This document shows, in pieces, positions 1 to 64,000 of a stretch of DNA of 64,000 nt. The stretch's first letter is position 1. Every line of letters begins with the position of its first letter. The translations under genes were made by a program, and so were the position numbers. This stretch comes from Synechococcales cyanobacterium GL140_1_metabat_312. Lineage in GTDB: Bacteria > Cyanobacteriota > Cyanobacteriia > Leptolyngbyales > Leptolyngbyaceae. The notes beneath the pieces were generated by a model. It saw only the letters and a list, made by a program, of their open reading frames with translations. It had not been told where the DNA came from and searched no databases. The stretch is taken from NCBI GenBank assembly GCA_025351345.1, contig JANXWB010000071.1, forward strand, positions 1 through 64,000, given 5' to 3'.

Positions 1-134
1 GCCTGTAAATATCCTAACAGGGTGTTAATGCCTAGCAATTCTCTCATTAGTTAGTCCCAACTCCTCCGTCCCACACATTATCCCTAAATTTTCTCCCCGA
101 TCTCTGAACTGCTTGTCAATTCGTAAATTTAGAA

Positions 135-1466
135 TTGCTGGCCATTAATCCTCAATACGTTAAGCCTTACTACAATCGGGGTATTGTTAAATTAGCTCTG
201 GGCGATAACCAGGGGGCAATTGCCGATTACAATCGGGCAATTTTCCTACAAGAACGCTCCGCGAACGCGATTAATCCTCAATTTGCTGATGCTTACTATA
301 ATCGGGGTAGTGTCAAATCAGCTCTGGGCAATAAGCAGGGGGCAATTGCCGATTACAATCGATCGATCGCGATTAATCCTCAATTGGCTGATGTTTACTA
401 TAATCGGGGTAATGCTAAATTAGCTCTAGGCAATAACCAGGGGGCAATTAGCGATTACAATCTGGCGATTAAAATTAATCCCAACTATGCTGAGGCTTAC
501 CATAACCGAGGTGTAGTTAAATCAGAGCTAGGAAATAAACAGGGGGCGATTAGCGATTACGATCGGGCACTGGCGATCGATCCTAAAGATGCTGATGCCT
601 ACAATAATCGAGGTATTGCTAAATCAGATCTGGGAAATAAACAGGAGGCAATTAGCGATTTCGATCGGGCACTGGCGATTAATCCTCAATATGCTGATGC
701 TTACTATAATCGAGGTACTACTAAATTAGATATGGGAAATAAACAGGAGGCAATTAGCGATTACGATCGGGCACTAGCGATTAATTCTCAATTGGGTAAG
801 GCTTACCTTAATCGGGGTCTAGTTAAATCAGACCTGGGAAATAAACAGGAGGCAATTAGCGATTACGATCGGGCACTGGCGATTAATCCTGAATTTGCAA
901 TGGCTTACTATAATCGGGGTAATGCTAAATCAGATCTGGGAAATAAACAGGAGGCAATTAGCGATTACGATCGGGCACTGGCGATTAATCCTCAATTGGG
1001 TAAGGCTTACCTTAATCGGGGTAATGCTAAATTAGCTATGGGAAATAAACAGGAGGCAATTGGCGATTACGATCGGGCACTGGCGATCGACCCTAAAGAT
1101 GCTGATGCTTACTATAATCGAGGTAATGCTAAATTAGCTATGGGGAATAAACAGGAGGCAATTAGAGATTTCGATCGGGCACTAGCGATTAATCCTCAAT
1201 TGGCTGATGTTTACTATAATCGGGGTAATGCTAAATTAGCTCTAGGCAATAACCAGGGGGCGATCGCCGATTACAATCTGGCGATTAAAATTAATCCCAA
1301 CTATGCAGATGTTTACTATAACCGAGGTCTAGTTAAATCAGAGCTAGGAGACAAACAGGGGGCGATAGCCGATCTGAGTAAGGGGGCTGAGTTATTTCGC
1401 CAACAGGGGCGGATGGATAATTATCAGAAGGCGATGAGTATAATTGCTCAGTTGAAGGGACGTTAG
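135..1466 (+). CDS. Tetratricopeptide-repeat protein, probably 5'-truncated
   Basis: About twelve consecutive 34-residue TPR units, each with a Y-x-N-R-G core (YYNRGNAK and variants) and a D-Y/F-x-x-A-I/L-x-I-N-P turn, fill nearly the whole protein. TPR arrays are protein-protein interaction scaffolds; the partner cannot be inferred. The frame opens with a TTG already inside a repeat, after an in-frame TGA at 105, with no ribosome-binding site or signal peptide, so the 5' end may be lost. The second unit carries an 8-residue insertion (243-266). The repeats are also nearly identical at DNA level, which suggests recent expansion or gene conversion. TPR assignment is sure; start and function are not. 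Confidence 0.8.
   Translation: MLAINPQYVKPYYNRGIVKLALGDNQGAIADYNRAIFLQERSANAINPQFADAYYNRGSVKSALGNKQGAIADYNRSIAINPQLADVYYNRGNAKLALGNNQGAISDYNLAIKINPNYAEAYHNRGVVKSELGNKQGAISDYDRALAIDPKDADAYNNRGIAKSDLGNKQEAISDFDRALAINPQYADAYYNRGTTKLDMGNKQEAISDYDRALAINSQLGKAYLNRGLVKSDLGNKQEAISDYDRALAINPEFAMAYYNRGNAKSDLGNKQEAISDYDRALAINPQLGKAYLNRGNAKLAMGNKQEAIGDYDRALAIDPKDADAYYNRGNAKLAMGNKQEAIRDFDRALAINPQLADVYYNRGNAKLALGNNQGAIADYNLAIKINPNYADVYYNRGLVKSELGDKQGAIADLSKGAELFRQQGRMDNYQKAMSIIAQLKGR
243..266 (+). repeat. 24-bp in-frame insertion with a palindromic cyanobacterial-type repeat core
   Basis: Compared with the other TPR units, this one has eight extra codons (reading FLQERSAN) between the AI and the AINP of the repeat. 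The extra DNA contains cgctccgcgaacgcg, an imperfect palindrome resembling small dispersed repeats common in cyanobacterial genomes. The insertion keeps the frame. Identification as a dispersed repeat rests on recall and needs a genome-wide search. Confidence 0.55.
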
Positions 1467-1658
1467 GCGGTGGAGAATCGAGCAATTTTGATGTTTTAGG
1501 ATGATGGGCGATGGAGATCGTTTTTCTCGATCCAACTACCTCGATCGATTCTGAGGTGAGTAATTCGATCGCAGATTAACAATATGTGTCGATCGAATTC
1601 GATGATAGGATGCGATCGAGGGTTGGATTCGATCGCCTCCGGCACGCTACAAAGGACG

Positions 1659-2588
1659 CTAATATTGACTAAACCAAACTTCTAAATCTGCCAAACTGGT
1701 AAAATCCAACAACGCCTCACCCAACTCCTCCAATCGAGCGATATCTAACTGTTGAATGCGATCTGTAAATCGATCGGACGCTTCACCAAACCGCCGATTT
1801 AGTTGCCGTATCAGCATTCTAGCTTCGCCTCTAGCTTCGCCTCTAGCTTCGCCCATGCGTTCGATCGTAGAAAGGTATGGCATATTTTTTCCTCGTTCGT
1901 AAGTTTCTAGGTCTTGTCTGAAGGCTTCTTCTAGTTCCGGCGGCAGGGTTAGCACCCAGTCAATAAAGCGGTACAGGTCGATGATTTCCTGTTCGCTCCA
2001 GCCTCGATCGTACATCTGAGTAGTGAGGCTGTACTTTCGGGTGCGGCGCTGTTGCTGACTCGCTTTACCTTTGGTGGACTGGGCGGCTAAGTGGGCTTGG
2101 ACGACGATAGCAAAAGGGTTATTGCTGGTTTCTAGTTCTGTCTGTTGATAGTCTAGCAATTTTACAATCGGGAATGAGAAGTCGTGCTGGGATCCAAGGG
2201 CTGATTGATGGAAGCTTTGAGGTCGCCAATGACGATCGGTGTCTCCAAGGACGGCAAAGCTAGCGACCGATCGGCGGAATTTGTCGAATAGCCGGGTGGA
2301 GTAGATGTAGACTCGCTCGCTAAATTCTGAGTCCTTTTGATTTTGGATTTCGATGTGAATTAGGAGCCAATTTTCTTGGCCGTTTCGCAGGTAGACTTTG
2401 ACTAATTTATCAACAATCCATTTACCTGTTTCGGCTTCTCGGGTGATCTGTTGGAGTTCGCTATCGAGAAAGTCAAATCCTTTAGTCCAATCGATCGCGC
2501 TGTAGGCTTCGGGGAAAAAGAAGGCTATGAACTGGGGAAAGTAACATTCGAGGATTTGTTTCCATGGGGTGTCGAGGGGAGTGGTCAT
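1659..2588 (-). CDS. Rpn/PD-(D/E)XK nuclease-family protein with C-terminal DUF4351-like region
   Basis: A 309-residue protein of a type abundant in cyanobacteria and annotated as Rpn-family recombination-promoting nuclease/putative transposase. The N-terminal half shows the PD-(D/E)XK-like core with a hydrophobic strand ending IHIEIQNQ (about residues 76-83), then a SERVYIYSTRLFDK helix. The C-terminal part (about 255-309, LIRQLNRRFGEAS...LEELGEALLDF) matches the DUF4351 pattern. A GEAR motif is repeated three times at about 246-257, encoded by a 12-bp DNA repeat at about 1820-1856. The family is linked to RecA-independent DNA exchange in E. coli; the role here is unproven. It stands alone, on the same strand as the toxin cassettes upstream. 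Confidence 0.75.
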   Translation of the reverse strand: MTTPLDTPWKQILECYFPQFIAFFFPEAYSAIDWTKGFDFLDSELQQITREAETGKWIVDKLVKVYLRNGQENWLLIHIEIQNQKDSEFSERVYIYSTRLFDKFRRSVASFAVLGDTDRHWRPQSFHQSALGSQHDFSFPIVKLLDYQQTELETSNNPFAIVVQAHLAAQSTKGKASQQQRRTRKYSLTTQMYDRGWSEQEIIDLYRFIDWVLTLPPELEEAFRQDLETYERGKNMPYLSTIERMGEARGEARGEARMLIRQLNRRFGEASDRFTDRIQQLDIARLEELGEALLDFTSLADLEVWFSQY

Positions 2589-2831
2589 GGCTTTTCCGGA
2601 TGCTTTTTATGGTTGAAGTCAGCGCGCTAAGCGATCGGTGTGGCCCTTAAAAAATTTTGGGTGGAGATTCGCTCGATTTGTTCAAGCAGCTTTGTTAGGC
2701 AATAGTTCTAGGATTAATAGTTTTGTGAACAATAGACAGCTAAGGTAAGTTTTGTCATGGTTGAGCTGCTGGGGTGTGATGTCTTGATTATGGCTTATTA
2801 CGCTTCGTAGTTTTCTTCAAGGGCACCTGCC

Positions 2832-3001
2832 GATCGGTCATCTTTGTATACAATTCAAACAATTTTTCCAGCCGATCGGTGTCGTTTTTGAAGCGGCGAC
2901 CAATGTAGATTCGTTCCAGGATTTCGTCATTTCGATCGTGTGCTTCCCTAACCAAAGGAAATTCGGTATCTATACGTTTTGGTCGTACATATCGGCGATC
3001 G
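2832..3001 (-). pseudogene. Tail copy A: decayed copy of the methyltransferase 3' end
   Basis: From about 2880 to 3001 this stretch is almost identical to the 3' end of the methyltransferase gene (5429-5640). There is one substitution, and one base is missing near 2981 (ggtcgtac instead of gggtcgtac), so the frame from MYD stops at once. The remainder still reads DTEFPLVREAHDRNDEILER in another frame. The last ~50 bp (2832-2880) are more diverged. It begins 5 bp after the doc stop codon. It is the oldest-looking of three copies. Confidence 0.85.
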
Positions 3002-3006
3002 GCGAG

Positions 3007-3462
3007 CTACCCATTAAAGTCAGCATCGTACATGACAGCCAGCGCCAACTTCAACTTGAGTTCTTCACTGAAATCTTCCTCAAAGATAAGAGACTTAATT
3101 AGTTCACCCAAAAGCTCTTTGGAAATTTTTCCTTCTGCGAGCCATACGGCAATATTTTCCATTTCTAGTACAAACTTTGCGACTAAAAAACCATATCCAT
3201 TAAGCTCTAGAAAATAAGCTCCCAATACAATACTAGAGCGTTTATTTCCATCATTAAAAGCATGAAACTTGTTGACAGCAAAAGCTAGGTGAGTCAACTT
3301 ATGGTGAATGTCAGGGTAATAGAGATCGTTTTGGATATGTTCTAGTGCGCTCTCCAATAAACTTAGCTTATTAGCACCCGGAAAGCCTCCTGAGTTTTCG
3401 ATAATCCAATCATGCCGCTCGATCGCATAGTGAATGTCAAAGTAAAAAAACTTCGCAGCCAT
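3007..3462 (-). CDS. doc: Doc/Fic-family death-on-curing toxin
   Basis: A 151-residue Fic-fold protein with the Doc-type active-site motif H-A-F-N-D-G-N-K-R (about residues 67-75). Doc of phage P1 phosphorylates EF-Tu and blocks translation; the same chemistry is inferred here. The start lies 3 bp after the stop of the upstream RhuM-like gene, so the two form an operon and are probably translationally linked. No small Phd-type antitoxin is present; the 339-residue upstream protein sits in the antitoxin position. Doc-family assignment is confident; toxicity is inferred. Confidence 0.85.
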   Translation of the reverse strand: MAAKFFYFDIHYAIERHDWIIENSGGFPGANKLSLLESALEHIQNDLYYPDIHHKLTHLAFAVNKFHAFNDGNKRSSIVLGAYFLELNGYGFLVAKFVLEMENIAVWLAEGKISKELLGELIKSLIFEEDFSEELKLKLALAVMYDADFNG

Positions 3463-3465
3463 GGA

Positions 3466-4485
3466 TTATCGATCCTTCAAACGTTTGAATACAGCCAAAA
3501 GAGCCGGATCGGAAAGTTGCTCTTCTAAAGAACGGCTGGTTTCTCCTAAAAATTTCTCAAAGTCGCTTTCTGGAACACTTTGAATGTATGTTTCTAGTTT
3601 TTGATGCAGAGCATCCCGAAAGCCTAAATCACGACTGGCCATTTTGATGCGAGCATCTTCAATAATGGGTTTTAGGTAGGGGTTTTCCTCTGCTGATTCA
3701 AATAATGCATCAGCCTCTACCTGTTTCAGTTTTCGTCCTAGTCTTTCTGACTCGGTTTTCAGGTCTGCTGCTAGACCATTCTCTAAACTGGCAATTGCGT
3801 TGAGAACTTCGGCATACATGGTGTCGCGGGGGCTATCGTTTTTATTGAGGCTTAGGATCTGTTTATATTCTTCTGCTTTCTCCCGGAAAACGATTTGATA
3901 CACTTTGTTGGTGTAAACGCCATACTTAAACTTGCCTATGTCCAGGTAGTTATCAAGGGCATCGGTAAAGGTTTTACGATAGCTAAATTCCTGATACACC
4001 GCAGGTAAGTAATTATTATCTCTCTGGTTAATGTACTTAGTGTGGCCGCCTGCCCGTTCTGCCATTACGTCAATGACGATATCTAAGATGCGCGATCGTA
4101 TTGCACGAGCTAGATCGCTTTCTACCAGCACCATTGCGAGGTTGAGAGTGGCTCGAAAGGTGAACACACCTAATGTCGGGGTTTTGTTACCGTAATCAGT
4201 TACGGAGACATCCAGCAAAGCCTTGAAATCTCGAAGTTTCTGGCCTCGTAGCACTCTATAGCCATTAGTCTTCAGCTCATCGTTATGACTGGATAGATAC
4301 TTTTCGATCGTGCTTTCGCTGACCCCAAAAATTTCAACAAGTTGTTGTTTGGTAAAGAGTAATTCTTCTTCGTAATAGGTGCCGCCTAGTCCTAAATGTT
4401 CTTCTATTTTTTCGATCGCATAACGGTTATTGAGAATATTTTGCCGATCGCGTGGTGATGAGGTTAAATCTTTGGCCATAGTCAT
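3466..4485 (-). CDS. RhuM-like DNA-binding protein, putative partner of the Doc toxin
   Basis: A 339-residue soluble protein with an N-terminal helix-turn-helix-like stretch (about residues 43-65, FTKQQLVEIFGVSESTIEKY) followed by a conserved region (GYRVLRGQKLRDFKALL...). The layout resembles the RhuM/virulence-associated DNA-binding family found beside Fic/Doc toxins. The C-terminal half is helical and charged. Its ATG overlaps the stop of the duplicated methyltransferase tail as ATGA, with GGAG just upstream inside that tail, so translation is coupled to it. A second ATG lies two codons in. Antitoxin or regulator is the likely role, by position only. Confidence 0.6.
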   Translation of the reverse strand: MTMAKDLTSSPRDRQNILNNRYAIEKIEEHLGLGGTYYEEELLFTKQQLVEIFGVSESTIEKYLSSHNDELKTNGYRVLRGQKLRDFKALLDVSVTDYGNKTPTLGVFTFRATLNLAMVLVESDLARAIRSRILDIVIDVMAERAGGHTKYINQRDNNYLPAVYQEFSYRKTFTDALDNYLDIGKFKYGVYTNKVYQIVFREKAEEYKQILSLNKNDSPRDTMYAEVLNAIASLENGLAADLKTESERLGRKLKQVEADALFESAEENPYLKPIIEDARIKMASRDLGFRDALHQKLETYIQSVPESDFEKFLGETSRSLEEQLSDPALLAVFKRLKDR

Positions 4486-4702
4486 TTTTCTCCTTTAGTT
4501 TTACGTTTGGCAGACTTGTTTATGAGCGCTGGCTGACTGGTCATTTTTGTATACAATTCAAACAGTTTTTCGAGACGTTCCGTGTCGTTTTTGAAGCGGC
4601 GACCAATGTAGATTCGTTCCAGGATTTCGTCATTTCGATCGTGTGCTTCCCTAACCAAAGGAAATTCAGTATCCATACGTTTTGGGTCGTACATATCGGC
4701 GC
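4482..4702 (-). pseudogene. Tail copy B: duplicated methyltransferase 3' end, coupled to the RhuM-like gene
   Basis: 4495-4701 repeats 5429-5635 with only two mismatches in 207 bp. The frame is intact: it could give a 70-residue peptide from MYDPKRM to a new C-terminus KTKGEK, where the full gene ends KTKP. The divergent 3' end supplies a GGAG ribosome-binding site and an ATGA overlap with the RhuM-like gene. Without the catalytic domain it is probably a gene relic acting as a leader for the RhuM-like/Doc pair. Confidence 0.88.
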
Positions 4703-4723
4703 TGTTGTTTTGGAAGTTAGTAA

Positions 4724-5131
4724 CTAGAGCTGGTTTAAGAGTTCTGTGGGGGAGTAAATGGGGAGGTTGCTACCAATGAAGTCTTTCCGATCGCGGGTGA
4801 CAATCCCATTGAGTTGACTGAGGGTAGCGCAGGCGAGCTGAATACTATCTTCAAAGTCTTTCAGACCAAGACTGAGAGCAGTTTCGACGGTTTGGCGATC
4901 GACAGCGCAAAATCGGAGGCCCGTTAGTAATCGATGAATGGCAGCAATGGCGACTTCACGACCTTCGGTTTTGCGGATGATGTAGAAAATATTGGTGATG
5001 GTGGTTGCGGCGATATAGCCTTCTAGCTTGCCCCGTTCAATTTGCTCGAAGAGGAGAATCGCGTTTTTGACAAAGGGTTCCCGTTCCAGAATTAGGTCTA
5101 GGACGATGTTAGTATCAATGAGAATTTTCAT
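4724..5131 (-). CDS. PIN-domain toxin (VapC-like)
   Basis: A 135-residue PIN-domain protein. It starts MKILIDTNIVLDL, with the first conserved Asp at residue 6, and has downstream acidic residues in LKDFEDSIQLA and a C-terminal VTRDRKDF, consistent with the metal-binding cluster. PIN toxins are RNases that cleave tRNA, rRNA or mRNA. It starts 8 bp after the small antitoxin gene, a typical type II arrangement. Its stop lies 22 bp from tail copy B. Target unknown. Confidence 0.88.
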   Translation of the reverse strand: MKILIDTNIVLDLILEREPFVKNAILLFEQIERGKLEGYIAATTITNIFYIIRKTEGREVAIAAIHRLLTGLRFCAVDRQTVETALSLGLKDFEDSIQLACATLSQLNGIVTRDRKDFIGSNLPIYSPTELLNQL

Positions 5132-5139
5132 AGGAAGGC

Positions 5140-5373
5140 TTACTGATATTTTTGAGTCAGATAGTCGGTGTATTCTGCTTGTAGGTCATCATCGTTTGGG
5201 GCTGCTCCAGACTGTTTCGCGATGCCCCGAAGTCCGGTGAGAGTGCCGGGGGGGATAGCTTGAGGGGCGGTGAGTTGTTTTTGGTGAAGAAACTCGGCGA
5301 AGTTCAGGATTTCGTTGATTTGGTTTTCCGGGAGGGCTTGGATTAGCTGGTAAAGTTTTTCGGCGGCTGTCAT
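5140..5373 (-). CDS. DUF2281-type antitoxin of the PIN toxin
   Basis: A 77-residue protein beginning MTAAEKLYQLIQALPENQ and containing I-L-N-F-A-E-F-L, the pattern of DUF2281 antitoxins found directly upstream of cyanobacterial PIN toxins. The C-terminal part is polar, as expected for a toxin-neutralising tail. It lies 48 bp after the methyltransferase stop codon and 8 bp before the PIN gene, all on the same strand, so it is probably cotranscribed with both. Confidence 0.8.
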   Translation of the reverse strand: MTAAEKLYQLIQALPENQINEILNFAEFLHQKQLTAPQAIPPGTLTGLRGIAKQSGAAPNDDDLQAEYTDYLTQKYQ

Positions 5374-5421
5374 GATTTTGCGGGGGTGAGTGGGTTTGTA
5401 TTTGTATTATGACTGAATGGG

Positions 5422-8220
5422 CTATGGCTTAGTTTTACGTTTGGCAGACTTGTTTATGAGCGCTGGCTGACTGGTCATTTTTGTATACAATTCAAACAGT
5501 TTTTCGAGACGTTCCGTATCGTTTTTGAAGCGGCGACCAATGTAGATTCGTTCCAGGATTTCGTCATTTCGATCGTGTGCTTCCCTAACCAAAGGAAATT
5601 CGGTATCCATACGTTTTGGGTCGTACATATCGGCGATCGTGGCGGGGAAATAGTGCTCTCGCGCTAACAAAATATCTTCGGCGCAGCGGGTGAGGTCGAG
5701 TTTGTTTTGGTCGGTGAGGGTGGGGACGGGGAAGGTGTTCCAGCCGAGGGTGTTGGAGTAGGAGAAGTCGGTTCTCATGCGGACGCAAACTGTACCGATC
5801 CAGACCCAGTGAAGGCGCGAGGCAATTAGTGCCATGTTCCAGAGTGGGGCATCGTAGAGGGCGAAGTTGCGATCGCCAATGATTGTGTTTTTGTTTTCAA
5901 GCCCAATTGGAAGAAATTCCCGCTGTTCCGAACTTACACGAGCAACAACCAAAGTGCTTTTTTGGGCAACAGATTGAATTTGGCGAAAGCGATGAGGAAA
6001 AGCAGCAGCAGGTCTTGTCTCAGCCGCTTTGCTCTCAGACCGCATTTTGGCAACTTCTCTGATCCGCCGTCCAATCTCAGGGATAGTTTCCGCTTCTTCG
6101 CGATCTTGGTCTTCAATCCAAAGGCAATAACGCTCCTGACCTCTAATAAATTCTTGTGCCCCTAAAAACCTTTTAATGAACTTCTGAGCTTTGGGAAATT
6201 CTGGCAGCAATGCTGCTCGCTGATCCATGTTCATGAAGAAATTTCCGCCGTCTGTCGGCTTGTTTCCCCATTCCATGAGTCCACGCTCGTCTTTCGCTTT
6301 TGTTTGAGGTGCGACGATGATATTGGAACCTGCTACTAAATAAGCATTTATATTTGTTGCCTCTTTCGCAATAGCTGCTCCATTAACATCAATCGAGAAT
6401 AACTGTCTCACTTGATCAGCATGATTGGAAATTCCAACGATTACCACAGTCACCCCAGCATTATGACTCGCTAAATTAGCCCATTTAAATGAAATATGAG
6501 CAAAAGCAATCTCATGTCGAGTTTCAAAAATCAGCGGCCACAGAATCGGAACTTGTTGCCCCTGACAAATGGAATTAGTAGATACAAAAGCAGCAGCAGA
6601 TGTCGTTTGCGTTCCATAATCTGCCGCCTTCATAAACCAGCCCGAAACATAATCAAGCGACTTCCACAACTTAGTGCGTCCATCGAAAATGAGTTTTAAA
6701 TCATCCTTTTGCTCCTTCGTTTGCCAAGTCGATCCAAGATAAGGCGGATTTCCACAAATATAAGTTTCCCCACCCTCATTCTCAAACTCAATCTCCGCCA
6801 CTTCCCCCATCTCGCCAAACAAATCCAAATCCTCGCGCTGCACCTTCACCCCCGTTCCCGTAGCTGGACAAATACACAACCAATCCAGCCGCAACGCATT
6901 CCCACAAGTAACCCAGTTATCATTTTTGAGTGGCAAAAACTCCGCCAGCGCCAACTTCGGCCCCCGATACAACACATCACATTGATACTCCGCAATAATC
7001 AACGCCAACCGCGAAATCTCACAGGAAAAGTGACGCAATTCAATTCCCCGAAAATTCGTCAGCGGAATCTCAGATTTGCGATCGGGTTCCCCTCGAAGAC
7101 AATTAACCTCCCACTCAATTTCCCTCATTTTCTTATAAGCAATCACCAAAAAATTCCCCGATCCACAAGCCGGATCAAACACCCGAATTCGCGCCAACCT
7201 CGATCGTAAATTCAACAACTTACGGGCATTATTTTCAGCCATCATTAGCTGCGATCGTAAATCATCCAAAAACAGCGGATTCAGCACCTTCAAAATATTC
7301 GGCACACTCGTATAGTGCATCCCCAAAGCACCACGCTCCTCCTCATCCGCCACCGCCTGAATCATCGAGCCGAAAATATCGGGGTTAATTTTTTTCCAAT
7401 CCAGATTACCGACGTGGAGAAGGTACGATCGGGCCACCTTACTGAAACGCGGAACCTCCACACCACCCGAAAACAGCCCCCCATTGACATAGGGAAACAC
7501 ATCCGCCCAATTGCGAATCTTGGCTGCTTCTCGCGCTTTAGGGTTAGGGGGAGTACACATCGATCGAAAAATCTCCGCCAACACCTCATGCGTATTCGAC
7601 CCATCACTCATCTGCGTCACAGTCTGAGTAAACAACCCATCACTGTGGAAAATATTCGTATCCTCCGCAAAAAAGCAGAAAATCAACCGCGCCATAAAAT
7701 GATTCAAATCCTCCCGCCGCTCTGCCTGATCCCAGCCCGGATTATCCTTCAAAAGCTCAACATAAAGCCGATTCAGCCGCGCCGTCGCCTTAATATCAAA
7801 CGCATTCTCCCGAATCTGCCTAACCGTCGTAATCCCCGCCAACGCCAAGAAAAACCCAAAATGATCGTGGAAATCAGGATAAGCACAGGCGATCGTCTCC
7901 CCATCCACCAAATTCTCCGCCTCAAAATCCAGCCCATCCGTCGCGAGAATAAACTTTACCTTCTGTCGCCCCGTCGCCCCACTCTTCCGCAAAGCCGTCA
8001 ACGTCGCCGTCACCTCACCCTCAGCACAAACCTTCAGATGGATATTATTGCGCTGCAACACCCCACCCAGATCCGATTGATTTGAACTACCGCTTTTCAG
8101 CTTCTTAAGGGTCACCGCCTTATTGCCAAAAGCCTCCAAAAAATCAAAAGCAAACGTCTCCGGCTCAAAAGGCGCACCCGCCAGATTAGAAACCGCCGCC
8201 TCAATTTCAACAGCATTCAT
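5422..8220 (-). CDS. MmeI-like class I SAM-dependent DNA methyltransferase
   Basis: A protein of about 932 residues. It has a SAM-binding motif DPACGSGNF (about 349-357) and an amino-methyltransferase motif NPPY (about 491-494), marking an N6-adenine DNA methyltransferase. The N-terminal region (TDGLDFEAENL, DFHDHFGFFLALAGI) and overall length resemble MmeI-type proteins that fuse a methyltransferase to a recognition domain. No clear PD-(D/E)XK nuclease motif was found in the N-terminus, so it may be a solitary or defence-associated methylase. The last ~68 residues (from MYDPKRM) are duplicated downstream at 4482-4702 and 2832-3001. An alternative ATG lies at 8241; 8220 gives MNAVEIEAAV. No helicase or separate restriction gene is adjacent. 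Confidence 0.82.
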   Translation of the reverse strand: MNAVEIEAAVSNLAGAPFEPETFAFDFLEAFGNKAVTLKKLKSGSSNQSDLGGVLQRNNIHLKVCAEGEVTATLTALRKSGATGRQKVKFILATDGLDFEAENLVDGETIACAYPDFHDHFGFFLALAGITTVRQIRENAFDIKATARLNRLYVELLKDNPGWDQAERREDLNHFMARLIFCFFAEDTNIFHSDGLFTQTVTQMSDGSNTHEVLAEIFRSMCTPPNPKAREAAKIRNWADVFPYVNGGLFSGGVEVPRFSKVARSYLLHVGNLDWKKINPDIFGSMIQAVADEEERGALGMHYTSVPNILKVLNPLFLDDLRSQLMMAENNARKLLNLRSRLARIRVFDPACGSGNFLVIAYKKMREIEWEVNCLRGEPDRKSEIPLTNFRGIELRHFSCEISRLALIIAEYQCDVLYRGPKLALAEFLPLKNDNWVTCGNALRLDWLCICPATGTGVKVQREDLDLFGEMGEVAEIEFENEGGETYICGNPPYLGSTWQTKEQKDDLKLIFDGRTKLWKSLDYVSGWFMKAADYGTQTTSAAAFVSTNSICQGQQVPILWPLIFETRHEIAFAHISFKWANLASHNAGVTVVIVGISNHADQVRQLFSIDVNGAAIAKEATNINAYLVAGSNIIVAPQTKAKDERGLMEWGNKPTDGGNFFMNMDQRAALLPEFPKAQKFIKRFLGAQEFIRGQERYCLWIEDQDREEAETIPEIGRRIREVAKMRSESKAAETRPAAAFPHRFRQIQSVAQKSTLVVARVSSEQREFLPIGLENKNTIIGDRNFALYDAPLWNMALIASRLHWVWIGTVCVRMRTDFSYSNTLGWNTFPVPTLTDQNKLDLTRCAEDILLAREHYFPATIADMYDPKRMDTEFPLVREAHDRNDEILERIYIGRRFKNDTERLEKLFELYTKMTSQPALINKSAKRKTKP
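5429..5635 (-). repeat. Tail copy C: parent direct repeat inside the methyltransferase 3' end
   Basis: This 207-bp segment is the intact 3' end of the methyltransferase gene and the reference for copies B (4495-4701) and A (2832-3001). Copies C and B flank the DUF2281/PIN pair; copies B and A flank the RhuM-like/Doc pair. All three lie in direct orientation. Confidence 0.92.
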
Positions 8221-8414
8221 ACGCCAACCATCAGAAACCAACTATCAAAAACATAGAGGGCCATCGATCGGAGACCCGATTATGCCCCCTAACATCCCTA
8301 ACATCGACCTGAATCTTACCCTGATTTTCCTCAACCATCCTTAATGGCCCCAGAATTCACTGAGCTAAGCCCCCTACTCAATTTCGCAAACCTCTCAAAT
8401 AGCTTGCCTCCGAA

Positions 8415-8960
8415 CTAATCCGTTCCACCCCAGCGCCAAGAAGGATTCCCCGCTTCAATTTTCTGCTGAAGAATCGACATTGTATATCCATTGATATCCG
8501 ATATCCCCGTCGTATCGAGAATAAAATAAGCATTCCCATTCACAAATCGCATCCGCAACAGAGAACTCGACATCGGGGTATCCTTACTTTCAACTAGCCC
8601 CGCCGTTCCCACACAACTACGATACTCAGGCTTCAAACGGGCACGCCAAGTCACACTAAACCGATCGCTTCCCTCAAACTCCACCGCCTCCGCAATCGGC
8701 TGGAACTGAGCCTTTCCAGAACTATCATAGCTACCCTCCCGATAAGGACTCGGCTGAATCATCACCTTCACCTCCTTCGGGCATTTTCCCTGCTGAGACG
8801 TTCTCTCCAGCATCGGATAAACGCGCAGGGTCTGGACTTGGGATTTTGGCATCTTCGAGCTTGGCATCTTAGGGTTTGCCACCTCGGCTTGAGCGGCTGG
8901 ACCTAGTAGGCAGAGGAGTCCTAGACTACAAGCGATCGCCGTAATAGATTGATGGAGCAT
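8415..8960 (-). CDS. Exported protein of unknown function
   Basis: A 181-residue protein with a Sec signal peptide (residues 1-26; hydrophobic core ITAIACSLGLLCLLGPAAQA, cleavage near AQA-EV). A Pro/Lys/Ser linker follows, then a domain with two cysteines (GKCPKEV and YRSCVG) that could pair in the periplasm. I do not recognise the family. It has its own upstream spacer and is not obviously in an operon. Confidence 0.7.
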   Translation of the reverse strand: MLHQSITAIACSLGLLCLLGPAAQAEVANPKMPSSKMPKSQVQTLRVYPMLERTSQQGKCPKEVKVMIQPSPYREGSYDSSGKAQFQPIAEAVEFEGSDRFSVTWRARLKPEYRSCVGTAGLVESKDTPMSSSLLRMRFVNGNAYFILDTTGISDINGYTMSILQQKIEAGNPSWRWGGTD

Positions 8961-9054
8961 AACACAGCCTTTCTTACTAGTAATATTAGTCTGATCTAAA
9001 TCTAAATAAATCTGTCCCTAAATTCAATGTATTTTTAATACAAAATTTTAGGGT

Positions 9055-9996
9055 TTAAGTCTTTCGAGTGAGTGCAAGAAACACATCCGTCAAAGTTGCC
9101 TTATCGCGAGTCAAACTTTCGATCGTTCGCGGATTGAGAATATCCAAGACCGCATAAAGTTGATTTGGATCTTCAATAGTGATGCGTTGATTATCAGGCT
9201 GAGGGGCGATCGTAATGCCCAAGTAATTCAGTTTTGTAATGCAATCTAGATCGTTCTTTAAATCATCCAAAGGTTCAGCTAATTGAATGTGATAGGCGGT
9301 ACCCGAAAATTCTTTAATCAGTTCGGCAGTGGCTTTTTCAGCAACGATTTCACCTTGATTAATAATGGCCGTCCGATCGCTTAGGTCTTCCGCCACATCC
9401 AGTTGATGGGTTGTCAAGAGAATTCCCTTCCCTTCCGCCACCACTTCCCGAATCAGGCGCTTCACCGTTTCCGTCGCCTCCACATCCAGCCCAAGGGTCG
9501 GTTCATCCAGCAACAACAACGCAGGATCGTGAACTAAAGCCACCGCGATCGCCACTTTTTGCTGCATTCCTCGCGAGAGCTGCTGAACCACGGATTTTCT
9601 TTTGTGACTCAGCTCAAAGCGATCGAGTAACTCCCGACCTCGTTGCCTTGCCACCTTGGGCGACAACCCCCGAAGCACTCCAAAATAGGACAGATTTTCC
9701 TCAGGAGTCAGCCGCCAATAGAGATTGCGATTGCCCTCAAGCACCGCTCCAATGCTGGCAAATGCGCGAGTGTCGGCATGAGGATTGTAGCCATTGACCA
9801 GGACGGAGCCGTTATCCGGCTGAATCAATCCCGCAATCATTTTAATAGTGGTGGTTTTTCCCGCACCATTTGGACCAAGAAACGCCAAGACTTCGCCCCG
9901 ATCGATCGAAAGCGATACATCCTTAACCGCCGTCAGAACTGTATCAGGCGTTCGGTAAGTTTTCTGAAGATGGGTAGCGGTAAGGACGGAAGACAT
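9055..9996 (-). CDS. ABC transporter ATP-binding protein, CcmA/DrrA type
   Basis: A 313-residue ABC ATPase with Walker A GPNGAGKTT (41-49), signature LSRGMQQK (140-147), Walker B LLLLDEP (160-166) and a switch His in TTHQLD. A further ~85 residues follow, as in exporters of the multidrug/polysaccharide group (ABC-2). It would power export by a separate ABC-2 membrane protein. No permease gene is adjacent, so the substrate cannot be guessed. Confidence 0.9.
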   Translation of the reverse strand: MSSVLTATHLQKTYRTPDTVLTAVKDVSLSIDRGEVLAFLGPNGAGKTTTIKMIAGLIQPDNGSVLVNGYNPHADTRAFASIGAVLEGNRNLYWRLTPEENLSYFGVLRGLSPKVARQRGRELLDRFELSHKRKSVVQQLSRGMQQKVAIAVALVHDPALLLLDEPTLGLDVEATETVKRLIREVVAEGKGILLTTHQLDVAEDLSDRTAIINQGEIVAEKATAELIKEFSGTAYHIQLAEPLDDLKNDLDCITKLNYLGITIAPQPDNQRITIEDPNQLYAVLDILNPRTIESLTRDKATLTDVFLALTRKT

Positions 9997-10219
9997 GGGG
10001 TTCTGGGGTGGCTAGGGGGAAACGGACTGGAAAGAATTTAGATCAGTAATCAGATCAGCAATTTGAGGTTGCACGTTTTTCGATCGCACTTTATATTAAG
10101 AATAGTAACAACTAAGCACCGTTTACTTGACACAAGTTTTGCGGCTGTAATCACAAACATAGCTGTAAGCACAGACCTAAACAGTCGTTATTCTCTCAAT
10201 CTTCTTGATGCAGGTGCCC

Positions 10220-10765
10220 ATGACTCTCTCTCTACAACGCCTGACGGCAGAACCGGGACTCGATCGGTTAATTTCGGATTTCTTCCAACGATCCGTCGGG
10301 CAATGGCACTCAGAACGGCGATACTTCACATTGCCAGACGGGAAAGTGCAGGAAGTGGAAAGCTTGATCACGATTCAATATTTAGCTCAGGGCTGCGACG
10401 AATTACGATCGTTGGCGGCATTGCATGGTCTTGAAAATGAGACGCTGATGACGTGTGGGGCAGCGGTAGCATGGGACAGCAAAAATTCAATTTTGGGCAA
10501 GGAAATGTCCAAGGGTTCGACCCTGTTTGGAATTGGTGGCGAGGTGATGTATCGCGATCGGGGATTTGCAACCTCCAAGCCCGTTACCGCAACATTTTCG
10601 TTTAGTAACCCAGAAACCTTAGCCCTACGGACGGAGTATCAAGGCTCTATATTTGAGGAAGAAATAAAGTTAATCGGGAACAAATATCGAACGCGGCAGA
10701 CCATTATTTCTCGATTCGGTGAGCAACAAATGATCGGTCAATACCTCGAAAAACGGCTCTCCTAA
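10220..10765 (+). CDS. Phycobiliprotein chromophore lyase, CpcS/CpeS family (CpcU/CpeU-like)
   Basis: A protein of about 181 residues with family hallmarks: FFQRSVGQWHSERRYFTLPDG near the N-terminus, the RDRGFATSKPVTATF strand region, and a C-terminal RTRQTIISRFGEQQMIGQYLE. The family forms a lipocalin-like barrel and attaches phycocyanobilin to a conserved Cys of phycobiliproteins. The ERRY signature is closer to the U-type partner than to CpcS-I. The start at ATG 10220 (MTLSLQ) is chosen; ATG 10208 is also possible. It fits with apcF elsewhere in the window. Confidence 0.85.
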   Translation: MTLSLQRLTAEPGLDRLISDFFQRSVGQWHSERRYFTLPDGKVQEVESLITIQYLAQGCDELRSLAALHGLENETLMTCGAAVAWDSKNSILGKEMSKGSTLFGIGGEVMYRDRGFATSKPVTATFSFSNPETLALRTEYQGSIFEEEIKLIGNKYRTRQTIISRFGEQQMIGQYLEKRLS

Positions 10766-10840
10766 ATTTGCCTAAATCCCAACATCTGCGATAAGTTTTA
10801 AGGCGATAAGTTCTAAGGCGTAACGATTCGCTGACCTCCA

Positions 10841-12364
10841 ATGACGACATCGCCTAACTTCACCCCCAAGCTCCGATCGTCCTATTTCTACCTTTGGATG
10901 ATCGGAATTTTCGTTTTTTCCTTGGCGATTCGCTTTTGGGGATTAGAGCGTTTTAATACGTTTGTATTTGATGAAATTTACTATGCCAAATTTGCCAATA
11001 ATTACCTAACCAAAACCCCGTTTTTCAATGCCCATCCCCCGCTGAGTCAATATTTGATTGCGATCGGAATTGCAATCGGTGAAAAGCTACCCTTTGGCTC
11101 CGGCGTAGTCAATGACTTAACAGGTTCAGTGCTGAAAAGCTGTAGCTATCGCTGGTTGAATGCATTGACGGGTTCCTTTGTGCCTTTGGTGGTGGCAGGG
11201 TTGGCGTGGCAATTGACGCAGCGATCGCGTTTCGCTATCTTGGCGGGCGTACTGTCAGCCTTGGATGGATTATTTTTAGTCGAGTCGCGCTACGCCTTGA
11301 ACAATATCTATTTAGTGTTGTTTGGATTATTGGGACAGGTTTGTTTTTTAATTGCCGCTCGACAATTGAATAATAGTGAATTGAATAATAATAAATTCTG
11401 GAAAACGTCATTAACGCATCGGTCTAGGTCGTGGCTGTGGATGATATTGTCGGGTTTTTTCTTAGGATGTTCTGCCTCCATTAAATGGAATGGACTTTGG
11501 TTTTTGATTACGATCGTAGGGATTTATATCTTAGCTTGGGCCTTTCGTTGGTTTGATCCAATATCTAAAGATAACGAGTCAAATGACGCACCGACACTCC
11601 CCCGACAAATTACAAATATTCCAGCAATTCCGATCATCCTTGGAATAGCGATCGTCCCCGCTCTCACCTATTACGTCCTTTGGATTCCTCACATTGCCCA
11701 AAACCCAGATCTTCAATTTTGGATACTTCAACAAAAAATCTATCTCTACCATAAAGGCAGTTCAGTCATTGGCAATGTCCATCCCTATTGTTCAACCTGG
11801 CAAACCTGGCTCACTATGCTAGTTCCAGTCGCTTATTTTTATAAATTAGGCATTAATCCAACTGAACCGATCGCGTTGAATGCTCCCAATACTCCACTGT
11901 TACCGGGTGCTTCAATTTATGCCGTTCATGCCATGGGAAATCCATTCCTGTGGTGGATGTCAACAGTCGCGATCGTAGCCGTCGGGATTACGTTGTTATT
12001 TCGATTTTGGAATGGATTATTGGGGCGTGGATTTAGGGATTCATTTGTATTAGGGACAATGATGATCAGTTACGGTGCAAACCTTATTCCTTGGATGGGC
12101 ATTAGTCGATGCGCTTTTATCTATCACTACATGGGTTCATCCGTGTTTGCAACGTTAGCATTAGCCTGGTGGGGCGATCGGGCCTTAAGCCAAGAAAACC
12201 CGCCCCTAACACGCGTAGTCTGGATTGCGATCGGACTGTGTGTGGTGGGGTTCATTTTCTGGATGCCCGTATTTTTAGGGTTGCCCTTAGATGAAACAGG
12301 CTATCGATTGCGGATGTGGTTTCCCTCTTGGATCGAAGGAGCCAGTGCGCTAAAACGGAAGTGA
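10841..12364 (+). CDS. PMT-family (GT39-like) membrane glycosyltransferase
   Basis: A 507-residue polytopic membrane protein. The first luminal/periplasmic loop shows the PMT signature F-D-E-I-Y-Y-A-K (about 43-50) and F-N-A-H-P-P-L-S-Q-Y (about 61-70), with the acidic pair typical of polyprenyl-phosphate-sugar-using glycosyltransferases. Further motifs SIKWNG and YCSTW match dolichyl-phosphate-mannose:protein mannosyltransferase relatives. It probably transfers a sugar from a lipid carrier to protein or another acceptor on the outer face of the plasma membrane. The acceptor is unknown. Confidence 0.85.
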   Translation: MTTSPNFTPKLRSSYFYLWMIGIFVFSLAIRFWGLERFNTFVFDEIYYAKFANNYLTKTPFFNAHPPLSQYLIAIGIAIGEKLPFGSGVVNDLTGSVLKSCSYRWLNALTGSFVPLVVAGLAWQLTQRSRFAILAGVLSALDGLFLVESRYALNNIYLVLFGLLGQVCFLIAARQLNNSELNNNKFWKTSLTHRSRSWLWMILSGFFLGCSASIKWNGLWFLITIVGIYILAWAFRWFDPISKDNESNDAPTLPRQITNIPAIPIILGIAIVPALTYYVLWIPHIAQNPDLQFWILQQKIYLYHKGSSVIGNVHPYCSTWQTWLTMLVPVAYFYKLGINPTEPIALNAPNTPLLPGASIYAVHAMGNPFLWWMSTVAIVAVGITLLFRFWNGLLGRGFRDSFVLGTMMISYGANLIPWMGISRCAFIYHYMGSSVFATLALAWWGDRALSQENPPLTRVVWIAIGLCVVGFIFWMPVFLGLPLDETGYRLRMWFPSWIEGASALKRK

Positions 12365-12446
12365 TAGACTAAAGTTACTTAATAAATCAAAATCACTCAA
12401 TAAATCAAAGTCACCTGGCCCATTAAAATTGAGGTTAAGTCATTCC

Positions 12447-13079
12447 TTAAATCCGCTTGAATAACGCCCGATAAACGGGATTTCCTGCTTCCAAAACACC
12501 AATTTCCCGCTCAGTTGGAATAGGCATAATGTTTTCTTGAGACCAATCTGGATTTTGTAACTCAAAGTTAGGGCTTTCTTTAAACCGATCGCGCATCTCT
12601 TCAGCCACATCGAGAATGTCAGACTGAAGGAATACGACTCCGCCCACTGGCAAAAAATCAGCTAAATCCTTCACCAGTCCAGGTTGTACCACTCGACGTT
12701 TTTGATGACGCTTTTTGAACCACGGATCGGGAAATTGAATGGTCACTCGCTGGAGTACGCCGGATGGCAATGATTTTAAAATGGGTTGTAATGAATTATT
12801 GGCATTGCAATAGAGATAATGAAGATTCGATACGTTTTCTTCGTCTCGCAATTGGTTGGCCTGAGTCACTAGCGGTTCGCGAATCTCTAAGCCTAGAATA
12901 TTCCAATTAGGTTCAAGCTGGGCCAGTTGAAATGCAAATTTTCCTCGGGCACAGCCAATATCTAAATGCAAGGGTTGATTAGGATTTGTGTAGATCTGTT
13001 GCCAATCTGGGGCGATCGCGGGAACTTGATACTTGGCGGACAGAGGATTGACATGTTCACGAACACGAGCGAGAGGCAT
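12447..13079 (-). CDS. trmB: tRNA (guanine-46-N7)-methyltransferase
   Basis: A 210-residue TrmB. The SAM-binding motif is LDIGCARGKFAFQLA (about 39-53), and the TrmB-specific QFPDPWFKKRHQKRR lies at about 113-127. The enzyme forms m7G46 in the variable loop of many tRNAs. Length matches the family. It is convergent with the PMT-family gene, with a short AT-rich tandem repeat between them. Confidence 0.95.
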   Translation of the reverse strand: MPLARVREHVNPLSAKYQVPAIAPDWQQIYTNPNQPLHLDIGCARGKFAFQLAQLEPNWNILGLEIREPLVTQANQLRDEENVSNLHYLYCNANNSLQPILKSLPSGVLQRVTIQFPDPWFKKRHQKRRVVQPGLVKDLADFLPVGGVVFLQSDILDVAEEMRDRFKESPNFELQNPDWSQENIMPIPTEREIGVLEAGNPVYRALFKRI

Positions 13080-13322
13080 AGGAAGAATTTTTAGATTTTA
13101 TTGAGGGTTTTACAGGGGTTTCGATGATTCAAAACGGGTACACAAGATATACAACAAGTGAGGATTCCTGAGGCTCCTAGGAAGCTCCACAAATGTAATA
13201 AATTCCCTAAATAGATAAGCGGACCGATCGGTAGTTTACGACGTTCTTTGATTTTCTAACGACTTTTCACTTTTCACCACGACCTTTGCGCTTCAAGTGT
13301 TCTCTTAAATCTTGCCTTTACG

Positions 13323-14477
13323 ATGCCCGACATGAACAAACCCCTGAACTTTCGTTTTGCTGTTTTAAGTGATCTCCACATCGCTCTAGCGGACACCGTG
13401 TGGCAAAATCCCGCTCGAATTCATCTGGTCGAAGTCGGAATTCCAGCCTTAGAGGTAGCTCTCGATCGGATTGCCCAAGAGGATATTGATTTTCTATTGG
13501 TGCCCGGTGATTTGACACAACACGGCGAAGCAGCAAACCACGCTTGGATTTCGGAACGTTTTGCGCGGCTTCCCTACCCGGTGTATGTGATTCCCGGAAA
13601 TCATGACATTCCAGTCCTAGAGGCAAATGAGCAATCGATCGCCGCCGATGAATTCCCTGGCTTTTATCGCAGGTTTGGCTACGAAGATACTAGTCATCAC
13701 TATTACACTCACAAAATATTACCCGGTGTACGGTTGATTGGCTTGAATTCCAACACCTTTGATGGGAATGGAGGGCAAATCGGGAGAATGGACGAGGCTC
13801 AGTTGGACTGGCTGCGTCTAACGTTGTCTAAGGCTCAGGCTGCGGAGGATGATCTGGTGATGGTCATGATTCATCATAATGTTCTCGAACATCTGCCCCA
13901 CCAATCGACTCAAGGGATAGGTCAGCGTTACATGCTGGAAAATGCCTCCGAGCTATTGGGCATTCTGCGGGCCTACAACGTCAATATGGTGTTCACGGGG
14001 CATCTTCACATTCAAGATGTGGCTTACCAAGACGGCATCTACGACATCACGACGGGTTCGTTAATTAGCTATCCTCATCCCTTCCGCGTGTTCGAGTACC
14101 AAACCGATCGATACAACCGTCGTTGGTTGCAAATGGAATCTCACCATGTGGAATCAGTACCAGGCTGGGAAAATCTCCAACAGCAAACCCGTGAACTTAT
14201 GGGCGATCGGGGCGAGTCCTACATTCTGCAATTATTGACGCAAGCACCCTTGAATTTATCCGAAGCCAAAGCAAAAGAATTAGTGCCGAGTTTACGTTAC
14301 TTCTGGGCGGCGGTAGCGGAAGGGGATGCGGTGTTTAACTTCTCAGAGTTTCCAGAAAGGGCCAGAGAATACTTTGAATCCTTCGGGACGACCAGTGCTA
14401 TTGATAACCGAGCTTTGTTTCCCATGGGTGAAGACCGATCGGGTTTTCGAGAATGCCTGGTAAGTACTGCGAGATAG
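13323..14477 (+). CDS. Calcineurin-like metallophosphoesterase
   Basis: A 384-residue protein with the full binuclear-metal motif set: SDLHIA (16-21), PGDLTQHG (about 60-67), GNHD (about 97-100), MIHHNV and GHLHIQD. This is the icc/CpdA-like branch of phosphodiesterases. There is no signal peptide, so it is probably cytoplasmic. The substrate cannot be assigned; cyclic nucleotides or phosphomonoesters are possible. It is convergent with the alkaline phosphatase gene across a hairpin at 14481-14519. Confidence 0.88.
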   Translation: MPDMNKPLNFRFAVLSDLHIALADTVWQNPARIHLVEVGIPALEVALDRIAQEDIDFLLVPGDLTQHGEAANHAWISERFARLPYPVYVIPGNHDIPVLEANEQSIAADEFPGFYRRFGYEDTSHHYYTHKILPGVRLIGLNSNTFDGNGGQIGRMDEAQLDWLRLTLSKAQAAEDDLVMVMIHHNVLEHLPHQSTQGIGQRYMLENASELLGILRAYNVNMVFTGHLHIQDVAYQDGIYDITTGSLISYPHPFRVFEYQTDRYNRRWLQMESHHVESVPGWENLQQQTRELMGDRGESYILQLLTQAPLNLSEAKAKELVPSLRYFWAAVAEGDAVFNFSEFPERAREYFESFGTTSAIDNRALFPMGEDRSGFRECLVSTAR

Positions 14478-14480
14478 AAA

Positions 14481-14519
14481 AATTGAGAATGAAAAATATA
14501 AAGTTCCTCATTCTCAATT
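14481..14519. terminator. Bidirectional hairpin between metallophosphoesterase and alkaline phosphatase genes
   Basis: A 12-bp perfect stem (aattgagaatga / tcattctcaatt) with a 15-nt AT-rich loop, preceded by an A-tract and followed by T-rich sequence. It lies in the 50-bp gap between two convergent genes and would work in both directions. Confidence 0.75.
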
Positions 14520-14527
14520 CTTAATTT

Positions 14528-16528
14528 CTACCCTTTCAGCGCTTCCAACATCGCCTTATAAATGTGAGATTGATCAACGGCTGTAGGAACACCGGGAATC
14601 TTGTAGGATTTGCTGACACCACCAGGAGGATTGTCCACAAATTCTACGGGTTTGCCGATGTACTTCGATAGCTTGAATTTATCACCTTGATAGTAGACAG
14701 GAACCATGCGGTTTGTGTGGCTTCCCCAACCGTACTTCACGTCAGGTTCAGACCCGAAGAAGTGTCCTGCCTCTTTGGGAGTGTGTTTTGCGTAGGTCAG
14801 CGCTTCTGCACCGTTGGCCTTCAGCAATTTACGGAAATTGCTATTGAGGGTCAGATAGTGATCGTGATCTGCCGTGACAATCAATACATTCTTTTTCCAG
14901 CCGCCATTGTTCTCAATCCAGTCGATCGTGGTTTGGACTGCATCATCGAAGGAGAACATCGTCCCGATCAAGTTATCCATGTTGTCATCATGGAGGGACC
15001 AATCCACATCACCGCCCTCAACCATCAGCCAGAACCCATCTTTGTCCTTGCCTAGAACATTAAGCGCAGCTTGAGTCATTTCTGACAGCGTTGGATTCGC
15101 TTTAACTTCTTTAGCAATAAACTGCGCTGGGGTTTCATCTTGACCGTTTTCGATGCCCTTGACCAAAGGACGAATCGTATCTGGTTTGGGGACTTGGGGA
15201 CCATTGCTGGTTGCGCTACTTCCGGCTGCTGCGGTGGCATAGAGATTGAAGGCATCTAAGCCTGTGGCACTGTAGTCACGATTTGCGGTCAAGAAGGGCA
15301 GGTTTCCGTTTTGTCCCCGTGCGCCATACAAGCCCAGCAGACGATCGCCTTTATTTGGATTTAAAGTGAGGGATTTGGCGAGTAACTCGTCTCCCCCATC
15401 TTTGATCTTACTCAAATCATTGGTAGAGGTGACGTTGCCATCGCGCTCTAGGAAGGTATATCCGTAGGGATTGTTGGGGTTGGACTTCAGTCTATTGTAA
15501 GTAGACTTCTTGATATACGTATAACCACTATCCGCAGGTTGAACTGTACTTTGACTAGTCGTATTTTGGAAATCCAAAGGATGGCCGCCGCCGAGAAGCA
15601 CAGTGGGCAAGAATCTTCTAACGTCTGGACGATCGGGACTATTGCGATCGGGCAAATCAGCGCGAATCGCCTGTTGTAAGACGCTATCGAGCAACGGTAA
15701 ATCGCTATCGTACTTACTGCGACGGTTAACGCTAGAAACCGCAGCACCAGGAGTTGCATGAGTCAGGGGCACTGATGAAATAACGCCCGTAGACTTTCCC
15801 AATCTGCTAGCGGTCTGCAAGATAGTCTCTACGGAGGCTTTCTCGTAGATATCAACGCTCATGGCATTGTTATAGCTTTTTACACCTGTATAGAGCGCAG
15901 ATGCTGTGTTGGCAGAGTCGGGATAGCTACATTTGATGTATTCCTTATCGTAGTTACCTGCGGTTGCAGGGGATAGAGGTGTCCAAGGATCTGGACCTCC
16001 TTTTGCAGGTTCATAACCAACGATGTTGCCGCCATTCCCGATCGTTCCTGCACCGTTTTGGCAAGGAGTGCTTGCGGTACCTTGGGGATTAGATTTCGCA
16101 GAACCAGGGTTCAGTGTAGGGTTAAAGGTAAATCCTGGGCGAACCGGGCTTTTGCCAGTGATAGGATCTGAGCCAGTGAGAGCAGAGTTCCCAGTCCCGT
16201 AAGTCAACGCAGGATTCGTGGTGCTGACTGGAGCGGGAACGGTTGTCCCGTATGTAGTTGCGTAGGTATAGCCGCTTAGGGTTTGCATACTCAAACCACT
16301 GCCTTCTCCCTCGGTGTAGGGGCGACCTCCTTTTGCGATGGCTGCCGCCCGTGCAGCCTGCCATCCCATGCCGTCACCGATCATTAAAATGACATTAACG
16401 CCCTTGTCTTTGCCTGCTGCATCAGCCGAGGACATTCCGATCGGGGAGAGTAGAAAAGCAAACGTGTAAAACATACCCAGCAGTCCAGATAAGACTCTTC
16501 TGCTGATGTTTGAAAATAGTTGAATCAT
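14528..16528 (-). CDS. Alkaline phosphatase, PhoA superfamily, exported
   Basis: A 666-residue phosphatase with an N-terminal signal sequence (about 1-38). Metal site LMIGDGMGWQAARAAA (about 48-63), nucleophile region D-S-A-N-T-A-S (about 204-210), EGGDVDWSLHDDN and TADHDH match the two-zinc alkaline phosphatase fold. It hydrolyses phosphomonoesters in the periplasm to free phosphate. At 666 residues it is longer than E. coli PhoA; extra loops lie between about 95 and 195. It is last in a minus-strand run after two small exported proteins and a CDF transporter. No convincing PHO box was found. Confidence 0.92.
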   Translation of the reverse strand: MIQLFSNISRRVLSGLLGMFYTFAFLLSPIGMSSADAAGKDKGVNVILMIGDGMGWQAARAAAIAKGGRPYTEGEGSGLSMQTLSGYTYATTYGTTVPAPVSTTNPALTYGTGNSALTGSDPITGKSPVRPGFTFNPTLNPGSAKSNPQGTASTPCQNGAGTIGNGGNIVGYEPAKGGPDPWTPLSPATAGNYDKEYIKCSYPDSANTASALYTGVKSYNNAMSVDIYEKASVETILQTASRLGKSTGVISSVPLTHATPGAAVSSVNRRSKYDSDLPLLDSVLQQAIRADLPDRNSPDRPDVRRFLPTVLLGGGHPLDFQNTTSQSTVQPADSGYTYIKKSTYNRLKSNPNNPYGYTFLERDGNVTSTNDLSKIKDGGDELLAKSLTLNPNKGDRLLGLYGARGQNGNLPFLTANRDYSATGLDAFNLYATAAAGSSATSNGPQVPKPDTIRPLVKGIENGQDETPAQFIAKEVKANPTLSEMTQAALNVLGKDKDGFWLMVEGGDVDWSLHDDNMDNLIGTMFSFDDAVQTTIDWIENNGGWKKNVLIVTADHDHYLTLNSNFRKLLKANGAEALTYAKHTPKEAGHFFGSEPDVKYGWGSHTNRMVPVYYQGDKFKLSKYIGKPVEFVDNPPGGVSKSYKIPGVPTAVDQSHIYKAMLEALKG

Positions 16529-16567
16529 AATTTTAATGTGAATGAATCAATGAGCTAAGGGTGTAGT

Positions 16568-16813
16568 TTACTGATAGAAATTCGGTTCTTGGTGCGTTAA
16601 CGAAGGGGATGAATTCATCGCCATTGTCGTCAACTCTGTGATGTCACCCTGCTGGAGTTGAAAGCTAGAAGCATCGGGGGAAGATATTGCACTTTGGGCC
16701 ACTAATGGCAGTGCAATTACACTCAAAAGTCCGATCGTAAACATTAAGAAGGCTTGAACCCAAGCTCTCTGCAAAAATATGGGTAGGTCCGATCGTTGCA
16801 AAAGGTGAAACAT
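16568..16813 (-). CDS. Small exported or membrane-anchored protein ending in EPNFYQ
   Basis: An 81-residue protein with a hydrophobic segment (about 19-42, ending PLVAQSA), which is a signal peptide or anchor, and a short polar tail. Its last residues, LTHQEPNFYQ, closely match the C-terminus of the next gene upstream (LTDREPNFYR). It lies 39 bp before alkaline phosphatase on the same strand. I do not recognise the family. Shared C-terminus and position suggest a role linked to the neighbouring phosphatase, but this is inference. Confidence 0.6.
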   Translation of the reverse strand: MFHLLQRSDLPIFLQRAWVQAFLMFTIGLLSVIALPLVAQSAISSPDASSFQLQQGDITELTTMAMNSSPSLTHQEPNFYQ

Positions 16814-16897
16814 AAGAATTCCTCAATGTAAAGTGATTATCTGAGAAGCAAGGGAATGAAAAGTAGGCGTTTAGATCTTCCAGACCAACTGTTTCAC

Positions 16898-17350
16898 TTA
16901 ACGATAGAAGTTAGGTTCTCGGTCGGTGAGCCTGTCTCGAATAGGTATAGAAGGTGTAGCAATGATAGTGGGTTGTACATAGCGTTTTGGAATTGATCGA
17001 TCGAATCCGAGTAGTGTTTTAGCACCTCCTGGTTGTTTGGCCCAAACCGTAACACTTGGCTGGCGCGTCCAGTTCTCTCTTGTAACGCTGAGAAATAGGA
17101 CCGGGATAATTTGCCCTTGTTGTTCGCCAGAAATATTGATTTTGACCTCACTAATTTGCGGGTCACTAAAAGATTGATTAGCACTGTTCTGTGCGATCGA
17201 TTCTGCTTTTTGTTGCAAGCTTTCAAAGGTCATTAATCCCTCACTAATGACATCAAATTGATAGGCCACTAGACGCATTTTAGCCTCAACCCGAGGTACG
17301 ATCGTGGCCCCCAGAACTGAAGTTATAAGCAAGGGAAATAGGCTTTTCAT
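16898..17350 (-). CDS. Small exported protein ending in EPNFYR
   Basis: About 150 residues from ATG 17350, which gives a clean signal peptide (MKSLFPLLITSVLGATIVPRVEA). The mature domain is beta-rich (SEVKINISGEQQG, PVLFLSVTRENW, PSVTVWAKQPGG) and ends LTDREPNFYR, echoing the next small protein. The open frame extends upstream to 17389, overlapping the CDF gene, but that start would spoil the signal peptide. It lies 13 bp after the CDF stop codon. Function unknown. Confidence 0.65.
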   Translation of the reverse strand: MKSLFPLLITSVLGATIVPRVEAKMRLVAYQFDVISEGLMTFESLQQKAESIAQNSANQSFSDPQISEVKINISGEQQGQIIPVLFLSVTRENWTRQPSVTVWAKQPGGAKTLLGFDRSIPKRYVQPTIIATPSIPIRDRLTDREPNFYR

Positions 17351-17363
17351 AGCTATACCAAAA

Positions 17364-18386
17364 TTAGGGACTATATAGAACCTGATCAATCAAACTCTGC
17401 TTAAAAATTGGATGAACCTCACGTGATATTGGAAGTAAAAAGCTTGAGATTTCAATCATTACTTCTTGAATCTGAAAGTTTTGGCTGAGTTTAGATTTAA
17501 GATGTCTTAATAAATGGTCCCGATCGGAACTATCTAAGTCTGATTTGACCTGGATTTTGAGACAGAGAACAGTCGTCTCTTGAGTAAGAGACCAAATCTG
17601 CAACGTCTCTATCTTTTCCACATTCGGAAAGTCTGCAATGAATTGATGAATCTCCTGTAAATTTAATGATTTCGGGGCATATTGCAGGAGAACATCAAGG
17701 CTTTCCTTGATTAGAGGAATCGCGCTCAGAAGTGTTAAACCTGCCACCATGAATCCGATACAGGTATCAATCCAAAAACAGTGCCAGAGATGAATACTAA
17801 TTCCTGCAATCAGCGCACCAATAGAACCGACAAAATCAGAAGCAACATGTAAAACTACTGCTCTCAGACTTAGGTTGTCTCGACCACTTTTGCTGAGTGT
17901 AATCAGGGTAAAGCCGTTGACAAGTAAACCCACGATCGATCCACAAAGCATAGGAATGCTCAAAATATCCTGAGGCATCTGCCAGCGGGAGAGGCTTTCA
18001 TGAATAATCCAAACAGAAATTCCAAGCAGACTTAGACCGTTTAAGAATGCAGCCATAATCTCTAGTCGATGATGACCAAACGTTGCCCGATCGTCAGCAG
18101 GGTTTCGCGTTAAAGTTAATGCCAATAACGTTATTCCCAATGCAAAAACATCCGAGAACAAATGACCAGCATCAGCTTGGAGAGTCAAGCTTCCACTCCA
18201 ATGTCCAACCATCCACTGACTTAAACAGAAAATTGTAACGACTACTAGAGAGGTTCTAACAGCTTGCAATTTTTGATCGGGATTACTGTCAGGATTACTA
18301 TTAATAGAATGCCGTACACCACAAAAACAGGATGGCATCAAGAATGTATTAAAGCTCATCCATGAGTTTTGACTCATAACTGTCAT
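17364..18386 (-). CDS. Cation diffusion facilitator (zinc/cobalt/cadmium exporter family)
   Basis: A 340-residue CDF protein with six predicted membrane segments. TM2 has the metal site ADAGHLFSD (H-x-x-x-D) and TM5 the matching HVASD, the tetrahedral zinc site of ZitB/YiiP-type exporters. A C-terminal cytoplasmic domain (about 250-330) follows. It exports divalent metal in exchange for protons. It heads the run leading to alkaline phosphatase, itself a zinc enzyme. A Fur-like box lies about 180 bp upstream. The exact start among the first few Met codons is uncertain. Confidence 0.9.
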   Translation of the reverse strand: MTVMSQNSWMSFNTFLMPSCFCGVRHSINSNPDSNPDQKLQAVRTSLVVVTIFCLSQWMVGHWSGSLTLQADAGHLFSDVFALGITLLALTLTRNPADDRATFGHHRLEIMAAFLNGLSLLGISVWIIHESLSRWQMPQDILSIPMLCGSIVGLLVNGFTLITLSKSGRDNLSLRAVVLHVASDFVGSIGALIAGISIHLWHCFWIDTCIGFMVAGLTLLSAIPLIKESLDVLLQYAPKSLNLQEIHQFIADFPNVEKIETLQIWSLTQETTVLCLKIQVKSDLDSSDRDHLLRHLKSKLSQNFQIQEVMIEISSFLLPISREVHPIFKQSLIDQVLYSP

Positions 18387-18565
18387 CGCATTACCACAAC
18401 AACTTTAGACTACTAATTATGCTGAGTGAACTAATCCTAAAAATTCAATTCTTAGCCTCTCAAGAATTTTTACAACAGTATCAAACCAAACCTAGAGTTT
18501 GCGTTAAGAGAAGATTAATTATAAGTAAATTAAAAGAGACATAAAGTATTAATTTTTTTAATTAA

Positions 18566-18584
18566 TATAATGATAATCGTTACC
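18566..18584. promoter_or_regulatory. Candidate Fur/Zur-family operator
   Basis: tataatgataatcgttacc matches the classical 19-bp Fur box (GATAATGATAATCATTATC) at 16 of 19 positions. It lies upstream of the CDF metal transporter, which makes control by a Fur-family metal sensor (Fur or Zur) plausible. Orientation and target gene are inferred. Confidence 0.5.
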
Positions 18585-18762
18585 ATAAAGCTAGAAGTAG
18601 GAAGCATGATTTTACGGCTATTTAAATTAGTTATGTGGTAAGCATTCAGTATTGAAAACATTTTAATTTTATGTTTGGTAAATTTATTAAAATGATTTAG
18701 GCGTTTTATTTAGTTTTAAACTACTGTTTTTAGCAATTTATTAACATTGAATTAGTTTATAT

Positions 18763-18785
18763 TTAACATCTTCATGAGATGTTAA
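18763..18785. promoter_or_regulatory. Perfect 9-bp inverted repeat, possible operator
   Basis: ttaacatct and agatgttaa are separated by tcatg. There is no T-tract, so it is not a terminator. It could bind a dimeric regulator; nothing in the sequence identifies which. Confidence 0.3.
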
Positions 18786-19080
18786 GCAGTACGAGTAAAA
18801 GCCGAATTAATTTCTTGTAAAAATGTCGATTAACTATTTCTAGAAACACTTCTAACCCATTTTGCTATTTCTTGTTTAACACGCTAAAGAGAACCGAAAT
18901 GTTGTGAACGGTTCTTCGGTAAACGCTTATCGGAGACAACCGATCGGTTGCAGATTACATTAGTTCAAACATTATCTTAAGAATCTCTAAATTGTACTTT
19001 TCATCTTCTCTTTCATTGATTGGCCCAACGTTCATAGCAATGTTCACTGAAGCATTCACCAGAAGAGAGCCTTATTTACT

Positions 19081-19254
19081 ATGACAACTTTAAAATAATT
19101 TACATCATTACCCGCTGACACATTCGCAGAAGGCTCCGCCTCTGGAAGCGTCGTTCATGCCGATGACACGTCGTTTTGGTTCATGCCTGACAATGGCTTT
19201 GAATCATTCAACAAAAAAGCGATCGTAGAATTCTACGATCGCCTTTGCTTTTAA
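19081..19254 (+). pseudogene. Remnant of a phytase/esterase-like exported phosphatase
   Basis: From ATG 19081 the frame reads MTTLK, an in-frame TAA (19096-19098), then FTSLPADTFAEG and VVHADDTSFWFMPDNGF before running into the terminator. From memory, LPADTFAEGP and D-x-S-F-W-F-x-x-D-N-G-F-G are the opening signatures of large cyanobacterial proteins with the esterase-like-activity-of-phytase domain. In those the two motifs are tens of residues further apart. So this is an internally deleted, truncated relic. Its neighbour is the alkaline phosphatase cluster. Confidence 0.5.
19213..19253. terminator. HIP1-containing bidirectional terminator after glnN
   Basis: A perfect 24-bp palindrome (12-bp arms starting gcgatcgtagaa, 19219-19242) is flanked by an A-run on the left and T-rich sequence on the right. 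The arm contains the HIP1 core gcgatcg. It lies 33 bp beyond the glnN stop codon, with the run of T in the minus-strand transcript. Confidence 0.8.
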
Positions 19255-19275
19255 TTTACTTAGATAACCGTCATC

Positions 19276-21450
19276 TTATTTAATGAACAGCATTTCTTGA
19301 TACTTAGGCAACGGCCACAGGTCATCTGCCACTTCATATTCAAGACTATCACCACATTCACGGACGGCATCCATCAAGGGACGAATGACCTTCGCCGAAT
19401 GCTGCATGTGAATCTCGGTGCTATCAAAGTCATCTTTCGCTGCCGCCGATTCAAGTTCGCCGATTTTATCCGTCATCTTCTTAGTCCAAGATGCGACATT
19501 CTCAGCGGTGTCTTTATCCAAGCTTAGTCCGATAGATTTAGCCGCCGCGATCGAATTCGACAACTCAGCCAAATACCGAACAGCAGCAGGATAAATCGAG
19601 GTCTTCGCCATACTGATAACGAGATTTGCTTCCATCTCGATTACCTTGATGTACTGTTCCGAATACACCTCAAAACGGCTTTCAAGTTCGGCTGGAGACA
19701 GCACGCCATTTTTCTCAAACAACTCAACAACCGTTTTGTCCTTTAAGTATGGAAGAGCATCGGCTGTCGTAGGCAAGTTGAGCAACCCGCGAGACTCAAC
19801 CGCTTCTTTGTGCCATTCTTCCGAATAACCATTTCCGCCAAAAATGACCGCGCTATGCTTATCCATAACGGTTTTCAGAACCGCAATACAAGCTTTTTCT
19901 AGATCGGTTTCCTGAGTCATTTCTGCCGTCAATGCATCAGACATCCAGTTCAAGGAATCCGCCAAAATTGTATTCAGCGCAACCAATGGACCCGAAACCG
20001 ACTGGCTCGAACCGACTGCTCGGAATTCAAAACGATTTCCAGTAAACGCAAACGGAGAGGTCCGGTTACGATCGCCCGCATCCTTATCAAAGTCAGGCAA
20101 TGTCTCCACGCCCAGCTTCATCAAACCGCCGTCAGGCACGCCCGTTAGGTTTCCAGCCTTGATCTGGTTGAATACCGCTTCAATTTGGGATCCCAAATAC
20201 ATTGAGATAATTGCTGGAGGTGCTTCGTTGGCACCCAGACGATGATCATTACTTGCCGTTGCAATAACAGCCCGCATCAACGGCCCAAATTTATGCACCC
20301 CGCGAATCACTGCACCACAAAACATCAAGAACTGAATATTTTCATGGGGACTGTTACCCGGATCCAACAAGTTGCCCTGAGTGGAGTTTCCGACCGACCA
20401 GTTAACATGTTTACCGGATCCATTGATACCCGCGAAAGGCTTTTCATGGAGCAAACAGATAAAACCATGCTTCTTGGCAACGAGACGCAGCAAGGTCATG
20501 ATCATTTGCTGGTGATCACTCGCGACGTTAGCCGCTTCATAGACCGGGGCAATCTCAAACTGGCCCGGAGCCACTTCGTTGTGACGAGTTTTAGCCGGGA
20601 TTCCGAGACGATAGAGGCGCTCCTCAACATCCTGCATAAAGACTTGAACCCGCTCTGGAATTGCACCAAAGTAGTGATCTTCAAACTGCTGTCCCTTCGC
20701 CGACGATAGACCAAACAACGTCCGACCCGTCATTAACAAATCAGGCCGCGCATGGGCAAAGTGAGAATCAACTAAGAAATATTCTTGCTCAGCACCACAA
20801 CTGGAATTCAACGGCGCAACATCACTGTTACCCAATAACTTCAAGAGCCGCATGGCTGCCTTGCTCATAGCCGCGTTCGATCGAAGCAGGGGAGTTTTTT
20901 TATCCAGCGCCTCGCCCGTCCAAGACACAAACACCGTCGGAATACATAGCGTCACGCCATTGTCTGTCTCCATGACATAGGCTGGACTGGTCACATCCCA
21001 AGCTGTGTAGCCGCGAGCTTCAAACGTATTTCTAATGCCACCATTTGGGAACGAAGACCCATCAGGTTCGCCTTGAACCAGTAACTTACCCGTAAATTCA
21101 GTAATGACGGATCCGTCGCCCTGAGGAGAAATAAAGCCATCATGCTTTTCAGCCGTGATGTTAGTCATGGGGTAGAAGACGTGGGCGTAGTAAAGCGCAC
21201 CCTTAGAAATCGCCCAATCCTTCATGGCTGCTGCCACAACACCCGACACTGAGATATCTAACTTCGTACCTTCCTTAATCGTCTTCTTCAGAGACTTAAA
21301 GACATCTTTTGGGAGGCAAGCCTGCATTTTACTCAGGGTGAATACATCCACAGACCACAGCTCTTCGAGGCGACTAGGTAGCTTGGGGGGTAGCTTTTCC
21401 CGGCTCGTAATTTGATCAATAGCATGGGAGCGCAGTGCATTTCCACTCAT
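19276..21450 (-). CDS. glnN: Type III glutamine synthetase
   Basis: A 724-residue GSIII, the length of GlnN, well above the ~470 of GlnA. Visible motifs are [12 protein letters not shown] (metal/glutamate binding), [26 protein letters not shown] (ATP/ammonia region) and [23 protein letters not shown]. It makes glutamine from glutamate and ammonia with ATP. In cyanobacteria GlnN typically supports nitrogen starvation and recovery. The upstream NtcA-type promoter fits this. It is divergent from apcF. Confidence 0.97.
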
Positions 21451-21628
21451 AATGTCGTTATTCCTCTAAAGATCAAATCAAGTAAATTTTAAGCATGAAT
21501 TTCAGATGCAGTCTGACATATCCATAAGATAGTCCCTCAAGCCTTGGCAAAACTTCACCAGATGAAGCTTGAAGCATTACCTCCACTGCACATTTCAATC
21601 CATCAAACTAAGTCACATACCTTAGGTC

Positions 21629-21670
21629 AGCATATTGGCCTCCAGAGTGGAGTTTTGTATCATGTAATAC
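21629..21670 (-). promoter_or_regulatory. NtcA-activated promoter of glnN
   Basis: On the minus strand GTATTACATGATAC is a perfect GTA-N8-TAC NtcA site (21670-21657). It is followed after exactly 22 bp by TATGCT (21634-21629), a TA-N3-T -10 box. This is the canonical class II NtcA promoter layout with NtcA replacing the -35 element. Transcription would start near 21622, leaving a leader of about 170 nt before glnN. In the other direction no -10 is found at that spacing, so apcF is not the target. Confidence 0.85.
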
Positions 21671-21919
21671 AGATTTACACTTTCAGCAAAATTCTACTCA
21701 TCAGGGGAGAATTGTAAAGTTTGACAACCACTTTCTCACTTATCCGTGGCTTGAGAGTTTTGGTGAAAACCTGCGTGGTAGAGTGGCATTTAAGTTCTTT
21801 AATTTAAAGTCTTTAACTTCAAGTCTTTAGCTATCAGTTGGGAAAGCAACGAGTTTGCTGTGGGAACCTGGTTCTATCCCTATATATTTGTCAACATTTG
21901 CTTTAAGGAAAAAATCGCA

Positions 21920-22429
21920 ATGCGGGACGCAGTCACTAGCCTAATTAAAAATTACGATACTACCGGACGCTATCTCGATCGCGATGCGATGGATGATTTG
22001 AAGTCCTACTTCCGTACTGGAATGGTTCGTCTCCAGGCCGCAGGCGTGATCAATGGGAACGCCGCTGCCATTGTTAAGCAGTCCGCATTGCGCCTGTATG
22101 AAGAAGTTCCAGAACTGATTCGTCCCGGTGGAAATTCCTACACAACGCGTCGTTATGCCGCTTGTCTGCGGGATTTGGATTATTACCTGCGCTATGCTAG
22201 CTATGCGCTAGTCGCAGCAGATTCAGATGTTCTTGATGAGCGCGTCCTTGAAGGGCTACGAGAAACCTACAATTCTCTGGAAGTTCCAGTTGGACCAACG
22301 GTCATGGGCATTCAGATCATGAAAGAGATTGTTCGTGAGAAGGTCGCTGACGCAGGTATTCCGGTAGGGAATTTAACAGACGAGCCATTCGACTACATGT
22401 GCCGATCGCTCAGTGAACGAGACATCTAG
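21920..22429 (+). CDS. apcF: Allophycocyanin beta-18 subunit
   Basis: A 169-residue phycobiliprotein beta subunit. The start is ATG 21920, giving the standard MRDAVTSLIKNYD N-terminus, with AAGGA 10 bp upstream; an earlier in-frame ATG (21860) adds a non-family extension. The chromophore Cys is in RYAACLRDLDYYLRYASYAL (Cys82), and GGNSYTTRRY precedes it. DERVLEGLRETYNSL and VGPTVMGIQIMKE match ApcF. It is a minor component of the phycobilisome core next to the terminal emitter. It is monocistronic, followed by a strong terminator. Confidence 0.94.
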   Translation: MRDAVTSLIKNYDTTGRYLDRDAMDDLKSYFRTGMVRLQAAGVINGNAAAIVKQSALRLYEEVPELIRPGGNSYTTRRYAACLRDLDYYLRYASYALVAADSDVLDERVLEGLRETYNSLEVPVGPTVMGIQIMKEIVREKVADAGIPVGNLTDEPFDYMCRSLSERDI

Positions 22430-22481
22430 AACAACTGCTCAAAATAAATTGCTCACAGACAAATTGTGGGCTAACAACAGA

Positions 22482-22524
22482 AATCCCTCCGGAACTAAGA
22501 ATTTGTTAGTTCTAGAGGGATTTT
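22482..22524 (+). terminator. Intrinsic terminator of apcF
   Basis: A long stem (aatccctc...ggaactaa paired with ttagttct...gagggatt) with a short loop, followed by TTTT. It lies about 50 bp after the apcF stop codon. Confidence 0.85.
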
Positions 22525-22598
22525 CATTTATGGTCCGTAGTTTTTTCGCGGGCAGATTTTCGAGTAATACTTTTCTTAGAAGTTGGCTTATTAGTCAA

Positions 22599-23159
22599 TC
22601 AACCCCTTCGTTCAACGGACCGAGCTTCCGGTTCAAAAACCCATACCGAATAACCATAAGCACTGACGGTGATGACGGTGCTGTTTCCTCTGCGCTCTAG
22701 TTTTTGCGCAAGTTCAATCGCTTGCGCTTCATCTCGTACAATCCGCAGCAGACTGTGAAACTGTTCGTTGTAAGCAATGCCCGTCAGCGGTTTGTCTAGG
22801 TCTGGGACTAGGAGTTGGCAAGGTCGATAATCTAGATCGGATTTCAAAATGCGAATCGATCGAGACGGTGTGGTTGACACGATAGATTTATGCCGAGATT
22901 TAGGTTTGGCCAGAGCCTCATAGACCCAAATACAAAACCCTTTGGGAATGGTCGTCACCACTGCCCGACTCCCCCGACTTACCAAGCGATCGACGAGTTG
23001 ATTCGTCCGGTCTAGGGTCGGGACCACTTTGAGAAAACTGTAATAATCCCCTCTGAAACTTATGCCTGCGATCGGTGTGGCTTCATCTGGAAGGCTCAGA
23101 TGACAGCGCTCGTACTCCGTGAGTTGAGTCAAGATAATGCGATCGGTCATGGTGGGCAT
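22599..23159 (-). CDS. Protein of unknown function built from two copies of one ~75-residue domain
   Basis: A 186-residue soluble protein. The first half (about 20-83) and second half (about 113-177) are an internal duplication. Compare LSLPDEATPIAGISF / LLVPDLDKPLTGIAY, YYSFLKVV / FHSLLRIV, LVDRLVSRGSRAVVTT / LAQKLERRGNSTVITV and GFCIWVYE / GYSVWVFE. I do not recognise the family. No signal peptide or membrane segment. The start may be the second Met (23150, MTDRI). Confidence 0.75.
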   Translation of the reverse strand: MPTMTDRIILTQLTEYERCHLSLPDEATPIAGISFRGDYYSFLKVVPTLDRTNQLVDRLVSRGSRAVVTTIPKGFCIWVYEALAKPKSRHKSIVSTTPSRSIRILKSDLDYRPCQLLVPDLDKPLTGIAYNEQFHSLLRIVRDEAQAIELAQKLERRGNSTVITVSAYGYSVWVFEPEARSVERRG

Positions 23160-23296
23160 GGTAGGGATGGGATGAGGATGCAGCGACTATAAACATTAAT
23201 ACTACAAACATTAATATTTGTAGAGAACTAACTTAGTTTTATTGTCTAAACAGCTACCGGATTAATATACCGTGGAATCAACGATCGCTTTAACCG

Positions 23297-24523
23297 TTAA
23301 CGGGAGTGATTTGCGTGAAATTCCTGTTGGTAAAGGCGGACCTGATGAGCGTACTGCCTTGCATAGTCCAAAAGATCAGCTTGCCAAGATAAATCAGTTC
23401 CAAAGGCAATCAGGTCGTCCGCGATCGCACTGCGCTGTCGTCCGGCACTACGAAGATGTCCCCATGCCACAATACTTGCAAGGGTTTCGATTAGTGACTT
23501 TAGCTGTTTTGGCGATCGGGGCATAGTGTTCAAATCTAGTTTATCTGCTGTGGGCTGAAGTTCGCGTAATACATAGCTGTGATTAGGATCGGTTAGGACG
23601 TTGAGCATGGCGGGTGGTGATTCTTGAATGCGCGACTGGATTTCGACAATTCGATGCGCCTCGTTTGTCCACAGTGGCTGAAGTGTTCGTAAATAGGGTT
23701 GAAGACAGGACGATCGGGCCGCTTTAAGATCTAATAGATAAGAGCCATTCGGATAGCCTTTTCCTTCGATTAAAATCAAATATCTTTCCAGACCTAAGCT
23801 GCCTGTTCCCGCAATGCGTTGAGCGATGTCCAGCACTTTAAAAAAATCAGGATTAAGCTGACGATTTCCCCAGTCACTGACTAACTCATGGATCCGATGG
23901 AGATCGTCCGGGGCTACGTTCAGAATTTTGTTGGGGATTCGTTTCAGGGCGCGGAGTTTGCGAGCGAGACGATTTTTAATGAAGGATTTTCGACAGCGAT
24001 GCTTCAGACTTTGTAACAGGTCTTTCACCATGCCTTGGGCCGTTTCCCGACGAATAGTGCAAGCTTTACCCGTAACCAATGTCTGAGTATAAGTATGAAT
24101 AAAAAATTGACTTAACTGAATACTTTCAGATTCATTCAAACCTAAATCGGCGACCAACAAACTCACCAAAAAACGCGCTAAATCCCAGCTACAAGGAGCG
24201 AGCACTGATTCATCAAAGTCATTTATATCAAAATAAACTAGTTTCCGATCGGTCTTTTGTAAGCCCAGATTATCATTTCCCTTAAAACTCCCAAAGTTCT
24301 GAAGATGAAGATCTCCGCAGATCCAAACCGGAGGAGCCGATTGAAAAATTCCCGTTTGTGGTAAGTCTTCATAGAACAAATGGCATGTTCCACGGAAAAA
24401 GGAAAATGGATTTGCGGCCATTGCTGAGTATTTCAATTGAATTCGATCGGGGTTGCGATCGTCGAAGACCGACCATTGGCCATCAGTATTAAAAAGCGAA
24501 ATCCGATCCATCACAGAAGTCAT
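23297..24523 (-). CDS. DUF2252 family protein (kinase-like fold)
   Basis: About 408 residues with DUF2252 hallmarks: KYSAMAANPFSFFRGTCHLFY near the N-terminus, CGDLHLQNFGSF (catalytic-loop-like motif), YFDINDFDESVLAPCSWDLAR (DFD metal motif) and a C-terminal RSAGRQRSAIADDL. The fold resembles aminoglycoside-phosphotransferase-type kinases; the substrate is unknown. ATG 24523 is preferred over a TTG two codons earlier. It is divergent from ffh. Confidence 0.9.
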   Translation of the reverse strand: MTSVMDRISLFNTDGQWSVFDDRNPDRIQLKYSAMAANPFSFFRGTCHLFYEDLPQTGIFQSAPPVWICGDLHLQNFGSFKGNDNLGLQKTDRKLVYFDINDFDESVLAPCSWDLARFLVSLLVADLGLNESESIQLSQFFIHTYTQTLVTGKACTIRRETAQGMVKDLLQSLKHRCRKSFIKNRLARKLRALKRIPNKILNVAPDDLHRIHELVSDWGNRQLNPDFFKVLDIAQRIAGTGSLGLERYLILIEGKGYPNGSYLLDLKAARSSCLQPYLRTLQPLWTNEAHRIVEIQSRIQESPPAMLNVLTDPNHSYVLRELQPTADKLDLNTMPRSPKQLKSLIETLASIVAWGHLRSAGRQRSAIADDLIAFGTDLSWQADLLDYARQYAHQVRLYQQEFHANHSR

Positions 24524-24724
24524 AAACAATGCTCATTTAAGGAGATCTTGAGTCCAGGCCCGACTTGTCTTAGATTTTCATCCTAAGTGTTCCCAAGGTA
24601 TTTAGAAGGTATTACTAGGTTAGACCCAAAACTTCAGCGAGGTTGCAACTGGATGCCCTTGAAACAGTCTGGGGCGCTGGTGTATTGTGAGGAACTACGT
24701 CTTTAATTTTGTATCACAAGTCTT

Positions 24725-26206
24725 ATGTTTGACGCACTAGCCGATCGCTTAGAAGAAGCCTGGAAAAAAATGCGCGGGCAGGACAGAATTAGCGAATCTA
24801 ACATCAAGGATGCGCTGCGCGAAGTCCGTCGGGCATTGCTAGAAGCGGACGTAAATCTGCAAGTGATTAAAGACTTCATCGCGGAAGTCGAACAAAAAGC
24901 CCTGGGAGCCGAGGTGATTGCGGGAGTACGGCCCGACGAACAATTTATTGAAATTGTCTACAATGAATTGCTCGAAGTCATGGGCGAGGCAAATGTTCCT
25001 TTGGCCCGTGCTGATAATAGCCCCACGGTAATCCTGATGGCTGGACTCCAAGGAACCGGGAAAACTACCGCCACCGCTAAACTCGCGCTGTATTTGCGTA
25101 AAGAGAATCGTTCTTGCCTCATGGTCGCCACCGATATCTATCGGCCAGCGGCGATCGATCAACTCAAGGCCCTGGGCAAACAGATTAATATTCCGGTCTT
25201 CGAGCTGGGCATTGGCGCAGACCCGGTGGAGATTGCCCGTCAAGGCGTTGAAAAAGCCAAGGCTGACGGCATTGACACGGTGATTATTGATACCGCTGGA
25301 CGCTTACAAATTGACGAAAACTTAATGGGCGAACTCGTCCGTATCAAAGACATCGTTAAGCCCCATGAAGTGCTGTTGGTGATTGATGCGATGACGGGGC
25401 AAGAGGCTGCCAGTCTCACTAAGTCGTTTCATGAGCAAATCGGGATTACGGGTGCAGTCCTGACCAAAATGGACGGAGATACCCGAGGGGGCGCGGCGCT
25501 GTCGGTCCGGCGAATTTCGGGGCAGGCGATTAAGTTTATTGGGGTTGGGGAAAAAGTTGAGGCATTGCAGCCGTTTTATCCCGATCGGATGGCCTCCCGA
25601 ATTCTGGGCATGGGTGACGTGCTGACGTTAGTTGAAAAAGCACGGGACGAGATTACCCTCGAAGAAGCGGAACAACTGAAGGACAAAATTCTTGAAGCCC
25701 GTTTTGATTTTTCTGACTTTCTCAAGCAAACCCGTATGTTGAAAAACATGGGTTCCCTGGGCGGGATGATGAAGCTAATTCCCGGTATGGGCAAAATGAT
25801 CAATGACGATCAGCTCAAGGAAGGCGAACGTCAACTAAAACGATCGGAAGCGATGATCGGGTCAATGACCTTAGAGGAACGCAAAGATCCAGACCTATTA
25901 TCCACGTCTCCTAGCCGTCGCAAACGGATTGCCAAAGGATCCGGCCACAGCGAAAAGGATGTCACCGATTTGGTCACCAATTTCCAACGAATGCGGACCT
26001 TTATGCAACAAATGGGCAGCGGAAAAATGGGCTTCCCTGGTATGGGCGGCGGCGGGTTTCCTGGGATGGGAATGCCGGGAATGACAGGTGGGATGCCAGG
26101 AATGCAGAATCCAATGCAACAACAGCCTGGACCTGGAATGCGGGGATACCAACCGCCGAAAAAGTCTAAAAAAGACAAGAAAAAAAAAGGATTTGGGACG
26201 CTGTAA
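24725..26206 (+). CDS. ffh: Signal recognition particle protein, SRP54 homologue
   Basis: A 493-residue Ffh. The N domain is at about 1-90. The G domain has G1 GLQGTGKTTATAKLA (about 105-119), DTAGR, and TKMDGDTRGGAAL. The C-terminal M domain has Met-rich helices (MLKNMGSLGGMMKLIPGMGKM), ending in a long Gly/Met/Pro tail and a Lys-rich end. It binds signal sequences and 4.5S RNA to target membrane proteins through FtsY. No ffs RNA gene was recognised nearby. Confidence 0.97.
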   Translation: MFDALADRLEEAWKKMRGQDRISESNIKDALREVRRALLEADVNLQVIKDFIAEVEQKALGAEVIAGVRPDEQFIEIVYNELLEVMGEANVPLARADNSPTVILMAGLQGTGKTTATAKLALYLRKENRSCLMVATDIYRPAAIDQLKALGKQINIPVFELGIGADPVEIARQGVEKAKADGIDTVIIDTAGRLQIDENLMGELVRIKDIVKPHEVLLVIDAMTGQEAASLTKSFHEQIGITGAVLTKMDGDTRGGAALSVRRISGQAIKFIGVGEKVEALQPFYPDRMASRILGMGDVLTLVEKARDEITLEEAEQLKDKILEARFDFSDFLKQTRMLKNMGSLGGMMKLIPGMGKMINDDQLKEGERQLKRSEAMIGSMTLEERKDPDLLSTSPSRRKRIAKGSGHSEKDVTDLVTNFQRMRTFMQQMGSGKMGFPGMGGGGFPGMGMPGMTGGMPGMQNPMQQQPGPGMRGYQPPKKSKKDKKKKGFGTL

Positions 26207-26245
26207 AATTTAAAGCCAGTTAACCCACAGCAACTCACTTTTAAC

Positions 26246-26283
26246 AAAAAAGCGATCGTCCTTAATAGAACGATCGCTTTTTA
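26246..26283. terminator. HIP1-containing bidirectional terminator between ffh and crtR
   Basis: The stem aaaaaagcgatcgt / acgatcgcttttt has a 10-nt loop, with T-runs in both directions. It sits between convergent genes and again uses the HIP1 core as its stem. Confidence 0.88.
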
Positions 26284-26323
26284 TTTGAGAATTTATTTAA
26301 ATTTATTCAATTGTATTGATGCG

Positions 26324-27283
26324 TTACTTCAGAACAGGTTCCCGTTCAACCGCAGCCATGGGCTGAATGATCGGCTCAGAGACAACCTCAGCTATAGCAA
26401 TGCTCTTCTTGTGAGGTAATCGAATCCCGATGAATACGTCATACCAGAAGTTCCAAGGGTCTTCAGTCAGAATGCCTAGGGTTTGACGGCAACCTTTTTC
26501 GTCAAGAGTCGGCTTCATGGCCTGGTAAACCTTTTCGTAGTTGTACCAAGGCACAGCAGGCCATAGATGATGCACTAAATGATAATTTTGGCCACCAATT
26601 AGATAATTCAATACCTTATTTGGATAGACCCTAGCATTCATCCACCGATCGCGTTCCTTGAAAGGGCGATGGGGCAAATAATCAAAAAATAAGCCCAACA
26701 CCAAACCAACGATCGCCAAGGGGGTGAACCAGAAATTAAAGATATAGCCCATGAAGCCAAAATGATACGAAATCGCGATAAGCACTACGGCAGAAGTTCG
26801 CGCCAAGAACCATTCTAAAAGCTCATATTTTCGCCACAGCTTTCGCTGGAAAAAATAGACTTCGTGATATAGGAATCTGGCATTAATCAACCACAACGGA
26901 CCCATGGTTGAAACGATATGGTCCGGATCATTCTCTGGATCATTCACATTGGCATGATGCTGCATGTGCACCCGCGTGAAGACTGGAAACGAGAAAAACA
27001 GCATGAACGCGCTTCCATGACCCAAAATTGCATTCACAACCTTGTTTCGATGGGCTACACCGTGACAGGCATCATGGATAACCGTGCCAACCATGTGTAA
27101 CGCGACAAAATTCAATACAAATGAAATCCAGCTCGCCCACTGATGACTGAAATATCCCCAAGCCGAAACCACTGCGATCGCGACAGATGAGATAAACATC
27201 AACAGGTTTGGATTTACGTCCCCAAGGATGGGCGCACCGACAAGTTCTCTGGGAACCGCCAGGGGCTGTTTTGCCTCCGACAT
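26324..27283 (-). CDS. crtR: Beta-carotene hydroxylase (fatty-acid-desaturase-like di-iron enzyme)
   Basis: About 319 residues from ATG 27283, chosen because AAAGGAG lies 9 bp upstream. An integral membrane hydroxylase with the His boxes HDACH, HMQHHANVND and HLVHHLWP that bind two irons. Sequence between the boxes fits CrtR rather than acyl-lipid desaturases. It hydroxylates beta-ionone rings to make zeaxanthin and related xanthophylls in thylakoid or plasma membranes. Monocistronic. Confidence 0.9.
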   Translation of the reverse strand: MSEAKQPLAVPRELVGAPILGDVNPNLLMFISSVAIAVVSAWGYFSHQWASWISFVLNFVALHMVGTVIHDACHGVAHRNKVVNAILGHGSAFMLFFSFPVFTRVHMQHHANVNDPENDPDHIVSTMGPLWLINARFLYHEVYFFQRKLWRKYELLEWFLARTSAVVLIAISYHFGFMGYIFNFWFTPLAIVGLVLGLFFDYLPHRPFKERDRWMNARVYPNKVLNYLIGGQNYHLVHHLWPAVPWYNYEKVYQAMKPTLDEKGCRQTLGILTEDPWNFWYDVFIGIRLPHKKSIAIAEVVSEPIIQPMAAVEREPVLK

Positions 27284-27523
27284 CAGGCTATTCTCCTTTC
27301 TCACACCCAGTAATTACTATACACGATGTATCCTTCATGAAGTTAAGTAAAGATCATGGGAATTGAAGCATTCCAGCGATCGTTCTCATAGGACTTTATT
27401 CAAGAGGGTACTTATCCTCGGACTGATTTCCAACTGTTGGGGAACTCTTAGCTCTATCGCGGGGTCAAAAACCTCACCACTCACACAAAACGGTTTGTTC
27501 TCAGACCTAGGAAGAAATTTATT

Positions 27524-28396
27524 ATGTCCCAAGCTTCTTTTTTCTCACACACAACTCGTCGCGTTACTCACATCGGATCCATTGCACTTCTTCTCGGTTC
27601 GACCCTGGTGGGCGGTGCCGCTCAAGCTGCCGATGTTGTAGTTCCGACGGACAATGGTGGATCGAACACTACCTCTACACCCGCTCCGACGACCAGCACG
27701 ACAACGGCTCCTACTGGGAATTCTACCGTTCCCACAACTACTACGATTCCATTGAACGGGACCCGATTCATTTGCCAAAGCAACGGTGGCGTTCCGACGG
27801 TGATGTATCAGCCTGAAAGCCAACCCAATCAAGCATTTCCTTGGGCTGTCCCCGGTGCAATGGGTGGCGGCTGGACTCCGGAAGCACGCTGCCGTGAAAT
27901 TGCCAATCGTCTAGAAAGCTATCGCCCTGATGGCCTAGTCGAAATGGGAACCGCTGTTCAAAATGGGTACAACACTATTTGTGTCACGACGGAACGCGTT
28001 CCAGGATGCCGCATTGTCCTGACCGTACCCCAAGGCCAAGATCCTACGGCCACTCGCGATCGTATCTTCCAAAACTTGGCTAGTGCTGATGATGGTCAAG
28101 CAATTCAGGGCGTGAATACGTTAGCTGGCCAAAGCGGCAATGACCTCTTAGGTGGATTGGGCAATCTATTTGGTCTTCCTAAACTGGGCAATACAGCCAA
28201 GCCTAAGACTGGAAATATCGATCTTCGTCCATTCCTTTCAGTTGCGGATGGTGGAACGGGTAAGAAAATGAAAGGCGGAGTAACGATCGCATCCCCAGTA
28301 AAACCTGTTGAGGTTAAGCCTGCGGTAGTTGCACCTGTTCAATCTAAGCCTGCGGTCAAAAAGCCTGTTCGTCCCCTGTTCCGTGGTCTGAAATAG
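27524..28396 (+). CDS. COP23-domain exported protein
   Basis: A 290-residue protein with a Sec signal peptide (about 1-35, ending GGAAQAAD) and a Thr/Pro/Ser-rich linker (about 40-75). The COP23 domain follows: FICQSNGGVPTVMYQ, AFPWAVPGAMGGGWTPEARC, the paired Cys in ICVTTERVPGCRIVLTV. The C-terminus is Pro/Lys/Val-rich and basic. COP23 was first described as a circadian-oscillating membrane-associated protein of a unicellular diazotrophic cyanobacterium; its molecular role is unclear. AGGAAG lies 9 bp before the ATG. Confidence 0.85.
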   Translation: MSQASFFSHTTRRVTHIGSIALLLGSTLVGGAAQAADVVVPTDNGGSNTTSTPAPTTSTTTAPTGNSTVPTTTTIPLNGTRFICQSNGGVPTVMYQPESQPNQAFPWAVPGAMGGGWTPEARCREIANRLESYRPDGLVEMGTAVQNGYNTICVTTERVPGCRIVLTVPQGQDPTATRDRIFQNLASADDGQAIQGVNTLAGQSGNDLLGGLGNLFGLPKLGNTAKPKTGNIDLRPFLSVADGGTGKKMKGGVTIASPVKPVEVKPAVVAPVQSKPAVKKPVRPLFRGLK

Positions 28397-28440
28397 AGAT
28401 TTACTTCGTTTAATTAAGCCACTCTGATTAAGTCATTAAG

Positions 28441-28498
28441 AATCCTCCGATCGCATTTTTCCTAGGCTGAACCTTGAAGATTGCGATCGGGGGATTTT
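28441..28498. terminator. HIP1-core hairpin terminator after the COP23 gene
   Basis: Arms aatcctccgatcgca (28441-28455) and tgcgatcgggggatt (28482-28496) pair with one mismatch, followed by TTTT. It lies between convergent genes and is the third terminator in the window with a CGATCG core. Confidence 0.78.
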
Positions 28499-28518
28499 GA
28501 TTTAGAACGTCTTCAATT

Positions 28519-30666
28519 CTAAACACTCACTTTGACTTGCCACCAATTTAATTTCCCCGTATCCCCCGCAATACGATCAATCACCTCTAGTTGCCAATTG
28601 CCTTGACTTGCGCTGCCTAAAAGCAAACGTAGAGATGCCGTATTGGCCAAGCCATAGCTAGTTTGGAGCTTAGTTTTAATCCCTAAAGTGCGGCCTTGGA
28701 GCAAAATTCGATCGCCACTTGGGGCAATTACAGCAATTTCAATATCCCCCAGATAGGCATGATCAATATCTACTGCGATCGTAATGTCCTGAATGCTGCC
28801 CGCCTCCGTTAATTTGATGCTAGTCACCAGCCCTTGAGCATCGCCGTCGGGAATCGCTTGAACTGTGTTGTAAATACCGGAGAACGATCGGCCTGAGTTC
28901 AGCACTTGAACCGCGCGCTTTTGGACCGCAAGTTGGACGGCTTTTTGAGCATTCACCTTGCCATAGCCAAACCAATCCGATCGGCCTCCTTCCTCATAGG
29001 TTCCTTTTTTGAAACCAAACTGAGGATCGGGGTTCTGGTCCACGATTTTGTCGGCAGATTGCTCTAGGACTTGACGAACTTCTCGGGCCGTCAGTCTTGG
29101 ATTCGCCGAGAGAACTAACGCTGCCACTCCGGCCACCAGTGGGCAAGCGCTAGACGTTCCCCCAAAGGCCGCAGGACCAGAATCTGGAGTGTAATTGCCC
29201 GGATCATAGCCATCACTACCAGTCCGATCAGTGGTAACAATGCCCAATCCTGGAAGATACACGGTCACTTCTGGCGGAGTTGCTACATAGCCAAGTTCCG
29301 ACAATCCCACCCCCGGCGGAGCATTATTGCTGGGCGCACAAACCGAAACCTGGGGACCCCAATTACTATAGGCCGCTTTGGTGCGAAGACTGGTGGAAGC
29401 CGAAACGGTAATTACATCTGGGTGAACCGTGAAGCCCCCGAGCCAACGAGTTGGGCCTTTAATCACATCGCGTTCCCAACCTGATTCATCAATCACGCCA
29501 TCAGTGGGACGGTTCGCATTGCCCGCCGCAAAAACAATCACACAGCCTTTCCCCCGTCGGCCTTCAGTTGCAGCCCTAGTAATTGCAGCTTTTTGCCGTA
29601 GGGATAATGGGAAGTAAACCGCACTTGGTCCCCAACTACAGGAGACGACCGATGCTTTGCGGGTAATAATCCAATCAAACAGGTCTTCAATAGATTCATC
29701 ATCCAGATACCCCGTTGTCCGAATCGGCATCAACGCACATCCTGGAGCAGCCCCAACGCATCCGACCCCATTTTCCTCTGCGATCGCAACCCCGGCACAA
29801 GCGGTTCCATGATTTTCATCTGCATCTTCAGGCATGGGAAGAAAATCTTTACCTTTAAAATCTCTGGGCGAAACAATTTTCCCAATCCCTTGAAAATCAG
29901 GATGCGTTAGGTCCATGCCATCATCGGCCACTGCTACTACAATGCTGCGACTGCCCTTAGTTACGTCCCAAGCCTGTTCAGCAAAAACGTGAGAACCGGA
30001 GGTCAGCTGATTGCCGCCAGTGTGATTTAGGTGCCACTGTTTTGGATACTGCGAATCCTTGGGACGATAATGAGCTTGGGTCGGCACCACAATATTGGGT
30101 TCCGCTGCCAAAACCTCAGGGCGCTGAATCAGGGCATTAGCGACTTTAACTGGATTTTCACTCGCCGATGCCACCTCATAAACGTAAGCATTAGTTAATC
30201 CTGCGATCGCCTTAATCTGCGTCAAGCCCAAGGGTTTTGTGATGGCGGCCATTGCCTCGGCCTTGAGATTGGCGACGAATTGGATGGTGAGACGATTGGT
30301 TAGATAGACCCGCGAGGCTGGATCATCTTTAAATTGATAAACGTGGCTAGCGTATTGCACTAGGTCAGACTGACGCATGGTTTTCATGGCCGCATCTCGA
30401 TCCTCCGGGTTCACCACAAACTCAGACATTTTAGGCAGGCGGTTTTTAGTCACCTCGGCTGCGACTTGGGTTGCGAGTTGAGGCACTTCGTCTTTAGTGG
30501 TGGCCGTGACGGTGAAGCGATCGTCTAGTTTTTCTAGAACCAATTCCTCGCCCCCCCGCTGAAGCATCAAACCATTCACGGTATAGTCGATCGCAGCATT
30601 TCCTTTTGGGGCCGTATTCGGGTTAACAGGACTCGGGGGATTCGGATTCGCGTTTGGGTTAGTCAT
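28519..30666 (-). CDS. S8 subtilisin-like serine protease with C-terminal P (proprotein-convertase) domain
   Basis: A 715-residue protease. Catalytic triad: Asp248 in VAVADDGMDLTHPDF, His286 in ENHGTACAGVA, Ser505 in GGTSSACPLVAG. The oxyanion region is VIVFAAGN. A ~200-residue N-terminal region (propeptide-like) precedes it, and the last ~100 residues (SIKLTEAGSIQDITIAVDI ... WQVKVSV) form a P-domain beta-sandwich. There is no obvious signal peptide: the N-terminus is Asn/Pro-rich. Calcium-dependent proteases of this layout occur in cyanobacteria. Localisation uncertain. Confidence 0.93.
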   Translation of the reverse strand: MTNPNANPNPPSPVNPNTAPKGNAAIDYTVNGLMLQRGGEELVLEKLDDRFTVTATTKDEVPQLATQVAAEVTKNRLPKMSEFVVNPEDRDAAMKTMRQSDLVQYASHVYQFKDDPASRVYLTNRLTIQFVANLKAEAMAAITKPLGLTQIKAIAGLTNAYVYEVASASENPVKVANALIQRPEVLAAEPNIVVPTQAHYRPKDSQYPKQWHLNHTGGNQLTSGSHVFAEQAWDVTKGSRSIVVAVADDGMDLTHPDFQGIGKIVSPRDFKGKDFLPMPEDADENHGTACAGVAIAEENGVGCVGAAPGCALMPIRTTGYLDDESIEDLFDWIITRKASVVSCSWGPSAVYFPLSLRQKAAITRAATEGRRGKGCVIVFAAGNANRPTDGVIDESGWERDVIKGPTRWLGGFTVHPDVITVSASTSLRTKAAYSNWGPQVSVCAPSNNAPPGVGLSELGYVATPPEVTVYLPGLGIVTTDRTGSDGYDPGNYTPDSGPAAFGGTSSACPLVAGVAALVLSANPRLTAREVRQVLEQSADKIVDQNPDPQFGFKKGTYEEGGRSDWFGYGKVNAQKAVQLAVQKRAVQVLNSGRSFSGIYNTVQAIPDGDAQGLVTSIKLTEAGSIQDITIAVDIDHAYLGDIEIAVIAPSGDRILLQGRTLGIKTKLQTSYGLANTASLRLLLGSASQGNWQLEVIDRIAGDTGKLNWWQVKVSV

Positions 30667-30821
30667 AAAAGTTGGGGCTTAGGAATTAGGACTAGGCGTG
30701 CAATAGGCGACATAAAGTATGTATTGCTCTCTAGTTTAGACACCTAGATCAAAACTGGCGCGTTCTCTTAACACTCCCAAAATATTAATTTAGATATTAA
30801 TTTAGATATTAATTTCAAGTA

Positions 30822-32006
30822 TCAATGCTTCGATACGCCTGGAGTTTCAGGCGTTAGTCGTGTCTCAACCAGAGCAGGCAACGTCTCATCGGATACTTCG
30901 GGCACTCGAATGGCTTCTAAGGCTGTCTTGATCACGACCGCTGTCGGCACCGCAATAATTACTCCCAACAATCCACCCACTCGGACTCCTGTCAAAATTG
31001 AAATAAACACCCACACTGGATTCAAACCCGTAATGCTGCCGAGTACCCGAGGTGCGACGATGTTTTCAATGATTTGCTGCACTAAGACAGCGGTTGCCAA
31101 AACTTTTACCCCTAGCCAAATATCGCGCAATGCCACCAAAAACGTCACGATTATAATCCCAACGGATCCGCCAAACGGGACTAGGGCAATGGTGCCGATC
31201 GTTAAGCCAAACAATAAGCCAAAGGGTACTCGCAACCACAAAAACGCCAAGGTTAATGATGAACCCAAAGACGTAGCCAAAATAAACTGGCCCAAGAAAA
31301 ATTTCTCAAAGCTTTGACGTAGAGTCTGGGAGAACGGCGCACGAAACTTCCCCGGTAGCCAAGAAACTAGGCTGGCCCAAAGTTCATCGCCATGTTGCAG
31401 TAAATAAAAGGTCAATACTAAGGTCAACAGCGAATCAATTAGGCTAGTAACGGTGAACAGCGCCAAGCTTAATGCCTGCTCCGTAATCGATTGCAATTGA
31501 CTCTTCAACCGATCGACCAATTGGTCCGTCAAACTATCAAGATTCAGGGGAAATCCCAGACCTTCAAGCTGCACATTAAACAGTAAGAGCTGCTGCTTTC
31601 CTGAATCAATCCACTTCGGCAAACTCAAGATCAATTGCTGTGCCTGCTGCAACGCCAACGGAACTAAAGTTACGCCCAACCCAAGCAAAATTGACACGGA
31701 TAGCAGAAAGACCACGATCGAAGTGCTTTCTCGCTTACTTCCCTTAATTTGCAGCAGATTCACTGGATAATTCAGTAAAAATGCCAACAGCGATGCAACG
31801 ATCACAATTACTAACAACGAATTGAAATAATTGAAAATCGCAGATGCCGCCCAAATATTCAGCACAATCACTGGCAATGCAAAAACAATCCCCCCAGCTT
31901 TCGCGGCGGTTGATAAATCATTCCACCAGCCCAACCACCGAGTTTTGTTTGGGGCAGACTCTGCGGAACTAGAGTGGATGGTACTTTCTTGCATGGTACT
32001 CTGCAT
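30822..32006 (-). CDS. AI-2E family transporter (PerM/YdiK-like)
   Basis: A 394-residue membrane protein with about eight hydrophobic segments in the family arrangement: two helices, a long amphipathic middle region (about 120-200), then a cluster of C-terminal helices including PFGGSVGIIIVTF and the closing VGGLLGVIIAVPTAVVIK motif. The family is named after AI-2 export but includes Na+/H+ and other exporters, so the substrate is not assigned. Divergent from a small membrane protein. Confidence 0.9.
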   Translation of the reverse strand: MQSTMQESTIHSSSAESAPNKTRWLGWWNDLSTAAKAGGIVFALPVIVLNIWAASAIFNYFNSLLVIVIVASLLAFLLNYPVNLLQIKGSKRESTSIVVFLLSVSILLGLGVTLVPLALQQAQQLILSLPKWIDSGKQQLLLFNVQLEGLGFPLNLDSLTDQLVDRLKSQLQSITEQALSLALFTVTSLIDSLLTLVLTFYLLQHGDELWASLVSWLPGKFRAPFSQTLRQSFEKFFLGQFILATSLGSSLTLAFLWLRVPFGLLFGLTIGTIALVPFGGSVGIIIVTFLVALRDIWLGVKVLATAVLVQQIIENIVAPRVLGSITGLNPVWVFISILTGVRVGGLLGVIIAVPTAVVIKTALEAIRVPEVSDETLPALVETRLTPETPGVSKH

Positions 32007-32077
32007 TTTGTGTCACTGAAGCCGAACCGAACCTCTATTATTACCGATAGAACTGCTTACTTTCACCCAATTCCGAT

Positions 32078-32437
32078 ATGAGCGAATCTTTCGATCGCAA
32101 AGAAATTAAAAATTTGATGCTTCTGTTTTATTTGATGCCCGTATTTGGTGCAGGGTTGTCTCTATGGACCCTTAATAAACCCAACGCGTCGTCATCTGAA
32201 CGTGCCCTGAGCCGTTTAGCCCTGAAGCTGATGCTGACTTGGTTTGCTGGAACGGTAATGCTAGATGTGGGCGTAGAAAATATAGAGGTTCTAAAATTGC
32301 CCCTTTTGATCGTAAGTAGCCTATTTACGTCGGGATATTTTGTCTTAAACCTAGGGTTAATGCTGCGGTTATGGCAGGGACGATCGATCGATCTACCATT
32401 TTTTGGACGGATAAGTCGGCGGCTGGAGAACGATTGA
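32078..32437 (+). CDS. Small membrane protein of unknown function
   Basis: A 119-residue protein with three hydrophobic segments (about 13-31, 48-66, 75-98) and a basic C-terminus. It looks like a conserved cyanobacterial membrane protein; no function can be given. Starts 71 bp from the divergent AI-2E gene. Confidence 0.65.
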   Translation: MSESFDRKEIKNLMLLFYLMPVFGAGLSLWTLNKPNASSSERALSRLALKLMLTWFAGTVMLDVGVENIEVLKLPLLIVSSLFTSGYFVLNLGLMLRLWQGRSIDLPFFGRISRRLEND

Positions 32438-32455
32438 GGAGAATCCCAACATTAA

Positions 32456-33169
32456 CTATTCTGATACTACATCGTCCATGGATCCAAATCGGTACCCTCG
32501 ACCGTAGACAGTATGAATCAATTCTGGACTGCCGGGACTTTCAATTTTGCGCCGGAGTAATCTAATTTGGGCGGCTAGGGCATTGCTGGCTGGACGCTCT
32601 TCCGATTTCCAGAGGTGAGCTGAAATCCGATCGTGCGTTAGAAGCTGGTTCGGAAACTGCATTAGATAGGCCAAAAGTTGCGTTTCCTTCTCAGAAAGAT
32701 CAATCCCCCGTCCCGATCGATGAGCCATCCGATCGTTCACATTGAGTTCCAAATCCTGCACCTTAAGACTGGGCGGAATTGGGCTGAGTTCTGCTACTGG
32801 ACTAATTTGACTAGGACGACGCAAGAGAGCACGCACCCTAGCTAATAATTCCCGTAATTCAAAGGGCTTAATCAAATAATCATCAGCCCCTGCATCTAGC
32901 CCATTCACCCGATCGTCGAGCGTATCTTTTGCCGTCAAAAACAAAACAGGTGTCATATTGCCCTGCTGCCGAAGCGATCGACAAATTTCCAACCCCGATA
33001 CTCCAGGCAACATCCAATCCAAAATCAACAGATCAAAACTTCCAAGAATCGCCATTTGATTACCGATTGTTCCGTCATGTGCCATGGAGACTTCATATCC
33101 CTCTCGCTGTAAAATTTGTGCAACTGGCTGAGCCATTTCGATCTCGTCATCGACCAACAAAATTTGCAT
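32456..33169 (-). CDS. OmpR-family response regulator (RppA-like)
   Basis: About 237 residues from the ATG giving MQILLVDDEIEMAQ; an ATG at 33193 would add eight residues. The receiver domain has DD, phospho-acceptor Asp in LLILDWMLPGVSG, the Thr in FLTAKD and Lys in YLIKPFE. It is followed by a winged-helix output domain (about 145-237, ELNVNDRMAHRS ... IHTVYGRGYRF). It binds DNA when phosphorylated. It resembles the RppA/NrsR group, which senses redox or metals in Synechocystis. No kinase gene is adjacent, so the partner is unknown. Confidence 0.92.
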   Translation of the reverse strand: MQILLVDDEIEMAQPVAQILQREGYEVSMAHDGTIGNQMAILGSFDLLILDWMLPGVSGLEICRSLRQQGNMTPVLFLTAKDTLDDRVNGLDAGADDYLIKPFELRELLARVRALLRRPSQISPVAELSPIPPSLKVQDLELNVNDRMAHRSGRGIDLSEKETQLLAYLMQFPNQLLTHDRISAHLWKSEERPASNALAAQIRLLRRKIESPGSPELIHTVYGRGYRFGSMDDVVSE

Positions 33170-33318
33170 TTCCGCACAAGCCTCTCCGTCCATCGCCTCA
33201 AATGTAGCCCGATTCTCGGTATTCTAAAATAAAGACGCAGATCGTTTAATTGCGATTATTGCAGCGGATTCAATTTGTGCCATTAATCTAGAGTCAGACC
33301 CATTAAAGAGAGATTTAT

Positions 33319-33981
33319 ATGCTGACGATCGCGCTTGCCAAAGGCTCTCTGCTTAAGGAAAGTATCAAACTTTTTCAATCAATTGGCTTAGATTTCAGTG
33401 GTTTTTTAGAGCCGGGATGTCGTCAGTTACAAATTGTTGAACCCACCGGACGCGCCAAAGCACTCTTGGTTCGGAATGGAGATGTTCCCGTTTATGTCGA
33501 ATATGGTCAAGCACAGCTCGGTGTGGTGGGTTATGACGTAATTCGAGAGAAGAAACCCAACGTAGCTCAAGTATTGGATCTGAAGTTTGGAGGTTGCCGC
33601 TTGTCCGTCGCGGTTAAAGCTACTAGCCCTTACCGATCGTCTTTAGAATTACCAATGCAGGGGCGGGTTGCGTCGTCTTTTGTGCATTGTGCAAGGGATT
33701 ATTTTGATGGATTAGATTTGCCTGTAGAAATTGTTCCACTCCATGGCTCGGTCGAACTCGGACCGCTTACCGGAATGTCTGAAGCGATCGTAGATTTAGT
33801 CGCAACGGGCAATACTCTACGGGAAAATGGATTAATCGAAATTGATATCCTGTTCCACAGCACAGCCCGCTTGATCGCCTACCCATTAAGCTATCGGCTG
33901 AATACTTACAAACTTCACAGCGATATCGATCGATTGCGCAAGGCAGTAGACGCTCAAACGATCGCAGTAGGGGACGGTTAA
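33319..33981 (+). CDS. hisG: ATP phosphoribosyltransferase, short form
   Basis: A 220-residue HisG_S catalytic subunit: [15 protein letters not shown] start, [20 protein letters not shown], and the PRPP-binding [14 protein letters not shown]. It joins ATP and PRPP, the first step of histidine synthesis. The short form lacks the C-terminal regulatory domain and needs HisZ, which is not in this window. AGAGAG lies 8 bp before the ATG. Confidence 0.96.
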
Positions 33982-34038
33982 GTGCGATCGTTTGGAGTGA
34001 GGCTACCAGTATTCAAGGGCTAGGCTAGGATTTACGAG

Positions 34039-34287
34039 CTAAGATTCCTGGCGGTTAACCCACTTGACCTCCCGTAGCCAACGCCAGACTCCTGTGGTGC
34101 GTCGGACTTGAATGTTTCGGCTTTTCAGGGTGATAATTTTCTTAAGCTCTGCGGTCGTAAAGCTGTAGCCCATTTCTTGGGAAACATAGAGGAAATCTTC
34201 TGGGGATTTGACCGATTGGAATCGATCGCGAATCTCTTGATCTTGAGATGCAGCAGATAAAAAACGGGCAGCACTCTTAATTGACAT
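34039..34287 (-). CDS. Nif11-domain protein
   Basis: An 82-residue protein with the Nif11 helix pattern: S-A-A-R-F-L-S-A-A-S-Q-D (about 5-16), the F-x-S-V-K-S-P-E-D-F-L region and GYSFTTAELKKI (about 40-51). Nif11 proteins are either leader regions of ribosomal peptides or stand-alone proteins of unknown role. There is no GG cleavage site and the C-terminus is Trp/Arg-rich (GVWRWLREVKW), with no modification enzyme beside it. GGAGA lies upstream of the ATG. Confidence 0.75.
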   Translation of the reverse strand: MSIKSAARFLSAASQDQEIRDRFQSVKSPEDFLYVSQEMGYSFTTAELKKIITLKSRNIQVRRTTGVWRWLREVKWVNRQES

Positions 34288-34444
34288 CTTGGTTTATCTC
34301 CGCGCTCAAATTACTGAGCTGTAAAAACTGGGTAGTAAATCACCTAGCCCGTATATGTACGGAATCATTTCAGTATGAAAAGCAACTAGGTAACTTGAAA
34401 AATTCTCTTAATAAACTTTACTTGTACTTTACAGAATACTCAAT

Positions 34445-35422
34445 ATGTCTCGATCAAATCTATCAAATCTTCATATCGCAGCTTCATCTGATCAAGGGAA
34501 ATCTCAGTTGGAGTTTCCATTACAGTTTGTTCAAGTGACATTACAAGATATTCCAGAAGTTCCCCAGGCCCAGCAGGCGGCCTATCGACGATCGGGGAAT
34601 AAAGGAACACCGATTGTCTTATTGCATGGATTTCTCGGAGACAGTGCAAATTGGCAAGGTGTGATGACAGAAATCTCGCAGATGGTCGCCTTGGATCATG
34701 CCTTAGATCAGGGAAGCGCGATCGATCTGATTGCATTAGACTTGCTTGGTTTTGGGGCATCGTCCAAGCCTTCCGTCGCTTATACGGTGGCCCAGGAAGT
34801 TGCATTTTTGCGAGCAGTTCTACAGCAATTGGGCCTAGAATCTTGTGTTTTAGTGGGTCATTCCTTCGGCGGTTGGGTATCTGCTGCTTACGCTATCGCC
34901 TATCCGGATCAGGTCAGCGCTTTGTGTCTGGTAGCTCCAGCCGGGATCCGGGATGATTCATTCTGTGGACGATATAACTGGATGCGTCCAGTACTGTGGC
35001 AAACACCCGTTGTTGATGCATTGCTCTGGTTAATCAAGCCTATAGCGATACTATTCCGCCAGATAAAAACACTAGAACTAGTCTGTTGGGCACGTCGTGA
35101 ACTCAATCGTCAACCTGCGGCCCGATCGTTTTTAGTCGATCGCCTTAGACCCGAAGATGCGATCGATACGGTCGAAAAATACATTTCTGCCATTACTTCG
35201 CCCACTCTTATTTTAGCCGCAGAGGAGGATGACACCATTCCTCTTTGGCACTGTGAGACCTATGGACAGCAGATTTCAGGTGCTGAGTTGAGGGTCATTC
35301 CTAAGGCAGGCCACGGTCTTCCGCAAAATAATCCGACCGCGATCGCCCATTCATTGATTGAATTTATGCATCGGTTGCGATCGGGCCTTCCATCAGGATC
35401 GTCCTCTAATGCTTATTTGTAG
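34445..35422 (+). CDS. Alpha/beta-fold hydrolase
   Basis: A 325-residue alpha/beta hydrolase. Oxyanion segment PIVLLHGFLGDSANW (about 56-70), nucleophile elbow VGHSFGGWVS (Ser about 141), acid residue in LAAEEDDTIP and catalytic His in PKAGHGLPQNNP. A cap region lies between about 175 and 250. The substrate is unknown. The N-terminal 35 residues are not part of the fold; a later start cannot be excluded. Confidence 0.88.
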   Translation: MSRSNLSNLHIAASSDQGKSQLEFPLQFVQVTLQDIPEVPQAQQAAYRRSGNKGTPIVLLHGFLGDSANWQGVMTEISQMVALDHALDQGSAIDLIALDLLGFGASSKPSVAYTVAQEVAFLRAVLQQLGLESCVLVGHSFGGWVSAAYAIAYPDQVSALCLVAPAGIRDDSFCGRYNWMRPVLWQTPVVDALLWLIKPIAILFRQIKTLELVCWARRELNRQPAARSFLVDRLRPEDAIDTVEKYISAITSPTLILAAEEDDTIPLWHCETYGQQISGAELRVIPKAGHGLPQNNPTAIAHSLIEFMHRLRSGLPSGSSSNAYL

Positions 35423-35664
35423 TAATCCATAAATCCAGCATTATAGAATATAAGATTATCGTATATATTCAGTAAATACTTATTGTTTAAGAAGTGCTCT
35501 CCCTATCAAATCTGGGAACGGTAGTTAGCTACTCGTTATTGAGATAAACCCACAAGTGTTCTTCTTTTATCCGCGAATGTCTTAGTTGATGATAGTTGTT
35601 CGATAATCAAATTCCATATATTTTATTGACTTTGAATAACATAAAAGCGAGTTGAGATATTGTA

Positions 35665-37884
35665 GTGAGTAAAGATCTGGACATGGTAACTCAGCGATCA
35701 GTAGATCCGCGATCGGTAGAGCATAGGGAAAGTGCCTTACAAATCGTTTCCAAAAAACAGCATATTGAGAATGACTTCATTCTTAGAACAGTCATCGAGA
35801 ATTTAAATGATGGCGTGATTGTCACGGATTTAGAAAACCGTGTTATCCATGCAAATTCTCGTTTAGCAAAACTGGTGGGATGTTCTGCGTTTGAGATGAT
35901 TGGATTTTCAGCCTATAATTTTCTTTCTTTAATAGAAGGATGGTCATTTTTTAGTCCCTCGACAGATTCTGCCACGCCTTCTGGTTCTTGTGAGTGGCGC
36001 GAAGGTCAATTGCGTCGCCAAGATGGTCGTCAGTTTTGGGCTGAGGTTAGTTCAACTCTGCTTCACGACAACGCTGGCAATCCGATCGCTACTTTGATCA
36101 CCGTGACGGATATTACAGAGCGTAAATGGCTCGAAGAATATCTCCGGCTTTTGGAGTCGGTGGTGGTTAATGCCAATGAAATGGTGATGATTTCTCAAGT
36201 GGAAGGCGATATTGATCCGCTTGGACTGCGGATTATTTATGTCAATGAAGCATTTTTAAAAGTAACGGGTTATCGAGCGACTGATGTTATTGGCCGATCG
36301 GCTGAGCTGTTAGTTGGACCAGAGACCGATCTTAAGGAACTCGATCGGATTCGTACAGCCCTTAAAAATCATGAGTCGGTCAAAGCAGAATTGATTTTCC
36401 ACTGTCAAGATCAGAGTTATTTCTGGGCCGACATGAATACTGTACCTATCCGCAACGAGCATGGGCATGTGACTCATTTCGTGTCGGTTATGCGGGAAGT
36501 AACAGAACGCAAACATACGGAAGAGCAGCTTCGACGTAATGCCTTTCACGATCCGCTGACGGGGTTACCGAATCGATTGTTGTTCACAGAGCGCTTAACC
36601 CAGGTGATCGCCCGCAGTCGGGAGCAAGAAGATAATCTGTTTGCGGTTTTATTTCTAGATCTCGATCGATTTAAGGTGATCAACGATAGTTTAGGCCATC
36701 TGATTGGTGATCAGCTTTTGATTGCGATCGCACGTCGATTGGAAACTTGTGTAAAACGATCGGATTTAGTGGCCCGTTTGGGGGGAGATGAATTTACAAT
36801 TCTGTTAGATAATATTCAGGATGAGTCGTCAACCCATGAAGTTGCAGAGCACATTCATCTTGAATTGTCCCGTCCTTTTAATATCAATGGTCATGAGGTT
36901 TTCACGACAGTGAGTATTGGAATTGCCCTGAGCAGTACGGATTTTGAATACACAGAGGATTTGTTACGCGGAGCCGATATTGCGATGTATCGAGCAAAGG
37001 CATCGGGAAAAGCCTGCCATGAAGTCTTTGATACGGAGATGCACAATCAAGCGATGCTCCAAATGCAGCTTGAAAATGATCTTCGCCGTGCGGTCGAGCG
37101 CGAGGAGTTTATTGTTTATTATCAGCCGATCGTGTCCTTAACCACAGGACGTTTGGCGGGGTTTGAGGCGCTGGTTCGATGGATGCATCCAGAACGTGGG
37201 TTAATTTCACCGGGGGATTTTATTCCGATCGCAGAGGAAACTGGGCTAATTTTGCCTATGGGTAAGTTGATTCTGCGGGAGGCTTGTCGTCAGCTCAGTG
37301 AGTGGCAGCGCCTTTACCCTCAGCATCGTCGTTTAAGCATGAGTGTGAATGTGTCAAGTCGTCAATTTTCTCAGCGCGGGACTATTGATCTGCTGCGAGA
37401 TGTTTTGAAGGAGACTGGTTTAAGTCCAGTTTGCTTGAAGCTAGAGATTACGGAAACCGCCATTATGGAAAATACTGAATCGGCAATGGATACGTTGCTT
37501 CAGTTGAAGTCGATGGGTGTTCAGCTTTCAGTGGATGACTTCGGGACCGGGTACTCTTCATTAGGCTATCTCTATCGCTTTCCGATGGATATCTTGAAAA
37601 TAGACCGATCGTTCATCAGCCGTGTCGATACTGATGGTGAGAAGTTGGAGCTGGTGCGCACCATTATTACTCTTGCCTGGAATTTGGGTATGGATGTAGT
37701 GGCAGAGGGGGTGGAAACAACTAAGCAATTGGCTCAGTTAAAAATGTTGAAATGTGAATATGGTCAAGGTTATCTATTCTCAAAGCCTATGAGTCCGGCA
37801 GATACTACTATTTTTCTCACCCAAGCCAATCCTTTGGAACATATTGCCCAATCGTTCCCGAGTTCGTCAGAGCCTACAGATTAA
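35665..37884 (+). CDS. PAS-PAS-GGDEF-EAL protein (c-di-GMP turnover)
   Basis: A 739-residue cytoplasmic protein. PAS 1 at about 40-155 (DGVIVTDLENRVIHAN; ends TDITERKWLEE), PAS 2 at about 160-285 (ends REVTERKHTEEQ). The GGDEF domain at about 290-455 has an intact LGGDEF (about 372-377). The EAL domain at about 470-715 has an intact FEALVRW, DDFGTGYSSLGY and KIDRSF. Both active sites look complete, so it may make and break c-di-GMP, gated by PAS signals. The start may be GTG 35665 or ATG 35683. No membrane segment. Confidence 0.95.
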   Translation: MSKDLDMVTQRSVDPRSVEHRESALQIVSKKQHIENDFILRTVIENLNDGVIVTDLENRVIHANSRLAKLVGCSAFEMIGFSAYNFLSLIEGWSFFSPSTDSATPSGSCEWREGQLRRQDGRQFWAEVSSTLLHDNAGNPIATLITVTDITERKWLEEYLRLLESVVVNANEMVMISQVEGDIDPLGLRIIYVNEAFLKVTGYRATDVIGRSAELLVGPETDLKELDRIRTALKNHESVKAELIFHCQDQSYFWADMNTVPIRNEHGHVTHFVSVMREVTERKHTEEQLRRNAFHDPLTGLPNRLLFTERLTQVIARSREQEDNLFAVLFLDLDRFKVINDSLGHLIGDQLLIAIARRLETCVKRSDLVARLGGDEFTILLDNIQDESSTHEVAEHIHLELSRPFNINGHEVFTTVSIGIALSSTDFEYTEDLLRGADIAMYRAKASGKACHEVFDTEMHNQAMLQMQLENDLRRAVEREEFIVYYQPIVSLTTGRLAGFEALVRWMHPERGLISPGDFIPIAEETGLILPMGKLILREACRQLSEWQRLYPQHRRLSMSVNVSSRQFSQRGTIDLLRDVLKETGLSPVCLKLEITETAIMENTESAMDTLLQLKSMGVQLSVDDFGTGYSSLGYLYRFPMDILKIDRSFISRVDTDGEKLELVRTIITLAWNLGMDVVAEGVETTKQLAQLKMLKCEYGQGYLFSKPMSPADTTIFLTQANPLEHIAQSFPSSSEPTD

Positions 37885-38254
37885 GGGCGACCGATAGTTA
37901 GGAATGTGGAGTGAATTTAAAAACGAGCATAGTTTACTTAATTGAAGTTAACCATGCTCATTTTTATTAATTCAATTAAGGCTAAATCGTTTAGGGTTGA
38001 AGACTTCCGAGAGCTGTAGCAACCCGATTAAGAGAAGAAATCATTTGATTTTGAGAAGGACGGCTAGATCCCGTTCAGCAGGATCTTCTAATGCTTTCTG
38101 ACGATCTATAAAACTAGATCTAGCCTTATCCCTTCACCTCCAACCCTCTAATAATTATTACGGTCAATCTTACACATTGATCTGGAAAATAGAGACCTAT
38201 TCCGATCGGTCACTTTCCAGATCTTGGAGTAACTTAAGGCATTTTAATGAGCAA
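37885..38254. other. Intergenic region between the GGDEF-EAL gene and clpC
   Basis: About 370 bp without a convincing gene. It holds the GGDEF-EAL terminator (37925-37965), a stretch with short gatc-rich repeats (38065-38130) and a 10-bp inverted repeat, gatctggaaa (38179-38188) / tttccagatc (38214-38223), without a T-tract. A short minus-strand frame at about 38050-38130 could be gene debris. Confidence 0.5.
37925..37965 (+). terminator. Terminator after the GGDEF-EAL gene
   Basis: gagcat pairs with atgctc, with a partly paired inner stem (agtttactt / aagttaacc), followed directly by atttttatt. It lies 40 bp after the stop codon. Confidence 0.7.
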
Positions 38255-38291
38255 ATAAAAACGTGAGCCAACGTACTGACTCACGTTTTAT
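38255..38291. terminator. Terminator of clpC
   Basis: A 12-bp perfect stem (ataaaacgtgag / ctcacgttttat) with a 13-nt loop. On the minus strand it is followed by a T-rich tract. It lies about 55 bp past the clpC stop. Confidence 0.8.
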
Positions 38292-38346
38292 TTTCTTTAA
38301 TTCTGCCTAAAAATAGACACATTTAAAACATATCTGAATCGATCGT

Positions 38347-40827
38347 TTACTCGGCACCTTGAGCAATCAATTCACGTTCCGGCGAACTGTTCAGGATCTT
38401 CACTTGGCCTGCTTCATCAACATCGACAACTGCTGTGTCTCCATCCTTGACGCGACCGGATAGGATTTCCTCGGCTAGGGAGTCTTCCAGAAGTCGCATA
38501 ATAGCACGACGCAATGGACGAGCACCGTAGCTTGGGTTGTAGCCTTCTTCGATTAGGCGATCCTTGAACTTGTCCGTCACCTTGAGGCTAATGCCTTGCT
38601 TGGTCAACCGCTTGAAGATGTCTTTCAGCAAGATTTCCGCAATTTCCTTCACTTCATCCTTCGTCAATTGACGGAAGACAATAATTTCATCAAGACGGTT
38701 GAGGAATTCTGGACGGAAGTACTGCTTCAGTTCTTCGTTAACGAGCGATTTCAAACGGTTGTACTGAGACTCGTTTGGATCCTCAGTAGCAAAATCAAAT
38801 CCAAGTGTGTTAGCACCCTTCTCAATCACCTTTGACCCGATGTTGGAAGTCATGATAATCAAGGTGTTCTTGAAGTCTACGACGCGACCCTTAGAATCAG
38901 TCAAACGACCGTCTTCCAGGATTTGCAGCAACATGTTGAACACATCAGGATGCGCTTTTTCGATTTCATCAAACAATAACACTGTGTAAGGCTTACGACG
39001 AACAGCTTCGGTCAACTGACCGCCTTCATTATAGCCAACATAGCCAGGAGGAGAGCCGACTAGCTTCGAGACCGTGTGGCGCTCCATGTATTCGGACATA
39101 TCTAGGCGAACCATAGATTCTTCTGAACCAAAGAAGTAAGCCGCCAAGGATTTCGCAAGTTCAGTTTTACCGACTCCGGTTGGACCTGAGAAGATGAACG
39201 ATGCGATCGGACGATCGGGGTTCTTCAATCCAACTCTTGCCCGACGAATGGCGCGAGAAACTGCCTTCACCGCTTCATCTTGACCAATGAGACGAGTATG
39301 CAGCGTGTCCTCCATATGGAGTAGCTTCTCAGATTCAGATTCCGTCAACTTGCTAACGGGAACTCCGGTCCAAGAGGCAACAATGTGGGCAATATCTTCT
39401 TCGGTGACAATTGGTTTCGGAGCATTTTCTTCAGCCGCTGCGGTTTTACGGGCTTGGCTCAAGGCTTTCAATCCTTCACGGATTTCCATTTCTCGATCGC
39501 GCAGCGCACCCGCTTTGTCAAAGTCCTGATTTCGGACTGCATCGTCTTTTTCCTTCAGGAGCTTCTTCAGGTCTCCATCGAGCTGCTTCTCTTCAGGAGA
39601 GCGCTCGTATTTCATTAAGCGAACACGAGATCCAGCTTCGTCCATCAAATCGATCGCTTTATCCGGGAGGAAACGATCGCTAATGTATCGATCCGCTAAT
39701 GTTGCTGCTGCTTCCAATGCCTCATCAGAAATGATTAACTTGTGATGCGTCTCATAACGATCGCGCAAACCTTGAAGAATTTCAATGGTTTCTTCCACTG
39801 AAGGCTCACCCACCATAACAGGCTGGAAACGGCGCTCTAGTGCCGCATCTCGCTCAATGTGCTTGCGATATTCATCAAGGGTCGTTGCACCAATACATTG
39901 CAACTCACCCCGAGCCAAAGCGGGCTTGAGAATGTTAGCGGCATCAATTGCACCCTCGGCAGCACCTGCACCAATCAGGGTATGAACCTCATCAATGACC
40001 AAGATGACGTTTCCGGCAGAGCGGATTTCGTCCATAATTTTCTTGAGGCGTTCTTCAAATTCACCTCGATACTTAGTCCCTGCGACGAGTAGACCAACAT
40101 CAAGGGTCATAACGCGCTTCTCTTCCAAAATATCCGGGACATTTTGGTCAGCGATTCGTTGGGCTAAGCCTTCTGCGATCGCCGTTTTACCCACCCCAGG
40201 TTCACCGATGAGGACGGGATTATTTTTCGTTCGACGACCCAGGATTTGAATCACCCGATCAACTTCTTTGGAACGACCAACGACTGGATCTAATTTTCCA
40301 TCTATCGCTGATTGAGTCAAATTCACCCCAAACTCATCTAGAGTCGGGGTTTTCGTCCGTCCACCAGATCCACCACCAGCGCCGACTTCGGCAGTCTCGC
40401 CCAGCATCCGGATAACTTGAGTACGAACTTTAGAAAGATCGACACCGAGGTTTTCTAATACTCGTGCAGCAACGCCTTCCCCTTCACGGATTAAACCGAG
40501 AAGAAGATGCTCTGTACCGATGTAGTTGTGACCGAGTTGACGAGCCTCCTCAAGAGACAATTCCAACACCCGTTTGGCGCGAGGCGTAAAGGGAATTTCG
40601 ACAGCGACAAATCCCGATCCTCGACCAATAATTTTTTCCACTTCGATGCGAGCATCCTTGAGGTTGACCCCCATGGATTTCAGAACTTTGGCTGCCACAC
40701 CTGTTCCTTCGCCGATCAGACCTAAGAGAATCTGTTCGGTTCCCACAAAGTTGTGCCCCAAGCGGCGAGCTTCCTCTTGGGCGAGCATGATCACTTTAAT
40801 GGCTTTTTCTGTGAAGCGTTCAAACAT
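38347..40827 (-). CDS. clpC: Clp protease ATP-binding subunit ClpC
   Basis: An 826-residue Hsp100/ClpC. It has two N-terminal Clp-N repeats (about 1-145), AAA+ 1 with [13 protein letters not shown] and [15 protein letters not shown], a middle region with a UVR-like segment (about 420-455), AAA+ 2 with [13 protein letters not shown] and [15 protein letters not shown], and a C-terminal D2-small domain. The P-loop tripeptide for ClpP docking falls in the D2 region (not individually verified). It unfolds substrates for ClpP; ClpC is an essential housekeeping chaperone in cyanobacteria. Monocistronic. Confidence 0.97.
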
Positions 40828-41019
40828 GGTGTTATTCCAAATACCCTGCTACGTTGCTGGTACTGTGAATTCTAACACAGCGAAAATAGCGAATAGTGAT
40901 CTCTGAACAGTCTTATGGAGTGGCAATTACCGAACCATTCCTTAGATCCCCCTCTAAACACGTTGACCTACTGATATATCTTGCTAGAAATTGAGGTGGA
41001 AATAGGACAGTTGTTCGTC

Positions 41020-41529
41020 TTAATTTCTTGGGCAAGTCTGCCAGGGATCAAAGCCCCGATCGAGTCCACTGCGCCACAAAATCAAGGCATCCTCTTGATT
41101 ATCTGAGTAATATTTCTTCCGTCGCCCCGCCACCTCAAATCCAAAGGACGAATATAACGCCAATGCACCCTCATTGCTAGCTCTCACTTCAAGGGTTGCT
41201 TGCTTGAGTTCCCTCACGATCGCCAATTGTAATAATCCCGCTAGAACTTGACGGGCATAGCCTCGCCGTTGGCAATCCGGGTGAGTCCCTAAAATGGTGA
41301 TGTGCGCCTCATCCACGATCGCCCAGACACAGCCATAGGCCACTGGGGTATGGGAGGTCGGCTGATGAAAAATCAAAATGTCACTGTTGGGACTCTCAAT
41401 CTCTCTTAGATAGTGATCTCGGCTCCAGAGCTTACCAAAACAGTCCGCATCAAGGGCAAGCAACGTTTCAAGGTCATCGGGCGTGGCAGATTTAAGCTGA
41501 GGCGGTAGAAAATTTGGAATTGAGACCAT
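41020..41529 (-). CDS. rimI: Ribosomal protein S18-alanine N-acetyltransferase (GNAT)
   Basis: A 169-residue GNAT acetyltransferase with acetyl-CoA loop H-P-D-C-Q-R-R-G-Y-A-R-Q (about 83-94) and the RimI-type LEVRASNEGALALYSSFGFEVAGRRKKYY. RimI acetylates the N-terminal Ala of S18; other targets are possible. Length is usual for cyanobacterial RimI. Divergent from lysA. Confidence 0.88.
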   Translation of the reverse strand: MVSIPNFLPPQLKSATPDDLETLLALDADCFGKLWSRDHYLREIESPNSDILIFHQPTSHTPVAYGCVWAIVDEAHITILGTHPDCQRRGYARQVLAGLLQLAIVRELKQATLEVRASNEGALALYSSFGFEVAGRRKKYYSDNQEDALILWRSGLDRGFDPWQTCPRN

Positions 41530-41625
41530 AGAAATTAGGGTTCTGAGCGATCGCCAAACGACGATACACTAATTAACGGTGTGAATTCATATGAAAGACC
41601 TTGCAGTGGGCAGGAATTAAGCAAA

Positions 41626-43017
41626 ATGGTTGCGACTCCAATTCGGACTTCAAAAAATCTTCAAACTACTGCGCATCAATACCTAGTTGATGCAACCTCG
41701 CCCAACCAGTCCCTTCTCCCACTAACGGCCAAGGTCAACGATCGGGATCACCTAGAAATCGGCGGCTGTGACGTAGTGGACTTAGCAAAAGAATTTGGTA
41801 CGTCTCTTTATATTCTGGATGAACAGACCCTCCGGGTGGCCTGTCAGCAGTATCGTGATTCATTCAAAAAACACTATGCAGGCGAGTCGCTTGTAATTTA
41901 TGCATCAAAAGCCTGGAACTGTCTTGCAATCTGTGCGATCGTCGCCAGTGAAGGATTAGGCATTGATGTGGTGTCTGGCGGTGAACTTTTGACGGCAACC
42001 CAAGCCGGAGTTCCTGCCGACAAAACCTATCTTCATGGAAACAACAAAGCCATTGATGAATTGCAAATGGCGATCGACTGCGGGGTGACGGTCATTGTAG
42101 ACAACTGGGAAGAGTTGCGATCGCTAGCTGAGCTAACCAGAGCATCGAACAAAACCACCCGTATCATGCTGCGTTTAACGCCGGGAATTGAGTGCCACAC
42201 CCACGAATATATTAAGACTGGACGCATTGATAGCAAATTCGGGTTCGATCGGAATCAAGTCGATGCTGTTTTTGATTTTGTTGTAGCGAATCCTAGCCTG
42301 GATTTTGTTGGCTTACACGCCCACATTGGATCTCAGATTTTTGAACTCAAGCCCCACGAAGATTTAGGCGGAGTGATGGTCAACTGGCTGACTAAAGCCA
42401 AAGCCAAGGGATTGAGCATCACCGAACTAAATATTGGCGGTGGTTTGGGAATTCGCTACACGGAGCAGGATGATCCCCCCAGCATCGAAGACTGGACTAA
42501 GGTAGTCTGTGATTCAGTGATGGCAGCTTGTAAAGCAGAAAATATTCCTTTGCCTAAATTAATTTCAGAACCGGGCCGATCGCTGGTCGGAACGTCTTGC
42601 ATCACGGCCTACACCGTTGGCGGACAAAAAGAAATTCCCGAAATTCGGACTTACCTGAGTGTTGATGGCGGGATGTCAGATAATCCTCGGCCCATCACAT
42701 ACGAATCGCTTTACCTAGCAATCCTAGCTAACCGGATGTCAGAACCGCTGAGTGAAAGGGTAACGATCGCTGGTAAGCATTGTGAATCGGGGGATGTGTT
42801 AATTAAAGACGCCAAGCTACCCAAAGCTGAATTTGGTGACACGTTAGTAGTCATGGACACAGGAGCCTACAACTACAGCATGTCCTCCAATTACAACCGA
42901 ATCGCCCGCCCAGCCGCTGTATTAGTTAATCAGGGTCAGGCACATTTGATCTTAGAGCGAGAAACTTTAGAAGATCTACTCCGACACGATCGACTCCCCA
43001 ACCATCTCAAACTATAA
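41626..43017 (+). CDS. lysA: Diaminopimelate decarboxylase
   Basis: About 463 residues from ATG 41626, preferred because AGGA lies 10 bp upstream; an in-frame GTG at 41581 is weaker. It is a PLP fold III decarboxylase: PLP Lys in VIYASKAWNCLA, HIGSQIF, NIGGGLGIRY, SEPGRSLVG, and the substrate-site CESGDVL. It makes L-lysine from meso-diaminopimelate. It is followed after 49 bp by cdaA on the same strand, a pairing common in cyanobacteria. Confidence 0.95.
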   Translation: MVATPIRTSKNLQTTAHQYLVDATSPNQSLLPLTAKVNDRDHLEIGGCDVVDLAKEFGTSLYILDEQTLRVACQQYRDSFKKHYAGESLVIYASKAWNCLAICAIVASEGLGIDVVSGGELLTATQAGVPADKTYLHGNNKAIDELQMAIDCGVTVIVDNWEELRSLAELTRASNKTTRIMLRLTPGIECHTHEYIKTGRIDSKFGFDRNQVDAVFDFVVANPSLDFVGLHAHIGSQIFELKPHEDLGGVMVNWLTKAKAKGLSITELNIGGGLGIRYTEQDDPPSIEDWTKVVCDSVMAACKAENIPLPKLISEPGRSLVGTSCITAYTVGGQKEIPEIRTYLSVDGGMSDNPRPITYESLYLAILANRMSEPLSERVTIAGKHCESGDVLIKDAKLPKAEFGDTLVVMDTGAYNYSMSSNYNRIARPAAVLVNQGQAHLILERETLEDLLRHDRLPNHLKL

Positions 43018-43066
43018 TTTCAATCTCTCAGATTCTTAACTCTCAAACCCTCCTCCGTTGAAACAA

Positions 43067-43978
43067 ATGACCGACTCTGTTATCCAATGGATTTCTAGCC
43101 AGGATGTAGCAGGGGCGTTTCTAACTTTTCTCTGGCAAAATCTAAAATCGATGATCGATCTTGGCCTTGTGCTACTCATGATCTACATAATGCTGCTGAT
43201 CATTGGTGAGCGCCGCACTCTATGGATGGTGCGTGGGCTAATTGCATTAATGATGGCCGCAACAGTGAGTCGGTATTTAGAATTGAAGCTATTGGGGTTT
43301 GTGTTGCAAAATCTGGTGGTGGGTTCTGCGGTTGTGATGGCTTTTATTTTGCAACCTGAGTTTCGCCGTTTTCTAGAATTGTTAGGTCGCGGCGAGATTC
43401 TCCCATTACTTCAGTCAACCCGACGATCGCCGGGACGTGATCAAAGCGGCATTGATGAACTTGTGGATGCCATTAAGGATCTCTCCCAAAACCGAACAGG
43501 CGCTTTAATCATTCTGGAAACCGATGGCATGATTGACGATCGTGACTTCTCGGTACCCGGCGTGAAATTGAATGCGGACTTATCGAGAGAACTGATTCAA
43601 ACCATTTTTCAAACTTCAACCTTACTTCACGACGGAGCTGTCCTCGTTCGTGAAAATAAAATAATTGCGGCAGGTGTGATTTTACCGCTGTCAGAGCGTC
43701 CAGCCTCTCGGCAGTTGGGGACTCGGCATCGAGCCGCAATGGGAATAACGGAGCGGGTTAATCAATGTGTTTGCATCGTGGTGTCGGAAGAAACAGGTTC
43801 AATTTCCTTAGTGGAAAATGGCGGACTGAATCGTCCTCTTACAAGCACTAAGCTCAAGGATCTCTTGGATGCAAAATTCACCCAGGAAAACGATCGCCCT
43901 CAAGGTGAACCTCGCCTTCGTTATTGGTTGGGACGATTGCGAATTATGCTAAAACCTAAACGTCCCAGAGACCCCTAA
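43067..43978 (+). CDS. cdaA: Diadenylate cyclase (c-di-AMP synthase), CdaA type
   Basis: About 303 residues. Three N-terminal membrane helices (about 20-95) are followed by a DisA_N/DAC domain with the active-site motifs LLHDGAVLV (DGA) and GTRHRAAMGI (RHR). It makes c-di-AMP from two ATP. ATG 43067 is preferred over a TTG three codons earlier. It shares an operon with lysA. The uppS gene that often follows is absent; por comes next after a 200-bp gap. Confidence 0.94.
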   Translation: MTDSVIQWISSQDVAGAFLTFLWQNLKSMIDLGLVLLMIYIMLLIIGERRTLWMVRGLIALMMAATVSRYLELKLLGFVLQNLVVGSAVVMAFILQPEFRRFLELLGRGEILPLLQSTRRSPGRDQSGIDELVDAIKDLSQNRTGALIILETDGMIDDRDFSVPGVKLNADLSRELIQTIFQTSTLLHDGAVLVRENKIIAAGVILPLSERPASRQLGTRHRAAMGITERVNQCVCIVVSEETGSISLVENGGLNRPLTSTKLKDLLDAKFTQENDRPQGEPRLRYWLGRLRIMLKPKRPRDP

Positions 43979-44151
43979 TTAAAGCTATGAGTATTAAAAC
44001 TATGAGTTAAGAAGTGCTACGAGATGCGACAGACTGTAGCGTTTCCAGATAAAAAACTTAGAAGACGAGGCGCGAATGGCCCAATGACTAACCTTAGACC
44101 ATCAGATTCTCGCATTTTTTAAGTTTGGGCTTCTCGCCTGAACCTATTTAA

Positions 44152-45141
<990 letters not shown>

Positions 45142-45146
45142 CTAGG

Positions 45147-45398
45147 CTAGCTAATCCAATCTAACGAACCGCCATAGGGGGACGTAGCCGAAACCCAGGC
45201 TTGCCCCCCTGTTGCTTTAAGTCTGTGCCATACCCGATAACTCGTTTTAGTGCTCACGACGAACGCTGCATTCAGTTCTGAATCAAACTCCGGGTAACGA
45301 TCGAAGGTATCTACTTATGCCTGAATTGAAAAGGCCGTTAACGTGACGAATAGTTCTCCTGGGCAATTAATGCCTTGATAAATTTCGCTCTCACTCAT
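45147..45398 (-). pseudogene. Small gene of unknown family interrupted by one in-frame TAA
   Basis: From ATG 45398 (TGAGG about 10 bp upstream) the frame reads MSESEIYQGINCPGELFVTL for 27 codons, meets TAA (45317-45315), and continues in the same frame for 55 codons (VDTFDRYPEFDSELNAAFVV, then YRVWHRLKATGG and WVSATSPYGGS) to TAG at 45147. Composition is protein-like throughout. It is best read as a recently inactivated 83-residue gene. I do not recognise the family. It lies 6 bp from the end of por, convergent. Confidence 0.5.
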
Positions 45399-45647
45399 GC
45401 TCAATACCTCAATGCGCCCTATAGATTTTAATAATCTTCTAACTGCGATAAATTAGATCTAAGCTCAGTAACGCTGACTTCAAATAATTTATATCTATTT
45501 TCGATGTCTATTTTCGCCAGTCTTCTCAAATACAGGTAGAGAAAGACCACAATTTTTTATATAGTTCTTAAGGGTGATCGGTAACAATAGATATATATCT
45601 AACCAGTACATAGAGCTTGCTAAAGATTTCGGGCAAATTAATTTCGC

Positions 45648-46808
45648 ATGAGAACTGTTCAGATTCTGGTAATTGAAGACGACACGGATGCTCGATCGAA
45701 TATCGTAGAGATTTTACGATCGGATGGCTTTGAAGCTTTAGAAGCAATTGATGGTGAATCTGGCGTAAGAAGTGCGCTGGCCTATCTCCCCGATATAATC
45801 CTGTGTGACAGTCTGAAGCCTACCTGGGATGGATATGAAGTTCTAAAACGAATACGTAATGAACCTACAACGGCAGAGATTCCATTCATTTTTTTAACCG
45901 GGAAAGAGAGCCAATCGGAGCAGCAGGGAAGAGGTTTAAGAGCGGATGATTACTTAGCTAAGCCGTTTCGTCGTCATGAATTATTACAAATGATCCATAG
46001 ACAAATTGCGAAACAAGCCCGACCCGATCGTCCTAGAGACTCATTCGGGCCACCGCCATCCAGCAATCAGGAGCAAGCTCTCCAATCTCAAATTCAAGTT
46101 TTACAACTTCGCCAACGAGAAATTCAAGCCTGGGTTAGCGGCATTACCCATGATTTGCGTGCACCCCTGACCACTATTAAAGTGGCATTAGAACTTCTCG
46201 AACATCGACCTGATAAATCCGAACGATACCTGGCCATTGCCCGTCAAGCTTGTGCCCAGAGTGATGCTCTTATTGAAGAAGTTTTAACCTTGTATCAACA
46301 AGAAGAGGGGATAAATTATTGTCCGCCTAAAAATATTGGTTTACAAATGATATTTAATCGATTGTTTGAGAGCTTTCACATCCGATCGTCCCATCTCAAT
46401 CTTCAGTTACAGTGGGACGTGCCCGTAGAAATCGACGCTGAATTTTCGGCATCGGGCATGAGTTTAGAACGGATTTTGACGGAACTCTTAAACAATGCCT
46501 GTAAATATACGAAGGTGGGCGGACAAATTGGTCTGGCGGTGACGATCGCTGATGGACTTCATATAAAAATCAAAAATCAAGCTCAAATCGATTCGGAGGC
46601 GTTACCGTATATTTTCAACAGATTTTATCGTGTTCTTCCGGATACGAACTTGCCGTTGAAACAGGGTGCATCCGAAACGCCTGACGAAATTCCAGGCACA
46701 GGTTTAGGATTGTCTCTTGTGCGACAGCTTACGGCTCAACTCGGAGGCACACTAAATTTAGAAAGTAATAATGGATGGACAACATTTACGCTTTTATTCC
46801 CGTTGTGA
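45648..46808 (+). CDS. Receiver domain-histidine kinase protein
   Basis: A 386-residue cytoplasmic protein. The N-terminal receiver (about 1-120) has acidic residues in VIEDDTD, phospho-acceptor Asp in IILCDSLKPTWDG, T in FLTGKE and K in YLAKPFR. A short coiled linker follows, then the dimerisation/His box SGITHDLRAPLTTIK (about 163-177) and an ATPase domain with LLNNACKYT (N box) and GTGLGLSLV (G2 box). It is a response regulator that passes its signal to its own kinase. No partner is adjacent. Confidence 0.93.
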   Translation: MRTVQILVIEDDTDARSNIVEILRSDGFEALEAIDGESGVRSALAYLPDIILCDSLKPTWDGYEVLKRIRNEPTTAEIPFIFLTGKESQSEQQGRGLRADDYLAKPFRRHELLQMIHRQIAKQARPDRPRDSFGPPPSSNQEQALQSQIQVLQLRQREIQAWVSGITHDLRAPLTTIKVALELLEHRPDKSERYLAIARQACAQSDALIEEVLTLYQQEEGINYCPPKNIGLQMIFNRLFESFHIRSSHLNLQLQWDVPVEIDAEFSASGMSLERILTELLNNACKYTKVGGQIGLAVTIADGLHIKIKNQAQIDSEALPYIFNRFYRVLPDTNLPLKQGASETPDEIPGTGLGLSLVRQLTAQLGGTLNLESNNGWTTFTLLFPL

Positions 46809-46941
46809 AGCTTTAATCCCTCCTGTGGATACATCTTCCATCGTTTCAAGTCCTACTAGTTATTCTTCCTAGGGAAGGCATAACTTTAAGGGTTGGGTTT
46901 CCCCATGGGAGTGCGGAATCGTCAGACTTTGGGAGTTAATC

Positions 46942-48666
46942 ATGCTGGATTTAAATGGCCAGTTTCGTCAAATTTCTTCAAGGCCCGATGCTTGGATCGA
47001 TCGGATCTGGGTGACGGGGTTGGTCGGAGCTGTATTGGTGTTGATGCTCTGTCAGTTGGGTGAGTTGCCATTGCAGGATGGACCTGAAGCGAGTATTGCT
47101 ATTGCAAGTCGTGACTGGCTAGCTGCATTACAAATCGGATCTCAAAATAGATCCCAAGCTGGACAGAATTCGTTTCAATTCCCTGCATTTACGCATTGGA
47201 TAACGGCTCTGAGCTATGCGATCGGCGGCGTGAATGAGACCTTTAGTCGATTGCCCAATGCCTTACTGACAGCCAGCTCGATCCCATTGATTTATGGAGT
47301 GGCCCGAGAACTTTTTGCGGGACGAATGATGGCTGTCGCGACGGCTGTGATTTATGGCACTTCTTTATCGGTGGTCGCTATGGGCCGCAGTGGAACGGCA
47401 GATACACCTTTGGTGATGGAACTTTTGATATTGCTGCTCTGTTTACTGCGATCGCGACGGGACATTCGGTGGAGTCTAGGTATAGGACTTGCGGCGCTTG
47501 GATTGGTCGTGATGGGCGGATTTGCTAGCTTGGTGTGGCCTGTTTTGGGCATGATGTTTTTAGCTTGGGATACGCCTCGTGTGTTGCGAACCCCCTATTT
47601 ATGGTGGGGATTGGGGCTAGGACTGTTGCCGTTTGGCCTATGGTTTGGCTGGATGGAGTATCCGGTGGATGTTCTGTTTATCCCCCAATTTAGCCCCATA
47701 CCCGCACTGTCTCCCTTGATGGCCTTAAAAACGGGACTTACGATCGGATTTCCCTGGATTTTATTTTTGCCGATCGCACTCCAAACGATTTGGAAAAACC
47801 GAACCTTTAGCTGGGGCAAGTTTTTGTTGGGTTGGCTAGGAGGATGGTCGGGATTAATGATTCTAGGATTGACCAACTTTTCTACTTTAATTCCGGCATT
47901 GGCATTAACGATCGGTCTTTATTTATCACAGTATTGGTTGCCGACTTGGCCCCTAGGTCAGAGGGATGACGTAATGGTTCTATCTGGAATTTATTATCCC
48001 GATCGTGCTGATACCGTTTCCGATCGAAAGTGGGCTTGGAGTTGGGCGGTGGCGGCGGTGAGTTTGGGCTGTGGATTGGGCTGGACCTTGGGCGAGGACT
48101 TGATGGGGTTAGCGGTGGGGTTGGGCTTGATGACGATGAGCTGTGGGGCAGTAATGGCGTTGTCTCTTCAACAGCGACGATCGGAGGCAATGTCTGTGTT
48201 GGCGTGGGGAACGTATGTGGCATTGTTTGTATTAGTCAATTCGCCGCAATCTATTGGAATGATTATGAACCCAAGCGTGGCTCCGATTCAGTCTGTGGCG
48301 CAAATGGTTACCAAACGAGTGCCATTGAATCAATTGATTTATACCGATGGAAAACGGCGATCGTCTTTAGATTATTATAGTAATCGGTCTGTTGTTCCAG
48401 CCACTATGACCCAACTCAAGCAACATTTAACTGAAGATCCAACGCCTTTTTTGCTGATGAAATTAGAGAATGTGAATCAATTGGTCAAGCGATTGCCCCG
48501 ACCGACGGTGAAGTTTTTGAGTCAGGTTAGGGTGACATTTCAGGGCCGATCGACAATTTGGGCCTTGATTACCCGCCAACCGACTCCCGTGAAAACTACA
48601 CTAAATTTGATCCCAAAGTCAGTTGAAAACTCTATTTTAAATCTATTTGAAAGTCCGATCGAATGA
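46942..48666 (+). CDS. ArnT/PMT_2-like membrane glycosyltransferase
   Basis: A 574-residue protein with about ten hydrophobic segments. The first extracytoplasmic loop has LPLQDGPEASIAIASRDW, in the position of the D/E motif of ArnT-type enzymes that use undecaprenyl-phosphate sugars. The C-terminal ~130 residues form a soluble domain (DGKRRSSLDYYSNRSVVPATM region). GGGAG lies 6 bp before the ATG. Donor and acceptor unknown. It is the second lipid-linked-sugar transferase in this window, after 10841-12364. Confidence 0.85.
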   Translation: MLDLNGQFRQISSRPDAWIDRIWVTGLVGAVLVLMLCQLGELPLQDGPEASIAIASRDWLAALQIGSQNRSQAGQNSFQFPAFTHWITALSYAIGGVNETFSRLPNALLTASSIPLIYGVARELFAGRMMAVATAVIYGTSLSVVAMGRSGTADTPLVMELLILLLCLLRSRRDIRWSLGIGLAALGLVVMGGFASLVWPVLGMMFLAWDTPRVLRTPYLWWGLGLGLLPFGLWFGWMEYPVDVLFIPQFSPIPALSPLMALKTGLTIGFPWILFLPIALQTIWKNRTFSWGKFLLGWLGGWSGLMILGLTNFSTLIPALALTIGLYLSQYWLPTWPLGQRDDVMVLSGIYYPDRADTVSDRKWAWSWAVAAVSLGCGLGWTLGEDLMGLAVGLGLMTMSCGAVMALSLQQRRSEAMSVLAWGTYVALFVLVNSPQSIGMIMNPSVAPIQSVAQMVTKRVPLNQLIYTDGKRRSSLDYYSNRSVVPATMTQLKQHLTEDPTPFLLMKLENVNQLVKRLPRPTVKFLSQVRVTFQGRSTIWALITRQPTPVKTTLNLIPKSVENSILNLFESPIE

Positions 48667-48755
48667 TCGCTCAACGTATTTAAACTATTTGCCGATCGAA
48701 ATTGTTAATGCAGTCAATATAAATGTCAAAATGAAAAAACTATTCTTATGACTGG

Positions 48756-49454
48756 ATGCGAACTATGAATTCTGCGAACCCGACTCTAATTCGATCGCTT
48801 CTGTTGGCTGGCCTTTGGATTGCATTTGTGACCTATGCCTTTGGGTTTGCTCCGCCAGATTCTCCTGATACGTTGGATTTGATTGTTAGACTCTCCAGTG
48901 GAAAATTTGATGGTGTGAATCCGTTGGTGGTGAATTTGTTTAACATCATGGGGGTTTTGCCATTAATGTATTGCTGTTTATTGTATAGCGATGGTCGTGG
49001 GCAGAAACTTCCAGCTTGGGCATTCAGTGCAGGATCTTTTGCGTTGGGAGCATTTGCATTACTGCCCTATCTAATTTTTCGCCGGGATAACACAACATTC
49101 ATTGGCCCAAAGAATTGGGTTATTAAACTCTGGGACTCAAAAATTACGGCGAGTTTGATTGGAGTTGGAGTATTGACATTATTGTTTCTGGGATTAACTC
49201 AGGGGGATTGGGTTGATTTTGGAATGCAGTGGCGATCGAATCGCTTCATTCATGTCATGAGTTTAGATTTTTGCCTATTGTCCTGTTTGTTTCCAACATT
49301 AATCAAAGATGATATGGCGCGACGTGGTTGGGTTAATGATCAAGTATTTTGGTTGGTGTCATTGGTGCCATTGCTAGGACCGTTAGTTTATTTGATTGTG
49401 CGGCCATCATTGCCGGAGTCAACGCCATTGAAATCGGGATTGAGCGAGGGTTGA
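48756..49454 (+). CDS. Conserved cyanobacterial membrane protein (DUF2834-like)
   Basis: A 232-residue protein with about six hydrophobic segments, among them VNLFNIMGVLPLMYCCLL and FALGAFALLPYLIFR, and a closing VSLVPLLGPLVYLIVRP. The pattern recalls DUF2834-type membrane proteins. No function can be given. It is followed after 45 bp by a phosphopantetheinyl transferase gene on the same strand. Confidence 0.7.
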   Translation: MRTMNSANPTLIRSLLLAGLWIAFVTYAFGFAPPDSPDTLDLIVRLSSGKFDGVNPLVVNLFNIMGVLPLMYCCLLYSDGRGQKLPAWAFSAGSFALGAFALLPYLIFRRDNTTFIGPKNWVIKLWDSKITASLIGVGVLTLLFLGLTQGDWVDFGMQWRSNRFIHVMSLDFCLLSCLFPTLIKDDMARRGWVNDQVFWLVSLVPLLGPLVYLIVRPSLPESTPLKSGLSEG

Positions 49455-49499
49455 GTCTTTCCCCTAAATAGCCCTCAGTGGAATTATGAGAAGAGTGGT

Positions 49500-50207
49500 G
49501 TGAGTAGGTTTATGGAGAATTTGGGGAATTTATTGAATTACGATCGGTATTGGATTGATTTAGAAATTGATGTGCAGACTCGGGCTGAGTATTATGATTT
49601 GCTGTCTCCTGATGAGTGCGATCGGGCGGCGCGATTGTTGAATTTACAACATCAAAATGATTTTATTGCGGCACGGGGTGCGTTGCGATCGAAGCTGGCA
49701 CAGTATACCAATTGTTCTCCGCAAGCCTTGCAATTTAGGTATGGTGACTTTGGAAAACCTCAATTGATAGATTATCCAAATTTGCAATTTAATTTAGCTC
49801 ATTCTAATGGGCGAGCATTGATTGTTGTGTCTGAGACGGCTGTTGTGGGAGTTGATTTAGAAAAGGTCCGATCGGTGCCGAAACTTTTGGCATTGGCGAA
49901 ACGTTTTTTTAAATCATCAGAATATGAGACGATCTTAGCCTTACCCGAGTCATTACAGTCTGAGCAATTTTTCGCCTATTGGACCTGTAAGGAAGCCTAT
50001 TTGAAAGCAATCGGAGTTGGATTGAGCCAGATTTCTAATTTAGAATTACATATTGATCAATCGATCGTGACAGTAGTGAAATCGCCATGCAATCGGAACT
50101 TTAACGTAACTCGATTTGATATGAGTAGTTCAGATTCTACTATGATGGTCTGCGATCGGCCAGAAGACATAGGGTTTGTAGGCGCAGTGGCAATAGAGTC
50201 TACTTAA
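49500..50207 (+). CDS. 4'-phosphopantetheinyl transferase (Sfp/HetI type)
   Basis: A 235-residue transferase. Family motifs: F-N-L-A-H-S-N-G (about 98-105), VVGVDLEKVR with the Mg-binding Asp, and FFAYWTCKEAYLKAIGVGL (about 159-177). It moves phosphopantetheine from CoA to a carrier-protein Ser and activates fatty acid or polyketide synthases. The start may be GTG 49500 or ATG 49512. No synthase gene is nearby. Confidence 0.92.
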   Translation: MSRFMENLGNLLNYDRYWIDLEIDVQTRAEYYDLLSPDECDRAARLLNLQHQNDFIAARGALRSKLAQYTNCSPQALQFRYGDFGKPQLIDYPNLQFNLAHSNGRALIVVSETAVVGVDLEKVRSVPKLLALAKRFFKSSEYETILALPESLQSEQFFAYWTCKEAYLKAIGVGLSQISNLELHIDQSIVTVVKSPCNRNFNVTRFDMSSSDSTMMVCDRPEDIGFVGAVAIEST

Positions 50208-50241
50208 ATCTACTGACTATAAGATCTAAGTTGAATTGATT

Positions 50242-50826
50242 TTAACTAGATTCAGATTGTTTTACCCACATGGCTAGACCACCGCCTCGACCTCGTGCAG
50301 CAATGAATCTATCTGTCACGGCAAAAAATGCAAAAAATGGAAGTTTCCCGATCGCAATGTCTTGAAATTTTTGATTTGTTCGAGAACTCGGAACAGCGCC
50401 TTCATAGACTCGCTGTCCTAATGCAATAATTTCAAGTCGTGTAAAATCAAACCCTAATAAATTCTTTTTTGATTCAAATCGAGCCGGGCCAGTGAATTTG
50501 AGTTGAATCAGACCGATCGTAATTTGATTGGTCACGCAAAGGGGCACAGAATCATTCATATCGCTACGCTGAAATCTGATTTGTGCGGGCAAAAATGATG
50601 GCAGAAAAAAGCCTCGCAGTCGTTTAGAGATTAGGTTTACTTTTCCGGCTGAAACAAAGTGCAATCGCCAATTGCCTAGTAAATCAGATTCTGTGAATTG
50701 AATTCGGGTGTGTCGAATGGATTCTTCGGTTTGCAAAAGAGCCATCACGATTGCCGCCGCTGTAGGTCGTAGCGATGGTCCGACAGCAGCCGTTAAAACT
50801 GATTCTGCATCCATCAATTCCATCAT
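50242..50826 (-). CDS. PAP/fibrillin-like protein
   Basis: A 194-residue protein. SDLLGNWRLHFVSAGKV (about 47-63), a lipocalin-like beta strand series (VTNQITIGLIQLKFTGPARF, LGFDFTRLEIIALG) and a C-terminal FFAVTDRFIAARGRGGGLAMW resemble plastid-lipid-associated (PAP/fibrillin) proteins, which bind lipids or carotenoids near thylakoids. The match is by pattern only, so the call is moderate. Convergent with the phosphopantetheinyl transferase gene. Confidence 0.55.
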   Translation of the reverse strand: MMELMDAESVLTAAVGPSLRPTAAAIVMALLQTEESIRHTRIQFTESDLLGNWRLHFVSAGKVNLISKRLRGFFLPSFLPAQIRFQRSDMNDSVPLCVTNQITIGLIQLKFTGPARFESKKNLLGFDFTRLEIIALGQRVYEGAVPSSRTNQKFQDIAIGKLPFFAFFAVTDRFIAARGRGGGLAMWVKQSESS

Positions 50827-51035
50827 TATATAGTCCTATTCACAATCTTTAGTTCATTCTACTGCTTAATTTGACGAAACTAAGCTCGTTGCATTTTAGG
50901 ATTTAATCTTAGAAAATCCAACGAATCAAGCTATTCCGTTGAGCGATTTGGAAAACTTTAACTTCACAAAGCTTAGGATTTTGGTTAAAGTTAGGAATGC
51001 CGCTATCCTTAATTAGTAGGGTTTTCCTGGATATT

Positions 51036-51458
51036 GTGACTATTGTTTTTACCGATCGACTTTCTCATCAAGACCGCCTAGAGCCGACCTCGACCCTTTC
51101 GCTTACGGCTGAAGAGCGGACTCAGATCGCTTTACGGAGCTATTCGGACCAGGGACTACCCATTGCCCTGAAGCTCGCCCGAGGGACCATTCTCCAAGAA
51201 GGCGACTGGCTTAGAGCTTCTACTGGAGAATTAATACAAATTCTAGCGAAAAAAGAATCGGTCTTCACCATTACCTCTCTTTTTCCCCTCGCCCTCCTAC
51301 AAGCGGCCTATCATCTCGGCAACCGTCGTATTCCCCTAGAGATAGCCACAACCCATCTTCGCATTCTCCCCGACAATCGTGTAAGACAGCTTCTAGAACA
51401 TCAGGGACTCACCATCACCGAAGAAGTTGCCCCATTCCAACCCGAGACCTATATCTAG
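51036..51458 (+). CDS. ureE: Urease accessory protein UreE, divergent
   Basis: About 140 residues from GTG 51036 (VTIVFTDRLS); an ATG at 50997 adds 13. It has the UreE N-terminal domain (RTQIALRSYSDQGLPIALKLARG) and metal-binding domain (LLQAAYHLGNRRIPLEIA, HLRILPDNRVRQLLEHQGL, PFQPE). UreE delivers nickel to urease. The central metal site reads HLGNRR where HLGNRH is usual, DN replaces the usual D-H, and no His-rich tail follows. No other ure gene is in the window. Its last codon overlaps the convergent next gene by 4 bp. Confidence 0.82.
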   Translation: MTIVFTDRLSHQDRLEPTSTLSLTAEERTQIALRSYSDQGLPIALKLARGTILQEGDWLRASTGELIQILAKKESVFTITSLFPLALLQAAYHLGNRRIPLEIATTHLRILPDNRVRQLLEHQGLTITEEVAPFQPETYI

Positions 51459-51736
51459 GTGTTCTTTCCAAGCATTTGAAGATAGGCAATATATCCAGTC
51501 TCAGTCGGTTCGATACGCACAATGGAGCCGTCTTCTAGCCGCATCACAATTCCTTGCAAGGGTTCCATGTGAATCGTTTGATTTAGGAGCGCTGCCAACC
51601 CCAACGCCTGCAATGAAGCCGTTGCGAGAGATTCCCACTGGCGGGATGTGACGATCGGAAATCCCGCTGCATCAAATTTACCTATACAAATTAGAGTGTT
51701 TTCATCGTCGTTAAATTGAGAAAATTCTTCATCCAT
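51455..51736 (-). CDS. Small conserved protein of unknown function
   Basis: A 93-residue soluble protein: an acidic N-terminus (MDEEFSQFNDDEN), then a domain with QALGLAALL, GIVMRLEDGSIVRIEP and TGYIAYLQ. The strand-helix pattern is Roadblock/LC7-like at best; I do not assign a family. It overlaps ureE tail-to-tail by 4 bp. Confidence 0.6.
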   Translation of the reverse strand: MDEEFSQFNDDENTLICIGKFDAAGFPIVTSRQWESLATASLQALGLAALLNQTIHMEPLQGIVMRLEDGSIVRIEPTETGYIAYLQMLGKNT

Positions 51737-51862
51737 GACAAGCTAAATTCGTTTTTAAAAAGATTATATTATTTATTTAGACTGTTCTTCACTACTGTTG
51801 TAGTAAATCAATATTCTCAATTTATCAATAGACTACATTATTAGTGAATACATTTAGACAAT

Positions 51863-52942
51863 TTAACGAAATGGTGGGGAATACATCAGGCCCCCTTTAT
51901 TCCACAAGTCATTCTGACCACGAGGTAGATTCAGTGGCGTTTTACTGCCGAGATTTCGATCGTAAATCTCTCCATAATTCCCTACTTGTCGAATCATCCG
52001 AGCCACAAAATCATTAGACAATCCCAATCCTTTCCCTAAATCTCCCTCAACCCCCAACAATCGACGTACCGTTGGATCTTTACTTTGTAATTGCTGATCA
52101 ATATTTTGGGACGTGATTCCGAGTTCTTCAGCCTCAATTAGGCCATAAATAGTCCATTTAATTAAATCCTGCCAACGCGAATCACCATCAACCACAGCGG
52201 GCGCTAGGGGTTCTTTAGAGAGCGCTTCGGCGAGTATAATATGAGCATCAGGTTTTGCGAGCTTGGTACGGCGGGAAATTAATTGCGATCGATCGGCTGT
52301 AACCCCTTCGCAGCGACCTTCAGAATAAGCACTGAACACCGTATTAATTTCTTCAAATACGATCGGCTTGAAGGGAATATTACGTTTTCGCATTTGGTCG
52401 GTCAGGTTTTGTTCGGTCGTTGTCCCAATTTGAATACAGATTGATTTATTTTTTAAATCTTCTAATTTCTCAATCTTTTCGTTCTTTCGGACCATAATGG
52501 CTTGACTGTCATAAAACACCACAGGCCCAAACTCTAATCCCACACTAGTATCCCGGCTCATACTCCAAGTGGTATTGCGACTGAGAATATCAATTTCCCC
52601 GGTTTGCAGGGCAGTGAATCGTTCCTTTGCATTCAAATTCCGAAATTCTACAGCTTTTGCATCATTGAACATTGCCGCTGCGATCGCCCGACAAATATCC
52701 ACATCCAGCCCCACATAGTCACCATTAGATTGCACAAAACTAAATCCTGGCAACTCTCCACTCACTCCACATTGCAATTCTCCACGCGCCTGCACAATAC
52801 CCATCTGATTGCGCTGTTGACCGCCCCCCGTCACTCCATCTTCAGTTTCGGCCCCGCAACCTGTTAGTCCGAGCAGCAGGATGAATGTTAAAGGTTTGAT
52901 TGGGCTGAGCCAATCTAAAACATTTTTTTTTGGGCTAGGCAT
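51863..52942 (-). CDS. Amino-acid ABC transporter substrate-binding lipoprotein
   Basis: About 359 residues from ATG 52942, which gives a lipoprotein signal (LLLGLTGC, Cys29). The SBP_bac_3 fold follows: GIVQARGELQCGVSGELPGF, YVGLDVDICRAIAAA, FTALQTGEIDILSRNTTWSM, SICIQIGTTTEQNL. Most similar in pattern to BztA/AapJ-type polar amino acid binders. The permease and ATPase genes are not adjacent, so the system is split. An earlier in-frame ATG at 53020 would bury the lipobox. Confidence 0.9.
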   Translation of the reverse strand: MPSPKKNVLDWLSPIKPLTFILLLGLTGCGAETEDGVTGGGQQRNQMGIVQARGELQCGVSGELPGFSFVQSNGDYVGLDVDICRAIAAAMFNDAKAVEFRNLNAKERFTALQTGEIDILSRNTTWSMSRDTSVGLEFGPVVFYDSQAIMVRKNEKIEKLEDLKNKSICIQIGTTTEQNLTDQMRKRNIPFKPIVFEEINTVFSAYSEGRCEGVTADRSQLISRRTKLAKPDAHIILAEALSKEPLAPAVVDGDSRWQDLIKWTIYGLIEAEELGITSQNIDQQLQSKDPTVRRLLGVEGDLGKGLGLSNDFVARMIRQVGNYGEIYDRNLGSKTPLNLPRGQNDLWNKGGLMYSPPFR

Positions 52943-53025
52943 GGTGATTCTGGCGAGGATTAAGTTTATTCTAATACCAAAGCCTCTGCGAAATACATCT
53001 CTACAATCATATCTCCACACTTACT

Positions 53026-54216
53026 ATGCAATTTGCCGATCGCATCACGCCCTTACAACACAATGTTTTTGCCGACATCGATCGGGCTAAAGCTCATGTC
53101 AAAAAATCGGGTTTACCTATTATTGATTTATCCCTTGGCTCATCAGATTTACCCACAAGTCCTGATATCTTAAATACGATCGCCAACTCGCTCCAAGACC
53201 CCAGCACTCACGGCTATTTACTTTTCAATGGCACTCAAGATTTTCGTCAAGCGGCGGCGCAATGGTATGAAAAGAAATTTGGAATTACGATCGATCCTGA
53301 AACTGAAGTACTCCCGTTGATTGGTTCTCAAGAAGGTACGGCACATTTACCATTGGCAATATTGAATCCGGGAGACTATGCCTTACTTCTCGATCCTGGT
53401 TATCCATCCCATTCTGGTGGAGTTCATCTTGCGGGTGGACACATTCATGCAATGCCCATTACGGTTAAAACAAATTTTCTTCCTATATTTCAAGACATTC
53501 CACCAGATATCTTAAACCGTTCTCGCATGATGGTTCTCAGCTATCCCCATAACCCCACTAGTGCGATCGCGCCGCTTTCTTTTTTCCAGGATGCTGTTCA
53601 GTTTTGCCAAAATCATAATTTAGTTCTGGTGCATGATTTTCCTTATGTTGATTTAGTATTTACCACTGATTTGGTGCCTTCAGTATTCCAAGCTGATGTA
53701 AATAAATCTTGTTCTATTGAATTATTTACATTGTCTAAAAGCTACAATATGGGCGGGTTTCGCATTGGGTTTGCAATCGGCAATCCCCTACTTATTCAAG
53801 CCTTACGTCAAATCAAAGCTACCGTAGATTTTAATCAATATCGTGGAATTCTGAATGCGGCAAGTTTAGCCCTAACAGGTCAACAAGATGATGTTCTCAA
53901 TACTGTGGGAATTTTCAGAAAACGAGCGATCGCCTTTGTGAATGGGATGAATGCGATCGGTTGGGAGGTTTCAATGCCGGAGGCGGCTATGTATGTTTGG
54001 GCGAAACTTCCCGATCGGGTGAATGAATATTATTCACAACAGTCGATGAAATTTTGTATTGATTTAATGGAAGCAACAGGTGTGATTGCGTCGCCTGGGA
54101 TTGGCTTTGGAGCGGCGGGGGAAGGATATATTCGGTTTGCGCTAGTATGCGAGGTGGAGGTTTTGAAGATAGCGATCGATCGGATTGGGCAGTTTTTGGA
54201 CAAAATAATAAAATAA
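53026..54216 (+). CDS. Class I/II PLP aminotransferase
   Basis: A 396-residue fold I aminotransferase: GSQEGTAHLPLAILNPGDYALL, YPHNPTS, PLP Lys in FTLSKSYNMGGFRIGFA (Lys about 239). The type resembles LL-diaminopimelate aminotransferase and other aspartate-aminotransferase relatives in cyanobacteria; substrate not certain. The gene starts about 80 bp from the divergent binding-protein gene. No lysine gene is adjacent. Confidence 0.88.
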   Translation: MQFADRITPLQHNVFADIDRAKAHVKKSGLPIIDLSLGSSDLPTSPDILNTIANSLQDPSTHGYLLFNGTQDFRQAAAQWYEKKFGITIDPETEVLPLIGSQEGTAHLPLAILNPGDYALLLDPGYPSHSGGVHLAGGHIHAMPITVKTNFLPIFQDIPPDILNRSRMMVLSYPHNPTSAIAPLSFFQDAVQFCQNHNLVLVHDFPYVDLVFTTDLVPSVFQADVNKSCSIELFTLSKSYNMGGFRIGFAIGNPLLIQALRQIKATVDFNQYRGILNAASLALTGQQDDVLNTVGIFRKRAIAFVNGMNAIGWEVSMPEAAMYVWAKLPDRVNEYYSQQSMKFCIDLMEATGVIASPGIGFGAAGEGYIRFALVCEVEVLKIAIDRIGQFLDKIIK

Positions 54217-54435
54217 GATCCCCCAACGGGTCATTAACGAGGTCGAAAGCAAGCACAAGCGATCGTCAGTTTGTACCTTCTTTCCGGGAGATGAATTGAC
54301 TTCGCCATTGTTACCAGGATTTGCTTGCTTGTGCGATCGATCGGTTATTTGTTTAGTTATGCTAAATATTAAGAGATTCAATTGCCCATTATGACCAAGC
54401 TTTAGACTCATTATCCTAAATTCATAAGAGGATAT

Positions 54436-55308
54436 TCATTCTTTATTTATGATCGATTTACGTGAATCGGCCAAAACATTATTAACTTGTGCCCCAATCA
54501 ACATGGCAAAGGCCGTAACATATAACCACAACAGCAAAACCATTACGGCACCAACGGCACCATAGACTTGATTGTAATTACCAAAATTCATCACGTAAAA
54601 CCGAAATCCACCCGAAACTACTGCCCATAATCCCGTCGCCACCAATACTCCCGGTAAAATCGGTGAATTCTTTCGACTAGGACCATATCGATAGATAAAC
54701 CCTAATGTTGCCATGACGATCGCCAATGACAAAGGGCGACTGAGTAATTGCCAAATCCGCAGAATCATCGGTGCCAGCCAATCACTTTGCCCTGCCACTA
54801 ATTGCACACTCAAATCCCCAACAAACACCGTCACGATCGCGCCTAACAACAACACTAAGGTGCCCAGACTCAATGCGATCGCGACTAATTTCGCTTTCCA
54901 AAAAGGGCGATAACGATGTTTGGGAATACGATGAATTTGGTCTAGTGCGCCCATAATAGAACCCATGACACTGGATGAAACCCAAATGGCTAAGGCAAAA
55001 CTTAAGGAGAATAATCCTTGATTAGAGGTTCCGCGTAGTCTATCAATTACAATTCGTATCGGTGTTAGCGCCTCTTCAGGAATTACGCCATTGAAATTTT
55101 GTGTAATTTCTCGCAATTGATCTTCAGGTAAATTCAGTGCTCCGATCGCTACCAGCAATGTTAAAACCGCTGGAAATAATGAAAAAATTGCATTATAAGC
55201 AACCTCCGCCGATAGTCCTGTAATCCGATTATGCATACTGCGTCCAATCACGCTCGTAATCCATTTAAATTGAAACGATCGAACAAACTTATTCATTAAT
55301 TGAATCAT
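54436..55308 (-). CDS. YihY/BrkB-family membrane protein
   Basis: A 290-residue protein with about six membrane segments. Family marks are AEVAYNAIFSLFPAVLTLL at the N-terminus, RPFWKAKLVAIALSLGT and QVYGAVGAVMVLLLWLYVTAFAMLIGAQVN at the end. It was once annotated as RNase BN; its real function is unknown. Its ATG overlaps the stop of the upstream M28 peptidase gene (ATGA), so the two are translationally coupled. Confidence 0.9.
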   Translation of the reverse strand: MIQLMNKFVRSFQFKWITSVIGRSMHNRITGLSAEVAYNAIFSLFPAVLTLLVAIGALNLPEDQLREITQNFNGVIPEEALTPIRIVIDRLRGTSNQGLFSLSFALAIWVSSSVMGSIMGALDQIHRIPKHRYRPFWKAKLVAIALSLGTLVLLLGAIVTVFVGDLSVQLVAGQSDWLAPMILRIWQLLSRPLSLAIVMATLGFIYRYGPSRKNSPILPGVLVATGLWAVVSGGFRFYVMNFGNYNQVYGAVGAVMVLLLWLYVTAFAMLIGAQVNNVLADSRKSIINKE

Positions 55309-56336
55309 TCCTCTATCCCAGTGAAATTGACTCCAGTAAAATCAGCAATCACTTGAGCTAGGCCAAATGTAACCCGCACAAACCTGTTGTAATCTAGATT
55401 GTCCGGGCGGTCATCACTTTGGTGATAGTGCGGATCACGATAATTCGCTGTGTCTGTCACCATAATGGCAGGATATCCCATCTGCCAAAATGACCAATGA
55501 TCGGATGAGCCGACTCCTGGAACAAAATTGGGCAATGCTGCACCTTCGGATGGAAATTTGGTTTTAAGTCGGAAGTCATGAATCGCCGTACGGACTACTT
55601 TTCGTGAATCTACATTACCAATAAAGCTAATAAAATTCCCCACAGACGGATAAAACAAACTTAATGGAGCAGGATAGGGCTGACTATTGGGCTGATCGGT
55701 ATAATAACCCAAACTTTCTAAACTAAACATAGCCATAATTATCTCACCCTTTGCCTTCGCTTGTTTAGCATAGACTAAGCTGCCCATATTTTCAGTTCGA
55801 GCAAAGGGCCGTTCCTCATTCACAAAATGAATAAAACGTAAGGTACGAGCGGGTTTAGTTTTTGAAAAAAGTTTAGCGAGTTCAAGTGTTGCTGCCGTTC
55901 CTGAAGCATTATCATTCGCACCTGGACTGAACGAGACAGTATCATAATGGGCACCAATTAAAATAATTTGGTCAGGGCGATCGCTTCCCCGAATCTCCAC
56001 TTCAAGATTTTCAAAGTCTTTACCCTCAATTTGATATCTATTGTGGCGAATAGTATAGCCTGCGGTATTGAGTTCAGATTCCAGAAATTTCACTGCTTTT
56101 TGAATTCCCTCATAGTTCAAAGAATTCCGCTGCCCGATTGTCCCAGCCAACATTTCCACATCCGAGCGCAGTGCATTCCCTAATCGCGCCTCAGCACTAC
56201 TGAGCAGCGGTAAAGTTCCTTGATACGAAGTTCCTGGCATCCAAATCATTAGAAAGTAAACGATCGCAAGAATGATAGTGAGAGTTCCACTGAGAATTGG
56301 GATTAAAACTTTGATAGTGCTATTCATAAGTTGCAT
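55305..56336 (-). CDS. M28-family metallopeptidase, membrane-anchored
   Basis: A 343-residue protein. The N-terminal hydrophobic segment (about 8-33) is a signal anchor. The peptidase domain has zinc ligands in GAHYDTVSFSPGANDNASGT (His, Asp), the catalytic Glu pair in HFVNEERPF, and SSDHWSFWQMG. It cleaves N-terminal residues or processes glutaminyl peptides outside the plasma membrane. In an operon with the BrkB-type gene. Confidence 0.9.
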   Translation of the reverse strand: MQLMNSTIKVLIPILSGTLTIILAIVYFLMIWMPGTSYQGTLPLLSSAEARLGNALRSDVEMLAGTIGQRNSLNYEGIQKAVKFLESELNTAGYTIRHNRYQIEGKDFENLEVEIRGSDRPDQIILIGAHYDTVSFSPGANDNASGTAATLELAKLFSKTKPARTLRFIHFVNEERPFARTENMGSLVYAKQAKAKGEIIMAMFSLESLGYYTDQPNSQPYPAPLSLFYPSVGNFISFIGNVDSRKVVRTAIHDFRLKTKFPSEGAALPNFVPGVGSSDHWSFWQMGYPAIMVTDTANYRDPHYHQSDDRPDNLDYNRFVRVTFGLAQVIADFTGVNFTGIEE

Positions 56337-56894
56337 CTTTACAATTTAAATCTTTAATGAACTCAGATTAGTCTGACTAATTGTACTAGCACAAGAGCGC
56401 AATTAATACGGAATAGTAGTTTTAGGACGCCATCTCATTCAGGAATCAATCTACTTCTTTTCATACTTAAAATAGGTTACATGATTAATTTACTAAATTA
56501 CTATTGAAAGTGAGCCAATATCCTCCCCCATATTTCACGTCAGTAACTCCCATTCCACTGCTTCCATTAGTTTTCAACAGCCCAACGGCCCGCACTTCAT
56601 CGCACTTCATCAATGCCCTAAGAGAAGAAATACTCGTTCGTGTTTCATGTGGCTCCAGTTCAAGAAACTCCTGCACCTCAGCAGTCTGACAAAATCATTC
56701 GTCAAACTTGGTAATAATCAGATTTTAGATTCTTGTCTGAATTAATTAGAAAATGGGAACTTATTGATCGCGATAGTATTCTATATTTTTATGGGTATAG
56801 TTATTTAGAAATATCTCTATTAATAGATAAAATTCATGTTTAATTGGGCATGAATTAGATGGCGTTATTTTTTGTTATTGGAGAACATAAGGCT
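56337..56894. other. Intergenic region upstream of the L,D-transpeptidase gene
   Basis: About 560 bp, AT-rich. It contains a doubtful minus-strand frame (56485-56676) and, before the transpeptidase gene, an A/T-rich stretch (56760-56850) without a clear promoter motif. Confidence 0.5.
56485..56676 (-). pseudogene. Possible gene fragment of unknown family
   Basis: A 63-codon frame from GTG 56676 reads VQEFLELEPHETRTSISSL and ends GGGYWLTFNSNLVN. It looks protein-like and could extend a few codons upstream to a TGA. There is no ribosome-binding site or neighbour in support. It may be the 3' end of a lost gene, or chance. Confidence 0.3.
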
Positions 56895-57518
56895 ATGCAG
56901 ATGATACGTTTGGGGCTAACAGCGACTGTTTTTTTGTTGGGATTAAGCGGACGAGCGATCGCCCAGAATGCACCGCTTGTGTTGCCTAACGATCCCGCCG
57001 CGCCATTAACGACTCCACCGACGACTCCACTCGGAACCCCACTCCCAACCGTTTCTCCGAATACTCCAGAACTGATTATAGTGCCCCCTCCGACACTAAT
57101 TATGCCGTCTCCTGTTACGCCAGCGGAAGAGCTAGTTCGTTTGGTAGTGCAGCGTGGTAAGCGACGGGTTTTGGTTTATCGCGGTACGACGGTGTTGGCA
57201 AAGTATCCGATCGCGGTGGGAAAAGCGGGTTGGGAAACTCCGATCGGGGATTTTAAGGTTTTAACTAAGGAAGAAAACCCAATTTTCAAGAGCTTTATGA
57301 CTGGAATGATTATTGAACCAGGACCAGATAATCCTTTAGGAGTGAGATGGATTGGGATTTGGACCGATGGGAAGACGCAGTTAGGATTTCATGGAACGGA
57401 CCAACCGGAGTTAATTGGGAAGGCGGTGTCCCATGGTTGTATACGGATGCACAATAAAGATGTGGTGGCATTGTATAAATTTGTTGAAATGGGAACGGTG
57501 GTCACGATCGAGAAGTAG
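56895..57518 (+). CDS. L,D-transpeptidase (YkuD fold), exported
   Basis: About 207 residues from ATG 56895 with GGAG upstream; this start gives a signal peptide ending GRAIAQ. A Pro/Thr-rich linker (about 25-80) leads into the YkuD domain (about 82-207) with GIWTDGKTQLGFHGT and the catalytic SHGCIRM. It cross-links peptidoglycan or attaches proteins to it in the periplasm. Confidence 0.92.
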   Translation: MQMIRLGLTATVFLLGLSGRAIAQNAPLVLPNDPAAPLTTPPTTPLGTPLPTVSPNTPELIIVPPPTLIMPSPVTPAEELVRLVVQRGKRRVLVYRGTTVLAKYPIAVGKAGWETPIGDFKVLTKEENPIFKSFMTGMIIEPGPDNPLGVRWIGIWTDGKTQLGFHGTDQPELIGKAVSHGCIRMHNKDVVALYKFVEMGTVVTIEK

Positions 57519-57620
57519 CAATTTGAACCGATACAAGATCGATGATTTAGCATTCAGGAATCATACGATCGGCATACTCATTCGAGGGCGTTTGAAAAGT
57601 CCTTTCGTAGGTATCATAAA

Positions 57621-57689
57621 GACCCGATCCACTTAACCCCCTTAAAAAGAGGGAAATAGAAAAAAGGAGGATTTTAGGGGAATCGGGTC
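57621..57689. repeat. 69-bp MITE-like element with 8-bp terminal inverted repeats
   Basis: gacccgat at the left and atcgggtc at the right are exact inverted repeats. Between them lie cccccttaaaaagaggg and a purine-rich run. It sits between two convergent genes and could also serve as a terminator. Classification as a mobile repeat is uncertain without other genomic copies. Confidence 0.4.
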
Positions 57690-57765
57690 TCAATTGTCAC
57701 AATCCTAGACTTTTCACACTTTTTTATCAATAACTTTAAAGTTCTATTCAGAAACAATTTATTGG

Positions 57766-58476
57766 TTATCGATCGCGTTGTAATACCATTAATTCCTGAA
57801 TTCCCGATTCAGCCAAATTTAAAATTGCATCCAATTGCGATCGGGTAAAACTCCCAGCCTCAGCCGTGCCTTGAACTTCAATAATTCCACCCAATTCATT
57901 CATCACAATATTAGAATCAATGTCCGCCCGCATATCTTCAAGATAATTCAAATCTAAAAATGCCTCGCCATCAATTAGCCCAACCGAAATCGCTGCAACT
58001 TGATGAATTAATGGCGATTTTGTTAGCAATCCTTTATGAATCAAAACATCGATCGCATCTTGTAATGCAACATAAGCGCCCGTAATTGCCGTAGTTCTCG
58101 TACCTCCGTCAGCCTGCAATACATCGCAGTCGATGATGACCGTGCGTTCGCCAAGTAACTCCATATCGAGAGTCGATCGCAAACTCCGACCAATCAAACG
58201 CTGAATTTCTTGGGTGCGGCCCGATAGCTTCATGGTTTCGCGTTTATTTCGATCATGTGTGGATCCCGGCAACATACGATATTCTGCGGATAGCCAGCCG
58301 CGCCCTTGTTTGGCCATCCAGCGCGGAACTTGTTCTTCAATACTGACAGTGCAGAGAACATGAGTATCGCCACACTTAGCCAGAACCGATCCAGCGGAAT
58401 GTTTGGTAAATCGATGAATAAATTCAATCGGACGGAGTTGGTTGGGGGTACGATCGTCGGGACGTTGCCAAGTCAT
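57766..58476 (-). CDS. rph: Ribonuclease PH
   Basis: About 236 residues from ATG 58476, which has AGGA 7 bp upstream; a longer frame to 58536 lacks support. RNase PH marks: the N-terminal [29 protein letters not shown], and [22 protein letters not shown]. It trims tRNA 3' ends by phosphorolysis. Length is the family's usual ~240. Confidence 0.95.
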
Positions 58477-58734
58477 ATAAAATCCTACTGCACTAAGTTT
58501 TTTAGAGGGTTTTTCAGCAAGTTCTCTAGCTAGCATACGCGTAGATCGATCGTTTTGCGGGGAAGATATTATGATAATAAGTATAAATGAACTATTGACG
58601 CTTGTCCGTATCTAGTGTTTGATAAGCATCATTGACTACATTATGCGCTAAATCTATAAAATCTATTGAAAGCCTGTAGCTTATCCTGAATAATAGTGAA
58701 AGGCGTTGTCAAGTTCTATTCTAAAGAGTGTCTT

Positions 58735-59325
58735 ATGGTGTCTCAATTGCAGCGCTCATCGGTTCCTGGAACTCCCCGATCGTCATTGACAGTAGGTGGA
58801 ACGTCGATTCGATCCTCTTTTAATTTAACGCCTCTAAATTTGACCATTGAGGGCGCAGTTCAAGTTTTCACCTCATCCCATCGCAGCTTTTTCACTTCCG
58901 TTATGGCCCAAGCGTTGCGGATTTCGGGACAGGGAACGCCCGTTTTAATCGTACAATTCATGAAGGGTGGCATTGGTCAAGGATTCGATCGGCCCATGCA
59001 GTTTGGTCAAAATTTAGATTGGGTGCGGTGTGACTTGCCGAGATGTTTGGATACGCCACAGGTGACGGACGAAGAGGCACGATCGGTCGTAGATCTGTGG
59101 CAACATACGAAGCGTGTGATTTCGGAAGGTCGCTATGAAATGGTGGTGCTGGATGAATTGAGTTTGGCGATACAATTTGGGTTGATCGCAGCGGGAGAGG
59201 TGCTAGACTTCATCCGCAAGCGCCCGAAACAAGTGGAAGTGATTTTGACAGGTCCAGATATGCCAGATGTAATCTTGGATGTCGCAGACCAAATAACAGA
59301 ATTACGTCGCAATACTCAGGGTTAG
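58735..59325 (+). CDS. CobO/BtuR-like protein without a canonical P-loop
   Basis: About 196 residues. The overall pattern (VLIVQFMKGGIGQG, VVLDELSLAIQFGLI, EVILTGPDMPD, ADQITELR) matches ATP:corrinoid adenosyltransferases of the CobA/BtuR type. Where BtuR has its P-loop, a G-x-G-K-G-K-T-T pattern, this reads TSSHRSFFTS. So it may bind something else or be a non-catalytic relative; such P-loop-degenerate forms may be typical of cyanobacteria. ATG 58735 is preferred over GTG 58696. It is 26 bp upstream of dcd. Confidence 0.75.
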   Translation: MVSQLQRSSVPGTPRSSLTVGGTSIRSSFNLTPLNLTIEGAVQVFTSSHRSFFTSVMAQALRISGQGTPVLIVQFMKGGIGQGFDRPMQFGQNLDWVRCDLPRCLDTPQVTDEEARSVVDLWQHTKRVISEGRYEMVVLDELSLAIQFGLIAAGEVLDFIRKRPKQVEVILTGPDMPDVILDVADQITELRRNTQG

Positions 59326-59351
59326 ATTAGTTTTTCACATTACTGGCCATC

Positions 59352-59933
59352 ATGATTAAGAATGACATTTGGATTACAGAAAAAGCAAATCAGGGAATGA
59401 TCCAGCCCTTTCATCCTGAATTAGTCCGTCGGTTAAATAACAATCCAGTGATTTCCTATGGTCTGAGTAGCTATGGTTATGATTTACGGCTATCTGCGAG
59501 TGATTTTCGTATTTTCCGTCATATTCCTGGAACTGTTGTTGATCCTAAATGCTTTTCTTCTGAAAATCTCGAAGCAGCTAAATTGCATAAAGATAGTTCC
59601 GGCGAATTTTTCATTCTTCCCGCTCACACCTATGGTTTAGGGGTAGCTTTAGAACGGATTGATTTGCCGGATAACGTAACAGTGATTTGCATTGGAAAAT
59701 CGACCTATGCGCGAATTGGTTTAATTGCCAATCTAACTCCAGCAGAAGCAGGGTGGCGGGGTCATTTAACGCTGGAATTTTCAAATTCTTCAAGTGCTGA
59801 TTGTCGAGTATATGCGAATGAGGGGATTGTTCAACTTTTGTTCTTTGAGGGCGATCGGTGTGCGGTCAGTTATGAAACGCGTAAAGGAAAGTATCAAGAT
59901 CAAACAGAACAGGTAACACTAGCCCGAATTTAG
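59352..59933 (+). CDS. dcd: dCTP deaminase
   Basis: A 193-residue deaminase with VISYGLSSYGYDLR, VICIGKSTYARIGL and the catalytic Glu region LTPAEAGWRGHLTLEFSNSS. It converts dCTP to dUTP for thymidylate synthesis. Probably in one operon with the CobO-like gene (26-bp gap). Confidence 0.95.
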   Translation: MIKNDIWITEKANQGMIQPFHPELVRRLNNNPVISYGLSSYGYDLRLSASDFRIFRHIPGTVVDPKCFSSENLEAAKLHKDSSGEFFILPAHTYGLGVALERIDLPDNVTVICIGKSTYARIGLIANLTPAEAGWRGHLTLEFSNSSSADCRVYANEGIVQLLFFEGDRCAVSYETRKGKYQDQTEQVTLARI

Positions 59934-59991
59934 CCGATCGAGCGTTGGAAATAAGTTAGAAACACGGTTTATGACTTTATCGCAGCATTAA

Positions 59992-60027
59992 TGAAAAAAT
60001 TGGCTAAGAAGCATGACCTTCTTAGCC
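59992..60027 (-). terminator. Terminator of the thrC/MoaD-like run
   Basis: A perfect 10-bp stem, ggctaagaag / cttcttagcc, with a 6-nt loop. On the minus strand it is followed by AATTTTTT. It lies about 120 bp after the MoaD-like stop codon. Confidence 0.8.
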
Positions 60028-60149
60028 GTATCAATACAGTGAAACTTGCAGAGTCTAATTGTCACGTCCAAATCTCACTTGAAAAGACGATCGGGACATG
60101 ACTCAGACAGACTTAAAAATCTAAACGTTTAATGATTTAGGAAAAATCA

Positions 60150-60425
60150 TCAGCCGCCAGCGATCGCTGGGACAATGCTAACTTCATCGCCGTCTGACAA
60201 CTCAGTGGCTTCATTTTCCATAAATCGAATATCTTCGCTGTTTAAGTAAAAATTTACAAAGCGACGCAGTTTCCCGGTGTCGTCACAAAGCCTTGCTTTA
60301 ATACCGGGATGTTGGACATCTAGAACTTCAACCAAATTAGAAATGGTTGTCGCATCACATTCGAGGGCAGATTTGTCTCCAACGAATTTTTGGAGCGGAG
60401 TAGGAATGAGAACTTTAATAGACAT
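60150..60425 (-). CDS. MoaD/ThiS-like sulfur-carrier protein
   Basis: A 91-residue ubiquitin-fold protein ending in GG (VPAIAGG), the C-terminus that is adenylated and thiocarboxylated in sulfur carriers. It has the typical [16 protein letters not shown] end and [10 protein letters not shown]. It lies 145 bp downstream of thrC on the same strand, a recurrent pairing in bacteria. It could deliver sulfur to an amino-acid or cofactor pathway rather than molybdopterin. Confidence 0.88.
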
Positions 60426-60570
60426 GAATCAAGGGGGAAATAAATTGAACTGTAAACAATTGAACTGAAGCTATTTTTGAAGCCACGATCGCTAATCATA
60501 TCAATCAACGATTCTATTAATCAACGATCGTCGCCTTAAGAATTAAATCTCAAAAACTAAACCTCAAAAA

Positions 60571-61872
60571 CTAAACCATTGCCTGCTGCCATTCCAGACG
60601 CTCAAGCGTACGCGAGCGCTCTAATGCACGCTCAAATTCATCCAATTTAGGATCAATTGTGAACGGTTCGGACAATTCGCCCTTAACGGCTTCTAGCGTT
60701 TTCAACCCGTTTCCAGTGATGTACACCACCGTGACTTCATCGGGATCAATTTTGCCCGCTTCCACCAATTTTTGCAGCGTTGCGATCGTCGTTCCACCCG
60801 CAGTTTCAGTAAAGATACCTTCAGTTTCTGCCAAAAGCTTCATGCCAGCAATAATTTCAGCATCATTAACCGATTCAATGTTGCCATTGGTTTTGCGTGC
60901 TAGTTCAAGAGCATACACACCATCCGCTGGATTGCCGATCGCGATCGATTTTGCAATAGTGTCCGGCTTGACTGGGGAAATAAAGTCACGACCTTCGCGG
61001 AATGCTTGGGCAATGGGAGAACAGCCTTCCGCTTGAGCGCCGCTGAAACGAACCGCCTTATCTTCCACTAGGCCCACTTCTACAAACTCGCGGAAGCCTT
61101 TATAAATCTTGGTAAACAAAGAACCCGATGCCAAAGGAGCCACGATGTGATCCGGAAGTTTCCAACCCAATTGTTCAGCCACCTCAAACCCTAGAGTTTT
61201 GGAGCCTTCGGAGTAGTAAGGGCGAAGATTGATATTTACAAAGCCCCAACCGTGAGTGTTAGCAACTTCAGAACAAAGACGGTTTACTTGGTCATAGTTA
61301 CCATTAACCGACATCAAAGTTGGGTTGTAGATCAACGTCCCCAATACTTTTCCAGTTTCCAAATCAGATGGAATGAACACACAGCAATCTAAACCTGCAT
61401 GAGCGGCGATCGCAGCAGTGGAGTTAGCCAAGTTTCCAGTACTTGCGCAGGCAACCGTCGTAAAGCCCAATTCACGAGCGCGAGACAACGCCACCGACAC
61501 AACCCGATCCTTGAAGCTCAAGGTGGGCATATTAACTGCATCGTTTTTGATGTAAAGCTTTTTCAATCCGAGGCGACGACCCAACCGTTTTGCTTCGATC
61601 AGCGGGGTCATGCCAGTTCCGACATCAATGTAATTATCCGTAGCGACCGGAAGAAATGCACGGTAGCGCCAGATAGAATTCGGTCCAGCTTCAATGGTCT
61701 CACGGCTGACCGTTTGCTTCAAAATTTCGTAGTTATACTTCACTTCCAACGGGCCAAAGCACTCTTCACAAACGTGAATGGCCTTTGCTTCGTACTCTGC
61801 GCCGCACTCCTTACACTTGAGGGCTTCAAAAGCCAAGGTAAATGAAGCGGTCGAGTTGAGGGTTGTGGTCAT
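60571..61872 (-). CDS. thrC: Threonine synthase
   Basis: A 433-residue PLP fold II enzyme. An N-terminal zinc-ribbon-like segment (LKCKECGAEY and HVCEECFGP, about 18-43) precedes the catalytic domain with PLP Lys in TLSFKDRVVSVAL (about 118), ACASTGNLANSTAA and TAGGTTIATLQKL. It makes threonine from O-phosphohomoserine. It runs to the MoaD-like gene downstream. Confidence 0.96.
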   Translation of the reverse strand: MTTTLNSTASFTLAFEALKCKECGAEYEAKAIHVCEECFGPLEVKYNYEILKQTVSRETIEAGPNSIWRYRAFLPVATDNYIDVGTGMTPLIEAKRLGRRLGLKKLYIKNDAVNMPTLSFKDRVVSVALSRARELGFTTVACASTGNLANSTAAIAAHAGLDCCVFIPSDLETGKVLGTLIYNPTLMSVNGNYDQVNRLCSEVANTHGWGFVNINLRPYYSEGSKTLGFEVAEQLGWKLPDHIVAPLASGSLFTKIYKGFREFVEVGLVEDKAVRFSGAQAEGCSPIAQAFREGRDFISPVKPDTIAKSIAIGNPADGVYALELARKTNGNIESVNDAEIIAGMKLLAETEGIFTETAGGTTIATLQKLVEAGKIDPDEVTVVYITGNGLKTLEAVKGELSEPFTIDPKLDEFERALERSRTLERLEWQQAMV

Positions 61873-62008
61873 GTCTTACAAGCTCCCAAAAATTAAATAA
61901 TGCTTTGTTTTCACTGTATGGATATGACTTTAACTGTCATTTCTACTGAAGTCAAACATAACCGACTTTATTAGTCGGGATTGATTTATGCCTAACCAAC
62001 ACTTATCC

Positions 62009-62269
62009 CTAACCGCCGCTGACTGGTGGAATTAAAACGACTTCATCGCCATCTTGCAGAATGGTGTCAGCAGTGACAAAGGCTAGATTTACGCCGAATC
62101 GGGTCAGATGTCGCCAAGGTTCGAGTTGCGGATATCCTTGGAGAATTTGATCTAGGAGTGCGGCGATCGTAGTGTTGGGGGCGATGGTTTGGGTGAGTTC
62201 GGCTTGCCCGATCGCATCTTGGTAGGCGGCGAAGAGTTTGAGGGTAATGGTGGGAGTGGGCGGCGACAT
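62009..62269 (-). CDS. MoaD-family sulfur carrier (molybdopterin synthase small subunit-like)
   Basis: About 86 residues from ATG 62269 (MSPPTPTITLKLFAAYQ); the open frame reaches 62392 but only through a TTG, and another ATG lies at 62299. Ubiquitin-like fold ending VVLIPPVSGG with the GG tail. ITLKLFAAYQDAIGQ and LQDGDEVVLIPPVSGG are closer to MoaD than the carrier at 60150. No moaE is adjacent. Confidence 0.8.
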   Translation of the reverse strand: MSPPTPTITLKLFAAYQDAIGQAELTQTIAPNTTIAALLDQILQGYPQLEPWRHLTRFGVNLAFVTADTILQDGDEVVLIPPVSGG

Positions 62270-62514
62270 ACGATCGGGCGGCGTCAAGTGAGGGGTCATG
62301 GGCGAAACTGTTCCTATTTTTGGGACGATAATGTGTAGAAAATCACTCTTGTGATCGAAGATGCGATCGCGGACAATAGCAGCACCGTACAATGAATGAT
62401 GTCAAAAAATTACGTTACTGTGGCTTAACGGGCCTATGTCTAGATAGACATTCTGAATAAGCCAATGCGAAACCACTACCTCGTGCCTAGGGTGCGCTAT
62501 TTCTACAGGATTTC

Positions 62515-64000
62515 ATGATTTACTGCCTTAATCCCGACTGCAAGCAACCCATGAACGTCACAGACTCTAGTTGCTGTGAGAGCTGTCGATTGTCACTTGT
62601 TCCTTTGTTGCGGGGGCGATACCGAGTGGTGCGGGCGTTGGGGCAGGGTGGGTTTGGCAAGACTTATTTGGCGGTAGATGAAGATCGGCTGAAAGCCCGC
62701 TGTGTAATTAAGCAGTTTTCGCCGCAGGTGAAGAGTGAAAAATCTCTAAAAAAAGCGGTCGTCCTATTTGAACAAGAGGCCATGCGCCTGAATGAACTGG
62801 GCGAACATCCCCACATTCCCAGTCTGCTGGCGTATTTCGAGCAGGACAATCGTCTATATCTCGTGCAGCAATTTATTGAAGGGGCTACGCTGGCCCAAGA
62901 ACTGAATCATCAGGGCTGTTTTGGGGAGCAGAAAATTCGCGAAGTGATGGCGGGGTTGCTACCAATTTTGAAGTTTGTTCACGATCGGAATGTGATTCAT
63001 CGCGACATTACCCCGGCCAACATCATTCGTCGTAAGCTCGACAATCGCCTCATTTTGATTGACTTCGGCATTGCTAAAGTTCTTGAAGAAGTTGGGCCTG
63101 ATTTGGGGATTCCCGGAACAAAAATTGGCACTGAAGGCTATGCACCCATAGAGCAACTCCGAAGCGGTCGAGCATTCCCCGCGAGTGATTTGTATAGTCT
63201 GGGGGCGACTTGTTTGTATTTGATGACAAGGACAAAGCCAGATGATTTGTATGATCCGATTCAGGGGAATTGGCTGTGGCGATCGAAATTGGCTGACCAA
63301 GGCGTTCGATTTTCGGAAGGGATTGGACAAATTCTCGATCGGTTACTGAAAGATCTCGTGATAGAACGCTATCAGACGGCAGATCAAGTGATGCATGATT
63401 TACGGCTATTACTGTCTCGTCCCTCAAGCCTTTCTCCAATGTCTCTTCCGGTTCGAGATCGTGAGACCTCATCAATCTCACAAATCACCACTCAGCCTCC
63501 TCAATTTTCTCGACTTCCACAGTCGGAGAACCATTCTGATAGTTTTAGTAATTCAGAGATTCGGGCCAATTCTGAAGGGCTGGACAATTCAGAGTTTGTG
63601 ACGGATTTACGAGATTCTGGGGTCTCACTTGAAGCCACCCCATTCCCCAAGACTTCATTATCTAATTCTGTATCGGCAGGATTAGCACCATTGGGAGATA
63701 TTCGCCGTTCATCTTCGCCAACGTTACCCACCTCTTCGGCATCTTTGCCGACGACCAGCGCGCGCATTTCCGGTGAACTAACGGATTTGTATGGTTGTAT
63801 TTCGACTCTTAAAGGCCATTCATCTTGGGTCCTTGCTTTAGCAGCTAGTCCGGATAGTCAGATGTTGGTGAGTGGGGGATTGGACGATCGAATTATTGTT
63901 TGGGATTTGTTGAGTGGCGATGCGGATAAAATTTTGGAAGGTCATACTAAACCGATTAATGGTTTGGCGATTACGCCCAATGGTAAAACGGTAGTGAGTT
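62515..64000 (+). CDS. 4-Cys Ser/Thr protein kinase with WD40 repeats (runs off the window)
   Basis: From ATG 62515 (AGGA 6 bp upstream) the frame stays open to the window end. An N-terminal four-Cys motif (CLNPDC ... CCESC) precedes the kinase: LGQGGFGKTYLA (Gly loop), CVIKQF (ATP Lys), HRDITPANI (catalytic loop) and IDFGIAK (DFG). A Ser/Thr/Pro-rich linker follows (about 305-420), then WD40 repeats begin (GHSSWVLALAASPDSQMLVSGG). It is a cyanobacterial PknB/SpkA-like kinase with a beta-propeller sensor or scaffold. The C-terminus lies beyond 64000. Confidence 0.92.
   Translation, partial: MIYCLNPDCKQPMNVTDSSCCESCRLSLVPLLRGRYRVVRALGQGGFGKTYLAVDEDRLKARCVIKQFSPQVKSEKSLKKAVVLFEQEAMRLNELGEHPHIPSLLAYFEQDNRLYLVQQFIEGATLAQELNHQGCFGEQKIREVMAGLLPILKFVHDRNVIHRDITPANIIRRKLDNRLILIDFGIAKVLEEVGPDLGIPGTKIGTEGYAPIEQLRSGRAFPASDLYSLGATCLYLMTRTKPDDLYDPIQGNWLWRSKLADQGVRFSEGIGQILDRLLKDLVIERYQTADQVMHDLRLLLSRPSSLSPMSLPVRDRETSSISQITTQPPQFSRLPQSENHSDSFSNSEIRANSEGLDNSEFVTDLRDSGVSLEATPFPKTSLSNSVSAGLAPLGDIRRSSSPTLPTSSASLPTTSARISGELTDLYGCISTLKGHSSWVLALAASPDSQMLVSGGLDDRIIVWDLLSGDADKILEGHTKPINGLAITPNGKTVVS

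Follow-up and report, generated by a model that had tools for sequence, protein, structure and literature searches.

Why would two small proteins with unlike bodies end in almost the same peptide, side by side and next to an alkaline phosphatase? The question is raised by a contig of Synechococcales cyanobacterium GL140_1_metabat_312, of which a stretch of 64,000 nucleotides (hereafter the window) was analysed. Its minus strand carries, in order of transcription, a CDF exporter, protein B, protein A and a PhoA-type phosphatase. The first gene (17,364–18,386, minus strand) encodes a CDF-type cation efflux transporter that matches PF01545 (E 2.6e-39; 135.5 bits for a cut-off of 26.6) together with PF16916. 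Protein B (16,898–17,350, minus strand), 150 residues long from the ATG at 17,350, is predicted to consist of a leader, a beta-alpha-beta-beta domain (folded core at about residues 23–115; 17,006–17,284, minus strand), a flexible linker and a tail, LTDREPNFYR, at 16,901–16,930 (minus strand; protein end RLTDREPNFYR), which was compared in an alignment with 21 relatives. Protein A (16,568–16,813, minus strand) has 81 residues, in which a hydrophobic leader or membrane anchor (about residues 1–45; 16,679–16,813, minus strand) and a short linker precede the HQEPNFYQ tail; the last ten residues of the protein, LTHQEPNFYQ, are encoded at 16,571–16,600 (minus strand; protein end SLTHQEPNFYQ). The phosphatase, proposed here as the partner of the tails, follows at 14,528–16,528 (minus strand) and matches PF00245 (E 2e-46; 159.3 bits for a cut-off of 24.4). 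Its AF2 model, built from an alignment of 34 sequences and used only for fold confirmation, has the alkaline phosphatases PhoA of E. coli and Klebsiella as best Foldseek matches. End to end with the phosphatase gene, and converging with it, lies a plus-strand ORF (13,323–14,477), which we take to encode a metallophosphoesterase-like protein.

A sequence-only reading of this DNA had described adjacent proteins of 81 and about 150 residues, alike at their ends and otherwise unlike, between a metal exporter and a phosphatase. Coordinates, protein ends and Pfam matches all bear this description out: seven of the last ten residues of A and B are identical while their bodies look unlike. Both proteins are probably exported, judging from leader-like N-termini read by eye. 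In the libraries scanned, no Pfam or NCBIfam family scored above its curated cut-off for A (window and L052) or for B (window, L048, L063, L106, L143 and L164). One origin put forward for the shared end, a duplicated exon-like segment, is not supported by comparison of the coding DNA. EPNFY is encoded by GAACCGAATTTCTAT in A and by GAACCTAACTTCTAT in B, and since these codons differ at synonymous sites the tail is not a recent DNA copy. Moreover, in two related genomes (G007 and G023), B is encoded away from the phosphatase locus and still ends in EPNYYDNP, three residues past the tyrosine. Neither operon copying nor control over translation of the following gene easily accounts for a tail retained in trans.

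The tail of A is conserved at the peptide level. A scan of 84,980 species for HxEPNFYQ followed by a stop codon returned 18 stretches, 17 in cyanobacterial contigs and one in Clostridia, and the same phosphatase lies downstream on the same strand in 17 of the 17 cyanobacterial contigs. None of the conditions that the sequence-only reading had named as refuting it (a random position of the motif, a lack of genomic association, its absence elsewhere) held. The match in Clostridia, where the 7.8 kb contain no phosphatase, was discarded as chance. Viral contigs gave no HxEPNFYQ-stop match, and three plasmid records carry the phosphatase. With looser pattern limits, 33 A loci were gathered, 32 of them with a CDF gene upstream (the exception being L050, from G088). 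Among the 32 non-redundant A proteins, the tail histidine, asparagine and last tyrosine are invariant (32/32), the glutamate is present in 30 (alanine in two), the proline in 27 and the phenylalanine in 31 (tyrosine in one).

Outside the tail, little of A is retained. A congeneric version (L002) is 88% identical, and in distant relatives from other genera the leader pattern and the tail are nearly all that is left in common, the hydrophobic stretch having one invariant phenylalanine and one glycine at 94%, and the linker varying in both length and sequence. The similarity is above chance, for the tail persists from genus to genus in an A that otherwise diverges. In addition, nine tails showed eight different codings of EPNFY, and this variation at synonymous sites indicates selection on the peptide. 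When the pattern was relaxed to E[PA]NF[YF], 24 matches appeared, spread over 21 of 386 genomes. Nine of them, from six genomes, are the ends of A or B proteins; the remaining 15 close either a frame no longer than 25 residues or no frame at all, and were rejected as chance. In the loci read, the tail motif was not found inside the phosphatase protein itself. A single residue follows the tyrosine in 29 of the 32 A proteins and two or three in the remaining three; across A and B, zero to three residues do so (the tyrosine is the last residue of B in L057), the final residue being Q, N, R, S, D, K, Y or P. Each of the three stop codons is used after the tail, and the A stop lies 25–366 nt from the phosphatase match.

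The association was also examined from the phosphatase side, with loci chosen without the motif. With the phosphatase as query, 46 of the 388 genomes searched in the class matched at E <= 1e-60. Of these, 21 have a tail-bearing A, 22 lack both A and a CDF gene upstream, and three have no readable upstream DNA (G575 is cut by a contig end; in G589 and G590 the gene stands at the contig start). In one phosphatase clade, A is present at 21 of 21 loci with readable upstream DNA, versus 0 of 22 in the sister clade. Similarly, in a tree of 51 phosphatases, the 31 tail rows (20 from the phosphatase-first genomes, 11 from pattern scans only) and the 20 no-tail rows form the two sides of one branch (support 100/99); L134, L129, L065 and L136, partial or odd, were left out, and L105 is without the start motif. 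This split could represent one ancestral event, afterwards retained, and no tail loss was seen in the tail clade. Only five positions (P187, S265, D319, N322 and K546) are conserved in tail-clade phosphatases and rare in the other clade (30 tail versus 20 no-tail rows), so that no dedicated pocket stands out. Many no-tail-clade phosphatases (L118, L121–L127, L130, L132 and L133) have a MAKNVI-like start, no leader and longer C-termini, which suggests a different export route.

Protein B belongs to a larger family, in which a profile search found relatives in 49 of 96 genomes. At the 30 best B loci, 31 B-family ORFs were read: four end in EPN[FY]Y, five in [FY]RDD, three in SDLD and 19 in none of these, the DPGYR end of L141 being scored as no tail. 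A phosphatase is in the locus of 9 of the 12 tailed ORFs versus 0 of the 19 untailed ones (p = 1.1e-5, an optimistic value, some rows such as L164 and L165 being close kin). Seen from the neighbourhood, the three tails are absent in 19 of the 22 B relatives without a phosphatase neighbour. In a weakly resolved tree of 61 B cores (94 columns), 27 of the 29 no-tail rows fall on one side of a branch (support 99/95) and all tailed rows on the opposite side, where EPNFY and RDD rows are intermixed. Parsimony gives seven changes each (bootstrap 6–7 and 6–8), and the well-supported branches force only one tail change; several tail switches in this family are likely, as judged from this tree. L148, a B relative on the tailed side, ends in EDSFEYR, perhaps yet another tail. 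Away from phosphatases, L221, L222, L228, L159 and L163 share a further conserved C-terminus, ending in QRIPTPGNIGK, KRIPTPGDIGK or DRIPTPGTIGR. In some loci (L103, 1364–2113; L104, 1336–2085; L136, 1434–2165), a protein ending in PEPGT..., a hydrophobic stretch and arginine, presumably PEP-CTERM-like, is encoded between the CDF gene and B, and L101 (1955–2689) possibly holds another such PEPGT-ended, PEP-CTERM-like protein.

The other tails accompany another phosphatase, PhoX. DP[AG][FY]RDD followed by a stop codon was found in 11 of 388 genomes, each time as the C-terminus of a B-family protein. Five of these proteins (L167–L170 and L176) sit 175–575 nt upstream of PhoX; for five others the 1.5 kb read shows no adjacent PhoX, and L177 is cut by a contig end after 70 nt. 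PhoX is present in 15 of 15 genomes with B tails of the RDD type (14 end in RDD; G043 ends in DPGYR), at E <= 1e-140 in 14 of them and as a partial match of 63% identity in G516; in a general sample, which includes eight of these 15, the same query reached E <= 1e-80 in 16 of 145 genomes. [DE]YLSDLD followed by a stop codon was found in 5 of 213 genomes, in all five cases on B-family proteins directly upstream of PhoX of a second subfamily, in which the pairs compared share 66–100% identity, against 25–38% with the first PhoX. Both kinds match PF05787 (E 2.5e-65 to 3.7e-83 for the neighbours in L143, L151 and L164); PhoX distances in L151, L164 and L165 are counted from the start of the BLAST match, the genes themselves beginning nearer. 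One genome, G415, holds all three pairs: the EPNFYQ-tailed A precedes PhoA (L135), one B ending in DPGFRDD precedes PhoX 1 (L178) and another ending in DYLSDLD precedes PhoX 2 (L219). Tail type hence predicts the neighbouring phosphatase subfamily, with exceptions. Among the upstream ORFs listed for L178–L193, there is no A-type small protein with a PhoX tail.

The explanation that we favour, at roughly an even chance, is that A and B are companions of a phosphate-scavenging phosphatase, that their tail is a docking peptide for their own phosphatase and that the CDF transporter supplies metal. The tail, H-x-E-P-N-F-Y-x on A and x-E-P-N-F-Y-x on B, would dock onto the PhoA-type enzyme encoded by the next gene. 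Protein A, being little more than leader, flexible linker and tail, would hold or escort the phosphatase at the membrane or, if its leader is cut, might end as a small secreted peptide. In protein B, that tail would be displayed by a small folded domain able to reach another envelope site, and relatives of B would serve other phosphatases, DPxFRDD addressing PhoX subfamily 1 and YLSDLD PhoX subfamily 2. The CDF transporter would probably provide the metal needed by the exported enzyme. A docking peptide would explain most of the findings, including the leader-plus-tail build of A, B tails that switch with the neighbour and the three tails of G415. Several points were counted against it. The five clade-specific positions of the PhoA-type enzyme mark no dedicated pocket, and its link with the tail may go back to a single ancestral event and have been inherited since. 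Upstream of 26 of 30 PhoX genes the DNA read (up to 1.5 kb, less in three contig-end loci) contains no B, and of the 11 DPxFRDD proteins five are not by PhoX in the DNA read and one is cut by a contig end. Finally, A and B do not strictly change together, A ending in APNYYQ in G007 and in APNFYQ in its sister G023, which thus has NFY in A and NYY in B. More tentatively, and with somewhat less confidence, these proteins may represent a tail code of the cyanobacterial envelope, in which one B family carries exchangeable C-terminal peptides, one per phosphatase, and A is the domain-free membrane version in PhoA operons.

The AF2 model of B, based on an alignment of 22 B-family sequences, shows a strand-helix-strand-strand core at high confidence (block means of 81–97 over residues 21–120) and a tail of low confidence with no secondary structure. 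No reliable resemblance of the core to a solved structure was found, no Foldseek match reaching E <= 0.001; the best look-alike, a domain of the CamS sex-pheromone precursor (Z 6.3, rmsd 2.8, 86 residues, 4% identity), is below the reliable range. Regarding A, its first 45 residues resemble the leader of the phosphatase from the same genome in many Nostocales, with local scores up to 87 (L114) and 74 (L048) versus a shuffle 99th percentile of 33; ten of 33 loci score just 13 to 22. It is as if A had begun as a copy of the phosphatase start. An A-x-A triplet lies within residues 19–60 in 22 of the 32 A proteins, making a cleaved leader possible.

The sequence-only reading had offered a sorting, docking or processing tag. 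The first two parts fit a C-terminal peptide, conserved as such on exported-looking proteins and linked to the phosphatase locus in 17 of 17 cyanobacterial contigs; C-terminal processing is unlikely, given the varied last residue and the zero to three residues that follow the tyrosine. Between docking and sorting, a shared sorting tag is possible and would have the tails read by one envelope machine, for export, outer-membrane passage or attachment, phosphatase proximity reflecting operon sharing only. EPNFY and DPGFRDD indeed occupy the same columns of the B alignment with a common acidic-x-small-aromatic pattern, and the five of 11 DPxFRDD proteins not by PhoX in the DNA read point the same way. 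However, a single reader would have no need for the three tails of G415, each by its own phosphatase, and the absence of these tails from 19 of the 22 B relatives that lack a phosphatase neighbour is likewise at odds with it. We regard this alternative as unlikely.

An inhibitor or maturation role is also possible, and we hold it to be rather improbable: the tail would bind the phosphatase without tethering it, as a plug of the active site or as an aid in loading metal delivered by the CDF exporter. The exporter gene upstream of 32 of 33 A loci and the composition of the tails, acidic or histidine-containing and with aromatics, favour such a role, but the replacement of the tail glutamate by alanine in two of 32 A proteins indicates that a metal-binding glutamate is not essential. 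By analogy with SecM, an arrest peptide that acts on SecA translation, the tail might instead stall the nascent chain at its stop codon and tune translation of the phosphatase, an idea prompted by a short, exported-looking protein that has a conserved C-terminus and is encoded immediately before an exported enzyme. This seems very doubtful considering the 25–366 nt between the A stop and the phosphatase, the variable number of residues after the tyrosine, the use of all three stop codons and the tails retained by B genes off the phosphatase locus (G007 and G023). Equally far-fetched is the release of the tail from A and B precursors as a secreted signal peptide, which the leader-plus-short-peptide look of A and the CamS precursor domain as look-alike of the B core (Z 6.3, below the reliable range) might evoke, but which is countered by three tails matched to three phosphatase subfamilies and by the lack of constant cut-site residues before the conserved histidine of A.

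Returning to docking onto the phosphatase, its physiological setting would be phosphate starvation. In Nodularia spumigena, a phosphatase gene and a CDF gene form a pair in one annotated operon (904), which is strongly induced under phosphate starvation (PMC9846622). Values of 6.64 and 7.75 are given for nsp12920 (phosphatase) and of 7.14 and 4.97 for nsp12930 (CDF), which we took as log2 changes at two time points (PMC9846622). A Pho-box scan of the window gave no signal (seven matches versus 7.9 expected). The sole Pho-box-like site with one mismatch in the window lies just upstream of the CDF gene (18,516–18,534, minus strand).

Alkaline phosphatases govern cyanobacterial life on organic phosphorus, and the location of the enzyme sets who gains the freed phosphate. 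If real, the A and B companion set would give a handle on where these enzymes sit, whether membrane, periplasm, surface or medium, and the matched-tail reading would give a role to a family without a Pfam or NCBIfam model. Should the tails be address peptides, they would also offer short handles by which PhoA or PhoX could be linked to other proteins.

As enzymes, the two kinds are ordinary PF00245 and PF05787 members like those of the phosphate-starvation response; what would set them apart are the companions with matched tails, for which no earlier description was found in the literature searched, where the string EPNFYQ is also absent. Several known systems resemble these tails in part. Substrates of sortases, exosortases and the PEP-CTERM system carry a motif, then a hydrophobic segment, then a basic C-terminus; like them, A and B are exported-looking proteins with a C-terminal motif, and they do not belong with them, having no hydrophobic or basic end and only zero to three residues past the tyrosine. 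PDZ and Ctp tags require small or hydrophobic terminal residues that are invariant and keep a constant spacing from the carboxylate, which excludes the A and B tails with their varied last residue and zero to three residues after the tyrosine. SecM-like arrest peptides stall at a conserved motif, and a structured spacer separates them from the gene they regulate. Like SecM and VemP, A and B would be exported leader proteins upstream of an exported or export-related gene; unlike them, they lie at variable distances, and the tail also occurs on unlinked B and on a protein predicted to be folded. Encapsulin cargo-loading peptides, which are short C-terminal docking or targeting peptides, offer another comparison. 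The tails differ from them in that one exported family carries several enzyme-matched tails, in an extracytoplasmic setting and with no shell, and they share with them a handful of conserved residues, a flexible C-terminus, unlike carriers and one presumed partner.
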